From positions 992,001 through 1,056,000 of the forward strand of contig CP091033.1 of the NCBI GenBank assembly GCA_039725955.1: a stretch of DNA of 64,000 bases, in the 5' to 3' direction. This DNA is from Sinorhizobium sp. B11. GTDB taxonomy: Bacteria > Pseudomonadota > Alphaproteobacteria > Rhizobiales > Rhizobiaceae. Shown here piece after piece: positions 1-64,000 of the stretch. How positions within the stretch are numbered: position 1 is the first letter of the stretch; every line of letters starts with the position of its first letter. A model generated the notes under the pieces. The model had not been told where the DNA came from. It did not search any database and was given only the letters and a program-made list of their open reading frames with translations. Position numbers and translations under genes: made by a program.

Positions 1-779
1 ACTTTGAAGCTGCTATCCTCGACGAGCTCCTTAGCCTCCTGCAATGAAGGTTCTGCCATGTCCACCTCGCCGGAGCGAAGGGCAGCCATTCGAGAAACGG
101 CTTCCGGTATAACCTTGAAGATCAGCTTATCGATGTGCGGTTTGCCCGAATTCGAAACAAGGGGGTTCGCGTTCTTGTAGTCGCCATTTGCTTCGAGTTC
201 GATGCTGTCATTCCTGGTCCATTCGTGGAACTTAAACGGTCCGGTGCCGACGGGTTTAAACTCCTTGTCGGTGAATGACGACGGACATACAAAAACCGCT
301 TGCATACCGCTAAGAAAAGCGAGGAATGGGACATAGCGCTCTGAAAGCGAAATCTTCAATACATTCCCATCAACCGCGCTGCTGGTGATGGGTCCCCAGA
401 GAGGCCGATTGGGATTAAGTGTTGAAGGGTCAAGTGCTCGGTCAAGACTTGCCTTCGCGGCACGAGCATCAAAAATAGTGCCGTCGTGACATTTCACCCC
501 GTCACGTATTTCGAAACTGTAGGACTTGCCGTCATCGGAACTTCTCCAGCCACTGGCCAGTCCGGGATGAATAGAGCCATCCCTGTCCATCGTCAGCAGA
601 GTATCGAAAATCAGATTGGTAATCTGGAGTGAATATGTTGCGCCAACCCGTTGAGGGTCGAGACTGTCGGCGTCAAATGGCCGGGCGATCACCAAATCGG
701 TGGCATTCGCCTGTCCGATAGCCGAAGCACCAAGAGAAAGCGCAAAAAGAACCAGGACCACTCGCGAACAAAGGCCCAT
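1..779 (-). CDS. ABC transporter substrate-binding protein, peptide/opine family 5 (partial)
   Basis: The reverse strand reads open from an ATG at 779 to the window edge, giving about 259 residues of an N-terminal fragment. Residues 1-26 form a hydrophobic signal peptide ending in an Ala-rich cleavage region. The mature part has the family-5 solute-binding hallmarks: DADSLDPQRVG, then a segment on a lethal-dose-like start of transport (GLASGWRSSDDGKSYSFEIR), KCHDGTIFDA, and PVGTGPFKFHEW. Proteins of this family bind peptides, nickel or opines in the periplasm and deliver them to an ABC permease. The rest of the gene and any permease genes would lie to the left of the window. The exact substrate cannot be read from this part. 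Confidence 0.85.
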   Translation of the reverse strand, partial: MGLCSRVVLVLFALSLGASAIGQANATDLVIARPFDADSLDPQRVGATYSLQITNLIFDTLLTMDRDGSIHPGLASGWRSSDDGKSYSFEIRDGVKCHDGTIFDARAAKASLDRALDPSTLNPNRPLWGPITSSAVDGNVLKISLSERYVPFLAFLSGMQAVFVCPSSFTDKEFKPVGTGPFKFHEWTRNDSIELEANGDYKNANPLVSNSGKPHIDKLIFKVIPEAVSRMAALRSGEVDMAEPSLQEAKELVEDSSFK

Positions 780-1127
780 TCCGATTGTAGGTGGCACCGT
801 CAATAGCAACTCCCTCGCGGACTTTTACCCTTCCCAGCCTGCGATAGCTTCTTCCGCTAGAACTGGGCCACAAAAGTGATAAAAATAAAATCTAAGGGCT
901 GCCACGACAAGCAACTTATGGTGGCTCCTGCGACGACCTTTGGTCGACTCGCCGAAAGAACGCAATTGGTCGATCCGTATTGGCGGTACTTAATGTGTTA
1001 CCTACAGGTGCTGGGCTATAGCGACAATCTGTTATATCTCCGCAACGTTTCCGATGATATCGTCTCAAGCCTTGCGCGGCGTTAGTGTGGTAGTCCATGC
1101 GGGTTGGGTGACTTGCTAAGATGCGTG
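780..1127. other. Intergenic region, no gene seen
   Basis: This region lies between divergent genes, the solute-binding protein on the minus strand and the kinase on the plus strand. It should hold both promoters. The short open frames here show no domain, no convincing ribosome binding site and no typical coding pattern. Confidence 0.5.
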
Positions 1128-2741
1128 ATGGGCCGGAAGAGCCTGATACCTGTCATTTTCGTGGCCTTATTGTTGATCGCGTTTTGGGCTCCGCTCTTAG
1201 CGCAACGGTCTTTCGGCATGCTTAATTTCGGCGCCGCACTTGTCGGCACAGTCGTGGTCCTGAGCTTGCACTTCCGGCCAATCCGGCAAAGGACGCATAT
1301 GGCCAAGGGCAGGCAAGATTTCATAGAAACTATTCCTGGTCTTGCATGGACGGCAGAAGCTGACGGGCATATCAGCAGTATGAACTCTCAAATGCGAGAG
1401 TTTTTATGTATACCGGACGGCTCGCTCATGGTCCCGTCATCATCAATACACCCTGAAGACCGACAGAAGACCTTCGATCTTTGGACGCAGAATGGCGGCT
1501 TGGGAAAGCCCGGCACCCACCGCTTCATTGACCGGGATGGCCGCCATCACTGGTTCCGGTCGGTGGTGCAGAAAGTTCGCGATACCGATGGGGCAAATGA
1601 TTGGACGTGGGGGACCTTTATCGACATCAGTGACCTGAAGGCCGCCGAGGAAGCACTGCGTAGCAGCGAAGAGAACCTCAGAGCTATTCTTGACCACATC
1701 CCCGGACAGATCTCCACGGCCGACGCCAACGGAATTCACGATTACTGCAATCAAATTGCGGAGACATTCTATGGACATTCCTATCACGAACTGAATGGAA
1801 TGGGGTTCACGAGGTTCGTTCATCCTGACGATCTGGAGGGGTATGTTTCGGAGGGGTGGGAAAATATAAAAAGCGGAGTTCCCATCGACCGTCCGGTCCG
1901 TTTGTTGCGGCACGATGGAGTTTATCGTTGGTTTCGGATCCGAATTAACCCGGCTTTCGACGCGGAAGGAAATGTCGTTAGGTGGTATGGTCTTCACAGC
2001 GACATTGATGATGAAATCAAGATGTTAGAGGATCTGCAACAAGCTCAAGAAAAGCTAGCGCAGGCCTCGGCGTTTGCGGGTTTAGCTGAGCTTGCTGCCT
2101 CTATTGCCCATGAGGTCAATCAACCTCTCTCAGCGGTGGTGACTAACAGTGAAGCCTGTCAGCTATGGCTCACGGCAGCGCCGCCCAACCTGGAACGAGC
2201 AATAACCAGCGCTGACAGGATAGTTCGCGACGCCAAAGAAGCGGCTGACGTCGTAAGGCGGGTACGAGAACTGTTCGCGCAGAAGGTGCCGCACAAGGGA
2301 CATATCAATATCAATGAAGTGATAGAAGACGTCGTGGATCTGATGCGAAAAAAATACGGCGGTAGAGGTCTTGTGGTCGTCACAAATCTTGACGTAGGAG
2401 TTCCCTCAGTATTCGCGGATCGAATTCAGGTTCAGCAGGTGGTATTCAATATCGCTCGCAACGGGGTTGAGGCTATGTTCGCAAACGGTTCAGAGCCGAT
2501 GACTCTGGATATCTCCTCCAGTCAGGCCGGAAACGCTGTGGTGGTTGAAATCGCAGACAACGGAGTCGGCCTCGGCGACTCACATCAGGTCTTTGAGCCG
2601 TTCTTTACGACCAAAAACGATGGGATGGGCATGGGACTATCTATTTGTCGGTCCATTGTGGACGCCCACAACGGCCGCCTGTGGGCAAGAACGCGTCCCA
2701 ATCGAGGGGCGATCTTCGCTTTTGAACTCCCAGTGGAATAG
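1128..2741 (+). CDS. PAS-domain sensor histidine kinase (FixL-like)
   Basis: Membrane-anchored sensor kinase of about 537 residues. Two hydrophobic segments lie in the first 55 residues, followed by two PAS/PAC modules (about 65-175 and 180-300; the second ends with the PAC-like WYGLHSDIDDE). The HisKA dimerisation helix carries the phospho-acceptor His in ELAASIAHEVNQPL, and the HATPase domain has an N-box-like NIARNGVEAM and G-boxes ADNGVGLG and GMGMGLSICRSIV. Translation could start at TTG 1104, but the ATG at 1128 leads straight into the basic-hydrophobic N terminus. No response regulator is adjacent. The receiver gene at 5208 lies beyond an IS insertion and may once have been its neighbour (inference). 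No haem-binding PAS signature was identified, so the stimulus is unknown. Confidence 0.85.
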   Translation: MGRKSLIPVIFVALLLIAFWAPLLAQRSFGMLNFGAALVGTVVVLSLHFRPIRQRTHMAKGRQDFIETIPGLAWTAEADGHISSMNSQMREFLCIPDGSLMVPSSSIHPEDRQKTFDLWTQNGGLGKPGTHRFIDRDGRHHWFRSVVQKVRDTDGANDWTWGTFIDISDLKAAEEALRSSEENLRAILDHIPGQISTADANGIHDYCNQIAETFYGHSYHELNGMGFTRFVHPDDLEGYVSEGWENIKSGVPIDRPVRLLRHDGVYRWFRIRINPAFDAEGNVVRWYGLHSDIDDEIKMLEDLQQAQEKLAQASAFAGLAELAASIAHEVNQPLSAVVTNSEACQLWLTAAPPNLERAITSADRIVRDAKEAADVVRRVRELFAQKVPHKGHININEVIEDVVDLMRKKYGGRGLVVVTNLDVGVPSVFADRIQVQQVVFNIARNGVEAMFANGSEPMTLDISSSQAGNAVVVEIADNGVGLGDSHQVFEPFFTTKNDGMGMGLSICRSIVDAHNGRLWARTRPNRGAIFAFELPVE

Positions 2742-2953
2742 TTAGGTCGTGAACCCATAAACGGGGGCAAGGCGATTATGCGCGGTCAGCTGTAAGTACC
2801 AAACGAAGCACATGCAAACCGGAGCGCGGGTCTCGTCCATGAAGAGCTTGGTCGAGCGCTTCAGGTAGGCAATCGGCGCATAGAAGACGGGACGCAATTC
2901 GAACGCTGACCGGCCGACCCAGTAGGCAAGCGTGGAGCGGTCGAGATTGACCT
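2742..2953 (-). pseudogene. IS66-family transposase (TnpC) remnant, downstream part
   Basis: Reverse-strand translation gives LDRSTLAYWVGRSAFELRP and KRSTKLFMDETRAPV, characteristic of the central part of IS66 TnpC. It then runs out of homology and stops next to the kinase gene. The matching upstream part lies at 4215-4445, so the IS3-type element between them was inserted into this gene. The remnant is far too short to work. Confidence 0.85.
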
Positions 2954-2965
2954 TGCCCCCAAGTT

Positions 2966-3796
2966 TTATCCAGTTTTGAGTTCGCTCCAACGGTTTTGGG
3001 TTGCTGTATTCGGGGCGGTAGCGGCGGGTTGCGGTGCGGAGCCATTTCGGCTGCGCAGCACCGCATCACGTCGCGGGTTGATTGTCTGAGCGAACTCGGC
3101 AGGTGTCATCCAGCCGAGGCCGGAATGCGGTCGGTGATCGTTGTAATCGCTGCGCCAGTTTGAAAGCGCTGATCGAGCTTGGGTCAGTGACGAGAAGAGA
3201 GTTTCATTCAAGAACTCGTCTCGCAGCCGCCCATTGAAGCTTTCGATGAAGGCGTTCTGGATCGGCTTGCCCGGCGCGATGTAGTGCCATTCCACCTTGG
3301 TCCGATCCGTCCAATTCAGGATCGCATTGCTGGTGAACTCGCTGCCATTGTCGCTGACGATCATCTTTGGCTTGCCACGCCCCTCGATGATCCGGTCAAG
3401 CTCGCGTGCAACCCGCAGACCGGAAAGTGATGTATCGGCGACGAGTGCCAGGCATTCCCTGGTGCAATCGTCGACGACCGTCAGCACCCGGAACCTGCGA
3501 CCGTCGGTGAGTTGATCCGATACGAAGTCCAGCGACCAACGATCATTGGCTGCCATCGGGACAAGCATCGGTGCTCGCGTGCCAATCGCTCGCTTGCGAC
3601 CGCCGCGCTTGCGCACCGTCAGCTTCTCTTCCCGATAGAGCCGGAAGAGCCTCTTGTGGTTCACAATGTGGCCCTCGCGCCTGAGCAGCACGTGAATGCG
3701 TCGATATCCGAAGCGGCGACGTCCATGCGCCAACGCCTTCATTCGCTCGCGAAGGTCATGATCGTCGCTGCGGCTCGTTTCATAACGGATCGTCAT
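2966..3796 (-). CDS. IS3-family transposase OrfB (DDE integrase core), probably disrupted upstream
   Basis: The 276-residue open frame carries the rve/integrase core. The catalytic triad is visible as Asp in RWSLDFVSD, Asp in [10 protein letters not shown] and Glu in [13 protein letters not shown], followed by the C-terminal [13 protein letters not shown]. The natural OrfB should begin upstream, in the frame reached from OrfA. That frame reads [18 protein letters not shown] and stops near 3837, while [13 protein letters not shown], the usual continuation, lies in the next frame. One extra base near 3837 therefore seems to break the OrfAB fusion, which would make this copy inactive unless the read is wrong. 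Confidence 0.85.
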
Positions 3797-3889
3797 CCGG
3801 CAAACGCCGATGGCTTTACACGCCCGCCGTTCACATCATCTGATGGTGGCTCATCAGATGCTTGACAGCGTTCCGCTTTGCTGCGGGCG

Positions 3890-4156
3890 TCACCACTTCT
3901 TTCCCAAAAGGTCTTTCAAAGCAGCATTGTCGAGCATGGCATCCGCCAGGAGCCGCTTCAGCTTCGTGTTCTCGTCCTCCAGGGTCTTCAACCGCTTGGC
4001 CTCGGACACGTCCATGCCGCCGAACTTGGCTTTCCACTTATAAATACTGGCATCGCTGACGCCGTGCTTGCGGCAAAGCTCCGCGACTGGCGTGCCCGCC
4101 TCGTGCTCCTTCAGAATGCCGATGATCTGTTCGTCTGTAAAACGCTTGCGCTTCAT
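3890..4156 (-). CDS. IS3-family transposase OrfA
   Basis: 88-residue OrfA. It begins MKRKRFTDEQIIGILKEHEA and contains the helix-turn-helix stretch VAELCRKHGVSDASIYKWKA, then a leucine-zipper-like region (LEDENTKLKRLLAD) used for dimerisation. This is the DNA-binding half of the transposase and is typically joined to OrfB by -1 frameshifting. It ends at GKKW with a stop. The -1 frame continues with KEVVTPAAKRNAVKHL, the usual start of the OrfB-specific part. Confidence 0.9.
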   Translation of the reverse strand: MKRKRFTDEQIIGILKEHEAGTPVAELCRKHGVSDASIYKWKAKFGGMDVSEAKRLKTLEDENTKLKRLLADAMLDNAALKDLLGKKW

Positions 4157-4214
4157 TCCCTGGTCCTCTCAATGGGCCAGAGCTTACTTCAAAATGGATT
4201 ATTTCAACGGGGCA

Positions 4215-4445
4215 AGGTCAAGATCGATGCCCTGACGGCTCATGATCTGGGCCTGACGGTAAAGCGGAAGATGATCGGCATATTTGGAGACCAACATGGG
4301 CCACTGTCGCTTCCGTCGGCAAGCCCGCCAGGATCAGCCGTGCCGGAGCCGATGCCTGAACGACGCGTCTGTGCAGGCACGGCACGCATACTTGGGGCGG
4401 CGCGTGACGATGACGCGGTACTGTGCCGGTGTCGGGAACAAGCTC
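4215..4445 (-). pseudogene. IS66-family transposase (TnpC) remnant, upstream part
   Basis: Reverse-strand pieces spell PAQYRVIVTRRPKYACRAC, then in a shifted frame APARLILAGLPTEATVAHV, then VSKYADHLPLYRQAQIM and RQGIDLD. This is the zinc-ribbon and following region of IS66 TnpC. At least two frameshifts are present. It joins logically to the fragment at 2742-2953 across the IS3-type element. The segment further right has lost recognisable similarity. Confidence 0.85.
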
Positions 4446-5207
4446 AAATACTACAGACGGGTCTCAAGTTGATACGACAAGCTGGGAATGACGTTTCTCG
4501 TAATTACCAAGCTAGCTTGCATTCGCATCACACTTCGTCAAAACGAGTCAACGGCCTAGTCCAGGTTTTCAGCCGTTGCATCCAAGTTCGGCCTTCCAGC
4601 GCCCCACGCGCCCACAAACTTGCGATGTCAGATCGATTGTCGGATCCTCGGGCACCAACTGGTTGGTTCCCGAGCGAAGCAGAAACTTTAAGGGATAACT
4701 CATGTCATATCCCGGCTGCGCACCGACGGAATATAACACAAACCCATTATATCGAGCATCCTCACTGCGATGTTATACTTACATTCGGATTCCATTCAAC
4801 TTCGAGACCGGCGGCCGGTAGCAAAAAGGCAGCAAGATGGGCCACCGGAGAAAGGCGAGACCTCGGGTTTCAACCCCTATCGTCGTCAATCCGTCCCGAG
4901 AAAGTGGTGCTGGACACTGTAGACCTCCGGTCGCGCTGCCAAGGTTATCCTCCGAGGTCTTGATGCGCGACCTTACAGTTTACCTCGGCAAATTCACAAA
5001 AGTCTCTGCAACATACTTTGCCCCTAACAGCCTTGGGATGGGATGGGTCTTTCCGCTTGACGCGCACCATGGACACTTCTGGATGAAGAACTTGCGCGTC
5101 GCGGCGAGCGCACTTTCGGTTCCGATCCTTCGACGGATGATACCGCACTTCAGCTATCAAACTCTTCAACACCGTCTGGCTTCGCAGGACGAAGCAAGGA
5201 GGCTTTC
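4446..5207. other. No gene recognised
   Basis: This 760-base stretch lies between the IS66 remnant and the response regulator. Open frames here are short, lack ribosome binding sites and show no motif I recognise. It may be decayed sequence. The last bases hold the AAGGAGG Shine-Dalgarno sequence (5196-5202) of the downstream receiver gene. Confidence 0.5.
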
Positions 5208-5585
5208 ATGAGTGGTTGGTTGGGATACGTGATTACGGTTGTCGATGACGACATGCGTATCCTAGAAGCCCTTCGGGAACTACTAGAGTCAAAGGGTTAC
5301 CTTGTGGTTCTCCATTCCTCGGGGCAGTCACTCCTCGACAGCGGCGGGCAAGCTTGCGACTGCCTTATAACAGACCTTGGGATGCCCGACATGGATGGCT
5401 TTGAGCTTTGTCGACGTTTGAGACTCACGGACCCCACCCTTCCCGTAATTTTCATGACCGCCCGAAATGGCATTAACGATCAAGATCGGGCTGACCGGTT
5501 TGAGCATCACGGTCTGCTACATAAACCATTTGATGCCGCGACGCTGCTGGCGTCCGTTGAAAGCGCCACCAGAAGCCGATCGTAA
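5208..5585 (+). CDS. Single-domain response regulator (receiver only)
   Basis: 125-residue CheY-like receiver with no output domain. Acidic pocket VVDDD near residue 12, phospho-acceptor Asp in DCLITDLGMPDMDGFEL, Thr in VIFMTARN, and the conserved Lys in LLHKPFD. The start is fixed by a strong AAGGAGG ribosome binding site six bases upstream of the ATG. Such proteins relay phosphate or act by protein contact. The FixJ-type receiver sequence (GMPDMDG, LHKPFDAATLL) points to a partner kinase of the PAS/FixL type, possibly the one at 1128-2741 (inference). Confidence 0.88.
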   Translation: MSGWLGYVITVVDDDMRILEALRELLESKGYLVVLHSSGQSLLDSGGQACDCLITDLGMPDMDGFELCRRLRLTDPTLPVIFMTARNGINDQDRADRFEHHGLLHKPFDAATLLASVESATRSRS

Positions 5586-6282
5586 TTCGGTCTCGCTAGC
5601 TCGCGAACGGTACTTATCCCGCGTTTGTTCATTGGGACATAGACGCTGAACCAGGGGAGGGGAAATTCTGGGATTCGAGGATGTGCGCGACAGAATGAGG
5701 CACTTCTGCCGCGACGCCAAGGATCGTATGCCCGACCTCCGCTCGCCTTGAGGAATGCACCAAGCTCCTCAGCGAACTCAGGCCATTCACTAAGGACTGT
5801 CGCAAATCTCCCCTGCTTAGTCTCGTAGATTACACTGCTGTTATGCGCGAGCATCGGCCACTTCCATTGCGCCTAGAAGGACGCCGCGGTCACTGCAAAA
5901 AAGTCGCTCTGCGCTAGTCGACCAAGCTCGACCCGGACGCCACAACGGCGCTTACAAGCTCGACAGTTCGTTGCGAGCCTTCACCTCTCTTGAAGGTCAA
6001 TATGCGGATTGGAACTCGTTAGCCGATATCACACCAAAGGCGTAGGATCGAATGCGCCAAAGGATCGCCGCGGCATACCACCCTTGCGGATAGATGCGCG
6101 CGCTGTTCGACGGGGGTATGGTGTTCTAAGCGAGGAGAGGCTGTCGCACCTCAACCGGTGGCCGGGGTGCTGACGATAAGAGCAGTCATACCAACAAAAC
6201 TCTTCCGACAAATAGTTCAGCTTTTCCCGCGTCTTCGCGCGAAGGCCTACCCGTGTCCAATGAAAGCAGCGGAGTAAAAGCA
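5586..6282. other. Intergenic region, no gene supported
   Basis: This 700-base stretch lies between the receiver gene and the RND operon. A minus-strand open frame at 5507-5854 partly overlaps the receiver gene and has no recognisable domain, so I do not call it. The RND operon promoter should lie in the right part. The adaptor gene is preceded by GGAG at 6271-6274. Confidence 0.45.
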
Positions 6283-7476
6283 ATGACCAAGCACCAAGAT
6301 CGAGATTCAGCCGCACGAAAAGGTCCGTCGCCGGCGCTAAAGATTGGCATCGTTGGCTTGGTCGCCGTCGTTTGCGGCGTAGTTCTTCTCGCATCGCTTT
6401 TTGCGGATAAGTCCTGGAGCGAAGACGCCGGGGCCGACGGTGTGCCCGTTAGCACCGTCAAACCCCACATAGAAGACTTTCTGGTCTATCTCGACGGTCT
6501 GGGCACTGTGCAGGCGCTTTACACAGTCTCGATCAAAACACGAGTGGATGGCGAGCTGCAGCAGGTCCTATTCACAGAGGGCCGAGAGGTCAAGAAAGGC
6601 GATCTCCTTGCAGTCATCGATCCTCGGCCCTACCAAGCTGCTGTCAATCAAGCGTCAGCTAAGATCCAGCAAGACGAAGCCGATCTCGCGAATGCCCAAT
6701 ATCTCTTAGCCAAGGACCAAAAACTTTCGAAACAGGGCATCACAACGGACGAGGCTTTGGAGGCGCAGCAAAGCCAAGTCAATCAACTAACTGCTCAACT
6801 GGCTCAGGACCGGGCGGCCAAGGAAGCTGCCGAGGTCTCGCTCTCCTATACGAATATCCGGTCGCCAATCGACGGCAGAACGGGCATCAGATTAATAGAC
6901 GAGGGAAACCAGGTTCACGCAGCGGATACTTCCGGGATCGTGACGATCACGCAGACGCAGCCAATATCGGTGGTGTCGACTTTACGTGAAAACGACTTGG
7001 GGATGCTTCTAGCTGCAATGAAAGCCGGTGCTGTGCCGGTAGACGCAATGACTGGCGACTTGTCGGCGAAGCTCGCCAGCGGAACACTTTTGCTGATCGA
7101 CAACGAAATCGATCAGAGCACTGGCACTGTGCGCGTCAAATCCACTTTCCCAAATGCGGATGGCGCACTTTGGCCGGGGCAATTTGTGAACCTTCGCATC
7201 CTCGTAAAAACAATAGTTCAAGCGCTGACGGTGCCCTCGGCTGCCCTGAAACGAGGACCGGACGGCTACTTTGTCTACGTCGTAGCTAAGGACGGCACCG
7301 CATCGATCCGCAAAGTCAAACCTGGTCCCATCGCTGATGGACGCGCGGTTATCGAGACCGGATTGACCGTTTCCGAAGACGTTGTGACACAGGGCCAGTA
7401 CCGGTTGGACGAAGGAACGGTCGTGTCCACACACGACGCCGACACGTCCACCGACGCGACCGCGAAGACGGAGTAG
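6283..7476 (+). CDS. RND efflux periplasmic adaptor subunit (MdtA-like)
   Basis: Membrane fusion protein of about 397 residues that couples an inner-membrane RND pump to an outer-membrane channel. A single N-terminal membrane segment (IGIVGLVAVVCGVVLLASLF) is followed by the lipoyl/barrel-sandwich halves (LGTVQALYTVSIKTRVDGEL and VSLSYTNIRSPIDGRTG), a coiled-coil hairpin rich in Gln/Ala between them, and a C-terminal barrel ending TQGQYRLDEGTVV. The ATG at 6283 has GGAG eight bases upstream and is preferred to the GTG at 6253. Five bases separate it from the pump gene, so they form an operon. No outer-membrane factor gene follows, so the pair must borrow a TolC-type channel. Substrate unknown. 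Confidence 0.9.
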   Translation: MTKHQDRDSAARKGPSPALKIGIVGLVAVVCGVVLLASLFADKSWSEDAGADGVPVSTVKPHIEDFLVYLDGLGTVQALYTVSIKTRVDGELQQVLFTEGREVKKGDLLAVIDPRPYQAAVNQASAKIQQDEADLANAQYLLAKDQKLSKQGITTDEALEAQQSQVNQLTAQLAQDRAAKEAAEVSLSYTNIRSPIDGRTGIRLIDEGNQVHAADTSGIVTITQTQPISVVSTLRENDLGMLLAAMKAGAVPVDAMTGDLSAKLASGTLLLIDNEIDQSTGTVRVKSTFPNADGALWPGQFVNLRILVKTIVQALTVPSAALKRGPDGYFVYVVAKDGTASIRKVKPGPIADGRAVIETGLTVSEDVVTQGQYRLDEGTVVSTHDADTSTDATAKTE

Positions 7477-7481
7477 CGACC

Positions 7482-10400
7482 ATGTCGATATCTGATTGGT
7501 TCATCCGCCGACCGATCGCCACCTCTCTGCTCATGGTGGCACTCGTCGCTGTTGGAGTGGTCGCATACCCGCTTCTGCCGGTCGCACCGTTGCCGCAAGT
7601 CGACTTTCCGACGATTCAGGTTTCGACGCAGCTCCCCGGCGCGGATCCAAAGACCATCTCCTCGTCTGTTACCCAGCCGTTGGAGCGCCAATTCGGGCAG
7701 ATCGCGGGGGTGACCCAGATGACGTCAACGAGCACCCTTGGAAGCAGCTCGATCACACTTCAGTTCGATTTGTCACGCAATGTGGACAACGCGGCTCAAG
7801 ACGTCCAGACCGCGATCAACGCCGCAGGAGGTCAACTGCCCAGCGGCCTGCCTTCCCCACCCACCTACCGCAAGGTAAATCCCGCCGATCCGCCGGTGTT
7901 GATCCTGGCACTGACCTCTGACACCATGCCCCTCACTCAGGTGGACGATTTCTCGGAGAGCGTGCTCGCCCAACATATAAGCCAACTTTCAGGCGTCTCA
8001 CAGGTCCTGGTATTCGGGCAACAGAAACCGGCGGTTCGGCTTCAGATCGAGCCTCTAAAGATAGCCGAGCTAGGAATCTCACTAGAGGATGTTCGCAGTG
8101 CTGTTAGCACACTGACCAGCGACGCTCCTAAAGGCAGCGTCCAGGGAGCGGAACGCACCTACACCATCTACGACAACGATCAGCTTTTACAGGCGGCACC
8201 ATGGAATGATGCGATCGTCACGTACAAGAACGGTTCGCCAGTGCGCATCCGCGATATTGGAAGAGCTGTAGACGGAGCCGAGAACACCCAGATTGCGGGT
8301 TGGGCGAACGGCAGACGAGCAATCCTGCTAGCCATATTCAAACTGCCAGGCGCCAATGTCATCGATACCGTGGACAACATCAAGACCGTGCTTCCTCGGC
8401 TCCAGGCCATAGCGCCCGCTGCTGTTCACCTTTCCATCCTAAGCGATCGGACATTGACGATCAGAGCGTCTGTCCTTGACGTCGAAAAGACGTTGCTCAT
8501 TACGATCGCACTGGTTGTGATGGTGATATTCATGTTCCTTCGAAACTTCTGGGCAACCGTCATACCCAGTGTCACGGTCCCGCTGACCTTGATGGCAACG
8601 CTGTCGCTCATGTATTTGGCCGGATTCAGTCTCGATAATCTCTCCCTCATGGGTCTCAGCATAGCTGTTGGCTTCGTGGTAGACGATGCAATCGTCATGG
8701 TCGAGAACATCCACCGCCACATGGAGATGGGAAAAACGCCAATCCAAGCTTCCATCGACGGCGCCGCGGAAATCGGCTTCACCATCATATCAATCAGCAT
8801 CTCGCTTGTAGCCGTGTTTATACCGCTATTGCTGATGGGGGGCATAGTAGGCGAGCTGTTTAGAGAGTTTGCAATCACGGTCACCATGACCATTGTCGTG
8901 TCGGCGATCGTATCCCTGACGATCACGCCCATGATGGGCTCGCGCTTTCTTAGGTCGGAGGAGAAGGCTGGGCACGGCAGACTCTACATGTTCTCCGAAC
9001 GAGTTTTCGACGCTCTTTTGGCGGGATATGAGCGGACGTTGGACGTCGCGTTGCGCCATCATCGCGTCACGCTAGCGATATTCCTCTTGTCGCTCGGCGT
9101 GACGGGTCTCGTCTTCGTAAATATTCCAAAAGGCTTTTTCCCCATTCAAGACACGGGCTTGATCACAGGGGTTTTAGAAGCCTCCCAGGATATCTCATTC
9201 CGGAAAATGTCAGATCTTCAGGTCGAGGCTGGCAGAATAGTCCAAGCGGACCCTGGCGTCGCAAGCATTGGCATGCAAGTCGGCGGCGGATCCGGGTCGA
9301 CCGTGAACATGAGCAAAATGTTTATTACATTAAAACCACTCGAGCAGCGTGACGCCTCGGCGACCGGGATAATCGAACGCCTCAGACCAAAGCTCGCGAA
9401 GCTGGAAGGTGCACAGTTGTTCCTGCAAGCTGCGCAGGATATCAACGTTGGCGGCCGGAGTTCCGCCACTCAATTCCAGTATACCTTGCAGGATGGAAAC
9501 GCCGACGAACTGGATGAGTGGGCGAACCGTCTTTTAGGAAAGTTCAAGACCCTGCCGGAGCTTGCAGACGTTGCAACGGATCAACAGAACGGCGGAACGA
9601 CCGTTACGTTGACTATCGATCGTGATCAGGCGTCGCGGTTCGGCATTGCGCCGCAGATGATTGACAACACGTTGTACGACGCGTTCGGACAACGTCAGAT
9701 CACCCAGTACTTCACGGACTTGAATAGCTACCACGTGGTGTTGGAGGTCGCCCCGCAGTTTCAGACCTCGCCGATGCAGATCGACGACCTTTACATTCGA
9801 TCCCCGCTGACCGGAGATCAGGTCCCTCTGGACCTGTTGGTAAGAAAAACTACTGAGCCGACAGCAGTTCTTGCGGTCAACCACCAGAGCCAGTTTCCAT
9901 CGGTGACGTTGTCATTCAATCTTTCTAAGGGAACTGCGCTAAGCGAGGCGGTAGCCGCTATAACCAAAGCCGAAAACGAAATGGGCAAGCCGCCCACACT
10001 AACAGGCACGTTCCAGGGTAACGCCCAGGCCTATCAGTCCTCACTGGCAACCGAGCCTATGCTAGTCCTCGCGGCGGTCGGTGTGATCTACCTTATACTC
10101 GGCGTGCTGTACGAGAGCTACTTCCATCCATTGACCATTCTTTCAACGCTCCCCTCAGCCGGCCTTGGGGCGCTGGTGATGCTATGGGCCTTCGGCTTCG
10201 ACTTTACGGTGATCGCTCTCATAGGCGTGATCCTCCTAATGGGTATCGTAAAGAAGAACGGCATCATGATCGTAGACTTCGCGATCAAGGCTCGCCGACA
10301 ATCTGGGCTAGCTCCTTTGGAAGCGATCCGTGAGGCCTGTCTGCTCCGATTTCGGCCAATTATTATGACGACGGCTGCCGCGCTGCTCGCTGGTGTCCCG

Positions 10401-10607
10401 CTGATGTTAGGGCATGGTACAGGGTCTGAGCTTCGTCAGCCCCTCGGCTATTCGATCGTCGGTGGCTTGATCATCAGTCAGATCATGACGCTCTATACAA
10501 CGCCCGTGGTGTATCTCTATCTGGAGAAGCTTAGTGGTTACTTCATTCGTCGGAAACCTGCGACCACCAGTGGTGCGCCCGCGGATTCGGGGCGAGACGT
10601 GGCATAG
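7482..10607 (+). CDS. RND multidrug efflux permease (MdtB/MdtC-like)
   Basis: 1041-residue inner-membrane proton-driven exporter of the HAE1/AcrB superfamily, full length. It starts SISDWFIRRPIATSLLMVAL and has the first periplasmic porter domains, then the central membrane block with GLSIAVGFVVDDAIVMVENI, which holds the paired Asp residues of the proton relay. A second half mirrors the first (GVILLMGIVKKNGIMIVDFA and the Arg-rich LLRFRPIIMTTAAALLAGVP). It is co-transcribed with the upstream adaptor. The sequence type is that of the MdtB/MdtC branch, in which two permeases often work together, but only one is present. A decayed relative lies at 46855-47330. Confidence 0.93.
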   Translation: MSISDWFIRRPIATSLLMVALVAVGVVAYPLLPVAPLPQVDFPTIQVSTQLPGADPKTISSSVTQPLERQFGQIAGVTQMTSTSTLGSSSITLQFDLSRNVDNAAQDVQTAINAAGGQLPSGLPSPPTYRKVNPADPPVLILALTSDTMPLTQVDDFSESVLAQHISQLSGVSQVLVFGQQKPAVRLQIEPLKIAELGISLEDVRSAVSTLTSDAPKGSVQGAERTYTIYDNDQLLQAAPWNDAIVTYKNGSPVRIRDIGRAVDGAENTQIAGWANGRRAILLAIFKLPGANVIDTVDNIKTVLPRLQAIAPAAVHLSILSDRTLTIRASVLDVEKTLLITIALVVMVIFMFLRNFWATVIPSVTVPLTLMATLSLMYLAGFSLDNLSLMGLSIAVGFVVDDAIVMVENIHRHMEMGKTPIQASIDGAAEIGFTIISISISLVAVFIPLLLMGGIVGELFREFAITVTMTIVVSAIVSLTITPMMGSRFLRSEEKAGHGRLYMFSERVFDALLAGYERTLDVALRHHRVTLAIFLLSLGVTGLVFVNIPKGFFPIQDTGLITGVLEASQDISFRKMSDLQVEAGRIVQADPGVASIGMQVGGGSGSTVNMSKMFITLKPLEQRDASATGIIERLRPKLAKLEGAQLFLQAAQDINVGGRSSATQFQYTLQDGNADELDEWANRLLGKFKTLPELADVATDQQNGGTTVTLTIDRDQASRFGIAPQMIDNTLYDAFGQRQITQYFTDLNSYHVVLEVAPQFQTSPMQIDDLYIRSPLTGDQVPLDLLVRKTTEPTAVLAVNHQSQFPSVTLSFNLSKGTALSEAVAAITKAENEMGKPPTLTGTFQGNAQAYQSSLATEPMLVLAAVGVIYLILGVLYESYFHPLTILSTLPSAGLGALVMLWAFGFDFTVIALIGVILLMGIVKKNGIMIVDFAIKARRQSGLAPLEAIREACLLRFRPIIMTTAAALLAGVPLMLGHGTGSELRQPLGYSIVGGLIISQIMTLYTTPVVYLYLEKLSGYFIRRKPATTSGAPADSGRDVA

Positions 10608-10674
10608 CGTCTTGTCAATCGCACATATCGTCGGCCGTGCCTCATCTGCCACAGCCTTTTGCCGCCGACGGGGC

Positions 10675-10702
10675 CCAAAGCATCTGCGGGTGGATGCTTT
10701 GG
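10675..10702. terminator. Hairpin downstream of RND operon
   Basis: A perfect 10-bp stem (CCAAAGCATC / GATGCTTTGG) with an 8-base loop lies 68 bases after the pump stop codon. No run of T follows, so it may act as a processing or attenuating hairpin rather than a classic intrinsic terminator. Confidence 0.4.
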
Positions 10703-10933
10703 CATTACGACGAAATGAAGGTGACGAGATGTCTTGGTCCAAGTCGGAAGTGATCAAGAGACCAGCGGATTGCTATTCTGCGCAATTCGTTCCAACCATC
10801 GTGTGCGTACGACGCCAAGCCACGAATGGTGGGCCACTTCGCACTTTACGTGATCGCCATACGTGACGTGAGCTGGAGAACTCTGCGATGACGAGCTCTT
10901 CCTCTCAAGATCTGAGTCTTCAATGAGAAAGAG

Positions 10934-12290
10934 ATGAAAATGAAAATGCTACCCGGCGCCGTTCTTGCACTTGCGATCGCCGCCCATGGCGCCGGGGCAC
11001 GGGCAGACGATGCGGCACCGCCCTCCTACGCCGATACGACACTGACCGGCGACTGGCACGGCTACCGCAACTGGCTGCGCGACCAGGGCGTCACCTTCAC
11101 GATGTCCCAGACCAGTGACGTGCTCGGCAATGTCCCGGGCGGCCTGAAACGCGGGACGGCCTATGACGGTGTTTTCCAGCTGCAGGGCGATTTCGACATG
11201 GACCGGCTGATCGGCTGGACCGGCGGCGCCATCCATGTTTCCGGCTATGCGATCCAGGGCCAGGGCCTGTCCGGCAAGGATATCGGCAATCTCCTGACGG
11301 TCACCTCGGTGGAAGCCGATCCCGGCTTCCGGCTCGGGGAATTCTATCTCTCGCAGAGCCTGATGGACGATAAGGTGACGATCAAGCTCGGTCAGATCCT
11401 GGCGGACCAGAGTTTCGCGATCAGCAATACCGCGAGCCTTTTCGTCAACTCCACCTTCGGATGGCCAGGCATCTTTGCCGCCGATCTTCCCGGAGGCGGG
11501 CCGGCCTATCCTTTCGCCGTTCCCGGCGCCCAGATCATCGTCAAGCCTGACGATGCCTGGACGCTGCAGGCCGCCGTCTTCAATGGCAGCCCGACCGGGT
11601 CCGACCCCGACGGTAATGCCAATGGACTGGGATTTCCGCTGGGCGACGGCGTCCTGGCGATCGCCGAGGCAGGTTATGCCTATATGCCCGCAAAGGGCGG
11701 GACCGGCCTGCCCGGCACCTACAAGATCGGCGCCTGGTACAATTCCGAAGAATTCGACAGCCTGACCACCGCATCGAACGGCGTCTCGCTCGCCGATCCG
11801 CTCTCGAGCGGCAGCCCGCGCCGGCTCTCGGGCAATTTCGCGGTCTATGCCGTCGTCGACCAGACGCTCTGGCAGGAGCCGGGAAGTTCGGACAACGGGC
11901 TCAACGGATTTTTCCGGATTGCCGTGGCGCCGCAGCAGGAGCGCAACAGCATGAACTGGTATTTCGATATGGGCCTTGCCTATAAGGGGCTTCTGCCGGG
12001 TCGCGACGACGATACCGCAGGGATCAGCTTCGCCTATGCCAGCATGAGCTCGGGCATGTCGGATCAGGTAAAGGCCGAAAAATGCCTTCAACGGGACATC
12101 TCAGCCGGTGCCGAGTTCCGAAGCCGTCATCGAAGCCACCTATCAGGCGGCCGTCACGCCATGGATGACGGCGCAGCCATTCTTCCAATATGTCATCCGT
12201 CCCGGCGGCAATGCAGCCGATCCCGACAAACCCGGCGCGCGGATAAAGAATGCGGCTATCTTTGGCTTCCGGGCAGTGTCTACGTTTTGA
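10934..12290 (+). pseudogene. OprB-type carbohydrate porin, frameshifted
   Basis: Outer-membrane porin of about 450 residues in its repaired form. It has an N-terminal signal peptide (MKMKMLPGAVLALAIAAHGA, cleaved near ARA-DD) and OprB-like features: LTGDWHGYRNWLRDQGVTF, GQILADQSFAIS, FGWPGIFAADLPGGGPAYPF. The frame breaks at A5 (12078-12082). Removing one A restores AENAFNGTSQPVPSSEAV, then ATYQAAVTPWMTAQPFFQYV, and the terminal aromatic residue typical of outer-membrane barrels (VSTF, stop 12290). As written, the frame runs instead into a false tail to 12328. It is more GC-rich than its neighbours, suggesting separate origin. Either a one-base error or a fresh null mutation. Confidence 0.85.
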
Positions 12291-12374
12291 GCACATATCT
12301 GAGCGATGTCTGCCCGGGCCGCACCTGATAATCTTTTCATTGAACCCCGCCCAAAACTTCAAGATCCCAGCTGC

Positions 12375-12557
12375 CTAGAAGGCGTCCCTCTCCAATTTGA
12401 AAGGTCGCTCGAGCGGAGAACCCGGTGGTATTTGTTCATCGGAGCGCGCCACGAAAAGCGTAGAGACAATGCCTGCGACCATCGAAGCTAGTATCAGAAA
12501 CATCACGACGCGCACCAACCGCCCTCCCCCGCATCCAAAGCTTATGATTAGCGCCAT
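12375..12557 (-). CDS. Possible small membrane protein
   Basis: A 60-residue reverse-strand frame with one hydrophobic helix (RLVRVVMFLILASMVAGIVS) and a polar C-terminal tail. No Shine-Dalgarno sequence is evident and no family is recognised. It lies in the 570-base gap between the porin and cioA, where nothing else is seen. Confidence 0.25.
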   Translation of the reverse strand: MALIISFGCGGGRLVRVVMFLILASMVAGIVSTLFVARSDEQIPPGSPLERPFKLERDAF

Positions 12558-12862
12558 TGTCGCGATTTTAATCGAGACACTCCTCTGCAACTGATGGCGC
12601 TTTCGATCAGTGTGGCGGGATCTAATTCGCTGTGTACTGATCTCCGGGTTGGTGTGCGAGACACGTAAGGTTAGGTCCGCTGTACGTATGGTTAGTGTCG
12701 CTCCCACCAATCCCTGCGATACTTCGACCGTGGTCCGAGGCGTAGCCAGGCGGGACGAGCAATCGCTCATCGTACTCGCAATGTCGATGAATGCTCGACG
12801 CTTCACCGGCCCCATCAAACAAAAATGCGGCACACCGAGCAACCGGCGCGATAGAGGACAGC

Positions 12863-14269
12863 ATGGAGATAACAGCGCTCCTTCTTTCACGAATACAGTT
12901 TGCTTTCACCGTCTCCTTCCACATCATCTTTCCCGCTTTCACAGTGGGCCTGGCGGCTTGGTTGACGTTTCTAGAGGCAATCAGTCTTTGGACAGGTCGC
13001 CCTCTCTACCGACGGCTCTTTGACTTTTGGCTGAAGATTTTCGCCGTAGCATTTGGCCTTGGAGTGGTCACTGGTATAGTGATGGCATTCCAGTTTGGTA
13101 CGAACTGGAGCGAACTCTCCTTACGGACAGGCCCCATCCAAGGTCCACTCCTCGGGTATGAGAGTTTCACAGCGTTTGCACTTGAAGCCAGCTTCTTCGG
13201 AGTAATGATGTTCGGCCGGCCGCGTGTGGCTCCGTCGTTCTATTGGATCGCTTGCGCAATGGTAACGTCAGGAACCAGCCTGTCCTCTTTCTGGATCATG
13301 GTGAACAATTCTTGGATGCAGTGGCCCGTCGGGTACGAAATCAGCGCCAGCGGTGTTTTCATTCCGACGGACTGGTCAGCTATTATATTCAGTCCTGTCG
13401 TGTGGGTACGGTTCCCGCACATGATCCTCGCTGCTTATATCACAACTTCGTTTTGTGTTGCGGCTACTGGCGCTTGGTATCTTCTCGATCGACGACTTCA
13501 CATAGAGGGCGTGGCCATGGTCAGGATGGGTCTCGGCCTTGCTGCGGTCCTGGTCCCGCTCCAGCTATTTTTCGGCCACCTGACAGGTGACTATGTCCAC
13601 GATAAGCAACCTGCCAAATTCGCCGCGATCGAAGGACGCTGGAAAAATGAGAAGCCAGCTTCCGAGGTTCTTATCGCGCTTCCCGATGAAGCTTCAGAGA
13701 CGAATAAGTTCGAGGTATCAATCCCCTATCTCGGTAGCCTCATAGGTTCGATGAGCCTCACTTCAGAAGAGATTGGCCTGAAGTCATTTCCGAAGAACGA
13801 ACGACCGCCGGTACTGATCCCATTCTTTGCATTTCGAATAATGGTCGGTTGTGGGCTGCTGATGCTGGGCCTCGCGTGGTATGGAACGTGGCTCGGATTT
13901 AGGGAGAAGTTGACCGACCAGCGTTGGCTGAACTGGTGCATCTTCCTGAGTTTTCCGCTTGGCTTCATCGCAACGCTAACGGGTTGGTTCACGGCGGAAG
14001 TCGGCAGACAGCCATGGGCAGTCTACGGCGTTCTTCGCACCGCCGAGGCTGTGACGCCGTCGCTCACGGTGCAACAGGTTACGATCAGCTTCGCAGCATT
14101 TGCCGTCATCTACTCATCGATCTCGGCCGCGGGGATTGCATACTTGTATCGAATGCTTCGTGCAGGCCCTGAAGAGACGCATCACGAAATTGGCGAAGGG
14201 GCAAATCCAAAACGTCCGTTGGCGGTGCCGGGTGGAAGTCCCGGCACTCCCCCCGATTTTGCGGAGTAA
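12863..14269 (+). CDS. cioA: Cytochrome bd-type (cyanide-insensitive) quinol oxidase subunit I
   Basis: 468-residue CydA/CioA homologue, the haem-bearing subunit that oxidises quinol and reduces oxygen to water. Visible features: MEITALLLSRIQFAFTVSFH with the haem-ligand His near residue 19, helices with FQFGTNWSEL and SFWIMVNNSWMQWPVG, and the GWFTAEVGRQPWAVYG block containing the GRQPW signature. The quinol-binding Q loop is short, which together with total length fits the CIO subclass. The frame is open from 12791, but the ATG at 12863 with GAGGA just upstream matches the family N terminus. Six bases separate it from cioB. FixJ-type regulators downstream fit expression at low oxygen (inference). 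Confidence 0.93.
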   Translation: MEITALLLSRIQFAFTVSFHIIFPAFTVGLAAWLTFLEAISLWTGRPLYRRLFDFWLKIFAVAFGLGVVTGIVMAFQFGTNWSELSLRTGPIQGPLLGYESFTAFALEASFFGVMMFGRPRVAPSFYWIACAMVTSGTSLSSFWIMVNNSWMQWPVGYEISASGVFIPTDWSAIIFSPVVWVRFPHMILAAYITTSFCVAATGAWYLLDRRLHIEGVAMVRMGLGLAAVLVPLQLFFGHLTGDYVHDKQPAKFAAIEGRWKNEKPASEVLIALPDEASETNKFEVSIPYLGSLIGSMSLTSEEIGLKSFPKNERPPVLIPFFAFRIMVGCGLLMLGLAWYGTWLGFREKLTDQRWLNWCIFLSFPLGFIATLTGWFTAEVGRQPWAVYGVLRTAEAVTPSLTVQQVTISFAAFAVIYSSISAAGIAYLYRMLRAGPEETHHEIGEGANPKRPLAVPGGSPGTPPDFAE

Positions 14270-14275
14270 ACAACC

Positions 14276-15259
14276 ATGATCGAATTTTGGACTGCAGCCC
14301 TCGCCTTGACGCTTGCCCTTTACGTTATTCTCGACGGGTTTGATCTGGGTGTCGGCATGCTCTTCGCAACGAGCCGAAGCCAAGACGTCAAGCGGCACAT
14401 GCTGAACTCGATCTCACCGATCTGGGATGGCAATGAAACATGGTTGGTACTCACTGCCTCGATCTTGTTCGGTGCTTTTCCTGTCGTTTACTCGCTCGTG
14501 CTCAGCGCCTTTTACCTCCCGATCATCATTCTTCTAGCCGCGTTGATATTTCGCGGTGTCGCGTTCGAATTCCGGGAGAAGAGTAGGAAGAAGCAGTGGC
14601 TGTGGGACGCCGGCTTTTCCGTCGGCTCCCTCGTTGCAGGCTTTGTCCAAGGAGCTGCTGTGGGCGCGATCATCGAAGGAATCCCGAACACGGATGGCCG
14701 CTTTACGGGTACGGCCTTCGGTTGGCTCACGCCATTCTCAGTGCTATGTGGCGTCGGCCTATGCTTGGGCTACAGCTTGCTAGGGGCCGGTTGGCTGGTA
14801 AAGAAGTGCGAGGGCCACGTGAGAGAGCGAGGCTACCAAATTATACCGAAATTGCTTCTGGGAGTGCTTGCATTCCTCGCGGTTTCGTTCGTCGTGTCGC
14901 TTTTGATAGAGCTTCCCGTGATGCGTCGCTGGCTCGAGCGCCCTGGATTAGCTCTGTTTCCCTTAGTAGGCGTCTGCGGATGCGCGTTGATCATGCAGGG
15001 GGTTAGGTCGCGCCGCGACGGATGGCCGTTTTTCGGCACTGTCCTGCTATTTCTCTCGGCGTTCGGAACTCTTGCCGTATCCTTCCTTCCATACATGATC
15101 CCTTTTACGATCACGATCAACCAAGCCGCGGCGCCCCCTTCAAGCTTGTCGTTTATGTTTTGGGGAGCCGGGCTGTTTATCATGCCTATTACGTTGATCT
15201 ACACGGTCATCGTCTATTGGCTGTTCAAGGGGAAAAGCCATGCAGGCAGCTATCACTGA
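14276..15259 (+). CDS. cioB: Cytochrome bd-type quinol oxidase subunit II
   Basis: 327-residue CydB/CioB partner of the preceding gene, an integral membrane protein with about eight helices. It opens MIEFWTAALALTLALYVILD followed by GFDLGVGML, the classic CydB start, and contains SPIWDGNETWLVL and FRGVAFEFREKSRKKQWLW. It completes the bd oxidase core, which lets cells respire under microaerobic conditions or when haem-copper oxidases are blocked. No CydX-like small subunit was found in the 190 bases after it, and no cydDC assembly genes are present. Confidence 0.93.
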   Translation: MIEFWTAALALTLALYVILDGFDLGVGMLFATSRSQDVKRHMLNSISPIWDGNETWLVLTASILFGAFPVVYSLVLSAFYLPIIILLAALIFRGVAFEFREKSRKKQWLWDAGFSVGSLVAGFVQGAAVGAIIEGIPNTDGRFTGTAFGWLTPFSVLCGVGLCLGYSLLGAGWLVKKCEGHVRERGYQIIPKLLLGVLAFLAVSFVVSLLIELPVMRRWLERPGLALFPLVGVCGCALIMQGVRSRRDGWPFFGTVLLFLSAFGTLAVSFLPYMIPFTITINQAAAPPSSLSFMFWGAGLFIMPITLIYTVIVYWLFKGKSHAGSYH

Positions 15260-15451
15260 TCCCATGCGTCACGGATCTGATAGGCATCCACGCGGAGCGA
15301 GTATCTCGGCCGGACCTATGGCTGTCGCCTCAGAAACCACCGTGTTCGAGGGCGGAGCGACGCTAAACTTAAGGGTGATACCCGGATGTATCGACGAGTG
15401 CTATCATCTCTCGATTAGGTTTTGTTTCCCCTCAATGTCCGAAGTGAAAAC

Positions 15452-16096
15452 ATGTCGCAGGAACTGACCAAGCAAGCCGTGGTTCACATCGTCGAAGATG
15501 ACGAATCTCTAAGGTACGCGCTTTGCCGCTTGATGAGGTCGGTAGGCTTGGTTGCGAAAGCTTACGGATCAGTTGCAGAGTTCACGGAGGGGCGTGCACA
15601 CGACAAACCAGGCTGTCTGGTTCTCGACGTCCGGTTGCCTGGCACAAGCGGCATTGAATTTCAGAGTCAGCTCAACAGCTTAGGCATATTTCTTCCGGTA
15701 ATCCTAATGACTGGCCATGGCGACATCCCAATGTCCGTCAGGGCGATGAAGGCTGGAGCCGTAGACTTCCTTCCAAAGCCTTTTCGGGATCAAGACATGT
15801 TGGACGCCGTCGCATCTGCCATTGGCCGCGATCGAGAGCGACGTAGCACGATGGACCAGGCGGTGGTCATCTACGGCCGTTTCGCTAAGCTAACGCCTCG
15901 CGAGCAGGAAGTAATGATGATCGCGACGACCGGAAGGATGAACAAGCAGACTGCTGCAGATTTAGGAATAAGCGAGGTGACGGTAAAACTTCACCGACGT
16001 GCCGCTATGCAGAAGATGGAAGCACGCAACCTTCCGGACCTTGTTCGCATGGCCGACATGGTAAGGCCGTTGATCCCTGTCGGCACTGGAGAGTAG
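15452..16096 (+). CDS. FixJ-family two-component response regulator
   Basis: 214-residue regulator with an N-terminal receiver (VVHIVEDDESLRYALCRLMR, phospho-acceptor Asp in CLVLDVRLPGTSGIEF, MTGHGDIPMSVRAMKAGAVD, Lys in FLPKPFRD) and a C-terminal LuxR-type HTH (LTPREQEVMMIATTGRMNKQ, then LGISEVTVKLHR). This is the FixJ/NodW architecture. The open frame reaches back to 15422, but the ATG at 15452 gives the normal N terminus. It sits directly after cioAB and before a receiver-only gene and a PAS kinase on the other strand, probably one signalling unit. Confidence 0.92.
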   Translation: MSQELTKQAVVHIVEDDESLRYALCRLMRSVGLVAKAYGSVAEFTEGRAHDKPGCLVLDVRLPGTSGIEFQSQLNSLGIFLPVILMTGHGDIPMSVRAMKAGAVDFLPKPFRDQDMLDAVASAIGRDRERRSTMDQAVVIYGRFAKLTPREQEVMMIATTGRMNKQTAADLGISEVTVKLHRRAAMQKMEARNLPDLVRMADMVRPLIPVGTGE

Positions 16097-16160
16097 ATTT
16101 TCGATCGCCAGGGGTTCTTGAACCCCAAATCGCCGGCAAACCGGAACGCAAGGGTGAAAA

Positions 16161-16529
16161 GTGAGAGCGGGAATACTCATCGGAATTGTCGACGACGATC
16201 ATTCCCTCCGAAACTCCCTCGTACGGCTTGTGCATTCAATGGGGCACGAAGCGCATGGTTTTGGCTCGGCGGAGGAGCTATTAAACTCTCAAATTATAGA
16301 GCGTTGCTCATGCGTTATAACCGATGTCCAGATGGCGGGGATGAGCGGTATCGAGCTCACAGCGATCATCACTTCTGAATACGAGTCGCTCCCTGTCATC
16401 GTCATAACGGCGCGGTCGGAATTTAGCCTCGAGGAGAAGGCGTTTGAGAGCGGAGCAGCCTGTTTCTTAAAAAAACCAATCGATGCCGATTTACTCGTTG
16501 CTAAACTGAGCGCCGCATTGCGACTCTGA
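16161..16529 (+). CDS. Single-domain response regulator (receiver only)
   Basis: 122-residue receiver domain: IGIVDDDHSLRNSLVRLV, phospho-acceptor Asp in CVITDVQMAGMSGIEL, VIVITARSE, and Lys in CFLKKPIDADLL. No output domain. It starts at GTG 16161, 64 bases after the FixJ-like gene. Its stop lies seven bases from the end of the convergent kinase gene, whose HATPase and DHp belong to the class that phosphorylates such regulators. Confidence 0.87.
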   Translation: MRAGILIGIVDDDHSLRNSLVRLVHSMGHEAHGFGSAEELLNSQIIERCSCVITDVQMAGMSGIELTAIITSEYESLPVIVITARSEFSLEEKAFESGAACFLKKPIDADLLVAKLSAALRL

Positions 16530-16535
16530 GGAACG

Positions 16536-18886
16536 TCACCCCAATGCCGCATATGGCTGCGTCACCGGCAACATGAGCGAGAAACACGCGCCGTCGCCTC
16601 CGCTTCTCGTGCCAGCATTTATGAATCCCCCGTGCGACCTCAACAATCGTTCTGCATATCGGCAGTCCCATTCCCATGCCGCTTTCCTTAGTCGTAAAGA
16701 AATTGTTGAAAAGTTGCTGCAGATCCGAGGCTTCGATGCCGGGACCGTTATCCTCTATTGTGCAGAGCACTTTCTCGCGCTCGATAATCTGCGTGTGAAT
16801 CGTAATTTCCGGAATCGTCGGGTGGCCGGAATTTGCCTGAAGCGCATTCATGATGAGATTGACGAAGACTTGATGAAGCTGAGTGCGGTCGCCCAGTATG
16901 GACGGTATTCCCGTCGCGCTTGTGTGAACAACCACTGCGGATCGTGACTCGATCTCGGCCCGGAGGAATAGCAGGGCTTCTTCAATTACTTCGGACAACG
17001 AAATATAGACTCTCTCCGGTGCCTTTCGTGTCGCACTGGCTCGAATTCGAGCGATGATTTCCGATGCGCGGCGAGCATCCACGACCATTGAGTTCAAGGA
17101 CTCGCGAACTTCGTCCAAGTCAGGAGGGCTACGATTAATCCAGCGTAGACCTACCCCACCCGCCGTGGTGATTGCTGCCAAGGGTTGGTTGACTTCATGG
17201 GCGATGGACGCGGTGAGTTCGCCAAGCACGGACAACCGCGCCGCATGGGCATACTCAGCTTGAATCTGTTGCAGCCGCTCCCGCGCTTGTAGTCGCTCGG
17301 AAATATCGATGACGCCTATAAGACTGGTATCAGGGTTTTCTGCTCGACCCACTCGTGCTGCAGTGAAGAGTACATCGATAACGCGACCGTTTAACGCTAC
17401 CATCTTTGTCTCCTCCTCAAAGCTTACCCTACCCTGATATCGTGAAACCATTGCACGGCGAAAGGTCTTTGGACTGGCTGCCCAAACCTTGGCTACCGAT
17501 TGTCCGACGAAATCCTTGGGGTCGTCTCCACCGAACAGAGCTACCGCGCGCTCATTGGCTTCTACGAAAATCAGTGCTTCCATACATAAATGGAGCAATT
17601 TCGGATCCAAGTCGAATTGTGCGTCCAAGTCCGCTACGCCTGCCTGCGATAGTTCGTTGAACAATGTAACGAGTTTGCTCGCGTCGAGCTGCCACAGCGC
17701 AATTGGCATGCGGTCGAACAAATGACGATATCGTTGCTCGCTCTTCTCAAGGCTATCGTAAGCCTCCTTCTGGGCCGATATGTCCATAACAGCGCCTACG
17801 AAGCGGGATGATCCTTCCTTCCGTTCGGAGAACGTTGCGACGACACGGAGGTGTTTGACGGCACCGCCGTCAAGTAAGAGCCGATGTTCGCAGTCGAAGT
17901 TTCTTCTTGTCGCTATCGCCTGATCGAGGAGTTCCTTCATCCGTGCTCTATCATCAGGATGAGTGCGGTCTAGGATCAGAGGTAGCGACGGAGCCGTATC
18001 CGGAGCGACGTCGAATATTCTGAAGGTCTCATCGGACCAGAAGATGTCCCCATTCTCAACGTCCCATCCGAAGCTACCGGTGTGACTCAGTCTCTGAGCC
18101 TCTGCAAGATATGCGGCTTGGCTCCGCCTGAGATCTTCGTCCGCACGGCGTCGCTCGCTGATGTCCGTATTGCTTTCCAACGTCCCTAGCAGGCGCGGGT
18201 CTTCGCTGCTTCGCCGCGACCAACGACTTGCCACCGTGACCTCTCTGCCGTGCTTCGTCTTATGTAGTAGTTCTCCCTCCCAACGGCCCCGACCGTTGAA
18301 GAACCTCGTTGATCTCTCCTAACGGTATTGGAAAGACGGTGTGAAGCAGCTCGTGTGCCAATCGGCCCATCGCCTCGCTGTGCGACCAGCCATAGAGTTC
18401 CTCAGCACCTCGGTTCCAAAATATAATCAGATCATCCGCGTCTCTGACGAAGACTGCGTCATTGGTTAAACCCAACAACCGGCTTTGTTCGCGTTCAGCA
18501 GCCCCTAGACCGTGGACCAAGCGAATTAGACAACTTACAGACAGCGAAGACACCAGGAATGCGGCTAGCGTGACTACGTCGTGCTCTGTGCCGACTAAGA
18601 AAGTGTGAAGCGGATTGACGAAAAGGTAGTTCAGATATCCCACCGCCACCATCGAAAAAATCACAGAGGAGCCAAGGCTATCCAGTAGAGACAGGATCAT
18701 GACGATGATTAGAAGCACAAACGCTGCCGTCGTGAAATTGAGACCGAACCAGGCACAAAGTAGCGCCACAACACCGAGCAGCGAAGTAGCAGATATCCAG
18801 AGTGGGATAAGCCAGCGACGCCGTTCGACACGCCATGCGGCCAAGACTGGCAATGCGCGATATCTCAGAAGATCGAACGTGCTCAT
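16536..18886 (-). pseudogene. PAS-domain membrane histidine kinase, two frameshifts
   Basis: Reads as one kinase of about 780 residues across three frames. From ATG 18886 (GGAGG eight bases upstream) come four membrane helices of DUF4118/KdpD type, then a PAS domain (LTNDAVFVRDADDLIIFWNR). The frame breaks near 18288 at GGGG; dropping one G gives RWEGELLHKTKHGREVTV. Two more PAS modules follow, then HisKA (GELTASIAHEVNQPLAAITT) and HATPase (MNALQANSG, EDNGPGIEASD, GMGMGLPICRTIVE). A second break near 16640 restores AHGGFINAGTRSGGDGACFS and the stop at 16536. It would be the natural partner of the two regulators next to it. Whether the breaks are real or read errors is open. Confidence 0.85.
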
Positions 18887-19216
18887 GAAGAGACCCTCCA
18901 ATCCGGTTCAAAGCAATTTGCTGTGCTCCCAAATTGAGGCAACATACACCTAATATTAGCGTCCCTACCGGCGACTATCCGTGGCACCAAATCGGTGGGC
19001 ATTCGAGTTTATTGTTGTGAATCCGTGTGAACGGCTGACACTCGATCACGAGGAAAGGTTAGACGCGCCATACCTCCGGATAGGTGCGCACCTCGGGCTG
19101 GCTGCTATCTTCAGCAGTGAGTGGCAAGCCGTGCATCGAGTGAAACGCTATGCGTCAGAACGGCTCGTCTGCTCCGATCGAGCAATCAATAAACCTTGGC
19201 TGGAGGGGTCGACACC
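18887..19216. other. Intergenic region between divergent genes
   Basis: 330 bases between the kinase and oxalate decarboxylase genes, which point away from each other. No coding frame is convincing. It should contain both promoters. A strong GGAGGGG Shine-Dalgarno sequence (19202-19208) precedes the decarboxylase. Confidence 0.5.
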
Positions 19217-20464
19217 ATGGACAGTGTTTCAAGACGCAAAGCTCTCGCGCTTGGCGGGCTTGGTGGCGCTGCCATCGTAACAATAACCGCGAGAGCTGCC
19301 TCCGTTGGCAATCCTGATCGCCCGTCCGAGTGCGCGGTGAATGCCAATCCAACCGGCTTAGATGATTCTGGCCCCGAGAATCCAGCACTAGGAGATCAGC
19401 TTCCCGCTTTTCAAGGCCCTCCTTCAACGGACGTCGGAGACACGCAACTGTTCTGGTCTTCTTTCAACAACGCTCCCAAGAGGGTTCAGAACGGCGGTTG
19501 GGCACGACAGGTCACCAAGGCTGATTTCGCCATTTCGGATGCGGTATCCGGTGTAAACATGCGTCTTGGACCGGGCGGCGTAAGGGAGATGCACTGGCAT
19601 CGAGCTGCAGAGTGGGCAATGATGACCAACGGGCGTTGCCGAATAACGGTTCTTGACGCCAAAGGCCGCGCATACGTCCAAGACGTCGGGCCTGGGGACC
19701 TTTGGTACTTTCCGGCCGGCTTCCCCCATTCATTACAAGGACTAGGCCCGGACGGCTGCGAGTTCGTGATCGTATTCGACGAGGGCGATCAATCAGAGTA
19801 CGGAACGCTTCTTCTCACCGACTGGATGGCCCATACCTCGCCGGAGCTCCTTGCGAAAAACTTTGGGATCCCACAGGAAGCCTTCAAATCAATACCTCTG
19901 AAAGACCTTTGGATTTTCCAAGGTAAAGAACCGGGATCGCTGCCATTGGATAAGGAGGCTGTCGCATCGGCCGGATTGCCGGAACATGCTTTCACCTATC
20001 GACTAGAGGCGTCGACGCCGTTCAGACAGAACTCCTCTGGAACGCTACATATTGCCGATAGTAGCTCCTTCACCGTCTCGAAGACAATCGCTGCGGCGAT
20101 AGAAACCATCAAACCGGGCGCGGTCCGTGAAATGCACTGGCATCCCAACTCGGACGAGTGGCAGTACTGGCTGCAGGGACGAGGTCGCATGACCGTGTTC
20201 GATGCAGGCCCACGCAGTCAGACGGCCGACTTCCACGCGGGCGACATTGGTTACGTCAAAAAGAGCCAAGGCCATATCATAGAAAACACCGGCACAACCG
20301 ATCTCAAATTTGTGGCCGTCTTCAAGGTGGCCGAATACCAGGAGGTAGGATTGTCATCCTGGCTGTCGCACACGCCGCCGTCGCTTGTCGCACAACATCT
20401 GAACATGGATCCCAAAGACATCGAACGGATATCGCGAAACCGGCCCGGAATCATGCCCAGATAA
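19217..20464 (+). CDS. Oxalate decarboxylase (bicupin), Tat-exported
   Basis: 415-residue bicupin that converts oxalate to formate and CO2 using Mn. The N terminus SRRKALALGGLGGAAIVTI is a Tat-type signal, implying periplasmic location. Cupin 1 has MHWHRAAEWAMM and PHSLQG; cupin 2 has MHWHPNSDEWQYW and QGHIIEN, supplying the His/His/Glu/His metal sites in both halves. Bacillus OxdC has an active-site lid SENST between strand and DW; the same position here reads SEYGT, keeping the catalytic Glu but changing its neighbours. It could therefore have altered decarboxylase/oxidase balance (inference). The start is fixed by GGAGGGG eight bases upstream of ATG 19217. It heads a run of small-acid metabolism genes. 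Confidence 0.92.
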   Translation: MDSVSRRKALALGGLGGAAIVTITARAASVGNPDRPSECAVNANPTGLDDSGPENPALGDQLPAFQGPPSTDVGDTQLFWSSFNNAPKRVQNGGWARQVTKADFAISDAVSGVNMRLGPGGVREMHWHRAAEWAMMTNGRCRITVLDAKGRAYVQDVGPGDLWYFPAGFPHSLQGLGPDGCEFVIVFDEGDQSEYGTLLLTDWMAHTSPELLAKNFGIPQEAFKSIPLKDLWIFQGKEPGSLPLDKEAVASAGLPEHAFTYRLEASTPFRQNSSGTLHIADSSSFTVSKTIAAAIETIKPGAVREMHWHPNSDEWQYWLQGRGRMTVFDAGPRSQTADFHAGDIGYVKKSQGHIIENTGTTDLKFVAVFKVAEYQEVGLSSWLSHTPPSLVAQHLNMDPKDIERISRNRPGIMPR

Positions 20465-20570
20465 GGTTAGGCGGTTCCGCCACCACCAATCACTCCGAGC
20501 ACGTCTGTGCTCTGCATTAGTCTCGATGTCGGGCTTTATTCGGCATCCCAAATGACACGGAGATACCGAG

Positions 20571-21368
20571 ATGCTTATTGGCTACACCGTACCGCTTACC
20601 CCCGAAGGCAAGTCCTCGGCAACGCCCCCGCCACCCTGGCACTACTCGAGCGAGTGCATCGCGATAGAATACTGGGCCGACCGTGCGGCCATAGCCGCTT
20701 TGTTGCCGCCGGGCATGTCGCCTGACGTGCAATCTGCGGGCAGAGCATTCTTTTGGTTCTTAGACTGGCAGTTCACAGGCTCCAACGATGAGCATACGGA
20801 TCCGGCGCGCTACCAGTATCGCGAAGCGTTCGTCCTCGTCGAGGCTCGTCTCGACGATCGCCCTGTTAATTTCTGCCCCTACATTTTCGTCGACAACGAC
20901 GCCGCGATCGCCCGCGGCTGGATCCAGGGCTATCCCAAGAAGCTTGGCAGCATCTTTCAGACCCGAAGCTTCTCCGCTCAAAGTCCTGCAGCCTGCCCTC
21001 TTGCCCCAGGTAGCCGGTTCGGAGCAAGCGTGGCCGCTCATGGAGAGCGAATGGCAACCGCGCGGATTCAGCTCGAGGAGAAGGTGGATCCCGCCACGGT
21101 ATTTAGCAGGCCCACAACGATCCGCCGCTACTTCCCGAATTTGACCGCCGGCCGACAGGACAAACCTGCAGTGAACGAACTGACCCTGTCGAAGATGGAC
21201 AACCTCAACTTCTCAGACTTCTGGGCCGGTTCGGCGGAACTGACCATCCCTGAAGTTCAGGGGGAAGACATGCACGCGCTCAGGCCGCTGAAGGTTGGCC
21301 GCGGTTACCGCTTCGGTATGGCCTACTCGGTTACCGACCTTCCGATCCTTAAGAATTACGTTGCCTGA
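20571..21368 (+). CDS. Acetoacetate decarboxylase family protein
   Basis: 265-residue ADC-fold protein. The catalytic Schiff-base Lys lies in [17 protein letters not shown], the family hallmark, preceded by the conserved [13 protein letters not shown] and [11 protein letters not shown]. Classical members decarboxylate acetoacetate to acetone; many homologues act on other 2- or 3-keto acids, so the substrate is not certain. It follows oxdC by 106 bases and precedes the PoxB-type gene by 62, likely one transcription unit. Confidence 0.85.
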
Positions 21369-21430
21369 CTGGCAAGACTTGCTGGCGGCTCGCCCGTTCA
21401 GCCCATCGAAACCCGAAGAGGACGACTGGC

Positions 21431-23152
21431 ATGAGCAAAACCGCGGCCGATTATATGGCCCTCACCCTTGCCGAGATGGGCGTCAAACGGATCTACGGCG
21501 TGGTCGGAGACTCCCTTAACGGTTTCAGCGACGCCTTGAGGCGCCTGGAAACCATTGCCTGGATCCATGTTCGTCATGAGGAAGGAGCAGCATTCGCTGC
21601 GGCGGCCGAGGCACACGTGACCGGTGAACTGGCTGTCTGCGCCGGGAGTTGCGGGCCGGGAAACCTCCATCTGATCAACGGCCTGTTCGATGCACAACGC
21701 AGTGGTGTTCCGGTCCTGGCCATAGCCGCGCATATACCGAGCACGGAGATCGGGATCGACTACTTCCAAGCGACACATCCAGAGACACTCTTCAAAGAAT
21801 GCGCTCACTACGTGGAACTGGTGAGCCAGGCCGACCAATTGCCGCAAGTCCTAGCACGCGCTATTAGGGTAGCTGTCGGACAAAAGGGGGTCGCAGTTGT
21901 CGTAATCCCCGGCGATGTCGCTCTGCAATCTTTATCAGCTCCGATTCCGAAGTGGTTTGCGCCTGCAGATTCGGTCATCATGCCGGCCGACGATCAGCTC
22001 GGACGCCTCGCGGACCTCCTTAATGATAGCAAGCGTGTGACGATGCTATGTGGAGCCGGTTGCAAGGGAGCCCACAGCGAGGTGGTCGAACTCGCCGGCC
22101 TCTTGCAGGCGCCCATCGTCCACGCCTTGCGCGGCAAGGAATTCGTGGAGCACGACAATCCGTTCGACGTCGGAATGACGGGTTTCCTTGGGTTCGCCTC
22201 GGGTTACTGGGCAATGAAGAATTGTGACACGCTCCTCATGGTCGGGACAGATTTTCCATATCGGCAATTCCTCCCCACAGACGTGAAGATCGCACAAGTC
22301 GACATTCGGGCGGCCGCACTCGGGAACCGTTGCAATCTCGATATTGGCGTGCTGGGATCAACCGGACCTACCCTACGGTCGTTGCTTCCGAGGATCAAAG
22401 CTAAGGTTGATTCGGCACATCTCGATGATGCGCTCTCAGACTATCGAAAAGCTCGTTCGGACCTTGACGCACTCGCGGAGAACGGACCGTCGACCAGATA
22501 CATCCATCCGCAATATGTGAACCGTCTCGCAAGCGAACTTGCTGACGACGATGCAATATTTACCTGCGACGTGGGCACGCCAGTTGCATGGGCTGCTCGC
22601 TACCTCAAGTTCAATGGGCGACGTCGTCTCGTTGGCTCATTCAATCATGGATCCATGGCGAATGGGATGTTGCACGCGATCGGCGCTCAAGCAGCGTTCC
22701 CCGGCAGGCAGGTCATCTCCATGTCCGGTGACGGAGGCTTTTCGATGATGATGGGCGAGTTCGTTACGCTCATCCAGCAGAAGCTACCCGTGAAGGTAAT
22801 CGTTCTCAACAACGGAACGTTGGGGTTCGTTGAGATGGAAATGAAGGCATCCGGCTTTCTCGACACCGGATGCGAGTTGATCAACCCCAACTTTGCGTCC
22901 ATGGCCGAAGCGATGGGCGTGAAAGGCGTCCGCGTTGAATCTCCCCATGACCTGAAAGAAGCAATGTAGGAGGTCTTGGCCCATCACGGCCCTGCCCTTC
23001 TCGATGTCGTCAGCGCTCGACAGGAACTTGTCATGCCACCCGCGACTAGCATGAAAGACGCCCACAAGTTTGGAATGTTCATGTTGCAAGCGGTGCTCGA
23101 CGGTAGAGCGGGCGAAATAATCGATCTCGCGAAGAAGAACCTGCTTCGCTAG
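21431..23152 (+). pseudogene. PoxB-type thiamine-diphosphate enzyme with one in-frame amber codon
   Basis: The frame would encode 573 residues, the usual length of pyruvate oxidase/dehydrogenase (PoxB), a ThDP- and FAD-dependent enzyme turning pyruvate into acetate and CO2. The catalytic Glu is in [20 protein letters not shown], and the ThDP motif is [12 protein letters not shown] with the following LNNG. A TAG at 22967 stops translation after residue 512 (KEAM-stop-EVLAHHGPALLDVV). The same frame then continues with a normal C terminus, including a membrane-binding-like tail, to the stop at 23152. One C-to-T change in CAG would explain it. The truncated product lacks about 60 C-terminal residues. 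Confidence 0.9.
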
Positions 23153-23189
23153 TCGTTACCCATCAGTACTCGGAAACCGGAGCTGCTGT

Positions 23190-23579
23190 ATGCCGCTGTA
23201 TACGATCATGACGCAGAGAAACTACCTCGACCAAGCCAGGAAGGCGTCTCTCGCGGGACAATTGACTAATCTCCACTCAGAGTTTTCAGGCGTGCCGACC
23301 GAGTGGGTGCACATCGTCTTCCAAGACTTCGAGCCAGGTAGCGGCTTCAGCGCAGGCCTACCCGCGCCCACCGTCAGTCTGACGGCGAACATACGCAGTG
23401 GGCGAACGAACGAGTACAAGCGCGAACTCCTAGCCCATATTTGGAAACTTCTGCAGGCAGCTACCAACGCCCCTGATGATCAGATCGTGATCGGATTGCT
23501 GGAAGTGGGCGCGAATAATGCGATGGAGATGGGCAAGATCATGCCTGACATCGCTAGAACGACGGACGTGGGCCCATGA
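23190..23579 (+). CDS. Tautomerase-superfamily protein
   Basis: 129-residue protein starting MPLYTIMTQRNY. Pro-2 becomes the N-terminal catalytic base after Met removal, as in 4-oxalocrotonate tautomerase and the cis-CaaD/MSAD branch. The length (about 130, twice the 4-OT unit) and the VHIVFQDFEPG segment fit the fused-domain members. These act on enol/keto or halogenated small acids. It lies 37 bases after the PoxB-type gene and probably belongs to the same operon. Its substrate is not identifiable. Confidence 0.8.
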   Translation: MPLYTIMTQRNYLDQARKASLAGQLTNLHSEFSGVPTEWVHIVFQDFEPGSGFSAGLPAPTVSLTANIRSGRTNEYKRELLAHIWKLLQAATNAPDDQIVIGLLEVGANNAMEMGKIMPDIARTTDVGP

Positions 23580-23844
23580 GAGCGTTTGGCTTGCGCACAG
23601 CGGATCCGACAAATCGAAAGGCTAATGCCTACGAAAGGGTCACGGGTGACATGCATGCTACCCTTACTGCACTGGCTGGAATCAGTCGGGCAAACCGTCC
23701 TGCTCGGACACTAACTGAGCGGCGTGTATTTCCCCACGCCAGCTGTCAAAAGGAAGCTGGTGATTATCGGTTTAGCTCGACGAGCGTTCAACAAGCGATG
23801 CAGGAGATCGTGCGCCAGCTCCCGCAGAAATGGCCGTCAGCTCT

Positions 23845-24429
23845 TGAACTTTGTCGGTCTGGAGCTTCGCGGGATACGATCATCTGGGCCATATCGAGTT
23901 GGACGGCGACGCGGTAGCGATGCTACGGCCGGACCGGCCTCATTGGCACGTTCTTTAGTACAATCTGATCAAGATCGATCTCCTCTGCGGCGGCCTACCC
24001 TGTTGGGCATTCTCCGAAGGAGGCGCTGGTCGTGGAAGAGACAATACTCGAGACCACCTTCTTCTGGTAGGCGCTCGCAATGTGCGGGAGATACGGCCAA
24101 CAGCCTTCCTTTCGAGAACGTTCGCGGAGCATTTTTCGGAAAGCATGCGGACCAGGGCACGGCTCTTTAACGGAGCTGGGCGAGACGGCTACAAGTGCTG
24201 ATTGCAGAAGGTAACACCCAAGGCATGGTGTCCCCCAAACCGACCACGCGTCATGTTTGCCGGAATGGATCAACAACACCGCAGGCAATTTAAAACGCCC
24301 GGCGCACTACCGAGACGTCGGACCAAAGTGGGCGACGTGCGCGGTGGTCGTTGGGATTTCGAGTGCATGGGGAGCAAGGATTCAGTGGCGCAGCAGATTG
24401 GCAACGCGGTGGCTCCGCGAGTGGTCTAA
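23845..24429 (+). pseudogene. Cytosine-5 DNA methyltransferase remnant
   Basis: Scattered over all three plus frames are the ordered motifs of a C5 methyltransferase: a motif I-II region GYDHLGHIELDGDAVAMLRP followed by RPHWHVL and a TAG; the catalytic motif IV region DLLCGGLPCWAFSEGG with the PC dipeptide; RDNTRD; VREIRPTAF then FENVRG; the target-domain-side PPNRPRVMFAG; and the terminal QIGNAVAPRVV, stop 24429. The order and spacing match one gene of about 330 codons with large deletions and several frameshifts. No restriction-enzyme gene was recognised next to it. It is dead. Confidence 0.82.
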
Positions 24430-24730
24430 CCGATGGCCTGGCGACCTACCGGGCTCTGGAAGACGGCGGTTTCGACATCGAAGCAATCCTCTGGCCGCCA
24501 AAAACAGAAACGAACGCTCTCGCTTGCATTGATTCGCCGCCGCTTGATGCAACCGTCTCGATCTTGGAGAGCGCCTGGACGTAGTGATCATGCTGTCGCG
24601 CGTCGCCCTGGCCGGCACCGTTGCAATAGGCCAACCGAACGATGTACCGATACCACCCTTGCGGATAGTTGTTTGGAGGGCCATCCCGGGCGAACACTTG
24701 GGTACCAGCACAATAAAGCAGGAGCCTTTC
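24430..24730. other. No gene recognised
   Basis: About 300 bases. A plus-frame tail reads DGLATYRALEDGGFDIEAIL and looks protein-like, but it has no start and no family I can name. Probably more decayed coding sequence, continuing the methyltransferase wreck. Confidence 0.4.
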
Positions 24731-25078
24731 ATGAGCATGATTGCATCCGCCGGCTCGACGAACTCTCATCGGGTGAAGTTCGGCGCCGCGTCGGCGCCCA
24801 TCAGACGGAGCGGAGGAGCACTGGTGGGCCTCTTCTCGGTATCGGTGGCTTTCCTTGCAGGATGCACACCCAAAGCAAGCCCCTCCCTGCCTCTGTTTGG
24901 AGCCTTCTTCCCCTCCTGGCTTCTCTGCGCGGTGATTGGGGTGATCGGCTCGGTTGTCGTTCGGGCCATCTTCGTCTCCACTGGCATGGATGACCAGCTT
25001 CCATTGCGGTCGATCGTGTATGTCTGCGTAGCAGCAACGATCGCCTTCGGGGTATCGCTTTTTGTATATGGACGCTGA
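24731..25078 (+). CDS. ytcA: YtcA-like lipoprotein/membrane protein
   Basis: 115-residue protein. A hydrophobic segment ends in a lipobox (VAFLAGC), followed by PSLPLFGAFFPSWLLCAVIG and a second helix near the C terminus (SIVYVCVAATIAFGVSLFVY). This layout matches YtcA, the small companion of MdtNOP-type efflux systems. The start is ATG 24731 with CAGGAG six bases before it. It ends two bases before the mdtN-like gene, so the three genes form one operon. Its biochemical role is unknown. Confidence 0.75.
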   Translation: MSMIASAGSTNSHRVKFGAASAPIRRSGGALVGLFSVSVAFLAGCTPKASPSLPLFGAFFPSWLLCAVIGVIGSVVVRAIFVSTGMDDQLPLRSIVYVCVAATIAFGVSLFVYGR

Positions 25079-25080
25079 CC

Positions 25081-26128
25081 ATGGAGGCCTCAGCGTATGC
25101 CGATAAGAGGAGCATCTTTGGAATCATCGCAACGTGCGCTCTAATCATTCCGGGGATCGCTTTAAGTTGGCTCTACTACCAGCATTCCGTGACCAATCCT
25201 CTATCAGACGACGCCATACTCACGGCTGATACGGTCAATGTCGCGTCACAAGTCACCGGTCAGATCAACCAGCTCTCCGTCACCGAAAATCAGAAAGTCC
25301 AACGAGGAGATCTTCTGATCACCATAGACCCGCTTCCCTACCAACTTGCGGTGGACCAGGCACAAGCTGATTTACGAGTGGCGGAGGCTGCCAGAGATAC
25401 CCAGGCCAGGAATATCGGGGGTCAGCAATCCAGCGCTCAAGTCGCAACCGAGCAGATTACGCGGGCGCAGGAAGACCTTGACCTTGCAGAGCAGTCATTG
25501 GCCCGTCTCACTGCCCTTTTTTCCATGCTGCGTTAGCAAGCAGCAAGTGGATAACGCGCGGACTGCGAGAGATAATGCTAAAATCGCGGTTGAGCAGGCG
25601 AAGAACCAGTCCCAAGCAGCGACGATCGTCGTCAACACGCTCGACTCCGCCAACGCCTCGGTGCAATCCAGTCAAGCTGCTCTCGCGATAGCTCGACATA
25701 ACCTCGCGTACACCACGATCCGGGCGTCTCACGATGGCCGAGTGGTGGGTGTCACCACATCGACCGGTCAGGTCGTCGGCGCGGGACAGCCAATCTTTAC
25801 GCTTATAAACACCGAAAACTGGTACGCGTCCGCGTCGTTTTCGGAGGTCGAACTCACTAACATCAAGGTTGGAAGCTGTGCGACCGTCTATGTTCTCTCC
25901 GACCGATCCCGCCCTATTAAGGGGAAGGTCGATGGGATCGGCTGGGGAGTGACGTCTGACGAACTCGTCAATTCTCCACAGGCGCTGCCCTCCGTCCCGA
26001 AGACCCTGAACTGGGTCAGGCTCGAGCAACGCTTTCCAGTCAGAATTAAGCTGATAGACCCGCCGGAGCAGCTCACTCGCATAGGAGCTTCTGCCGTCGT
26101 TGTGGTGCATCATGACCAAAGCTGCTGA
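25081..26128 (+). pseudogene. mdtN: HlyD-family efflux adaptor (MdtN-like), T6 frameshift
   Basis: Adaptor of about 348 residues split over two frames. The first half has a membrane helix, LTADTVNVASQVTGQINQLS (lipoyl half) and GDLLITIDPLPYQLAVDQAQ. After LARLTALF the frame fails at T6 (25517-25522). With one T fewer the sequence continues PCCVSKQQVDNARTARDNA, a coiled coil, LAYTTIRASHDGRVVGV and the barrel with LINTENWYASASFSEVEL, to stop 26128. It overlaps the mdtO-like gene by 17 bases. This is the EmrA/AaeA-like adaptor class that partners FUSC exporters. A read error in the T run is as likely as real loss. Confidence 0.85.
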
Positions 26129-28031
26129 ATGGCGTCCGGTTCGATTGGTGAAGCATCTGGTAGATGACCTCGCGCCGTTCCCTGGACGACTCGCGATTAC
26201 TTGGCGGGTCTCAGTTCTCACCGCATTGGTAGCCGCTGTCGCGATGTCGCTTCAGACGCCCGAGGTGGCGGTGAGTTGCTATCTAGTGACATTTGTCATG
26301 AAACCCGACAGCAGCGCGAGCGTGGTGGTCGCTCTGACGCTGACATTCGTCATTACCGTCGTCATTGCGCTGGCGACGATCTTGACCGTGCTAACTATAG
26401 GTTCACCGGGCTTGAGGTTGCTCTTGATGGCGACGGTCTCGTTTACGATGCTGTTCCTTGGATCAGCCAGTAAATTGGGACCGACTGGAGGCGTAGTAGC
26501 TCTCATAGTTGCCGACATCCTGTCGCTGATTTACACCGCATCCAGCGGCGAGATCATTACCGAAGGACTTAGGTTTGCATGGGAACTGGTTGCACTCCCC
26601 ATGATGATGATCGTCGCATTCAACATATTACTGGGCCGCTCCACGGTCGCCATTCTCCGTGACAACCTTCTCCATCGGCTTGTGGCAGTGCGAGACGAGC
26701 TCTCGTTCCCAAGCACGACGAGTAGTCAATCTGTGCGCGAACTCCTGCAGCGAGGCAACGCCGAGCCTCTTTCGAAACTCAAATTCGTCCGCTTGTTCCG
26801 TTTGGTGTCGAGCAAGAGGGCGACGCGGATAGAGGATGACATCACGGCATCTTATCAATTGCTGCTTGCTACGTCAGCGATGAAGTCGGAGGAGGGCTCC
26901 ACCGACCGGCAGATGCTTTTCTCCCATGTTGGTCGCGTCGTCGAGGGTCTCAAAACCGGGCAGGCACCGCCACCTCCCCCGCCATTGTCGGATGATGCGA
27001 CGCCGGCCGCTTCGGCCGCATATCGTGCGCTTGCCGCCATGGCCGGCCAGAAGCATTCGCCTTATCGTTTGGGTACCAGCGAGCCATTTTTCGCTAGCGA
27101 TGCTTTCAGAAATCCGGAGCACGTTCGATATGCGCTGAAGACAACTGCAGCCGCTATGACATGCTACGTTCTTTATGCTGGCATTAACTGGGCCGGGATT
27201 CATACGGCGATGATCACCTGCTACGTGGTCTCCTTACGTACGACGGGAGAGACAATTCAGAAACTGGGAATGCGTATACTCGGCTGTTTGATCGGCGCCG
27301 CCATGGGGTTGCTCTCGATCGTCTTCTTGATCCCGCATATGCACTCCATCGGTCACCTCATGCTTCTCGTTTTCGCGGGAACCTTCATCGCCGCGTGGAT
27401 TACCAACGGTGTCGAACGGACTTCGTATGCAGGGATACAAGTTGGCCTGGCCTTTTTTCTTTCAGTCCTCCAAGGCTTCGCACCGGGGATCGACCTCGAG
27501 CTGGCTCGGGATCGAACGATCGGGATCCTCCTCGGCAACACCGTCATGTATCTCGTGGCCACTCGAATTTGGCCTATAGGTACTGAATACGCATTGAGAA
27601 CGAACCTTTCTAAGGCATTGAAGGGACTCGCGTCTCTTGCCCTGATTCCAACAGCTGCGCGGGGACATGCCGCAGCGTTGACTGCCGATATCGGCGGATC
27701 GATAGGAGCGATGCGAAAGTTGTTCAGCCTTCTTCCGCTTGAGCCCGCTTCAGTTCGACCGACAGAGGCTTTGCAAAGCACCCTGCGCCTTATCGCGGAG
27801 GAAGCAGAGATGCTAAGTCGACAGATCTACCTGGCTCGCTCCGATACCCCTGACGCGGCAGAGCGCTTGAGAAAACTCGCAGATCAGGCGAATAGCGACT
27901 TTCTCGATCCCTCGCCCATCAACCGCGAAACCGAAGCCAAGCAACCTTCTCAACCTGAGAGCGCGCCTTTGGATCCAATCGACGCTCAAATCTATCGCAT
28001 GGAAATCCTGATGCGGGATGTCAATCGTTGA
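26112..28031 (+). CDS. mdtO: FUSC-family exporter (MdtO-like)
   Basis: 639-residue inner-membrane protein. Two clusters of about five or six helices (residues 30-180 and 340-490) are separated by a soluble region with a Pro-rich run (QAPPPPPPLS), and a soluble C-terminal tail rich in Glu/Gln follows. This is the fusaric-acid-resistance/aromatic-acid-exporter layout. With YtcA and the adaptor it forms an MdtNO-like pump. No MdtP-type outer-membrane factor follows, so it must use another channel if active. Start ATG 26112 lies inside the end of the adaptor gene. Confidence 0.85.
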   Translation: MTKAAEWRPVRLVKHLVDDLAPFPGRLAITWRVSVLTALVAAVAMSLQTPEVAVSCYLVTFVMKPDSSASVVVALTLTFVITVVIALATILTVLTIGSPGLRLLLMATVSFTMLFLGSASKLGPTGGVVALIVADILSLIYTASSGEIITEGLRFAWELVALPMMMIVAFNILLGRSTVAILRDNLLHRLVAVRDELSFPSTTSSQSVRELLQRGNAEPLSKLKFVRLFRLVSSKRATRIEDDITASYQLLLATSAMKSEEGSTDRQMLFSHVGRVVEGLKTGQAPPPPPPLSDDATPAASAAYRALAAMAGQKHSPYRLGTSEPFFASDAFRNPEHVRYALKTTAAAMTCYVLYAGINWAGIHTAMITCYVVSLRTTGETIQKLGMRILGCLIGAAMGLLSIVFLIPHMHSIGHLMLLVFAGTFIAAWITNGVERTSYAGIQVGLAFFLSVLQGFAPGIDLELARDRTIGILLGNTVMYLVATRIWPIGTEYALRTNLSKALKGLASLALIPTAARGHAAALTADIGGSIGAMRKLFSLLPLEPASVRPTEALQSTLRLIAEEAEMLSRQIYLARSDTPDAAERLRKLADQANSDFLDPSPINRETEAKQPSQPESAPLDPIDAQIYRMEILMRDVNR

Positions 28032-28324
28032 TTCGGTGCGCCGGCAACCGACACTATCGATGGTCGTGTCGATCCTATCCGTAGGTGTGATTTTCCGCTC
28101 CATCATAGGCAGCTAGATTTTGGTCATTAGCGCTTCAGAAGATCAACATTCTCACGACACGAAGCGACAGCCTTAAAGGATACCGCCGGACCTGAATAAG
28201 GCCCACGGACGCCGTCCGTGGCGGCGGCGGCATATTGCCTCCGACCACTGCGCTCGGAGTGTCCGAGCATTCGTACAAGTACCGCCTCCTTCGACCCAAC
28301 CCAACCTGAGAGAAAGCTGTGGAA

Positions 28325-29119
28325 ATGAAAAAACTCAAGACGTATCTGGCGCTCGCATTGGCCCTCCCGCTCGTAGCCCTCGGTGCTCCCGCAAACGCCG
28401 AAACCCTGAAGAACATCGTCCTCGTTCACGGTGCCTGGGTGGATGGATCGGGTTGGAAACCTGTCTATGAAATCCTGACCAGGGAAGGCTTCAACGTTAC
28501 GATGGTTCAAGAGCCCGAGACCTCGTTCGCGGATGATGTCGCTGCGGCGAAGCGTGTCCTCGATATGCAGGAAGGACCCACGCTTTTGGTCGGGCACAGC
28601 TACGGCGGCTCAATCATCACCGAGGCCGGCGTTCATCCGAACGTGTCCGCTCTTGTATATGTGGCGGCCCACGCCCCTGATGTTGGCGAAGACGAAGGTA
28701 CGCTTGGAAAGAAGACGCCAAGCGTACTGGCGAAGACGGAGGGCGCGATCAAAAAGACTCCGGACGGCTACACGTATCTGAACCCAGTGGAATTTCCGAA
28801 GCTGTTCGCCCCCGACATGCCGCATGAGCAAGCTGTGTTCGAATCGCGTTCTCAAGTGCTTGCTGCCGCGGAAGTGTTCACAACGCCGCTGACAGCGGCG
28901 GCCTGGAAGACCAAACCGAGCTGGGCGATCGTCGCGGGCAACGACCAGATCATCAACCCCGATCTGGAGCGCTGGTATTACGAGCGCGCGAAGAGCCACA
29001 CGATCGAGATCAAGGGCGCAAGCCACTCGGTCTATGAATCGCATCCCAAAGAAGTGGCAGAGGTCATCATCGAAGCCGCTCGAAAGGCCGAGACCGAAGC
29101 GAAGTCTGCGAAGAAGTAA
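28325..29119 (+). CDS. Secreted alpha/beta hydrolase
   Basis: 264-residue alpha/beta-fold hydrolase with an N-terminal signal peptide (KTYLALALALPLVALG, cleavage near ANA-ET). Oxyanion-side VLVHGAWVDGSGW, nucleophile elbow GHSYGG with Ser, and the catalytic His in IKGASHSVYESHP are all present; the acid is probably the Asp in AGNDQIINPDLE. It resembles secreted esterase/salicylate-esterase-like EstC proteins, but the substrate is unknown. GTG 28319 is an alternative start. It precedes mdcA by 85 bases; whether it shares the malonate promoter is unclear. Confidence 0.85.
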   Translation: MKKLKTYLALALALPLVALGAPANAETLKNIVLVHGAWVDGSGWKPVYEILTREGFNVTMVQEPETSFADDVAAAKRVLDMQEGPTLLVGHSYGGSIITEAGVHPNVSALVYVAAHAPDVGEDEGTLGKKTPSVLAKTEGAIKKTPDGYTYLNPVEFPKLFAPDMPHEQAVFESRSQVLAAAEVFTTPLTAAAWKTKPSWAIVAGNDQIINPDLERWYYERAKSHTIEIKGASHSVYESHPKEVAEVIIEAARKAETEAKSAKK

Positions 29120-29204
29120 ATTTCGATGAAAGTCGACCGTCGGTGCCGATCTCCCATGTCGCGTCGGCGGTCACCTCTGAGACCCGATTTCCGCAGGAGC
29201 AGAC

Positions 29205-30854
29205 ATGACGATGAACTGGCAACACCAACGAGACAACCGCGATGTTCGTGTGCAAGCAGGCAGTGCGGTCGCTTCCGGCAAAATCGTGTTGGCAAACGAT
29301 GCCACGCGTTTGCTGGAAGCTGTCATTCGCCCCGGCGATCGCGTGTGCCTGGAAGGGGATAATCAAAAGCAGGCCGACCTTCTGACAAACGCCCTTCTAG
29401 CGGCTGATGTTTCAAAAGTTCATGACTTGCATATGGTGCAGTCGGGCGTCGTCCTGCCTGGCCACCTCGATTTGTTCGATCGAGGCGTCGCGAAACGGCT
29501 CGACTATGCATATTCCGGCCCTCAGTCTGCCCGTATCGCCACGATGCTGTTCGGCGGCAAGATTGAGCTTGGAGCGGTTCACACTTATCTCGAGCTGTTC
29601 GCTCGATACTTCATCGACCTCACGCCGAACGTCGCACTTATCGCCGCGGTGAGTGCGGACCGGGAAGGCAATCTGTACACCGGCCCCAACACCGAGGACA
29701 CTCCTACGGTCGTCGAGGCGACCACATTCAAGGACGGCATCGTCATCGCCCAGGTTAACGAGATCGTGGATAAGGTTCCACGCGTCGACATTCCAGGCGA
29801 CCGGGTCCACTTCGTCATCGAAGCCGACACGCCGTTCTTTGTCGAACCGCTCTTCACGCGTGATCCCGCAGCGATTACCGAGACACAAATCCTGACTGCC
29901 ATGCTCGCGATTAAGGGGATCTACGCCCCTTACGGAGTTCGAAGACTCAATCACGGCATCGGTTTCAGCACGGCGGCAATTGAACTACTTCTTCCGACAT
30001 TTGGTGAAAAGCTCGGATTGAAAGGTAAGATTGCGACCCGCTTTGCTCTGAATCCACATCCAGCGCTCATACCCGCTATCGAATCGGGTTGGGTCGAGCA
30101 GATCCACTCCTTCGGCTCGGAAGTAGGTATGGACGATTACATCCGCGCTCGCTCGGATGTTTATTTCACTGGGCCGGATGGATCCCTTCGTTCAAATCGT
30201 GCGTTCTGCCAGGTAGCTGGACTGTATGCGTGCGACATGTTCATCGGCTCTACGCTCCAGATCGATCTCGCTGGAAATTCATCTACCGTGACTACGTCCA
30301 GGATCGCAGGTTTCGGCGGAGCGCCAAACATGGGATCGGACGCCCGAGGGCGCCGCCATCCAAGCGAGCCGTGGCTCCAAGCGGGACGAGAGGCGGATCC
30401 AAACGGCCCGGCCCCGCTTCGTCGAGGAAGAAAGCTGGTAGTTCAGATCGGCGAAACCTTCGGTGAGAAAAACGTGCCGCTCTTCGTGGAGAAGCTGGAT
30501 GCCCTCGCACTCGCAGAAAAGCTCAAGCTGGAGCTGGCGCCCGTCATGATCTACGGCGACGACGTCACCCATATCGTGACGGAAGAAGGCATCGCCAATC
30601 TCTTGCTCTGCCGCGACGCCCGAGAGCGCGAGCAAGCGATCCGCGGGGTCGCCGGTTACACAGACGTGGGCCGAGGCCGAGATAAAAGAGCTGTCCAGCA
30701 GCTAAGAGAGCGGGGCGTGATCCGACGCCCTGAGGATTTGGGCATCAACCCGCTCGACGCCGATCGTAAGCTTCTTGCCGCACGGTCGATAAAGGATCTC
30801 GTTCATTGGTCGGGCGGACTTTACTCGCCCCCTTCAAAATTTCGAAACTGGTGA
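29205..30854 (+). CDS. mdcA: Malonate decarboxylase subunit alpha
   Basis: 549-residue acetyl-/malonyl-S-ACP:malonate transferase subunit. It swaps acetate on the carrier protein for malonate, feeding the decarboxylation step. The length and the opening WQHQRDNRDVRVQAGSAVAS are typical, as are RLNHGIGFSTAAIELLLPT and GGAPNMGSDARGRRHPSEPW, the glycine-rich CoA-transferase-like part. The ATG at 29205 follows CAGGAG. It is the first of seven intact mdc genes on the plus strand (A, C, D, E, G, B, F), spaced by at most 13 bases or overlapping, so they are one operon for growth on malonate. Confidence 0.95.
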   Translation: MTMNWQHQRDNRDVRVQAGSAVASGKIVLANDATRLLEAVIRPGDRVCLEGDNQKQADLLTNALLAADVSKVHDLHMVQSGVVLPGHLDLFDRGVAKRLDYAYSGPQSARIATMLFGGKIELGAVHTYLELFARYFIDLTPNVALIAAVSADREGNLYTGPNTEDTPTVVEATTFKDGIVIAQVNEIVDKVPRVDIPGDRVHFVIEADTPFFVEPLFTRDPAAITETQILTAMLAIKGIYAPYGVRRLNHGIGFSTAAIELLLPTFGEKLGLKGKIATRFALNPHPALIPAIESGWVEQIHSFGSEVGMDDYIRARSDVYFTGPDGSLRSNRAFCQVAGLYACDMFIGSTLQIDLAGNSSTVTTSRIAGFGGAPNMGSDARGRRHPSEPWLQAGREADPNGPAPLRRGRKLVVQIGETFGEKNVPLFVEKLDALALAEKLKLELAPVMIYGDDVTHIVTEEGIANLLLCRDAREREQAIRGVAGYTDVGRGRDKRAVQQLRERGVIRRPEDLGINPLDADRKLLAARSIKDLVHWSGGLYSPPSKFRNW

Positions 30855-30867
30855 GAGGCGCAGGAAA

Positions 30868-31182
30868 ATGGAGAAACTAATCTTCCATCACAAGATGTTG
30901 CAGCGGGCCGCCGGAGCCAAGGAACTTGCAATCAATGGCGTCGTGGCCTCCGGGAACCTTGAAGTCCTGAGCGAACGGGTTTTGCATGACAGCGAATGCA
31001 CCGTCGAGATCAATACGGCGGTCGATGGCTTCGGCGAGGTTTGGGCCGCGGTCGTGCAGGACTTCGTCGATCGCTACAATCCTGGTGGTCTCAGATTCTC
31101 GATCAACGACGGAGGTGCCCGCCCGGACATCGTCATGCTCCGCCTCGCTCAGGCTGTCCGGTTGATGGAGGACACTCAATGA
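30868..31182 (+). CDS. mdcC: Malonate decarboxylase acyl carrier protein (delta subunit)
   Basis: 104-residue carrier protein. The Ser in VVASGNLEVL is the attachment site for the 2'-(5''-phosphoribosyl)-3'-dephospho-CoA prosthetic group in this family. It carries acetyl and malonyl groups between MdcA and MdcDE. Its stop overlaps the start of mdcD in an ATGA. The prosthetic-group genes mdcG and mdcB are further along the same operon. Confidence 0.93.
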   Translation: MEKLIFHHKMLQRAAGAKELAINGVVASGNLEVLSERVLHDSECTVEINTAVDGFGEVWAAVVQDFVDRYNPGGLRFSINDGGARPDIVMLRLAQAVRLMEDTQ

Positions 31183-32114
31183 AAAACGTCTCGGACAAGA
31201 TCGAAAACCACCCAGATGGATCGGCAAGTTGGTATGAAGCATCTGCGCGTGAACGCATCGCTCTTTTGCTCGATGTCGACAGTTTCAAAGAGTTCATCGG
31301 GCCAGAAGTACGCGAAGTCAGCCCCCACCTGCCGATCTTCAATCTTCCCGAGGCATTTGACGACGGGATCGTAATCGGCAAGGGCACACTCGATGGATCC
31401 CCGGTCTTTGTCGCCGCTCAAGAAGGGCGGTTCATGGGCGGCGCCTTCGGCGAAGTCCACGGAGCAAAGCTAACCGGGCTCCTTCGGGCGGCCCGTGATC
31501 TAAAAGAGATACCCGTCCTGATCCTCTTCGACACCGGGGGTGTCCGCCTTCAGGAAGCAAACGCTGGCGAGCTTGCAATCGCCGAAATCATGCGAGCCGT
31601 TGTCGAAGCTCGGACCGCAGGAGTAAAGGTGCTGGGGCTAATCGGCGGCCGCGCGGGCTGCTATGGAGGCGGAGCTCTAACGGCCGGGTGCTGCTCTGGA
31701 CTGATCGTCTCGGAACAAGGCCGCATCGCGGTATCCGGTCCTGAGGTAATCGAGACGAACCGAGGCGTCGAGGAGTTCGACTCGCGAGACCGCGCGCTGG
31801 TTTGGCGGACCATGGGCGGAAAGCATCGCAAACTTATTGGCGGAGCCGAGCTTTTCGTCAACGACAGGGCGCGCGCTTTTCGAGATGCGGCCGCAAAGCT
31901 CCTCGCGACTGCAAAGCCACTTGGTCTGGAAACACTATTATCCGAACAAGATCGACTTGAGCAGAGGCTTCGAGAATTTCGCGATGCCGCAGACGCGATC
32001 GATATCTGGACCGCGATGAAGATACCAAATGCTGCGTCCGTGCCGGCTATGGCCGCAGACGAATTCGTATCCCTGGCAGACAGTATCGGAAGGAACTTCC
32101 ATGACGCTCGCTGA
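31179..32114 (+). CDS. mdcD: Malonate decarboxylase subunit beta
   Basis: 311-residue carboxyltransferase-type subunit that, with MdcE, releases CO2 from malonyl-S-ACP to regenerate acetyl-S-ACP. The crotonase-like fold is seen in DLKEIPVLILFDTGGVRLQE and LGLIGGRAGCYGGGALTAG, with oxyanion glycines. It also has SGPEVIETNRGVEEFDSRDR. The true start is ATG 31179, overlapping mdcC; the frame is open further upstream. It overlaps mdcE by 14 bases, which suggests coupled translation of the two subunits. Confidence 0.94.
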   Translation: MKNVSDKIENHPDGSASWYEASARERIALLLDVDSFKEFIGPEVREVSPHLPIFNLPEAFDDGIVIGKGTLDGSPVFVAAQEGRFMGGAFGEVHGAKLTGLLRAARDLKEIPVLILFDTGGVRLQEANAGELAIAEIMRAVVEARTAGVKVLGLIGGRAGCYGGGALTAGCCSGLIVSEQGRIAVSGPEVIETNRGVEEFDSRDRALVWRTMGGKHRKLIGGAELFVNDRARAFRDAAAKLLATAKPLGLETLLSEQDRLEQRLREFRDAADAIDIWTAMKIPNAASVPAMAADEFVSLADSIGRNFHDAR

Positions 32115-32820
32115 TCTTCTTGCATCACTGTTTCCGAACGGCCACGAAATCGCAAATGAGGGCGGATTGCTGCTTGGGTCTGCGCCGCTTGGTCGAAACG
32201 GAAAGGCGCTTGTCATTGGCGTCTCCGGGGGAATAGCACTCGGCGTCGATGAGGCAATTCGCCTTTCCGGCCGCGTGCTTTCTTCTCTCAGCTCTGACAC
32301 CGGGCCGATCATCGTTATCGTCGACAGCGATAGTCAACGAATGAGCAAGCGCGACGAACTGCTTGGACTTAGTGAGTTTCTTTCACACTTGGCAAAATGC
32401 CTTCTTTACGCGGACATGAACGGTCGTCCGACCATCGGTATCCTCTACGGTCATACCGCCGCGGGCGCGTTCCTGGCGACCGCGCTGGCGACAAGAGTGC
32501 TGGTCGGGTTGCCAGGAGCGGAGCCAGCGGTTATGGATTTGCCGTCGATGTCGAAAGTCACCAAGCTTTCCATCGACGTCCTTCAAGAGAAGGCCAAATC
32601 AACGCCGGTGTTTGCACCGGGACTTGAAAACCTCGCCCAAACTGGTGCCGTCCATCTTCTATGGAACGCGAACAAAGCCCTTGCGGACCAGCTAGATGAA
32701 TTGCTGCGCAACCTACCGGATGCCGGAGACAGACGCGGCGATCTTGGGTACGCCCGTAAAGGACGACTAAAAGCAGGCCCCGTAGCGGAGCGCGTCCATG
32801 AACTCGCGGTCGCGCGGTAG
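32101..32820 (+). CDS. mdcE: Malonate decarboxylase subunit gamma
   Basis: 239-residue partner of MdcD. It shows the second half of the carboxyltransferase pair: ALVIGVSGGIALGVDEAIRL, then IVIVDSDSQRMSKRDELLGL, and YGHTAAGAFLATALATRVLV with PGAEPAVMDLPSMSKVT. It starts inside mdcD and its own 3' end overlaps mdcG by 23 bases, so the operon is tightly packed here. Confidence 0.93.
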   Translation: MTLADLLASLFPNGHEIANEGGLLLGSAPLGRNGKALVIGVSGGIALGVDEAIRLSGRVLSSLSSDTGPIIVIVDSDSQRMSKRDELLGLSEFLSHLAKCLLYADMNGRPTIGILYGHTAAGAFLATALATRVLVGLPGAEPAVMDLPSMSKVTKLSIDVLQEKAKSTPVFAPGLENLAQTGAVHLLWNANKALADQLDELLRNLPDAGDRRGDLGYARKGRLKAGPVAERVHELAVAR

Positions 32821-33448
32821 CGCGCAGCCGCTGAGGCGGCACGATCTTGTCGGTATCGCTCCATTCTCTTCCAATTCCGACCCGATCCTAGCAGCGTGGA
32901 CTGCGAATGGTTGGCCACTGATCAGCCGCAGGCCAACCCTCCACGACACTGAAGGAGTCACAGTCGGCCTTCCCTTGCCCCCCTCTCAAGGGAAACGACG
33001 GCACTCGTTTGTTGTCCGACCGGATCAGATCATCTCGATCCGCGCGCCGCTCCCTTTGGGCGACGCCGTCCACAAGACACCATCATCTTGGCTGCCGACG
33101 ATCAACCACATCGAAAAGCTGGCTGGCGAGAATGGCTACGGCATCCGTGTATTTGGAAGCCTAGCCTGGAGCGCGCTCACGGGACTGGACTACCTGACTG
33201 GGAATTTGGATCTCAATCTCCTTCTGTACGCCAACGCTGACACGAACCTTGATCGCATCTTGGGACACCTTGCTCAGATACAGTTCGTTTCACCGATGCG
33301 GTTGGACGGGGAGTTCGTACGGGGTGACGGAGCGGCCGCCAACTTGTGGGAGTTTCGCAGCACTGCTCCCGATATCCTGGTCAAGTCGCTCGAAGGGGCA
33401 GCTTTTGTCCATCGCAACAAGTTCCTAGCTGGAGATTTCGCCATATGA
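32798..33448 (+). CDS. mdcG: Phosphoribosyl-dephospho-CoA transferase (holo-ACP synthase)
   Basis: 216-residue nucleotidyltransferase that attaches the phosphoribosyl-dephospho-CoA group to MdcC. The start LRRHDLVGIAPFSS is typical. The catalytic region reads YGIRVFGSLAWSALTGLDYL followed by DLNLLL, giving a G-S and paired Asp pattern as in MdcG/CitX-type transferases. It overlaps mdcE upstream and mdcB downstream (ATGA). Confidence 0.92.
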   Translation: MNSRSRGSAQPLRRHDLVGIAPFSSNSDPILAAWTANGWPLISRRPTLHDTEGVTVGLPLPPSQGKRRHSFVVRPDQIISIRAPLPLGDAVHKTPSSWLPTINHIEKLAGENGYGIRVFGSLAWSALTGLDYLTGNLDLNLLLYANADTNLDRILGHLAQIQFVSPMRLDGEFVRGDGAAANLWEFRSTAPDILVKSLEGAAFVHRNKFLAGDFAI

Positions 33449-34335
33449 AAAACGTCCTCTCAACGTTGCTCGCGCCACGGCAACAGCCCTCTGCTGCCAG
33501 GGCACGCCCTTGGGTGGACATCGATGCCATCTCCGTCTGCGCCCGGAAGAGCCTGATCCTCGAACTAGAGACGTGGCCGAAACCAGGTTTGGTGAGCCAC
33601 ATAGATCGTGGCAGCCATCACGACATGAACTCTGAGACGTTTCGAGAAAGTGCGGACGCCATAGAACCATATCTTGCGGCGTTGGTTCGAGAAGGCGCCG
33701 CAGGCAGCAAGATGGGGCGCCTGAGAGCCGTTGGTATCGACGCTGAGCGAGCGATGCTATCCGCTACCAACGGCATCAACACTCATCGAGGAGCAATTTT
33801 CGGCGTCGGTCTGCTTTGCGCCGCGGCCGGCGCGCGCGCGAACAGCAGAGTAGCAGACAATCTCACGCTGGGATCCATTGTTTCGCTACTCTGGGGGGAT
33901 GACATAATTAACGGACCCCTGCCGTTGAATAGTCACGGAGGCAGAGCGCGGAGAAAGTATGGAGCGGGTGGGGCTCGCATCGAGGCTGCTCGAGGCTTTC
34001 CGACGGTCTACGAGGTTGGTCTCCCAACGCTCCGGAAGTATCGAGCCAACTTTCCCGACGACATGGAAGCAGTTCGGGTTCAAACGTGTTTCGCGCTCAT
34101 CGCAGCGGTCGAAGACACCAACCTTCTGCACAGAGGCGGCCAGCGAGGTCTTCGCCACGCAAGGCTTGCCGCTGATGCGTGGCTTCAAGATGGTGGGATC
34201 GCTAATCCGCGTTGGCGGGAGAGCGCCCACTTAGTCCATCAAGAGTTTATCGGCCACTGGCTTAGCCCGGGAGGATCTGCGGATCTCTTGGCGATGACCC
34301 TTTTTGTAGACGCTCAGGAAAGGCCTTTTATCTGA
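33445..34335 (+). CDS. mdcB: Triphosphoribosyl-dephospho-CoA synthase
   Basis: 296-residue CitG-type enzyme making the prosthetic-group precursor from dephospho-CoA and ATP. Signature stretches: LILELETWPKPGLVSHIDRG with SHHDMN, TNGINTHRGAIFGVGLLCAA, and EDTNLLHRGGQRGLRHAR. It starts at ATG 33445 overlapping mdcG by four bases, though the frame is open from 33346. It shares one base (TGATG) with mdcF. Confidence 0.93.
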   Translation: MKNVLSTLLAPRQQPSAARARPWVDIDAISVCARKSLILELETWPKPGLVSHIDRGSHHDMNSETFRESADAIEPYLAALVREGAAGSKMGRLRAVGIDAERAMLSATNGINTHRGAIFGVGLLCAAAGARANSRVADNLTLGSIVSLLWGDDIINGPLPLNSHGGRARRKYGAGGARIEAARGFPTVYEVGLPTLRKYRANFPDDMEAVRVQTCFALIAAVEDTNLLHRGGQRGLRHARLAADAWLQDGGIANPRWRESAHLVHQEFIGHWLSPGGSADLLAMTLFVDAQERPFI

Positions 34336-35285
34336 TGATTGCGACAATTCTACTCGCACTGACGCCGATATTCTTTGTCATGACCCTGGGTTACGGAGCC
34401 GGACGATGGAGCATCGTTGACAATCATCACGTCGACGGTCTCAACGTACTGGTCATGAACTTCGCGCTGCCTGCTTCCCTTTTTGCCGCAACCGCTTCGG
34501 CTTCCCGATCGGAGATGTATGCCCAAGCTCCGTTGTTCGTGATTTTAAGCGGCATGATGCTCTTCGTTTTCTTGGGGTGGTACTTCTTTCAAGTCAGGTT
34601 CCGAAAAATAGGAAAGCCGGATTCATCTCTCCAGGCGCTTACGATCGCGTTTCCTAATCTCGCTGGTGTCGGGTTGCCAATATTGGCAGACGTAATCGGC
34701 CCTGATGGAACCATACCCCTTGCGGTGGCGCTCGCGGCCGGCTCCATCGTCATCAGCCCTCTGGCGTTGGTTCTAGTGGAACTGAATGTAAAAAAAGACC
34801 GCGTTGATCCGTCTGCAGGCAAATCGAAAGTGTTCAACGCGCTTCGGCACGCGCTGACCAAGCCAGTGGTTCTGGCGCCAGCCTTGGGTATCGTGTTCTC
34901 CCTGAGCGGACTTCCAACGGGAAAAGTGTTGGACGCAAGTCTCCTGTTGATCGGGCATGCTGCTCCGGGCGTCGCGCTATTCCTAACCGGCGTCGTGCTT
35001 TCGGCCCAAGCCTTCCGTTTGAACTGGAAGGTCGTGAACGCGACTATTGTCGCTGATCTGGTTCGTCCCCTGCTGACTGCAGCGATTGTGCTGGCTCTAG
35101 GTGTCGCGCCAGAGACCGCCAAGGTAGCGATCCTGCTCGCGGCCGTCCCTTCGGGCTTCTTCGGCATCCTGTTCGCGGTCAACTACCGGCTGGACTCGGC
35201 CACCACCGGGTCGATGGTGATCGCCAGCACCATTTCGAGCGTCGTGACTCTAGCGGTAGCCATCGCTTTACTCTATCCGCACTGA
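34335..35285 (+). CDS. mdcF: AEC-family malonate transporter
   Basis: 316-residue membrane protein with about ten helices of the auxin-efflux-carrier (AEC) fold: GLNVLVMNFALPASLFAATA, then AFPNLAGVGLPILADVIGPD and AAVPSGFFGILFAVNYRLDS. MdcF-type carriers import malonate. Its place at the end of the mdc operon, translationally coupled to mdcB, supports that role, though AEC substrate cannot be read from sequence alone. Confidence 0.88.
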   Translation: MIATILLALTPIFFVMTLGYGAGRWSIVDNHHVDGLNVLVMNFALPASLFAATASASRSEMYAQAPLFVILSGMMLFVFLGWYFFQVRFRKIGKPDSSLQALTIAFPNLAGVGLPILADVIGPDGTIPLAVALAAGSIVISPLALVLVELNVKKDRVDPSAGKSKVFNALRHALTKPVVLAPALGIVFSLSGLPTGKVLDASLLLIGHAAPGVALFLTGVVLSAQAFRLNWKVVNATIVADLVRPLLTAAIVLALGVAPETAKVAILLAAVPSGFFGILFAVNYRLDSATTGSMVIASTISSVVTLAVAIALLYPH

Positions 35286-35294
35286 GCTTCTGCT

Positions 35295-35960
35295 ATGACC
35301 CGGGCAATAGTGTGCTCTGGTCAGGGTCGACAGCATTCCGAAATGTTCGGCTTGTCCGGCGACGCCTCCGAAGCCGAACCCCTCTGGGAGCACGGGCGGA
35401 TTTTGCTTGACGGCCTGGATCCCCGCCTCAATGTGCGCGAGGTCTGGTGGAGACACTCCACTCCAACCGGTTTGGGCAGATCATTTGCGCGATTTAGCGG
35501 CATTAGGTAGCAAAACCCGGTTTTTGCTACCTAATGCCGCGATTTAGACCCTTTCGGCAACCGCGGCGCTAAGAACGTCGCTTCCTGCCCAAGTAGTCCT
35601 CGCTGGCTCCAGCGTCGGGGAACTAGCGACCTAGGGCGCTTCAGAAGTGCTTGACCGTATCGTAGCATGGGAACTGGCGGCTCATAGAGCCGCAATGATG
35701 GATGTGCATACTTCGCCTGGAGACGGTTTGCTGTCTATCCGCGGACTGCAACGAGGAATGATCGATAGGCAGTGCGAGTGTCATCGCTGCCTTGGCAATT
35801 GTGAACCCCGATGATTGTTCATCCTCGCGGCACGCGGCAGACGCTTCAAGCGGTGGTAGCAGGGCCGAGCAGCTCCAACCGATCAGAATGACACTCCTGC
35901 CTGTGGTGGTGGCATCGCATACCAGGCTGCCTCGACCGGGAAGTCTGGACGTGAGGTTAA
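35295..35960 (+). pseudogene. mdcH: Malonyl-CoA:ACP transacylase (MdcH), decayed
   Basis: A FabD-like gene follows mdcF by nine bases. Fragments in order are AIVCSGQGRQHSEMFGLSGD, TLHSNRFGQIICAI, then TLSATAALRTSLPAQVVLAG with SVGELAT around the serine, ELAAHRAAMMD, LLSIRGLQRGMID, IVNPDDC and VASHTRLP. They are spread over frames by at least three shifts. At the expected active site GxSxG the read is GSSVGE, and TAG replaces expected Gln and Trp codons. A 50-bp insertion (35498-35547) breaks it. MdcH loads malonyl onto the carrier to prime the cycle, so the operon lacks its own priming enzyme. Confidence 0.88.
35488..35547. repeat. Tiny palindromic insertion with 10-bp target duplication
   Basis: A 19-bp perfect inverted repeat (35497-35515 and 35522-35540, six-base loop) is flanked by the direct repeat CGCGATTTAG at 35488-35497 and 35538-35547. 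Deleting one repeat plus the 40 bases between them rejoins the two parts of mdcH in the same reading frame. That is strong evidence of an insertion event. No second copy was seen in the window. Confidence 0.8.
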
Positions 35961-35961
35961 C

Positions 35962-36170
35962 CGGCACTGGCCGGAAGAGGTGAAAGCGCAAATCGTTTCG
36001 GAGAGTTTCGGCTAGGAGCGCTGGTGAATGAAGTCGCAGAGCGACATGGCCTGACGCCGAACCATCTGTCCACTTGGCGAACGATGGCGCGGCAGGGCGA
36101 GCTGGTTCTGCCTGCGCCTGAGGAGGCGGTAGAATTTGCAGCGGCAACCGTCGAAACACCTCTTTCATAA
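35962..36170 (+). pseudogene. IS66-family TnpA (OrfA) remnant
   Basis: Two shifted frames give HWPEEVKAQIVSES and then RLGALVNEVAERHGLTPNHL, STWRTMARQGELVLPAPEE, ending TVETPLS-stop. This is the TnpA/OrfA protein of IS66 elements. It follows directly on the last recognisable mdcH residues, so an IS66 insertion or deletion removed the end of mdcH. No tnpB or tnpC follows. Confidence 0.82.
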
Positions 36171-36415
36171 CCGCCGGTCAGCCTGGCCGCACTACCCGCT
36201 GATGTGGAATGTTCCTTCGTCAACGTAGAGCACATCTTCAAGTAGGCTGATCCTCGGGCACATGAACTTTACCTGTTCCGTATAGTCTTGCAGCCAAGGC
36301 GGATTTGTAGCAACGTTGTCGCGCAGGATCTGCCCGGGCTTACCGTTCCTGCGTCAAGTGTTCCCAGAACACGCCCCTCACGGGGGCCCTACGGGCCACA
36401 TCAAGCTGTCACTTG
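36171..36415. other. Intergenic, possible coding remnant on minus strand
   Basis: The reverse strand reads PWLQDYTEQVKFMCPRISLL followed by EDVLYVDEGTFHISG and a stop, which looks protein-like, but there is no start and I do not recognise it. It lies downstream of the polymerase-like gene and could be the tail of a lost neighbour. Confidence 0.3.
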
Positions 36416-38191
36416 TCATTGCCCTGAGGCAGCAGGGCGATGACTTTCAATCTCCTCCCGTAACTGAGCGAACGCTTCCGCGCGCGCTAAAACCGATTGA
36501 GCACGATTATCTTCGAGGGCGGCCAGCACGGTTTCGAAGGCCGTGCTGTCGCCGACCTCCAGGAGTCTTTGATATGTGACGCCCGCGTCGCCCGCTACAA
36601 TTGATCGGGTGACACTCATCGTCTTTTGCATGCGGACGCCGATCTTAATCGGGATATGCAGATCGCCGATTTTTCTGCACTCAACACTGATGTTGTAATC
36701 CTTGAATGGTCTTCCGCCAGTCAAGATCCCACGGTTCCGAAATTTCTCTACTTGTTGGGAGTACAACCAATAGCGTCCGGGTTCCAGCCATAGGCCGTGG
36801 TCAGTGACTGCTTCGATCTTGTACGATCCCATTTCATCCGATGCATTTGATTCGAGCCATTTCAGCGCGTTGTCGATATCTTTCCTTGGAAGGGAAATGT
36901 GTATCGAGTCGATGTTGCTGTAGCAGATCAAGGCATCTGGAAACCGTGAGCAGATCGCCTCCATCATCTCCAGCACCATCACCCGTCCTCTTGCAACGAT
37001 GCGCTGGTTGAAGAAGAAGCACGTAGATTGGTCAAACAGATTGGGGCTGGTAACGACCGTCCCGGCGGCGTCGGTGAAACTGGATATTCGACCGCGGTGC
37101 TCCAGCCAGCTATCGATGGAAGCTTCCGGCTCGTCCGAGGCTGGAACAATGCCGTATATCGATCTCAGAAACTCAAAGGCTCGGTTACGGCTGCTGAACG
37201 AGGATCGTAACGACGACGGTCGGCTCGCGCACGACGACAGCAAGGTCGATAGGAATTTCTCGCGATCGGCCAGCGTCTTGTTGCCCTGGGCGCGAAAGTT
37301 CTTCCTTCGGGCGAAGGAGCGAATGGCCTCCTTTGCCAAGGGATGTCTGATTTCGTGATCGGACACGACCGCATGAGTGACGTGGATGGTGTCGAAATGG
37401 CGGCGGTAGTATTCGAGCTCAAACTCGTTGAGATCGACCTCGACGGCTTCGTCCAGCGATGCGCCGAGATATCGGCCGGAGCAAAAGCTGCGGAACGGGT
37501 TATGCCGCCGGATGAAGTCGGTGTTGGGATGGCTGAGAAGGCAACGGTAGAGGCCCGTCTTCAGTGTATCGCCAAGCGCCAGCGGCCGGTTCCACGCGAT
37601 TATCTCCAGTGAGGACGGCTTAGGGAACGAGTGCTGCATGCAGGCGGAGTACATGGCGTTGAAGTCGATCGCCAATACGGCCCGGTCATCACGCTTTTCC
37701 TCAAGGACGAAAACATCTTGGATAGGCAAGTGCCAAGCCGAATAAAAACAGACATCGAGATTGTTCTTCCGACGGACGGCATTGCAGATCGTATTCCACT
37801 TATCGTCGCAGAATTCGGCGGCAGAGATGAAATGGCGCCGATAGCGTCGGACTACCGCCCCTACCCTGTCAAAGCTGATCTTTGAATTGCTAATGAATGG
37901 ATGGGGCGGAAGCCACGGGTAGATCGCCTCGAGCACAATCGGCGGACGACGGCCCGGATTGGCCAGCGCAATAAGATCCGCCTCCCTCTTCGTCAGTACG
38001 GCCGGGAGGGTATTGGGATCGGCCCGATAGTTCTCGATTGGATATGTTCCTCCGACATCTGTTATCGATGCGCCGTCGGAGGCCAGCAGGAAAGGCTCCC
38101 GTCTCGTGCGACCCTTCTGTTTGCGGAGGAGTGACGTTCGGATTTCGCTCGGAAGTTCGGGCGACGCGTGGAAGCGAAAACTGCGGCTCAT
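36416..38191 (-). CDS. Family-B DNA polymerase-like protein (protein-primed type)
   Basis: 591 residues with palm motifs of family-B polymerases. Motif A is AVLAIDFNAMYSACMQ (Asp-176), followed by FPKP. Motif B is reduced to LRSIYG (344-347): SxYG is kept, but the usual Lys and Asn of KxxxNSxYG read Phe-339 or neighbour and Arg-343. An intervening helix reads FFFNQRIVARGRVMVLEMM. Motif C is ICYSNIDSIHISL, where phi29-like enzymes have YCDTDSIHL, so the first Asp is Asn-426 and Asp-428 is kept. A KxY-like EPGRYWLYSQ then FRNRGI follows. The first 170 residues show no clear proofreading-exonuclease motif. It starts four bases after the 316-aa gene upstream. Role unknown: replication, defence or a dead paralogue are all possible. 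Confidence 0.75.
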   Translation of the reverse strand: MSRSFRFHASPELPSEIRTSLLRKQKGRTRREPFLLASDGASITDVGGTYPIENYRADPNTLPAVLTKREADLIALANPGRRPPIVLEAIYPWLPPHPFISNSKISFDRVGAVVRRYRRHFISAAEFCDDKWNTICNAVRRKNNLDVCFYSAWHLPIQDVFVLEEKRDDRAVLAIDFNAMYSACMQHSFPKPSSLEIIAWNRPLALGDTLKTGLYRCLLSHPNTDFIRRHNPFRSFCSGRYLGASLDEAVEVDLNEFELEYYRRHFDTIHVTHAVVSDHEIRHPLAKEAIRSFARRKNFRAQGNKTLADREKFLSTLLSSCASRPSSLRSSFSSRNRAFEFLRSIYGIVPASDEPEASIDSWLEHRGRISSFTDAAGTVVTSPNLFDQSTCFFFNQRIVARGRVMVLEMMEAICSRFPDALICYSNIDSIHISLPRKDIDNALKWLESNASDEMGSYKIEAVTDHGLWLEPGRYWLYSQQVEKFRNRGILTGGRPFKDYNISVECRKIGDLHIPIKIGVRMQKTMSVTRSIVAGDAGVTYQRLLEVGDSTAFETVLAALEDNRAQSVLARAEAFAQLREEIESHRPAASGQ

Positions 38192-38195
38192 CAGA

Positions 38196-39146
38196 TTAGC
38201 CTTTGTTTCGGGCTTCGCGCCTCATCAGGAGGATGCCGCAGCGAGCGAGGGCTAGTTCGTTGAGGAGAATTGATCGATCTGGAACGTCCGTCGTAATTGA
38301 TTCATGGCGCAATGCGCGATCGATCGTGTGTCGGACAGAAAATGGAAAGAGGTATGTTAGCGGGTGAAGGTGCCGCAGGGGCCAGTTCTTGATATGCCCC
38401 TTGCCGGGTTGTGAGCGGCCTGTATCCTGCTCGGGAAGGTGCGACCGGGCTGTCTCATAAAGCTTTTCGAGAGACCGGAGTTCTTCCAGCGATCCCACGC
38501 CTATCTCAACGATCGAATAGTGAAGGCGCGCGAGCGATAGGATCGCGCGCGTGCTATCCCTGCTAAGGGCCGCGGCTCCCGGATTTCCAGGAGAGTCTGC
38601 GAGCGTATGGATGGCGGTCCGCAGGATACCAGTCCTGTCATAGGCGACTAAGAAAGGTTTGCTTCCCGCCTCTTTCAGCACTGAGGCCAACCATACCCTT
38701 TGCGCGGTATTCACCTTGACGCCTTCGCCACTTAGGTACTGTTCGAGCAACGCCCGAAGCCCGTGGGTGAGCGTGGCCGTGATGGCAGACGAGTAGGGAA
38801 GGTCTTCCCACTTGGAGTAGCGACTGATGGCATAGGCTTTCCCCATAGAGAGGAGCGACTTGAGAAACGGCCTTTCGGTGTCCGGCCACTGATGTTCTCC
38901 AGAGAGCGCCGTGTCCGCCTCGTGAAGCGCCCAGCGCCATTCTGCCGGCGAGACGCCTCTAGCGTTGAGGATACGCGCGCCTATCGATTTAAGCGAAAGA
39001 AGCTTTACGTCTCCGATCGCTTCGAGTTCCTCGTTGAGGAGGCGTTCTTCCTCCTCCCGTTCATTGGCGGCTTGTATTGCGCTCGGGCTGACGTAACCAT
39101 CAACGTCGCTCACCCAAAAACTGTCACTGTCAAAACTTTGACTCAT
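38196..39146 (-). CDS. Unknown protein paired with the polymerase-like gene
   Basis: 316-residue, mostly helical soluble protein without signal peptide or membrane segment. An acidic N terminus (MSQSFDSDSFWVSDVDGYVS) is followed by a Glu-rich coiled stretch (NEREEEERLLNEELEAIGD). No family is recognised. It is co-directional with the polymerase-like gene and separated from it by four bases, so they are translated from one message. In protein-primed systems the terminal protein gene precedes the polymerase gene, so this is a candidate partner, but that is inference from position only. A remote helical toroid fold cannot be excluded. Confidence 0.75.
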   Translation of the reverse strand: MSQSFDSDSFWVSDVDGYVSPSAIQAANEREEEERLLNEELEAIGDVKLLSLKSIGARILNARGVSPAEWRWALHEADTALSGEHQWPDTERPFLKSLLSMGKAYAISRYSKWEDLPYSSAITATLTHGLRALLEQYLSGEGVKVNTAQRVWLASVLKEAGSKPFLVAYDRTGILRTAIHTLADSPGNPGAAALSRDSTRAILSLARLHYSIVEIGVGSLEELRSLEKLYETARSHLPEQDTGRSQPGKGHIKNWPLRHLHPLTYLFPFSVRHTIDRALRHESITTDVPDRSILLNELALARCGILLMRREARNKG

Positions 39147-39558
39147 GCCTGAAATGTCCGCCCCATCTGCCGTCGGATTACTCTATGGCTTCAATGCGAT
39201 GGCAACAAGTGAGCGCAGGACGCAAATCCGACTTGACCACATGCCAGACCTTGCGCTTGCGACGGGCTTGCCGCGCCTGCCTGTCGTTGCGCCGAACGGG
39301 TCGCTCGGACTTTATTGCTCATTTGCAACTCAAGCCATCGAGGATCGGCGGATCAACTTGTCCTTCGGCGGGGTTTTCCAAGTAGCTCTTTGTAAACCGC
39401 CATGGGTGGGCTTCGTCTGAAAATGCCGCCGACAGTGGACGCCATCCCAAGGTGCCGCCAAACCGTACTGGGACTCTGGCGCGCGCGATTGCTATTGGCA
39501 GGAAAAGAGTCAGGGGAAACGGCTTAGAGGGAAACCGCGTCCATTCTCGGTGGAGGTG
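39147..39558. other. Upstream region of the polymerase-like cassette, no gene seen
   Basis: About 410 bases. A reverse-strand stretch reads RKVWHVVKSDLRPALTCCHR then a stop, which may be a relic of a coding sequence, but it has no start and no recognisable family. The cassette promoter should be here. Confidence 0.35.
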
Positions 39559-39956
39559 TCACAGTTTTCGAATGTAACCGTAGGCATTTCGGGAATCGAA
39601 CATGGTTGGCCAAGTGCTCCCGGACGGCAAGTCCACATTTGAAAACATAGCTGTCCCATCTTCGTCGCTAATCTGAACGGTCGATGCCTCGACGATTTGC
39701 CGGTTAGGTGTATTCATAGGGAATGTCCGTTGAACCTCCCAATGGCTACCAGTGAGATTGCATCGGGTGTAGCCAATCGGCGAGAAGATGTGAGCGATAA
39801 TCGTGCTGCCACTTCTTCGTCACGGTGCATGAACTGCACCGCTCCCCCCTTCGATGAGGTAAACATGTTCTTCGCCGGGACAGCCATCGCGAAATGGATT
39901 CCTGGTGTCGGCGTCCAAAGCTCCCATCTGTTCACGATGATTTTAGTCGTGCCCAC
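39559..39956 (-). pseudogene. Small unknown protein, apparently frameshifted
   Basis: Frame one gives WELWTPTPGIHFAMAVPAKN and FMHRDEEVAA. The next frame then gives IIAHIFSPIGYTRCNLTGSH, WEVQRTFPMNTPNRQIVEAS, TVQISDEDGTAMFSNVDLPS and a stop at 39559. Read together they make one smooth protein of about 130 residues. Alternatively these are two small genes joined by an ATGA overlap at 39714-39717. No family recognised. Confidence 0.35.
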
Positions 39957-40479
39957 TATGTCCGATACGATTTCCTCCCGTCCCCGGCATCCGTCTCTTG
40001 AGCGGAGTCGACAGAGCGATGGATGTTAATCTGGATGTTGGCGTGAAAAAACTCTCGGACTGGATTTGCACCACGGTACGGTGGGCCTCGTGCCTGCAAA
40101 GCTGCGTCGAGTCGGGAGCGAGATGCTTCGTTGAATTGAGGCCGGACGATGCGTTGAGCCGTATGGCTAGAGAGGCGTTTCCTGACGTTGAGAGCCGTAG
40201 CTTTGAGCGACTTTCAAATCCCTTGTGGGCGCGCGAGCATCGATCGCCGCACGCGCACATTAGCTGCGCTTGTCGAGAGCCGTCTTCGCCACCATCCCTA
40301 GAAGCTATAGCGACCAACCGAACGTATAGCACAGCGCTATCCTCAGTGTGATTTCGCGGAACGTTACCGAGACGTATTTTGTTCATGTCGCCTTGGACGG
40401 CGGACAACTGAAGTTTTCTCAAAGAAGCAACGAGAAGGCCTCAAATCACGGCCCTCTCTCACCCGTTGAAGGAACAATC
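39957..40479. other. Intergenic region, no gene supported
   Basis: About 520 bases between the small broken gene and the secreted protein gene. Overlapping open frames on both strands show no domain. AAGGAA just before 40480 is the ribosome binding site of the next gene. Confidence 0.4.
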
Positions 40480-40836
40480 ATGAAACACGCAATCAGCTTT
40501 GCCGCGCTCGCAGTCGTAGCTTCGGTCGCCTTTACCACAACGAGCCGCGCCGACAGCCTCACCATGAACGACGGCCCGCAGATCGAGAAGACACTTCGGA
40601 CCTTCGACAAGGCCTTCGATGTCAAGTATCTGAACGACTATCAGAACCAGAAGACGCAGCCCGATGCGGAAGACACCGCAATTCCTCGCACGAAGGAAGG
40701 CGTCCAGAACATTCGTGCGTCCATTTCCGCGAACAAGGGCCTGACTGAAAAGCTGCAGGCGAAGGGCATCGACATCGACAACGTGGTGAACGCTCAGCAG
40801 GCTGCCGACGGTTCCATGACGTTCTTCATCAAGTAG
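40480..40836 (+). CDS. Small periplasmic protein of unknown function
   Basis: 118 residues. A clear signal peptide (MKHAISFAALAVVASVAFTT, cleavage near SRA-DS) precedes a charged helical mature part with KTLRTFDKAFDVKYLNDYQN and ending DGSMTFFIK. ATG 40480 has AAGGAA upstream and begins the signal sequence; the frame is open back to 40348 but without leader character. It is monocistronic, followed at once by a strong terminator. No family is recognised. Confidence 0.75.
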   Translation: MKHAISFAALAVVASVAFTTTSRADSLTMNDGPQIEKTLRTFDKAFDVKYLNDYQNQKTQPDAEDTAIPRTKEGVQNIRASISANKGLTEKLQAKGIDIDNVVNAQQAADGSMTFFIK

Positions 40837-40842
40837 GTGTCG

Positions 40843-40885
40843 GACTGGTCCGACCTGATCCTCCCCAGGTCGGACCAGTCTCTTT
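40843..40885 (+). terminator. Rho-independent terminator
   Basis: A 14-bp perfect stem (GACTGGTCCGACCT / AGGTCGGACCAGTC) with a 10-base loop, followed by TCTTTT, seven bases after the secreted-protein stop codon. This is the clearest intrinsic terminator in the window. Confidence 0.85.
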
Positions 40886-41944
40886 TGAGGCAGGAAGTGT
40901 GGGTCCACCCTTCGCCGCCCTGCAACGAACTATCAGATCTCCATCCATCTGCCGGTGCGCCTCGTCCTGCCATTCGAGAAAGTCCCAGATCTGATCAGCA
41001 GTGCTAGGGACTACCGACGTTCGCGGGACGGCTCGTCCGCATCGGCAACAGCACCCCACCAATTTGCGGGAGCCTTGCATACATCAAGCCCCTGCTAGTC
41101 CGACGACACCGCGTCGACTTGTAAATCGCATGGGCTGGACGCGGCGACCAGCACGGCAGGCCGCCAAGCTTTCAACAGAGTTCGCACGCACGCGCAACCA
41201 TTTCGTTCCGGGCCATTAAACCATGGCTGTGTCGGATCAAGTCGGCTGCCCAGCCTCCGATGACGACACAAGGCGTCATTGTATTGCCGGTCGTGATCCG
41301 CGGCATGATGGAGGACTCGGCGATGCGAAGTCCTATAATGCCATATGCGTTGAGCTCATTGTCGACTGCCGAAACCCGACGAGTCTCATCTTAGCGGTGC
41401 AGGACCTGTCGATAGGTGACGGCGGACCGCCGTATAAAGTTAAGCATCTTAGTCTATCGCGCCTGCAACCATTGGTCTGAGGCCATCGCCGTTCCCGATT
41501 GCTGGACACAGCTCCAATGCGTTCAAGGCGCAGCTATGTCTTCAGGCTCACTGAGTGCGCTCTGTTCGATCGAGATGGCAACCTATATCGGAGTCCGCCA
41601 GCCTAACGCGGCCACGGCTTTTTTGGTGCAAGACCATTCAACATCGTCCAGCCATCCAGCGGATATTCAACACCGGCCTCTAACGTGCGGCTTTACTATC
41701 GCAGCCTTACTGCGATCCTATGCGTGGTGATCACGAGGCCCGCCCACGGCGCTGATCGCGAGTAGGCGTGAATTCAAAAGATGCTTCTCCGAATGCCATT
41801 ATCGACTACGATTTACTGGAGTGAACGTCAGGCTGCGGAAGGGCGTCCGAGCGTGTGTGGCCTAACCATGCGTGTGACCTCGGCTGGCACCACTAAGACC
41901 GCCATCTGGTCTGCCGCTCGAACGGCGCAAAGTGATTACCCTGA
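40886..41944. other. 1.06-kb region without a supported gene
   Basis: Both strands hold only short frames. A minus-strand piece reads ADQIWDFLEWQDEAHRQMDG and looks protein-like, but it has no start that I can defend and no family. I see no repeats, RNA or IS ends. Probably decayed DNA. Confidence 0.45.
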
Positions 41945-42574
41945 TCAACCCGCTGTGTCTTTAGCGAACAATCTAAGCCGTTCCGTAATCTTAACGAGTT
42001 CCGCCACTGAACTGCTCCGCATTTTATGCATCACACGGCTGCGGTGAATTTGAAAGGTCACTTCGCTGATGCCCAATTGGGCGGCGGCTTGCTTATTTAA
42101 CAACCCCCCGACTATCAGCGGCAATACATCACGTTCACGTGGAGTGAGCGCCGCAAGCCGCTCTCGCAGATCAGAGAGCGCAGCAGCCTCCTTTCGCCTC
42201 GCGTGATCTTGCTCCAAAGCCGCGTTGATAGACGTAAGCAGATCAGATTTGTCAAAAGGTTTCGTCAGAAAATTGACAGCACCCCGTTTGATGGCCTGAA
42301 CTGTCCGCGGTATATCGCCATGACCCGTGATGAATACGATTGGGGGCTGCGCATCACGGTCGACCTGCATCTGAAACTCAAGGCCGCTGATCTGTGGGAG
42401 TTCGATATCCAAGACCAGACAAGAAGGTGCGTCAGGCCGGGCGAATGCCGAGTATTCGACAATCGAACCGAACGCATATGCTTTGACGCCCTTGGCTTCT
42501 AGAAGGTCGCAGATTGCCGTACGCATACGATCATCGTCGTCAACGATATAGACAATGCAATTGTCGTAAATCAT
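41945..42574 (-). CDS. FixJ-family two-component response regulator
   Basis: 209 residues. Receiver: CIVYIVDDDDRMRTAICDLL, phospho-acceptor Asp in CLVLDIELPQISGLEF, VFITGHGDIPRTVQAIKRGA and Lys in FLTKPFDKSD. LuxR-type HTH: LTPRERDVLPLIVGGLLNKQ and LGISEVTFQIHRSRVMHKM. It is a third FixJ-like regulator in the window, but here no kinase is adjacent. Confidence 0.9.
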   Translation of the reverse strand: MIYDNCIVYIVDDDDRMRTAICDLLEAKGVKAYAFGSIVEYSAFARPDAPSCLVLDIELPQISGLEFQMQVDRDAQPPIVFITGHGDIPRTVQAIKRGAVNFLTKPFDKSDLLTSINAALEQDHARRKEAAALSDLRERLAALTPRERDVLPLIVGGLLNKQAAAQLGISEVTFQIHRSRVMHKMRSSSVAELVKITERLRLFAKDTAG

Positions 42575-42872
42575 CTCTCGACACCAGCGCGCGCCAACGG
42601 GAGATCACACCTGAAGTCCGCTTTCGACCCCGTCACGCTAAACCACAACCCCACTGCACCTTCGCTCAAACATCCAGGCACCACTCTTTTGGCGCTGCCG
42701 GCTTAGATTTCAATAGCACATGCTGTTGGATTCGGGAATGGTCATACCCATGGCCCGAGCTTCATAACGATAATCTATTATAGATGAGCCTTCGTCCTAG
42801 CTGTTATAAGCGGACAATCAAAACGCGCGTCGACTAATCGAAAACGCGCGAGCCAGGATATAGGAGTAGAGA

Positions 42873-43250
42873 ATGACCTATCTCGTGTATCTGATTGCCC
42901 TTATACGCCCAATGATTGTGGTTGTCACTTTATTTGACATCGGTTTTGCTTTTTTGCGCGCATGCGTGAACACAATGTTTCCTGTCCGTTTGGCTGCCAA
43001 GTTATACGGTCGTCAGCTGAGGCGCAGTTATTGCGGTCACCACCGCGTCACCTTGTTCTTCGACGCGCATTCTGCGCCAGGCTGGTATCCAGGTTTTATG
43101 CAGAGCGCTTGCCTGACAGCAGCCAGCCATTGGCTCCTAGGATCACCATTGACTGGTAAGCTCTTCCCGCGCGGTTCCGATCGAATATTTTGTGGTCCCA
43201 CGCCACGAATTCCCAGAGTTCCGTGGCCAAGCTCCGCGACCATGCAATGA
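42873..43250 (+). CDS. Possible small membrane protein
   Basis: 125-residue frame with a good ribosome binding site (AGGAG shortly before ATG 42873) and a hydrophobic N terminus (TYLVYLIALIRPMIVVVTLF). The rest is rich in Arg, Pro and Ser and does not look like a folded domain. It ends 11 bases before the regulator start. It may be a leader or a chance frame. Confidence 0.3.
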   Translation: MTYLVYLIALIRPMIVVVTLFDIGFAFLRACVNTMFPVRLAAKLYGRQLRRSYCGHHRVTLFFDAHSAPGWYPGFMQSACLTAASHWLLGSPLTGKLFPRGSDRIFCGPTPRIPRVPWPSSATMQ

Positions 43251-43261
43251 GGAGTACTCAA

Positions 43262-44923
43262 ATGGCAACGGTTCGGACTTTGAATACCATGGCCGCGCGT
43301 TTTAATGATGGTCCTGCCACTAGTGCTGAGACGGTGCAACCCGCTCGGCCGCATGAGAGCCTTGTTGATTCCGATGACGTCTTGTTGTTCGGCCCGTTCC
43401 GCATGTCGGTGGGAGGCCGGTGGCTCCGCAGGGGAAACGCCGATTTGGCCTTGAGCAGCCGGGCGTTTGACATCCTGATCGCGCTCGTCAGTAGAGCTGG
43501 CACGATTGTAGGTGCGCGAGAGCTTTTCGAGATTGTCTGGCCTGACGTCGTGGTGGAGGCTTCAAACCTTCGAGTCCATATCGTTGCCCTTAGGAAGGTT
43601 TTAGGCGACGGTGTAGACGGCGTTCGATTTGTTATTAACGTACCGGGGCGTGGCTACATGTTTGCCTGCCCCGTTCGTAGAGAATCCCAAAGTGTCACTA
43701 GCGCGAATCCGCGGCCGCAACAAAGGCTTCCGACGGTTCCCCAGCTTTTGTATGGTCGAAGCGAGACGCTCGAGAAACTACCCGCGATGATCCTGTCCAA
43801 AAGATTTGTCTCCGTGATTGGTCCCGCCGGAGTTGGAAAGACCACGGTCTCGTTGGCGGCGGCCGACGCACTGAGTTCTCAGTTCGGAAGTGACGGCGTT
43901 TGCTTCCTCGACCTATCACTCCATAGTGATCCGACGTTCGCTCTCGCTGCTTTGTTATCCATTGCCCCGTGCCCGTTCGATCTTTCCAACACCCAGAGTG
44001 CAATCACAAGGTGTCTGTCGGACAAGCGAGTTCTTCTGTTTCTTGATAACTGCGAGCATGTCATCGATTCTCTCGCGCCGCTTGTCGCTCGGATATTCAG
44101 GGAAGCGCCATCCGTGCACTTGTTGGTCACTAGTCGCGAAGTACTTCGAGCGGAAGGTGAACACGTCGAGTTTCTTTCCCCGCTGAGTCATGCAACCTCC
44201 TCCACGGAATACCGGAGGCCATCTCCCGCGGTTGAGCTATTCATGGAACGTGCTGCAGCGAGTGGATGGATTTCATCGGTTGACGAAACTGAGACCGCAT
44301 CCGCGATGGAGATCTGCCGCCGACTTGATGGTCTTCCCATCGCAATTGAACTTGTCGCTAGTCACGTAAGCACTCTTGGGATGCTTGGCTTAACCGAAAT
44401 AATCGAGCAGGATGAATTTTTGACACTTAGGGGGAGGCGTAGTGCCTGTTCGCGGCATCAAACCCTCGAAGCTCTTCTCGACTGGAGCTTCGACCTACTT
44501 TCTGACGAGGAACAGCGGTTTCTATTGAAGTTGTCCAAGTTCGCGGGTGCCTTTACCCTCGAGGCTGTACGGAGCTTGTACGCGCAGCCCGAAAGTGAAG
44601 GGGTGCGAACTGCGAGGCTGCTAGCAAGCTTAGCCGACAAATCGCTTCTTCAGGTTTCTCGCTCGTCCACAACCTCGTACTACAAGCTTCTGCATATCTT
44701 GAGGGTCTATTGCGCCCGGAGGGCTTCGAAGCCCCACGATTGTCGCTTGCGGATCGTTAAGAATACAGCAGAACGCGAAGTAGGATCACCGGATCATCTC
44801 AACGCCATCGCGACTGTCCCGTTCGGGCAGGCGAAGCCGAACGATATTTGCAGCGAGCTTAGCGCCTTGCAACCTATCACAGGCCAAAATCAATTCGGCG
44901 CATTATCGGACCAACAGGCGTGA
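43262..44923 (+). CDS. Winged-helix/NB-ARC-type ATPase regulator, C-terminally truncated
   Basis: 553 residues. Residues 40-138 are an OmpR-type DNA-binding wing (FGPFRMSVGGRWL, SRAFDILIALVSRAGTIVGA, INVPGRGYMFACPV). An AAA/NB-ARC-like ATPase follows with Walker A GPAGVGKTT (187-195), Walker B KRVLLFLDNCEHV and VTSREVLRAEGE. Family members are usually 900 or more residues with a TPR tail. Here the similarity fades after LLHILRVYCARRASKPHD and stops soon afterwards. The start is ATG 43262 with GAGGAG upstream. It converges on fetB with a 21-base overlap. Whether the short form works is unknown. Confidence 0.82.
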   Translation: MATVRTLNTMAARFNDGPATSAETVQPARPHESLVDSDDVLLFGPFRMSVGGRWLRRGNADLALSSRAFDILIALVSRAGTIVGARELFEIVWPDVVVEASNLRVHIVALRKVLGDGVDGVRFVINVPGRGYMFACPVRRESQSVTSANPRPQQRLPTVPQLLYGRSETLEKLPAMILSKRFVSVIGPAGVGKTTVSLAAADALSSQFGSDGVCFLDLSLHSDPTFALAALLSIAPCPFDLSNTQSAITRCLSDKRVLLFLDNCEHVIDSLAPLVARIFREAPSVHLLVTSREVLRAEGEHVEFLSPLSHATSSTEYRRPSPAVELFMERAAASGWISSVDETETASAMEICRRLDGLPIAIELVASHVSTLGMLGLTEIIEQDEFLTLRGRRSACSRHQTLEALLDWSFDLLSDEEQRFLLKLSKFAGAFTLEAVRSLYAQPESEGVRTARLLASLADKSLLQVSRSSTTSYYKLLHILRVYCARRASKPHDCRLRIVKNTAEREVGSPDHLNAIATVPFGQAKPNDICSELSALQPITGQNQFGALSDQQA

Positions 44924-45739
44924 GAAAACATTCTCGCGCTTCTTCGATGCCATGGAGCCACTGCGCAACGTCAGCTGGGCGGCCGAGGTGAATGCTCGCT
45001 TTTGCATTAGGGCCGCAACCCCCATTCCGGATATGCCGGATGCCACTAGGATCATTGCAACAATAACGAACTGGTAGATGCCGGCATACAGCGGACTTGC
45101 ACCCGAAACGAGCATGCCGGCCATAACTCCAGGAATCCAAACGAGGCCTAACGACTTCAACATGTCCAGGCGCGGGAGCAAACTGGAGTAGACCGAAGTC
45201 TGCACAAATGGTGACACGCTAGCCGAAGGCTGTGCACCGAGACAAAGGGCGGCTTCAATCTGACCGACATGACTCAGGATGTCAGCACGAAACCGTTCCA
45301 TCGCCTGGGCGCAAGCATTCATGCTGTTGGCAATAATCATACTGCCTACGGGCACGAGAACGGTGACATCGGCGGTCAGACACCTCGTAAGGAGCATAAA
45401 AATGATCGCTGTGCCACCACCAGCGCCGATCGAGTAAAGAGATATCTCGAATGCATATGGCAGGTCGGAAAAACGACGGCTTGCGGTGACTGCAGCCGCG
45501 ATGATCATCCCCACGAGAATAAGTGCACCGATAAGAAGTGTACCCTTAAGTATAAGACCAAGGACAACGCCGACAAATGACATTTGGAGCAAGCCTCGCA
45601 AAAGCGAGATCGACGTTTCCTTCTCGACTCTTACACCAAACCGACGACATACGAGCACAACGCCGAGGCAAAGAACGGCTGCAGCAATGGCTTGAGCAAG
45701 CCCGACAAGAACCGCGTGATCAAAGAGATCCGTGAGCAT
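44903..45739 (-). CDS. fetB: FetB/YbbM-like ABC permease (metal export type)
   Basis: 278-residue membrane protein of the UPF0014 family with about seven helices: RFGVRVEKETSISLLRGLLQ, TRCLTADVTVLVPVGSMIIA, NSMNACAQAMERFRADI. The family signature ends IPGVMAGMLVSGASPLYAGI. It pairs with the ATPase gene upstream. In enterobacteria FetAB exports iron and improves resistance to oxidative stress. ATG 45739 has AGGAGG just before it and overlaps the ATPase gene by 20 bases. Confidence 0.88.
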   Translation of the reverse strand: MLTDLFDHAVLVGLAQAIAAAVLCLGVVLVCRRFGVRVEKETSISLLRGLLQMSFVGVVLGLILKGTLLIGALILVGMIIAAAVTASRRFSDLPYAFEISLYSIGAGGGTAIIFMLLTRCLTADVTVLVPVGSMIIANSMNACAQAMERFRADILSHVGQIEAALCLGAQPSASVSPFVQTSVYSSLLPRLDMLKSLGLVWIPGVMAGMLVSGASPLYAGIYQFVIVAMILVASGISGMGVAALMQKRAFTSAAQLTLRSGSMASKKRENVFSRLLVR

Positions 45740-46436
45740 GGAGAACCTCCTGCGTTGGGCCGCATGAAACCAGTTTGCCACTAGCCATGAACATTGTTCG
45801 CTTTGCCAGACGCAAAGCCTGAGACGGATTATGTGTGACGATCAGGCACGTCACGCTGTCCTCTTCCGACACTTTACGGACAAGGTCTTCAATCACTCGT
45901 CCGGATTCTTCGTCGAGAGCGGACGTGGGCTCGTCTAGCAAAAGGATTCGGGGACCGTTTGCCAGGGTTCTGGCGAAAGAGACACGCTGCGCTTCTCCGC
46001 CTGAGAGAGTGCTGACATCGTGACTTCCGTAACCACGCAGTCCCACTTTCGTCAGAAGTTCCTCGATTTTCTCTTCCGGCAAAGCCTGATGCCGCTGGGC
46101 CGGTCCGTAAGATACATTGTAGGCCACCGATCCGGCAAACAGGTTGGCGCTCTGCATCACCATCCCAACGGTCTGGCGCAGCGCCGTCGGAGCTAGGTTT
46201 CGATAGTCGGTCCCCTGGATGTAAATGGTTCCTGATGTGGGCTCATCCAGGCGGTTCACGAGACGAATCAGCGATGATTTCCCAGCACCGCTTGGACCCG
46301 TTATTGCGACGATCTCGGCGCGAGGGATATCTACGGTGACATCGTCGACCAGCAATCGCCCTTCGACGCATCGCTGCAATCCGGCCAACCGGAGTTCAAC
46401 AACGGGCTTGGAAGGCAGGACTGTTATGTTGTTCAC
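45720..46436 (-). CDS. fetA: FetA/YbbL-like ABC transporter ATP-binding protein
   Basis: 238-residue ATPase: Walker A GPSGAGKSS, Q-loop in VGMVMQSANLF, signature LSGGEAQRVSFAR, Walker B ILLLDEPTSALD, H-loop in LIVTHNPSQ. It supplies energy to the following FetB-like permease. Their genes overlap, which shows co-translation. No regulator is adjacent on the same strand. Confidence 0.88.
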   Translation of the reverse strand: MNNITVLPSKPVVELRLAGLQRCVEGRLLVDDVTVDIPRAEIVAITGPSGAGKSSLIRLVNRLDEPTSGTIYIQGTDYRNLAPTALRQTVGMVMQSANLFAGSVAYNVSYGPAQRHQALPEEKIEELLTKVGLRGYGSHDVSTLSGGEAQRVSFARTLANGPRILLLDEPTSALDEESGRVIEDLVRKVSEEDSVTCLIVTHNPSQALRLAKRTMFMASGKLVSCGPTQEVLHAHGSL

Positions 46437-46854
46437 GTGTATAACCTCACATCAGGCTGACGTCGGCGGTCAATGCCGCGTATGGAATAGCTTACGACTT
46501 CTGTCTTACGGACAATACGGGTCACGGCGAAGGATGAAACCACACGGAGGTCTAGCGGAGCCTACACATAAGGACACAGAGGCAGCGGCGGTTTGACCTA
46601 TCGCTCCGCCGCCATGGGCATAATCAATCCCACAACGAAATGTAGTTTTCGGAGCAGAGCCCTATCCCGTTACTCGGTCCACCTTAGGCAGCCACGTCGA
46701 ATCCTTAAACATCCCCTGCCTGACCCACGAGAAACGACCTATCAGACGAAGAATGCGACCCGGTTGCCGAAGGCGCTAAAAGCGGTCGGCTGTGTCGATA
46801 ACGCTGGAGAGGCATCCGACCGTGTGCGCCTGCTCGCACCGCTCAATGCAAGCC
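46437..46854. other. Intergenic region, no gene seen
   Basis: About 420 bases upstream of fetA on its strand. The promoter of fetAB should lie here. No other feature recognised. The right edge may include further eroded RND-pump sequence. Confidence 0.4.
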
Positions 46855-47330
46855 TCAAAGCCGGCCAGAAAGGCACCATACAGGGTGTTTTCGATTGTCT
46901 GGGTCGGAGTACCGAAACGGGCGGCTTGGTCGCGGTCGATCGCTAGTGCGACGGTCGCACCGCCGCTTTTGTTGGTCGGTCGCTACATAAACCAATTCAA
47001 GCAGTGTCTTGAACTTCTCCAGCAGCTTGGCGGCCCCATTCATCGAGCTCCGGGGCGTTTCCATCTTGAATCGTATATTGAAACTGGGTCGCGGAGGTTC
47101 ATCCTGCGTTGATGTATGGGCGGCCTGAAGGAACAGCTGACCTCCGTTCAAGTTCGCAATTTTCGGACTCAGTCGTCGGATAATCTCGGTCGCCGATCCT
47201 TCGCGTTGGTCACGAGGATTAAGCGTAATGAACGTTCGACCCGAATTGATTGTCGGCCCAGAGCCCCACCGATAGCCATGCTGACTGAAGCCACGTCGGG
47301 GTCGCTCGATACAAACGTCTGGCGTGCTGG
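46855..47330 (-). pseudogene. RND efflux permease fragment
   Basis: The reverse strand spells SGPTINSGRTFITLNPRDQR, EGSATEIIRRLSPKIANLNG, GQLFLQAAHTSTQ, then AAKLLEKFKTLLELVYVATD. These match in order the second porter domain of the intact pump at 7482-10607 (for example FITLKPLEQRDASATGIIER and GKFKTLPELADVATDQQ) but differ at many positions, so this is an old relative rather than a recent copy. Both flanks are missing. Confidence 0.82.
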
Positions 47331-47582
47331 CGTTGGAGATCCACTTCCTCGTCACCATCGAAGGGCGAAACTTCACCCCGGCAGAACATCCACGCCACGT
47401 CCCTGCCACGGGGCGGCAGGGTTCGATGGAGAGCTCGCCACCGCGGATGTGGTGGAAGCTAGAACACTCCAAACATGTTTTTGACTTGGGAATTGATACC
47501 GACTTGGTGGTGAGCCGGCTCCGACCGATGATCGAAGCGCCTGCGAGAGTGCTGGGACTCCTTCGATAAATAGGGGTGTGCA

Positions 47583-48488
47583 GTGGATCGCATTGATATC
47601 ATGAGGCTCTTTGTCCGCGTCGTCGAAAGCGAGAGCTTCTCGAGAGCTGCGCGAGCAGAAGGCGTCGGCCAGCCGACGGTCAGCAAACACATTGCCGGGC
47701 TTGAGGCGCGACTGGGAGCACAATTGCTTCGCCGCACGTCGCGGGGCCTGAGCGTGACTGAGGCCGGGGAGGCTTATTACGATGCCGCCGTGCGCCTGCT
47801 TGGAGAATTCGATGCAGCAGAATCAAATGTGCTGGGTCGACAGGCCGCGCCTTCCGGTCGTATTCGCGTCGCCATGTCGGCGGGGTTTGGTCGAATGCAC
47901 GTGCTTCCCCATCTTCCGAAATTTTTCGAACGCTACCCCGATATTACGATTGAAACAGACATCACCGATAAACACATCAATCTTGTCGAAAACCACATTG
48001 ACGTTGCGATCCGGATAGGAAAGCAGATCGACTCCTCGCTTGTGTCGCGGAGAATTGGGAGCGGCGAAACGGTCCTGGTAGCGTCGCGCCGCTACCTCGA
48101 CAAGCATGGCGAACCGAAAACTCCGGCAGATCTTCAAAAGCATGCTTGCGTCACCTTTATCTCGGCCGGCACTGCGCGGACATGGGAGTTCAAAGGGCCG
48201 TCGGGAATAATCACGTTTGAACCGAAAGGACCCGTACGCACCTCCGATGCAGAGCATGTGAGGGTCGGCGTTTTATCCGATGTGGGCCTTGCGCAAGGTC
48301 CGGCGTGGCTCTTTCTTGATGAGATCGAAGCGGGCGCTGTTAAAAAGTTGCTTACGGATTTCACTCCGCCATTTCATTCAATTAATGCAGTCAGCCCGAA
48401 CGGTCGCCTTCAGCCGACCAAGGTAAAATTGTTCGTCGAATTCCTCGCTCAAACTTTAGCCAAGAGCCCAGATCTTCGGATTCGCTAG
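47583..48488 (+). CDS. LysR-family transcriptional regulator
   Basis: 301 residues. The N-terminal winged HTH is complete (MRLFVRVVESESFSRAARAE, then VGQPTVSKHIAGLEARLGAQ, LLRRTSRGLSVTEAG). The effector domain follows with GRIRVAMSAGFGRMHVLPHL and DVAIRIGKQIDSSLVSRRIG. It starts at GTG 47583. This is the CrgA-like subgroup that often controls neighbouring oxidoreductases; the two dehydrogenase genes downstream are candidate targets, though IS debris separates them. Confidence 0.9.
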   Translation: MDRIDIMRLFVRVVESESFSRAARAEGVGQPTVSKHIAGLEARLGAQLLRRTSRGLSVTEAGEAYYDAAVRLLGEFDAAESNVLGRQAAPSGRIRVAMSAGFGRMHVLPHLPKFFERYPDITIETDITDKHINLVENHIDVAIRIGKQIDSSLVSRRIGSGETVLVASRRYLDKHGEPKTPADLQKHACVTFISAGTARTWEFKGPSGIITFEPKGPVRTSDAEHVRVGVLSDVGLAQGPAWLFLDEIEAGAVKKLLTDFTPPFHSINAVSPNGRLQPTKVKLFVEFLAQTLAKSPDLRIR

Positions 48489-48559
48489 GGCAAATAACGC
48501 GCGCCCTGCAGACACACGTCGCCAGGCAAGGCACAAAGCTTACCGTCTCCCCTCAGGAG

Positions 48560-49454
48560 GCGAGCTGGATCCATCTAGGTTTGATCTCGGCATTTGATGG
48601 AGCGGATCGATGATAAATCTTTCTGGTTCTATTGTCCCTCGTTTGCAGATGAATTTGTGGGGCGTGAGCTCCCTCAGGCATTTGATACGGCAGCCGAACT
48701 CGTATGCGGCAATGACGCTTGGCGATGGGCTGGGGGCTGGGGGCTGATCGGGTCGCCGTGGAAGCGCTTGAATGTAGCCCGCTTTTTGGTCGGGTTCATG
48801 CGCTCAACCGGATCGTCGGTTCGTGGATGCCTTGGCTTTGTCAGGCGGCGTTCGATAACGTGGGCTTGGCAGACACGATCGAACGAATGCCCGCGCCACG
48901 TGGCCGTAGGCTTCGAACGGGTTTTCGGCAGATCGGCAATGCAATTGTCGGTTAGAACGATTCTCACCTTGTCGAGAACGGCTGCCTGCAACAGAGCTGA
49001 GAGGAAAGCCCTGGCGTTGCCGCGTTGGCCTTTTCGACGAGCTCGGCGAAGGCGAGCTAGAGGTTTGGTCCCAAGATACAAATATAGCTTACCTTGTCCT
49101 TCCTGCACCTCGGCACTGTCGATGCGGAAGACGCCAATCGGATAGGCCTTGAACCTTGCTGTCAGGTTTATCCCCCTCGGTATCCGGCAGCTTAGAGAAG
49201 CCATGGCGCTGCAAACGGCGATGCAAAGACGATCGCATCAGCTGCGGCATCTTCGCTTGCAAGCTGTAGAGACAGTGGTCGAGAGGCAGCAGGGTGTGGC
49301 GGCGGAAACCAATGACAATCGCCTCGTCTTCACCGGACAGGACCGTGGACTTCAGTTCGCTTGAAACGATCGGCAGATCAGCGACGGAGGCTTGCTTCTT
49401 CCATGTGGCCAAGGGCCTCCGCGCCGCCGATTGGTGACTCTTCAATAACGGCAC
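48560..49454 (-). pseudogene. IS481-family transposase remnant
   Basis: Reverse-strand pieces in order: VLSGEDEAIVIGFRRHTLLP, LHRRLQRHGFSKLPDTEGDK, FKAYPIGVFRIDSAEVQEGQ, VRIVLTDN (catalytic Asp region), HVIERRLTKPRHPRTDDPVE with RMNPTKKRATFKRFH, then AYEFGCRIKCLRELTPHKFI and LHQMP near the end. These define an IS481-type DDE transposase, broken by several frameshifts and an internal deletion. Exact element ends were not found, and the boundaries given are approximate. Confidence 0.82.
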
Positions 49455-49571
49455 CCTCGTCCATTCCGTACTGGAATACGTCGTATTCCGGTACGCGACC
49501 TTCCGGACTGACTACCACGTCTTCATCTCTGCAACGCGAATACATCGCGGCAACAGCGAGGAAGAAAAATC

Positions 49572-50321
49572 ATGGGCAAATTGGAAGGCAAGGTCGCTCT
49601 CATAACGGGCGGTAGCAGTGGCATCGGCCTGGCGGCGGCAACGCGCTTCGTAGAGGAGGGCGCGCACGTCTTTATCACCGGCCGTGGTCAGGCCGACCTT
49701 GAGAAGGCCGAACGCGAACTTGGCCGCAATGTCACGGCTCTCCAAGGTGACATCGCGAACCTGGACGACCTCGATCGAATCTACGCACGCATAACAAGCG
49801 ATTTGGGCGGCCTCGACATCGTCGTCGCCAACGCGGCCTTCGTGGAACTCGTGACGTTGGCCGAGTCTACGCCGGAACATTTCGACAAGACCTTCAATGT
49901 GAATGTACGTGGGACCTTTTTTACTGTTCACAAGGCCTTGCCATTGTTGCGCGAAGGAGGAAGCATTGTCCTCGTAACCACCTCCGGTCACGTCAAGGGA
50001 GTGCCGATGTATGGCACCTATCTCGCGACGAAAGCTGCGTTGCGCTCGTACGCCCGCAGCTGGGCAGCCGAGCTCACAGGCCGCAAGATCCGTGTGAACA
50101 CGATCAGCCCAGGTCCCATCGAGACACCGATCATCGACAAGCAGTTTCAGACGAAGGAAGAGGCCGACGGTCTCAGGGCTGCCTTCCGATCTGCCATTCC
50201 CCTCGGCCGCCTCGGTGAGGCAGACGAAGTCGCGGCGGCGATCCTGCATCTTGCTTCGGACGACAGCAGCTTCACCACAGGCGCCGACCTCTTCATCGAT
50301 GGCGGTTTATCGCAGGTCTGA
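49572..50321 (+). CDS. Short-chain dehydrogenase/reductase
   Basis: 249-residue classical SDR. Cofactor motif TGGSSGIGLAAATRF near residue 12, VVANAAF, catalytic Tyr-Lys in YGTYLATKAALRSYARSW, PGPIETP, and the terminal FTTGADLFIDGGLSQV. The catalytic Ser position appears as a Thr-Thr-Ser in IVLVTTSGHVKGVP. The Arg in ITGRGQ suggests NADP(H). Substrate unknown. It is followed by a close paralogue. Confidence 0.9.
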   Translation: MGKLEGKVALITGGSSGIGLAAATRFVEEGAHVFITGRGQADLEKAERELGRNVTALQGDIANLDDLDRIYARITSDLGGLDIVVANAAFVELVTLAESTPEHFDKTFNVNVRGTFFTVHKALPLLREGGSIVLVTTSGHVKGVPMYGTYLATKAALRSYARSWAAELTGRKIRVNTISPGPIETPIIDKQFQTKEEADGLRAAFRSAIPLGRLGEADEVAAAILHLASDDSSFTTGADLFIDGGLSQV

Positions 50322-50421
50322 AGACCCCAAGGGTGCGCCCACGGCGCGCGCTGTTATCAAACCAGAGACTATTCAAACGTGCATCCCATGGGATGGGACA
50401 CCTCAGCGAAAAGGAATGAAA

Positions 50422-51156
50422 ATGTCCGGAAAACTCGAGAATAAAATCGCGCTTGTAACCGGTGGCAGCACTGGCATCGGCCTGGCAACAGCTCAGGCGT
50501 TTGTCGATGAGGGCGCATATGTCTTCATTACCGGGCGCCGCCAGGAGCAACTCGACAAGGCCGTGAGCGAGATCGGCCGCAATGTTAAAGCGATACAGGG
50601 CGACGTCACCGAGGCCGGGCACCTCACGAACCTCTTCGACGTGATCAAGGCGGAGAAGGGAAGTCTGGACGTCGTCGTCGCAAACGCCGGGGCCGGAGAC
50701 TTTGCGCCGCTGGGTCAGATCACCGAGGAGTTTTACGATCGTCAGATCGACCTCAATCTTCGCGGCGTCCTGTTCACCGTGCAGGGTGCGCTTCCGTTGT
50801 TGTCGCAGGGTTCTTCTATCGTCATCATCGGATCGATGGCAGGATCCAAGGGCGTCCCTGGGATGACCGTTTATGGGGCTGCGAAAGCCGCCGTCCGCTC
50901 ATTCGCGCGCACCTGGACACTTGAGCTCAAGGACAGGCAGATCCGTACGAATATCCTAAGCCCCGGTCCGGTCCTCACGGGTCCGCTTGAGGCCGCGCCC
51001 CCCGAGGTGTTCAACCAGTTCCTGGCCGGTATCCCGATGGGTCGGGTTGGTCAGCCTTCGGAAATTGCATCTTCTGCAGTCTTCCTTGCCAGCGACGACT
51101 CCCGCTTCATCACCGGCGTCGAGCTCTTTGCCGACGGCGGCGCGGCTCAGGTCTGA
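50422..51156 (+). CDS. Short-chain dehydrogenase/reductase (paralogue)
   Basis: 244-residue SDR, a near relative of the gene before it (shared SGKLENKIALVTGGSTGIGL, FITGRRQEQLDKAVSEIGRN, then VVVANAGAGDF). Catalytic Ser in IVIIGSMAGSKGVPG and Tyr/Lys in YGAAKAAVRSFARTWTL. It ends FITGVELFADGGAAQV. The start was chosen at ATG 50422 by alignment with the first copy; ATG 50416 is also possible. The two probably arose by tandem duplication and share an operon with the broken MFS gene. Confidence 0.9.
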   Translation: MSGKLENKIALVTGGSTGIGLATAQAFVDEGAYVFITGRRQEQLDKAVSEIGRNVKAIQGDVTEAGHLTNLFDVIKAEKGSLDVVVANAGAGDFAPLGQITEEFYDRQIDLNLRGVLFTVQGALPLLSQGSSIVIIGSMAGSKGVPGMTVYGAAKAAVRSFARTWTLELKDRQIRTNILSPGPVLTGPLEAAPPEVFNQFLAGIPMGRVGQPSEIASSAVFLASDDSRFITGVELFADGGAAQV

Positions 51157-51213
51157 GGCAACGAAGAAGCCGGCGCTGGGAGTAGCGCCGGCCCAAACCA
51201 GGAACAATAGAAA

Positions 51214-51715
51214 ATGTCAGAAAATACACCGGATGCAATCGCGGCCGACGCAGACCTGTCGGTGCCGGCCGAAACGCCTGTTACGTTGCGGCACATAACT
51301 GCTGCCCTATCCGTCGGCGCTACAGCCTTCCTTATGGTCACCTGCGAATTCCTGCCGGTTGGTCTGTTGCCGGACATGTCGGCCGATCTGGGGGTCACTC
51401 ATGGCCAGGCAGGCTTGACCGGGACGATCGCTGGCATCATGGCCGCAATCGGAGCGCCCCTCGTCAGCGTTCTGGCCGGAACCATCGATCGCAAGAAGGT
51501 GCTGATGTTCCTGTCAGCCGTGCTGGCGGTTTCCTGCCTTATAACGGCACTCGCCTGGTCCTTCCCGGTCGTTCTTTTCGGCCGCGTGCTGGTCGGACTG
51601 ACGATTGGTGGCTTCTGGACCGTGGGCGTCGGCATTGGAGCAATGCCCGGCGATCGTCGCCGAGAAAGGTACCGCTCTGGGTCGCCATCATATGTATCTC
51701 CGTAATCCAGCATGT
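51214..51715 (+). pseudogene. MFS transporter, N-terminal fragment
   Basis: The first 145 residues show four MFS helices (FLMVTCEFLPVGLLPDMSAD, then GLTGTIAGIMAAIGAPLVSV, the loop DRKKVLMFLSAVLAVSCLI, and GLTIGGFWTVGVGIGA). After this the frame is lost: AIVAEKGTAL and VAIICISVIQ appear in the other two frames, and nothing recognisable remains after about 51715. An intact family member has about 400 residues. The break marks the left edge of the foreign-looking segment with HTH genes and integrase. Confidence 0.85.
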
Positions 51716-51753
51716 GAACCTATCGAGAATCGGCAGTCGATCCCGCTCCGCCG

Positions 51754-51821
51754 ACGTCTTTGATTACATCTTTATTAACGCATTTCAAGTCTTTTGATAC
51801 GTATTTTACGTCTTTTTTGAC
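51754..51821. promoter_or_regulatory. AT-rich promoter region with repeated GTCTTT motif
   Basis: Three direct repeats of the type (a)cGTCTTTtgat occur at 51754-51766, 51787-51800 and 51808-51821, in the AT-rich DNA before the first HTH gene. A similar CCTTTGATAC block lies at 52511-52520 before the second HTH gene, and TTTTTTGAC recurs at 52458-52466. They could be operator sites for the HTH proteins (inference). Confidence 0.35.
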
Positions 51822-51851
51822 TTATGTCGCGGCAACCCGTTTTTGGAGGTG

Positions 51852-52133
51852 ATGACGACTTTGTTGACTGGCGATCTAATCAGAGCTGCGAGAGCGCTCA
51901 TTGGGATGAGTCAAGTGGATCTCGCCAAGAAGGCGGGCATCACTCAGAAGGCGTTGGGGGAGTTCGAACTGGGGAAACGACAGATTACCGCGAGAGCTAA
52001 CGAGAAGCTCCGCCGGGTCTTCGACGAGAAAGAAATCCAGTTCATTGCAGCGAATGTCGAATCCAGCGAGCTTGAGGGGACCGGCGTACGGTGGAAACCG
52101 TCGCAGCCAAACTCGGGAATTAAGACTATTTAG
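51852..52133 (+). CDS. Single-unit XRE-like HTH protein
   Basis: 93 residues. One Cro/C1-type HTH: LIRAARALIGMSQVDLAKKA with GITQKALGEFELGKRQITAR, then IQFIAANVESSELEGTGVRW. The tail G-x-G-V-R-W is shared with the other HTH units downstream. The ATG at 51852 is very close to its GGAGG (51845-51849), so a TTG at 51861 or 51864 may be the real start. Family function: small DNA-binding regulator. Confidence 0.8.
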   Translation: MTTLLTGDLIRAARALIGMSQVDLAKKAGITQKALGEFELGKRQITARANEKLRRVFDEKEIQFIAANVESSELEGTGVRWKPSQPNSGIKTI

Positions 52134-52179
52134 CTCAGAGGCGGGCAATCTGGTTAGGCGATCGAATTCGAGAAAAGTC

Positions 52180-52470
52180 TCAACTGCGTCCATGTCGCGA
52201 TCTCGCGAAAGCCCATCCATCGCCTAGAGCAATTCCCAGGCAGGCAGCGGTTCCATTAAACTTTTGTGTCTGCCTCGCCTCGACGCGCCATCGGCGAACT
52301 CGGCGTAAGACGCCTTTTTTGAGGGTCATTACCGCTCCGGCCAGTCGACCGGAGTCAGCGAGACGTTGTAGCGTTGAGGCCCGCTCCTGATCCACTGAAA
52401 CGAAGCGAAACGCCGAATCGCCGTGCAGCATCATCAATTCTCCAAAGACAGAAGTCGTTTTTTGACTCAT
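52180..52470 (-). CDS. Small basic protein of unknown function, divergent to HTH gene
   Basis: 96 residues, MSQKTTSVFGELMMLHGDSA, with a basic middle (LKKGVLRRVRRWRVEARQ). ATG 52470 is preceded on its strand by AAGGA at a suitable distance, and it is divergent from the two-unit HTH gene. No family recognised. It could be a chance frame, but the ribosome binding site and amino-acid pattern favour a gene. Confidence 0.4.
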   Translation of the reverse strand: MSQKTTSVFGELMMLHGDSAFRFVSVDQERASTLQRLADSGRLAGAVMTLKKGVLRRVRRWRVEARQTQKFNGTAACLGIALGDGWAFARSRHGRS

Positions 52471-52558
52471 CTGGATCCTTATAGACTCCATATGAGATAT
52501 TAAAAGACCTCCTTTGATACCATTTGACATTTTTTTGGCGGGCCGTTTTGTCGAACGG

Positions 52559-53131
52559 ATGAGGATAGCTGCCCCACCCGACGCCCTCCGCGTGGCCCGC
52601 GCACTGATGAACCTGTCGCAGCGCGCCGCTGCCGAGGCGGCTGGCGTGCCTCAAAGATACCTGACGGTTGTCGAGACGTCCCACGCGCGGATAGGCGCAA
52701 ATCTCGAACTGGTCGACTTTTACTCCGCCGCGGGCATCGAACTCCTCGGGGAATTCTCCATCGGAAAGGAGATCGCCCGAGCCGGGGCCAGATGGTCCGG
52801 ACCGAGTTCGCAGGATGTAGGCAAGGCCGAAAAGGCGAAGTTCCATGCCGAGGACAAGCGAGTGTCGTTCCGGGCGGCGCGAGCGCTGCTGAACAAAGGT
52901 CAGGACGAGGTCGCCGGATTGGCCGGGTTGAGCCGCGCCACCGTCAAAAGCTTGGAACTCGGAAAATCATGGGAGGAATCGCACCGGTCGCTTCTGGCGT
53001 TCTACGAAAACGCCGGCGTCGAGTTTGTCGGGTGGGGCGATCCGGTTGCCAACTTGTATTTCGGCATCGGCGTCCGCTGGTCTTCCGGTGCGCCGGAACC
53101 GGCATCAATGCCTGCGTCGGCCCCGTCATGA
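52559..53131 (+). CDS. Tandem two-unit XRE-like HTH protein
   Basis: 190 residues built of two repeats of about 85. Unit 1: ALRVARALMNLSQRAAAEAA ... LVDFYSAAGIELLGEF ... AGARW. Unit 2: SFRAARALLNKGQDEVAGLA ... SLLAFYENAGVEFVGW ... GIGVRW. Each unit is an HTH with the same C-terminal extension seen in the single-unit gene upstream. The stop overlaps the next gene's start in ATGA. The start is uncertain: ATG 52559 was chosen, and TTG 52514 would add 15 residues. A dimer-like DNA binder in one chain is a plausible reading. Confidence 0.8.
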   Translation: MRIAAPPDALRVARALMNLSQRAAAEAAGVPQRYLTVVETSHARIGANLELVDFYSAAGIELLGEFSIGKEIARAGARWSGPSSQDVGKAEKAKFHAEDKRVSFRAARALLNKGQDEVAGLAGLSRATVKSLELGKSWEESHRSLLAFYENAGVEFVGWGDPVANLYFGIGVRWSSGAPEPASMPASAPS

Positions 53132-53787
53132 CCGGCCGCGAGGAAAAAAACCGACACGCCGCTTCGGTCGGTTATGTCGCTCCGGACGCGCTGCGAGCGG
53201 CCCGGGCTCTCTTGGGGCTCACCCAACCCCAGTTGGCGGCGTCCGTCGGAATGTGCCGCAAATCGGTCGCGGCGTGCGAGTGGGGGGTCGGCGCGACGTT
53301 GAAGTCGACTACCAAGCTCCGGAATTATTACCACAGGGCGGGCATCGAATTCGTCGGGACGTTCGACCAGAACACAGGCACCATGCGCGGCTCAGGCGCA
53401 TGCTGGAAATTGGTCGACGCGTTCACGAGCTTCTGGCCGTCCTTACCTGACGATGTGAATTTTTCTGCCGCCCGGGCGCTCCTGGGGTTCACGCAACAAT
53501 CCGTGGCGAAAAAATTGTTCCTGACGTCAAGACAGGTGAGAAATCACGAACGTGGCCTGCCCTCGTCCAGGAAGAGCCACGACAGGCTCCGCGATTTCTA
53601 CATACACGAGGGAGTGGAGTTTCTGAGCCACAGAACGGGACGCATCTCGTATGTCGGCCTCGGGGTCCGTTGTATGTGTCTGCAAGTCCCGCTGCTGCCG
53701 CACCATTGGGCGAATCGGGAATCGGCCTGGGATCGGGCTCATCCTGACGTGGTTTCTGCATTTCGTGGGGGCTTTTCGACGCACTGA
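53128..53787 (+). CDS. Tandem two-unit XRE-like HTH protein (second)
   Basis: 219 residues with two more repeats. Unit 1: ALRAARALLGLTQPQLAASV ... LRNYYHRAGIEFVGTF ... GSGACW. Unit 2: NFSAARALLGFTQQSVAKKL ... LRDFYIHEGVEFLSHR ... GLGVRC. It is translationally coupled to the preceding gene through ATGA. The C-terminal 35 residues are unrelated. Together the three HTH genes hold five homologous units with strong divergence between them. No sensor domain is attached. Confidence 0.8.
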   Translation: MTGREEKNRHAASVGYVAPDALRAARALLGLTQPQLAASVGMCRKSVAACEWGVGATLKSTTKLRNYYHRAGIEFVGTFDQNTGTMRGSGACWKLVDAFTSFWPSLPDDVNFSAARALLGFTQQSVAKKLFLTSRQVRNHERGLPSSRKSHDRLRDFYIHEGVEFLSHRTGRISYVGLGVRCMCLQVPLLPHHWANRESAWDRAHPDVVSAFRGGFSTH

Positions 53788-53862
53788 CAGCCTTTTTTGA
53801 TTCCGCGCCGGAGCTGTGTTTTCCTCTTACGGTAGCCTGAACCGACGCCGAAGGTGACAGCC

Positions 53863-54471
53863 ATGGCCAAGCGGCCTCCCACCAGACCCGAAAGCTATCG
53901 GCCGTTCTCCGATCCACACGGCCTCTCCTCCGACCAGGACGGCGGCGAGACAGCGCCGCATCCCCCGGCGGAGCACGGACTGGCTGCGGGAGAACCGGTT
54001 GTTCCCCGGAACCCGAAAAAGCCCGGCCACTCGAGTCGTTCTGCCGAAATCCGCGCACCCCTTTTGGGCAGCGGGGACGGCCAGCCGATGCGACCGCCGC
54101 GGCCGGGGACGATCGAAGCGCCAAACGAGCATGAAGCCGCCGCGCCGACCGGTCCACAGCGGCGCGTAGGGTCCACGGGCGCTAGTCAAGAGACGGGCGA
54201 CGCCGCGGAACGGGAAAGGGAACGTCCGACGCGGAACGCGAAACGTTCACGCCGGCGGGTGCCCGACAAACGGAAATTGATAGCGAGGGACCCCCGCGGC
54301 TTCTTCAGCATGAAGGAGACCTGCGAAATAACATCCCTTTCCAGGAGTACCATCGACCGGCTGGTGGACGACAAGATGTTTCCCGAAAAGGTGCCGCTGA
54401 CGGGCAATCCGCGCGGCCGCAAGGGCTTCCGGGTCTTCGAGGTCCTGGAATGGCTGGCCAACCGGGGTTGA
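53863..54471 (+). CDS. AlpA-like excisionase/regulator with long disordered N terminus
   Basis: 202 residues. The first about 130 are Pro, Arg and Gly rich and look disordered. Residues about 140-200 form an AlpA/MerR-like winged HTH: RGFFSMKETCEITSLSRSTI, DRLVDDKMFPEKVPLTGN, FRVFEVLEWLANRG. AlpA-family proteins act as recombination directionality factors or regulators of integrase genes. Its place next to the integrase supports that. The N-terminal extension is unusual, since most are about 70 residues. The start is ATG 53863 with AAGGTGA before it. Confidence 0.8.
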   Translation: MAKRPPTRPESYRPFSDPHGLSSDQDGGETAPHPPAEHGLAAGEPVVPRNPKKPGHSSRSAEIRAPLLGSGDGQPMRPPRPGTIEAPNEHEAAAPTGPQRRVGSTGASQETGDAAERERERPTRNAKRSRRRVPDKRKLIARDPRGFFSMKETCEITSLSRSTIDRLVDDKMFPEKVPLTGNPRGRKGFRVFEVLEWLANRG

Positions 54472-54487
54472 CGCCAGGCGGGACCGT

Positions 54488-55456
54488 CTAGCCAGGTTGG
54501 ACGCCCGCCTTTTCCAGAGCGAGAAAAAGCTCGTGCGCTCCCGCCTCCAGTCCCCTCACGATCGATTGCAGCGACGACGAAAACAGGGTTCCCGGCTCCT
54601 CCGTCCACTGCCGCTGCCATGGGAAGCCGTAAAACGGACTGTAGGCGATGAGCCTCAAGAGACCCGTCGGAACGTTCTGGGTCACCACAAAGGTCGGTGG
54701 TACGTAGTCGCCCTCGCGGCCGGTGTCGGGAACGTAGCGTCGCCGCCGATATAGCGCATTTGCGAACGCCTGCTCGTTTCGACGACGGCCAGACCGATCG
54801 ACACACCGAGGACGGAGACGACGGTCGGGCGAAGCGGACACCAAGACGGCGAATAACCACCTTCCTCGGGCCCTGCCGCTTCCGTCGCGGTATCGATGGA
54901 CGCCCGGATGAAGCCCTTGGTCGCCGCCGCGATCGCGACGCGGTATTCGTTCTCCGGGGCTTCGAGTCGTTTGAACAAGTCGCTGGTGAACCGTAGGCAT
55001 TTTTCGAGGCCGTCCTTTGAGCAGGCAATGTCGATCAGCAGGCTTCTCGGGGGCCTAAGATAATATCCGTGGCGATCTGGATCGGAGCTGCGAAGCGCCT
55101 TGGCGGCGGGCTTGACGAGCTGGTGCAGCCGTCTGCTCTCCCTGAAATCCATGAGGGTCAGGGGTCCCTGCGGCTGCGGCGTCGACCGCGAGGCGCGCCC
55201 GTGCTCCGTGGAGTCTCCTCGCTTCCAGCCGTCCGCCACTCCACGTGACGCCGACGGCAACGCCGGCGGGGGGGGCAGCGGTCTTCTTTATCCAGTAGCC
55301 ACGCCCTGGAAGCGGTATTTCCAGGGCGCGGCAAATGTTGCCGAAATACCTGTCCGAGATGCCCAAGGTCGGCCCAGCCTTTTGAGCCGGCATCGACCAG
55401 GCCAGATCGTACAATTCCCCTCTGGAGATTACTTCGCCGTCCCTACGCTTCGTCAT
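54488..55456 (-). pseudogene. Rhizobial hypothetical protein, two frameshifts
   Basis: Reads as one protein of about 320 residues over three frames. The N terminus GEVISRGELYDLAWSMPAQK with ISDRYFGNICRALEIPLPGR and GYWIKK is a small domain common at the start of alphaproteobacterial hypotheticals. At C8 (55267-55274) one base too many shifts the frame; removal continues APPPALPSASRGVADGWKRG, then LTLMDFRESRRLHQLVKPAA. A second shift near 54745 leads to RYVPDTGREGDYVPPTFVVT and AGAHELFLALEKAGVQPG-stop. Function unknown. The C8 run makes a read error credible for the first break. Confidence 0.7.
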
Positions 55457-55480
55457 GCCTGCCTCCTGTCGCTTGCTTGG

Positions 55481-56785
55481 CTAGTCGGCATTGTCGGGAT
55501 CGCCGGCGTGGAAGCCGGCCGCCGATCCATCGATCACCCGGAAGAGCCTGTCGGTGAATTGCCGCATCGCCTTGCGGCACTGCGGTATGAAGCGGTCCTG
55601 GTTGTAGTCCTGTCGCCTCCGATGACCGATGATGTAGTCCGCTATTTCTGGCGGAACGCCCAATTGCGACAGCGCCGTGCGGACCACCCGCCGCAGGTCG
55701 TGCAGAACCCATCCGATCATCGACGTTCCGGAACAGAGTTTGCGGTATTCCTCTTCCACCCGCGCGCGGAAGTCGTCCATGTCGTACCCGGTGTACGGGG
55801 TCTGGCCGTTCGTCACGCTGAAGACGAAGTCCCCCCATCCCTGCGGCTGCCCGGACCGCAGCTCCTCAAGCAGTGCAACGGCCTCGTCGGTCAGCACGAC
55901 ATACAGGTCGAGGAGTTCGTCTCCGTGCTTCACGCGCTTTTCGGGGATTGTCCAGAGCTTCTTCGCGATGTCGATTTCCGACCAGCGGATGTGCTCGGCC
56001 TCCTGCCTCCGCCGCCCCCCCGCCAGCACGACCAGCCTGTAGAACGGACCGTCCGGATACGGCATCGCGGCCGCCGCACTCCAATATGCCCGGAGTTCCT
56101 GGGAGTCGAGCTTCCGGGATCGCTTTCCCCGTGACAGTTCCATTGATGCCGCGGTGATGTCGGCGGTAGGATTGCCCGCCAGGCCGTACCCTTCGTACCT
56201 GGCCGGACCGTTCGCCCAGACGAAAAACCACCGTATCAATTCGAGGGCCTGCAGCGCCCGACCGGGAACACCTCTGCCGCGGATGTTTTCGATCAGGACG
56301 CCGATGTCGGCCCTGGTGACATCCGCGATCGCTTTGTCGATCCAAGCGTTGCGTGCCGGATCGAGAAATTCCGCGCGCAACGCGGCGATGTCCGGCAACA
56401 TGTGGCGGTTGCGCTTCTTGTTTGGGAGCCAGGCGATGTAGTCCTCCATCGCCGACCGGAAAGTCCTCCGCTCGTCGACGACCGCCTCCCGCGCACGCCG
56501 CTGAGCCTCCTGCCGCGGGTCCAGTCCGCGGTCGATCATCGCGCTCCATTCGGCCGCCACCTCGCGGGCGCGCTCCAGCGTCGTTTTAGGAAACGTCCCG
56601 ATCTTGAGGCGGGTCGGGTCTCTTTCTCCGGGACACCGGACCAACAAAAGGAAAACCTTCTTCCGTCGGCCGACCCGCACAATCAGGTTTGGCGTTTTTC
56701 CGTCGCGCCACTCGTGGCGCGTTTCGCCCTTTTCGAGGCGCAATTTCTCGATCCGTTTGGTGTGTAAGGCGCGTGTTCTGGTCAT
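55481..56785 (-). CDS. Tyrosine-family integrase (DUF4102 type)
   Basis: 434-residue site-specific recombinase. The N-terminal DUF4102 arm-binding domain (TPNLIVRVGRRKKVFLLLVR, KIGFPKTTLERARE-like) is followed by a core-binding helix bundle and the catalytic domain with Arg in GGRRRQEAEHIRW, HDLRRVVRTAL, His in YIIGHRR, and the nucleophile Tyr in DYNQDRFIPQCRKAM. All five key residues are present, so it looks active. P4-type integrases of this kind insert elements at tRNA or ssrA genes; none is seen nearby. It ends 24 bases from the broken hypothetical gene. Confidence 0.9.
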   Translation of the reverse strand: MTRTRALHTKRIEKLRLEKGETRHEWRDGKTPNLIVRVGRRKKVFLLLVRCPGERDPTRLKIGTFPKTTLERAREVAAEWSAMIDRGLDPRQEAQRRAREAVVDERRTFRSAMEDYIAWLPNKKRNRHMLPDIAALRAEFLDPARNAWIDKAIADVTRADIGVLIENIRGRGVPGRALQALELIRWFFVWANGPARYEGYGLAGNPTADITAASMELSRGKRSRKLDSQELRAYWSAAAAMPYPDGPFYRLVVLAGGRRRQEAEHIRWSEIDIAKKLWTIPEKRVKHGDELLDLYVVLTDEAVALLEELRSGQPQGWGDFVFSVTNGQTPYTGYDMDDFRARVEEEYRKLCSGTSMIGWVLHDLRRVVRTALSQLGVPPEIADYIIGHRRRQDYNQDRFIPQCRKAMRQFTDRLFRVIDGSAAGFHAGDPDNAD

Positions 56786-56906
56786 AGCGGCACTCCTCTT
56801 CGGGTCAACGGTTGGTCAACGAAGTGTCTGCCGAAGAGATTTTCGGCGTCGGACGAGGAAAGCGCTGGACGTCGTCGAACGCAACGATTTTAGCGGCTTC
56901 GAACCG

Positions 56907-56928
56907 GATGGTGCCCATGGGCACCATC
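56907..56928. repeat. 22-bp perfect palindrome upstream of integrase
   Basis: The 22 bases centred on the CCATGG at 56915-56920 read identically on both strands (each half GATGGTGCCCA). It lies about 120 bases upstream of the integrase start. It could be a regulator site or part of the attachment region. A perfect palindrome of this length is not expected by chance. Confidence 0.6.
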
Positions 56929-57011
56929 GGCCCAGACTGTTCCAGCGCCAAGACGCTGTCGGAAAAGTGGTTCGGTTTCGACGTCACGCCGAAGTGAGCT
57001 GACTTCAAAAT

Positions 57012-57042
57012 GATACCCGGCGAGTGACGCTCGCCGGGTATC
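57012..57042. terminator. Strong GC-rich hairpin
   Basis: A 13-bp perfect stem (GATACCCGGCGAG / CTCGCCGGGTATC) with the loop TGACG. No T run follows on either side. It may be a bidirectional terminator, or a REP-like element marking the right edge of the integrated segment. Confidence 0.45.
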
Positions 57043-57249
57043 GCGAGCAATCAGCATCACGAGACTTCAGAGACCGACGTCACACATAATGGTGCTCGCG
57101 CAGGCCAGCCCGACGGGCCAACAGGCGCACATATTCTGTGCTCGCAAAGTGTCGTCGAGATCGCTATTCGTGTGATTGCGGGGCGTCGCCATCGGCGCGC
57201 CCGGCATAGAAGGCAACATAACACGATCGCAATGCGAAGGAGGGCAGCG

Positions 57250-57627
57250 ATGGCCAATCTTCCCGACATGACGAAGCACCGCGGCTTTCCATCCGGAATG
57301 CCGGGCAGCGGCATTCAGTTCACCATCCGCCGCGCCAATCCCAAGGGCGTGACGCCGATCAAGGCACTGCCTCGTCGCGCACGCCCTGGCACGGCGGAAC
57401 ACCGGGTCGATGCAGCCTTCCTGCATGCGCTTTGGCATTATTTCGGGGCTGAGCCCTTCGAGCGCGGCAATCTGGACGCCGCGCGGCTCAACCTGCTATT
57501 CGGGCGGGAAGTGGTGGCCGTGGACAAGGATTTCGATCCGAAGTCCTATGAGGCGATGCTCGTCATCAACGAGAAGGTGGCGCGTCAGAGTTTCCCGGAA
57601 TCGTTCGAGGACGTTATGGAAGTCTGA
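57250..57627 (+). CDS. Conserved hypothetical protein
   Basis: 125-residue soluble protein: MANLPDMTKHRGFPSGMPGS at the start and DFDPKSYEAMLVINEKVARQ near the end. ATG 57250 follows AAGGAGGG, which decides the start; the frame is open from 57172. No family, membrane segment or signal is recognised. It is flanked by a convergent gene. Confidence 0.65.
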   Translation: MANLPDMTKHRGFPSGMPGSGIQFTIRRANPKGVTPIKALPRRARPGTAEHRVDAAFLHALWHYFGAEPFERGNLDAARLNLLFGREVVAVDKDFDPKSYEAMLVINEKVARQSFPESFEDVMEV

Positions 57628-57660
57628 CGGGAGCGTTCATCGCGCATTTCCGCCGCCGGA

Positions 57661-57996
57661 CTAATTTCCCGTCTCGATGTTGACTTCATATTCGGCAAGC
57701 AAACGCTGCACCGTTTCGTTTTCGGCGTAAAGGCGTTTCAGTCTGGCGAGCTCGGCATCGGTCCCGGTGCAAAGCCGCTTCAGCTCCTCGTCAATCTGTG
57801 CGCGCCGCTCGGCATAGGGCGAATCCTCGCCCCGAAAGTGATCGCATCCGTCACGACGCTCCATAAAGGCGCGCACATCTTCAGGGAGTTTGAACGTATC
57901 GGATTGCCGATCGGCCGCCAGGGTCGGCCAGCAACATGCGCCTGAAAGGCTCAGAAGCAACAGGCCTGCGGTAATCTTAGGCCCGACGATCGTCAT
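57661..57996 (-). CDS. Small secreted protein of unknown function
   Basis: 111 residues with a signal peptide (GPKITAGLLLLSLSGACCWP, cleaved near TLA-AD). The mature part contains FMERRDGCDHFRGEDSPYAE, and an Arg/Glu-rich helix ELARLKRLYAENETVQRLLA. The motif CDHFRGEDSPYDxxR occurs in a widespread family of proteobacterial periplasmic hypotheticals. Its start overlaps the stop of the MYG1-like gene in ATGA, so it is translated after it from the same message. Confidence 0.75.
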   Translation of the reverse strand: MTIVGPKITAGLLLLSLSGACCWPTLAADRQSDTFKLPEDVRAFMERRDGCDHFRGEDSPYAERRAQIDEELKRLCTGTDAELARLKRLYAENETVQRLLAEYEVNIETGN

Positions 57997-58913
57997 GCCA
58001 GCGCCTGTTCTACAGCGATCTGCGCCATCGCGAGTGCAGCCTCTCGGGTCTTAGCGGCAGCAACGAAAAGGCCTTTGTGGCAGAACGTTGCTCCTTCGAC
58101 GCCGCAAACCAATTCCAGTTCGTGGCCGGTCAACCCCGCCCAGGAGGCCGGCAAATCCGCGCGCAGCTCGAAGCCCTCGTCAGAACGCCGAATGCCGGTC
58201 AGGCACCAGTCGTTTTCCCGGGGGTGGACGACAAAGAGCAGCTGATCGGCCTTGGCCTTTACGATCGCGGCGCGGAAGGGCATGCCCGTCGGCAGTTCGA
58301 GAACCCTGCCCTCGCCTGTCTCGTCGATCGCTTTAAGAACAAGGCCTTCGGCACGAAGCTTGGCATCCTGCGCCGCGATCCCGGCTTCGACGAAACTGCG
58401 GGCGATCGAAAGAGCCGCGTGGAACGCCCTGTCATCGGCATCTGGATCCTTCGCATCGAAAACCGGCTTCAGGGTTTCGAGAAGCGCTGGCAGCGTCAAG
58501 CCTGCCAGCTCGCCTGCAACCGAAAGATCAAGCGCGCCATTGTCGGTCAGATCGACCGGCAGCACGAATTTGGCGTCGAAGGACGCATGCACCGCTGCGA
58601 CATGCGCCTCGGGCACCCCAAGCGCCGCAAGATAATCCGACCCGTAATGTTTCCAGACGAGGCCGAAGGAGCTGTAGGGCCGTCCGTCCTCTCGCACCGG
58701 CGCGCCACGCTGATGATGGTCGAAAATGCCCGCGGCAGGGTCATATTGCCCGCCGACGTCGTAGATGATGCGATCGGTGGTCGGTGTGGTCCATTCAACA
58801 TTTCGGCTGCGAATGATCCGGGCCTCAGGAAACAGCCGGGTCAGGATGACGCTTGAAAGCAGCTCGTCGGCGTGGAAGCCGCCGGAATGGGTAACCAGGT
58901 ATGAATGGGTCAT
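57993..58913 (-). CDS. MYG1-family (UPF0160) metal-dependent hydrolase
   Basis: 306-residue protein of the MYG1/GAMM1 family, related to DHH phosphoesterases. It starts MTHSYLVTHSGGFHADELLS and carries YDVGGQYDPAAGIFDHHQRG, which supply the metal-binding His and Asp residues, then PYSSFGLVWKHYGSDYL and GATFCHKGLFVAA at the end. Eukaryotic MYG1 is a 3'-5' RNA exonuclease; bacterial members are little studied. The frame is open to 59201, but ATG 58913 is the family start. Confidence 0.9.
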   Translation of the reverse strand: MTHSYLVTHSGGFHADELLSSVILTRLFPEARIIRSRNVEWTTPTTDRIIYDVGGQYDPAAGIFDHHQRGAPVREDGRPYSSFGLVWKHYGSDYLAALGVPEAHVAAVHASFDAKFVLPVDLTDNGALDLSVAGELAGLTLPALLETLKPVFDAKDPDADDRAFHAALSIARSFVEAGIAAQDAKLRAEGLVLKAIDETGEGRVLELPTGMPFRAAIVKAKADQLLFVVHPRENDWCLTGIRRSDEGFELRADLPASWAGLTGHELELVCGVEGATFCHKGLFVAAAKTREAALAMAQIAVEQALA

Positions 58914-59388
58914 TGTCAGATGCGTCTCTCGGAACGGGACTTTGTTGCCCGTTCTGATAGCCTGCGTCGGTCGCCAGCTCAACAGCAGGCGGGGAAGCGA
59001 TGTAATTCTTTCGATCCGGATAGCTTGGAGACATCCCCGACGTGATGCAGCCACAATGCTGCAGTAATACCCCAAACATCCGAGGATATTGGATCCTCGA
59101 TGATGCAGGCTCCGTTGCCCGATTGCCGACGCGCTTGCGACCTTCCCATCAGCGATTTGTAGCAGCCGCAGTGGAGTATTGCTTCTGCGCGTGGATCTCA
59201 CACTGACCAGATCAGAACGCCCCCATCTGCCGACGGAAACACCGTCTCGCCGATCGCTAACGCACTCTGCCGCAGTCTCCTAGGACAAGGCATCAGTTGC
59301 AAGCTGCGACGGCGGACCATCGCCGAGCAAAGCGCCCAAGCAATCATTTTCAGACAACAGGAGCGAATCCTCGCGGTTCGGATCTATC
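58914..59388. other. Intergenic region between divergent genes
   Basis: 475 bases between the MYG1-like gene and the small DUF4167-like gene. No coding frame on either strand looks real. Promoters of both transcription units should be here. Confidence 0.5.
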
Positions 59389-59589
59389 ATGAATAATCAC
59401 CATTTCGCCCACCGTAATAGAAGTGCTACACCATCGAGGCAGCGCCTGCTGGATCGATACAAGCAATACCTTCAGTTTGCCGAGCTGAAGTCTTTGGCCG
59501 GTGACCGGATCGGCGCAGAAAATGACTACCAGCATGCCGAACACTTCTTCCGCAGCGCTGCCCAACAGAAAGACGCCGACCGACTATGA
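59389..59589 (+). CDS. DUF4167-like small protein
   Basis: 66 residues. The part AELKSLAGDRIGAENDYQHA and EHFFRSAAQQ matches the core helix-pair of DUF4167 proteins, which are normally longer and carry a basic disordered region. It begins MNNHHFAHRNRSATPSRQR, basic as in that family. Its stop overlaps the desaturase start in ATGA, so the two are translationally coupled. Function unknown. Confidence 0.65.
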   Translation: MNNHHFAHRNRSATPSRQRLLDRYKQYLQFAELKSLAGDRIGAENDYQHAEHFFRSAAQQKDADRL

Positions 59590-60611
59590 ACGCAACGATG
59601 ACGGCTGGCCAAGACGCCGGTGCCGAAAAAGCCTGGCTCAAGATTCTCTCGAATTACCGAAAACCCAATACAGGCCGAAGCCTGTACGAACTGGCCGTGA
59701 CGCTGATTCCGTTTATCCTTCTTTGGGCGGCAGCATCGGTTGCGATCCACTTCGGCTATTGGCTCGGCTTAGTCCTCAACGTCCCTGCCGCCGGCTTCCT
59801 GTTGCGGCTCTTCATGCTGCAACATGATTGCGGGCACGGCTCGTTCTTCGGACGGCGTCAGTGGGATGACTGGACGGGGCGCGTGATCGGCATCCTCACA
59901 CTCACACCCTACGATTATTGGCGCCGTGCACACGCAGAACACCATGCCTCAGCCGGCAATCTGGATGAGAGGGGTGTCGGTGATATCACCACGCTGACGG
60001 TCGAAGAATATCGCGCCCTGACCGGTCCAGGAAAACTTGCCTATCGCCTATACAGGCATCCGCTGGTCATGTTCGGTATTGGCCCGGCCTATCTTTTTAT
60101 TTTCAAGCAGCGACTGCCGATCGGCATGATGCGTTCCGGCGCCCTACCCTGGATTTCGACGATGGCGACGAATGCCGGCGTCGCTGTACTGGTCGCTCTT
60201 CTGATCTGGGCCGTCGGCATCGTTCCCTTTCTGCTGGTCCATCTGCCAATCGTTCTGCTTGCCGGATCGGCGGGTGTCTGGCTGTTCTATGTTCAGCACC
60301 AATTCGAAGATACCCACTGGTCGAAGCCTCCGGAATGGACGTTCCCCTATTCCGCCATGCATGGCGCCTCGCATTATGACCTGCCGCGTCCGCTGCGATG
60401 GATCACCGCCAATATCGGCATGCACCATGTTCACCACCTATCGAGCCGAGTGCCGTTTTACCGGTTGCCGGAAGTGCTGCGTGACTATCCGGAGCTGGCG
60501 AAGCTTGGGCGCATCAACATTCGTGACAGCCTCAGCTGCGTGAAACTCATCCTCTGGGACGAGACGGCACGACGGCTGATTTCGCTGCGTGAGGCGGAGG
60601 CGCGCCCCTAA
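59586..60611 (+). CDS. Fatty acid desaturase
   Basis: 341-residue membrane-bound diiron desaturase. His boxes are HDCGH (in FMLQHDCGHGSFFGRRQWDD), HAEHH (in WRRAHAEHHASAGN) and HHVHH (in NIGMHHVHHLSSRVPFYRLP). Four or so membrane helices separate them. It introduces a double bond into membrane acyl chains or a related lipid. It is coupled to the small DUF4167-like gene. The exact position specificity cannot be read from sequence. Confidence 0.9.
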   Translation: MNATMTAGQDAGAEKAWLKILSNYRKPNTGRSLYELAVTLIPFILLWAAASVAIHFGYWLGLVLNVPAAGFLLRLFMLQHDCGHGSFFGRRQWDDWTGRVIGILTLTPYDYWRRAHAEHHASAGNLDERGVGDITTLTVEEYRALTGPGKLAYRLYRHPLVMFGIGPAYLFIFKQRLPIGMMRSGALPWISTMATNAGVAVLVALLIWAVGIVPFLLVHLPIVLLAGSAGVWLFYVQHQFEDTHWSKPPEWTFPYSAMHGASHYDLPRPLRWITANIGMHHVHHLSSRVPFYRLPEVLRDYPELAKLGRINIRDSLSCVKLILWDETARRLISLREAEARP

Positions 60612-60638
60612 CGACAGCCCGGGGCGTGCAGCCACCAG

Positions 60639-61442
60639 TCAGCTCAGATTCTTCAGGTAAAGCGAGAGCAGCTGCGTCTGCGAGGAGATGCCAAGCTTGC
60701 GATAGACATTGCGGCGGTGGACCTTCACCGTTCCCGTCGAGATGTTTAGTTTCAGGCCGATCGATTCCGACGAATGGCCCTGCAGCACCAGTTCAACGAT
60801 CGCCGTTTCGCGGCTCGTGAGGTTGAGATCGTGCCAGACGGTGTCGACGCGCGGGAGGATTTCGCTTTTGCGGCGGCTTTTGCCCCTTGCTGCGAGCTGG
60901 GCATCGAAGCGCGGCGCGAGCCCGGACCAATAATGTTTCACCATGCTGGCCACGAGCGGCTCAGCCCTTCTGAGCGTTGTGAACTCGGCCGGTGGAAAAG
61001 CACCGGTCTGTTCCCGCCGCATCAGCGAAAGGACAACGGTAATATCGCCATCGACAGGCACGAAGAAGCCGATTTCCTCGGCAAGTCCGGTCTGGACGTA
61101 ATACGTGCGGTAATATTCGCTGGAGAAGAACCTGTCCGGGGCGAGTTCGCGCATCCTGAAGACACCTTCACGCCGTTCGCGAGCCGTATGATAGAAGGGG
61201 TCGAGCAGATAAGGACCTGCCTGATAAAGTGTGACGAAGACGATGTGCTCGTCGCGATCGAAGGTGCTGTAGAGATCGATCGGCCGCTCTTTTGCCCGAT
61301 AGGCGAAGACGACGACATAGTCGAAGCGCACGAGTGCTGCCATCATCTGTCGGAAAGTATCGCCAAAGGCGGCATCGGTCATGGCTGGCTTGCCGACCGT
61401 CGCATTGAAAGCGGTAAACAGCGTCTCCAGGTCGATACTCAC
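60639..61442 (-). CDS. LuxR-type transcriptional regulator
   Basis: 267 residues. The N-terminal about 180 form a GAF/PAS-like sensing region (YVVVFAYRAKERPIDLYSTF). The C terminus is a LuxR HTH: LTSRETAIVELVLQGHSSES, then IGLKLNISTGTVKVHRRNVY with RKLGI. No receiver and no clear autoinducer signature. Start GTG 61442 has GGAAGG upstream; the frame reaches 61469. It is divergent from the polyamine transporter genes, so it likely controls them. Confidence 0.85.
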   Translation of the reverse strand: MSIDLETLFTAFNATVGKPAMTDAAFGDTFRQMMAALVRFDYVVVFAYRAKERPIDLYSTFDRDEHIVFVTLYQAGPYLLDPFYHTARERREGVFRMRELAPDRFFSSEYYRTYYVQTGLAEEIGFFVPVDGDITVVLSLMRREQTGAFPPAEFTTLRRAEPLVASMVKHYWSGLAPRFDAQLAARGKSRRKSEILPRVDTVWHDLNLTSRETAIVELVLQGHSSESIGLKLNISTGTVKVHRRNVYRKLGISSQTQLLSLYLKNLS

Positions 61443-61632
61443 TAGCCCTTCCTCCCCGCTGTTCCGCAAAATTCACGGAAGGCGGATATACACCTTCCAC
61501 GAAACAATGTGCGCCTAAATACCTCTCTCGGGGTATATACCGTGGAGGAAGCTCAGGCTTACTCTTTCCTTAACGACGGTGGCAATAAGGCAGCAATAGA
61601 CTGCCATTCCAAACCAACCGCAGGGAACAGAC

Positions 61633-62724
61633 GTGGCATCCGCTTCGACGAACGATATCGAATTCCGTTCGGTCACAAAGAACTATGGCGCCGTGACCGC
61701 TGTGACGGACATTAATCTTACTGTGCCGAAGGGTGCCTTTCTGGCATTGCTCGGGCCGTCCGGCTGCGGCAAGACGACCTGCCTGCGCATGATCGGCGGC
61801 TTCGAACAGCCGAGCGAAGGCACGGTGCTGATCGACGGGCGCGAGATGAACGGAGTTCCGGCCTATCGCCGCCCGGTCAACATGGTCTTCCAGCACTACG
61901 CGCTGTTCCCGCACTTCAACGTCGAGCAGAACGTCGCCTATGGGCTCAAGCAGATACGCCCAAAAATCGTGGCGAAGGAGATCGACCGGCGCGTCGCCGA
62001 GGCGCTCGAAATGGTCCGGCTCGGCGGCTTTGCCAAGCGGCGCATCCATGAAATGTCGGGTGGGCAACAGCAGCGTGTGGCGCTTGCCCGAGCCATCGTC
62101 AACCGCCCTTCCGTATTGCTGCTCGACGAACCTCTGGCGGCACTCGACAAGAAGCTGCGCTCAGCCATGCAGATCGAGCTGCAGACCCTGCAGCGTGAAC
62201 TCGGCATCACCTTCGTCCTCGTCACCCACGACCAGGAAGAGGCGCTTTCGATGGCCGATGTCGTCTGTGTCATGAGTGCCGGCCGTATCCGTCAACTCGG
62301 CAGCCCGCAGGAAGTCTATGACCGCCCGGCAGATCTTTTCGTCGCCGATTTCGTCGGCAAGACGAACCGTATCGCCGCGGCAATGGAAGCCGACGGTACG
62401 ACGCTCAGGCTGGCGGATGGCTCAGCGATCGCCTCCGGCAAGCAGCTCGCGTCGGGCGAAGTCATCGCTGCTTTGCGCCCCGAGGCAATCCATCTGACGC
62501 GCAAGGCTGCGCCATCAGGCACGTCGTTCAAGGGAACCGTGACGCATCGGATTTTCCTCGGCTCGTCTGCGGAATATGCCGTCAGCGTACCGGGGCTCGG
62601 CGATTTCCTGATCACAGCCGACCGCCGCAGCATGAACGAGAGCGATCTCGTGGAGCCGGGCGAGGAGGTTTTCCTCGGTTTCGACCCCGCCGCCATCCAT
62701 GTCTTTCAAGCATCGAATGCATAA
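61633..62724 (+). CDS. potA: Spermidine/putrescine-type ABC transporter ATP-binding protein
   Basis: 363-residue ATPase: Walker [11 protein letters not shown]-loop [12 protein letters not shown], signature [14 protein letters not shown], Walker [14 protein letters not shown]-loop [10 protein letters not shown], and a C-terminal TOBE domain (ALRPEAIHL). It is of the PotA/FbpC class. Start GTG 61633 with AGGGA upstream. It is followed after 22 bases by a Tat-signal solute-binding protein of the PotD/PotF type, giving an import system whose permease genes lie beyond the window. Confidence 0.9.
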
Positions 62725-62746
62725 ACCAAAACAAGGGAACAGCATC

Positions 62747-63910
62747 ATGAGCAAGGATTATAAGGACAATCTGCCCATCTCCGCCGAAGGCTTCATGGAC
62801 GAGTTCATGCGCCTGAAGCGCGGTTCCGTCAGCCGCCGCCACTTCCTCGGCATTACCGGCCTCGGTCTTGCGACCGCCGTGCTGTCGCGCTTCCCGGGCG
62901 CGCTGTCGACGCCGGCCTATGCGGCCGAAGATCTGGGCACGCAGATGTCGATCGCCACATGGCCGAACTATCACGACCCGGCAACATTCGAAAACTTCAA
63001 GGCAGCGACCGGCGTCGCTGTCGAAGTCAACGTCTTCGGCTCGAACGAGGAAATGCTCGCCAAGCTGCAGGCCGGCGCTTCCGGCTGGTCGCTCTTCGTG
63101 CCGACCAACTATACGATTTCGACCCATCACAAACTCGGCCTGATCGACGAGCTCGACCTGTCGAAGATCCCGAATTTCAGCCAGGCAACCGAAAGCCCGC
63201 GCTTCACCAAGGAAGGCCAGATCGACGGCAAGACCTATGCCGTGCCGAAGAACTGGGGCACGACCGGTTTCTCCGTCAATACGTCCAAGATCAAGACCAA
63301 GCTCTCCAGCTGGAAGGACTTCTTCGAGATCGCCCAGACCGAAGCCGATGGCCGCGCCATGGTGCATGACTATCAGCTGACGACGATCGGCAGTGCGCTT
63401 GTCTCGCTCGGCTACGACTTCAATTCGATCAAGGCTGACGAACTTGCCAAGGCAGAAGAGCTGCTGATCAAGGTGAAGCCGCATCTCTTCGCCATCAATT
63501 CCGACTATCAGCCATCCATGCGCTCGACCGATGCATGGCTTACCATGTGCTGGACCAATGACGGGGCGCAGCTCAACCGCGACATGCCGGAACTTGCCTA
63601 TGTCCTTGGGACCGACGGCGGTGAAATCTGGACCGATTATTATGCGATCCCGAAGGATGCGCCCAACAAGGCCGCCGGTTACGCGTTGCTCAACTACCTG
63701 ATGGACCCACAGAATGCGGTGAAGGAGCACATCGCCAACGGCGCACCCACCACCGACAGCCGCGTCATCGCGCTGCTGCCCAAGGAGGTCACGTCGAACA
63801 AGATCGTCTATCCGGACGAAGTAGCCCTGACACCGCTGGAATTCGGCGCCGCCGTGACACTCACCGATCCGGGCCGCGCCGAACTGATGGCGCGCTTCAA
63901 GTCGGCGTAA
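62747..63910 (+). CDS. Polyamine-type ABC transporter substrate-binding protein
   Basis: 387 residues. The N terminus carries a twin-arginine signal (VSRRHFLGITGLGLATAVLS) and is unusually preceded by about 27 polar residues. The mature protein shows LGTQMSIATWPNYHDPATFE and NKAAGYALLNYLMDPQNAVK, typical of PotD/PotF family binding proteins. ATG 62747 has AAGGGA upstream; the frame reaches back to 62699 inside potA. Spermidine, putrescine or a related cation is the likely ligand. Confidence 0.9.
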   Translation: MSKDYKDNLPISAEGFMDEFMRLKRGSVSRRHFLGITGLGLATAVLSRFPGALSTPAYAAEDLGTQMSIATWPNYHDPATFENFKAATGVAVEVNVFGSNEEMLAKLQAGASGWSLFVPTNYTISTHHKLGLIDELDLSKIPNFSQATESPRFTKEGQIDGKTYAVPKNWGTTGFSVNTSKIKTKLSSWKDFFEIAQTEADGRAMVHDYQLTTIGSALVSLGYDFNSIKADELAKAEELLIKVKPHLFAINSDYQPSMRSTDAWLTMCWTNDGAQLNRDMPELAYVLGTDGGEIWTDYYAIPKDAPNKAAGYALLNYLMDPQNAVKEHIANGAPTTDSRVIALLPKEVTSNKIVYPDEVALTPLEFGAAVTLTDPGRAELMARFKSA

Positions 63911-64000
63911 GTCCATCCTGCATCCCGGCTTCCCCAGCCCGCAGCGGGGAAGTCGGTTCAGCTTCGCGATCCGGTGGATGAAGACCAAACCATGCCCCTT
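63911..64000. other. Intergenic end of window with small hairpin
   Basis: A 7-bp stem (CTTCCCC / GGGGAAG at 63929-63935 and 63946-63952) with a 10-base loop follows the binding-protein gene. It has no T run and may be an mRNA-stabilising hairpin of the kind common between binding-protein and permease genes. The next gene is not in the window. Confidence 0.35.

Follow-up and report, generated by a model that had tools for sequence, protein, structure and literature searches.

The window analysed here (64,000 nt of Sinorhizobium sp. B11, contig CP091033.1, positions 992,001 to 1,056,000) holds a gene pair for a polymerase-like protein of predicted family-B fold and a predicted all-helical partner, and, at the end of the polymerase gene, a conserved element predicted to be a pseudoknotted ncRNA reading toward the pair. 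Since gene pair and RNA unit occur together at all 12 loci compared, and defence genes lie near six of the 11 other loci, this trio is likely an unrecognised immune system. Our best explanation, put forward tentatively as a serious possibility, is that it would protect against phage, the ncRNA holding the polymerase or serving as its template when DNA is made. Those immune systems with ncRNA-linked DNA synthesis that our literature search found use, as far as the portions of the sources consulted describe them, reverse transcriptases (RTs). If the explanation is true, a second, unrelated polymerase fold would have been drawn into an RT-type immune job, and a natural RNA-directed PolB might be at hand. 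A protein pair and an RNA family are now defined, ready for cloning and testing.

The gene pair

Both open reading frames stand at the coordinates given by the earlier note, with four bases between them; the interval it marked covers the gene pair, but it stops at the gene end and thereby omits the structured element (36323–36444) that overlaps the last polymerase codons. The protein-coding features, in window coordinates, are:

38196–39146, minus strand: partner gene, a 316-aa ORF for a predicted all-helical protein of unknown family
36416–38191, minus strand: PolB-like gene, 591 aa, with a predicted fold like that of phi29 DNA polymerase
37649–37666, minus strand: motif A, D176-F-N-A-M-Y181, with Asp and putative steric-gate Tyr, placed by the invariance of D176, N178, M180 and Y181 (each 79/79)
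37256–37264, minus strand: R310-E-K312, candidate motif B, placed by conservation and by helix 305–318, the second predicted finger helix
36905–36916, minus strand: motif C, N426-I-D428-S429 (79/79), Asn replacing the first Asp of the usual DTD

The strings LAIDFNAMYS, CYSNIDSIH and GRYWLY, read earlier as polymerase motifs, are present, and motifs A and C do not arise by chance: N426, D428 and S429 are, like the four motif A residues, identical in every one of 79 aligned relatives. Motif A is placed by hhalign on the DVNSLYP motif of phi29 and, as D176-x-N-x-M-Y181 in 79/79, conforms to the DxxSLYP of protein-primed PolBs. Motif C does not conform to YxDTDS with both Asp: it reads NIDS, with Asn in 79/79, a replacement that could mean altered or lost catalysis. 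The identification of SIYG (344–347) with motif B probably does not hold, the finger-like helices of the predicted model (286–301 and 305–318) lying elsewhere; the second of these carries E311 and K312 (both 79/79) and R310 (77/79), and G347, invariant though it is, closes a helix further on (335–346).

The predicted structure has a right-hand PolB fold closest to phi29 DNA polymerase, which bears out the palm expected earlier, with 10% identity to that enzyme in the fold alignment. All 50 matches shown in each of two PDB comparisons are DNA polymerases, of family B by their names or by their usual classification, and no reverse transcriptase is among those shown. Neither protein matches a PolB family in Pfam, NCBIfam, PHROGs or PADLOC; the sole Pfam match of the 591-aa protein is HalX (E 0.064), an outcome that the earlier note had named as speaking against a polymerase. 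With hhalign against one piPolB, used as a single sequence, there was no meaningful match (E 0.35, outside the motifs). The region beyond motif A reached by the profile alignment is presumably TPR1, and extra elements at 327–383 are located, by position in the model, where TPR2 would be. The N-terminal part can be aligned in the predicted model (29 on 4); the position two after D39, in what would correspond to ExoI, is S, T, H, Y or C in 60 of the 79 relatives, this exonuclease-like domain has no evident catalytic Glu in the alignment, and the exonuclease is presumably dead. Polymerase activity is suggested by the invariance of the motif A Asp and Tyr, the second motif C Asp and the finger Lys.

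The partner (model pLDDT 90.1) has 49 relatives besides itself, and its tyrosines Y105, Y110, Y169 and Y230 are invariant in 50/50. It has no family match in Pfam, NCBIfam, PHROGs or PADLOC and its model found no clear fold match in the PDB; hhalign gave no similarity to the phi29 terminal protein, which the fold lists do not show either. As the earlier note would have it, partner and polymerase genes are adjacent in 12/12 loci, the partner being split by an insertion in one, and the divergences of the two proteins correlate (r 0.83; 0/5000).

The RNA unit

The 12 loci were picked by the polymerase alone, before the unit was seen, at first by eye, in their flanks, and in every one it lies directly at the end of the polymerase gene. 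This constancy and its covarying pairing point to a dedicated structured RNA, a predicted ncRNA whose hairpins run H5, H4, H3, H2, H1 from 5' to 3'. Its features in the window are:

36288–36316, plus strand: promoter-like boxes from a two-box search, TTGCAG (36288–36293), 17 nt, then CAACGT (36311–36316), the −10 box being weak here
36323–36444, plus strand: predicted ncRNA, convergent to the gene pair and overlapping the polymerase stop codon, supported by eye, covariance model, covariation and strand evidence
36323–36352, plus strand: H5 hairpin at the 5' end, GCAGGA/UCCUGC stem with an inner CGG/CCG stem
36330–36334, plus strand: pseudoknot strand 1, CUGCC, inner 5' segment of H5, pairing with 36428–36432
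36358–36372, plus strand: H4 hairpin, GUGUUC/GAACAC, nearly invariant in the alignment
36415–36444, plus strand: H1 hairpin, 12-bp stem, with pairing kept by double changes while the sequence varies
36428–36432, plus strand: pseudoknot strand 2, GGCAG in the H1 loop, pairing with CUGCC

Pairs were counted over 14 units (L012a was left out, and L007a and L007b are near copies of each other). Read on the strand opposite the genes, 36 pairs have 94.2% of their cells paired, with double changes in 17 pairs and 73 double-change cells as against 22.9 in shuffles, none of 500 shuffles being as high on any of five measures; slid versions of the pairing give 39.7–48.9% paired cells. The corresponding count on the gene strand, over 29 pairs, is 62 double-change cells versus 17.2 in shuffles. 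Double changes occur in 12 of the 13 alignment pairs of H1. The pseudoknot, chosen after the sequences had been read, can form in 14/14 units (70/70 cells, with one compensatory change, in L011, and four G.U cells), and on the gene strand in 66/70 cells. When six single sequences were folded, four did clearly better than their shuffles (z −3.1 to −4.6); z for the window copy is −2.7. The segment between H2 and H1, roughly CACAUGAnnnUGG, is by eye moderately conserved in L002–L012 and unpaired in the consensus, and is a candidate template or binding site.

Because 13 units from these 12 loci went into the covariance model, its hits at the loci are built in, apart from those on L007b and L012a, which were held out. 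The model gave 104–122 bits on its own units (114.9 bits at 36321–36447 for the window copy, which is part of the model) and 110.9 and 46.9 bits on the held-out copies. Run over whole genomes or records it found the polymerase locus in 12/12 and elsewhere one weak match of 17.3 bits in the L011 record, and a pattern search found one copy in the unit's own genome. Rfam has no match to the unit within 35000–40000 of the window or 21500–22500 of L012 at E ≤ 5, nor in L002–L012 at gathering threshold.

On which strand is it read? Non-standard cells on the gene strand comprise 16 A.C and 8 G.U, which points to the opposite strand as that of the RNA. There a two-box sigma-70-like search of 15 copies scored 98.9 against 82.7 ± 2.9 in shuffles (0/600), with all of 19 other offsets lower (at most 87.5), the idea of the opposite strand and the promoter weights having been chosen after the sequences had been read. 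The gene-strand side scored 77.5 against 79.6 in shuffles, a biased control in that this flank is mostly coding. In 11 of the 15 copies the −10 box lies 6–7 nt ahead of where the unit starts, and a scan for the −10 box alone was equalled by 6 of 2000 shuffles. Given these positioned promoter-like boxes opposite the genes, we take the unit for a likely ncRNA gene read convergently, which, as judged from sequence, would begin near 36323 and tentatively end after H1, at 36444. Of 14 copies, 5 have at least 5 T among the 10 bases that follow H1. There are two unit copies in L007 and three in L012. In L012 the distal copies keep good scores and the copy that overlaps the polymerase gene is decayed, so that action in trans is most likely. 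The tandem copies (L012 21748–22227, L007 3735–4040) are spaced by 167–184 bp, each intact one with its own promoter-like boxes, and L008 11915–12031 is a decayed second copy (20.3 bits).

Distribution, mobility and neighbours

Among 7998 candidates scored, the family numbers 216 at E ≤ 0.01, the 591-aa protein itself included; Rhizobium, Aeromonas, Myxococcus, Methylorubrum, Gluconobacter, Sphingobium and Plesiomonas are among the named carriers. A profile search, which admitted proteins of 0.55–1.75 times query length, gave 220 at E ≤ 0.1, with 120 listed. The protein is rare: its own genome aside, 0/397 genomes of the phylum and 0/296 of the family carry it, and a pattern-based scan of 84,980 species, one genome each, found eight loci.

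The module lies in a segment that a same-genus genome, G1368, does not have:

35935–39961: 4.03-kb segment that holds the module, missing from G1368 (empty site)

G1368 is collinear with 34400–35934 and 39962–40882, with 40 bp between, and this empty site indicates that the module came or went in one piece, along with a dispersed repeat. The repeated fragment at the left edge of the segment (35933–36180) occurs in several same-genus genomes and is, by eye, a broken IS66-type OrfA remnant. Upstream of the module in L008 (8487–8796) is a dispersed repeat of approximately 300 bp, matched in many genomes of that genus. In L006 (6773–8812) an inserted ORF, by eye transposase-like, splits the partner gene, with polymerase ORF and RNA unit whole. 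Interrupted copies, which include the polymerases of L008 and L009, agree with accessory genes in turnover.

Within about 10 kb of the module, defence genes occur in six of the 11 other loci: type I RM in L003, BREX in L004, HmaA in L006, dCTPase-like and PDC-M30A in L008, PD-Lambda-5_A and HEPN/RES in L009 and Ssp genes in L012. L002 has a weak mad2 match, and the flank scan named nothing in L007. PADLOC at E ≤ 1e-60 matched 11 or more of the 87 flank proteins (the HsdR of L003 having been entered by hand) and no more than 4 of the 123 proteins in nine random 20-kb regions of unmatched island content (a tenth, of 5 kb, was dropped). One of the flank matches is Cas12-like, probably TnpB. Families matched numbered 125 for the flank proteins (25 shown) and 4, in 8 family-protein matches, for the controls; proteins with a nameable match were counted rather than families, because the 125 include many models that overlap on a single protein. 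In the window, malonate decarboxylase genes (alpha subunit, MdcG, CitG-like) and then a membrane transporter (29205–35285) adjoin the module, with regulators on its other side; at 43190–44923 is a protein of 577 aa whose C-terminal domain is that of a regulator and which weakly matches STAND/NB-ARC NTPases.

Possible function and related systems

Both folds, the RNA strand and the RNA promoter are predicted, and the following scheme is proposed. Partner, polymerase and RNA would form one complex, an RNP at rest in uninfected cells; infection would set off DNA synthesis, for which a side chain of either protein, polymerase or partner, would be the primer and the ncRNA template or scaffold, and either the DNA product or nucleotide depletion would halt cell or phage, as in retrons and DRTs. 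The further claim, that a family-B polymerase and not an RT was recruited into ncRNA-directed, protein-primed DNA-synthesis immunity as a convergent, PolB-based parallel to retrons and DRTs that has an RNA family and a partner of its own, is on the unlikely side. Against the defence explanation we count the want of a Pfam PolB match and of a match to the one piPolB; the motif C Asn; the broken copies (the polymerase frames of L008 and L009 and the partner of L006); the L010 RNA, which folds no better than its shuffles (z −0.65); the strict promoter scan, which found none at the window copy with its weak boxes; the window's own context, where the scanned neighbours are malonate decarboxylase, transporter and regulators, an exception to the location among defence genes; and the milder PADLOC contrast at E ≤ 1e-20 (13 or more of the 87 flank proteins versus no more than 8 of the 123 controls, the control matches being of DndA/SspA, mad3 and RmuC-like kinds).

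The earlier note, whose interpretation is partly supported, saw a cassette with a protein-primed-like polymerase and a possible terminal protein; the polymerase would then replicate a small linear or integrated element. The phi29-type predicted fold, the invariant partner tyrosines and the adjacency agree with it, the terminal protein gene indeed lying just upstream of the polymerase gene in phi29-like phage records; the partner, however, resembles neither the phi29 terminal protein nor clearly any PDB fold, the context differs in every locus, and the pair goes along with the RNA unit and frequently also with genes for defence, which leaves that reading improbable. Equally implausible is a catalytically dead PolB serving as sensor or DNA-binding scaffold: the motif C Asn (79/79) and the exonuclease-like domain without evident catalytic Glu would suit it, whereas D176, Y181, K312 and D428 are all kept in 79/79, and piPolBs that also lack the first motif C Asp are, in the part of PMC7544198 that treats them, highly active.

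Could the unit act at the DNA level, folding as a single strand that the polymerase uses as origin, terminus or recombination site? Few G.U pairs on either strand and a place at the gene end, sometimes in tandem, would allow this, but the promoter-like boxes are positioned on one strand and only on the strand opposite the genes, where G.U counts as a pair, does the pseudoknot become complete; we regard it as very improbable. A role confined to ending transcription or to antisense control of the polymerase mRNA, to which the overlapped stop codon and convergent reading might point, is hardly probable at all, there being no U-tract after H5 on the gene strand, where a terminator scan found none, and copies L007b, L012b and L012c lying beyond the polymerase gene, with the overlapping copy of L012 the decayed one. 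Type III antitoxins are short repeats, and the 122-nt multi-hairpin unit is unlike them, nor does any family or fold match mark either protein as an RNase; this makes it unlikely that the trio is an RNA-guarded toxin of similar type, its ncRNA silencing a polymerase-partner complex until infection destroys the RNA and untemplated DNA synthesis becomes toxic. Its attractions are the pseudoknotted RNA, in tandem in L007 and L012, the defence context, and the Abi RTs, which make untemplated DNA via protein priming (PMC12632851, in part).

As for the preferred defence explanation, the search for precedents, over titles and abstract openings with few subscription papers covered, found no published family-B polymerase with an ncRNA in defence. 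Retrons bring together polymerase, ncRNA and partner, as does the trio, in which the RT is absent and the unit is downstream and reads convergently. DRT10 (UG17) likewise combines a polymerase with a small partner and an ncRNA and lies in defence islands; it consists of ncRNA, SLATT protein and reverse transcriptase as described in part of PMC12632851. In DRT9 the ncRNA is, by the account in part of PMC12483538, scaffold and template for poly-dA synthesis, probably protein-primed, and may by analogy serve as a model for the present one. Both have an RT where the trio has a polymerase of family B by predicted fold, and given this differing fold the trio is not a member of the DRT9 or DRT10 families.

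Compared with phi29 DNA polymerase (the PF03175 class), the protein lacks both a Pfam match to that class and an evident catalytic Glu for the exonuclease, carries Asn in motif C, and has a partner unlike the phi29 terminal protein and a linked RNA unit. Section 13 of a PolB survey describes six clusters, none given there with a NIDS motif (PMC7544198). In lacking the first motif C Asp the protein is like the piPolB of pipolins, bacterial PolBs likewise without it (PMC7544198, in part; background on pipolins in portions of PMC7385651 and PMC9710591), and unlike it in length, at 591 aa versus 1109 aa for one piPolB compared. As with pipolins, integrases are near some copies (L005, L006, L008 and L011, with a tyrosine recombinase in L012), and phage or GTA-like genes occur in L010 and L011. 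In the window a tyrosine integrase (55481–56785) lies about 16 kb from the module.
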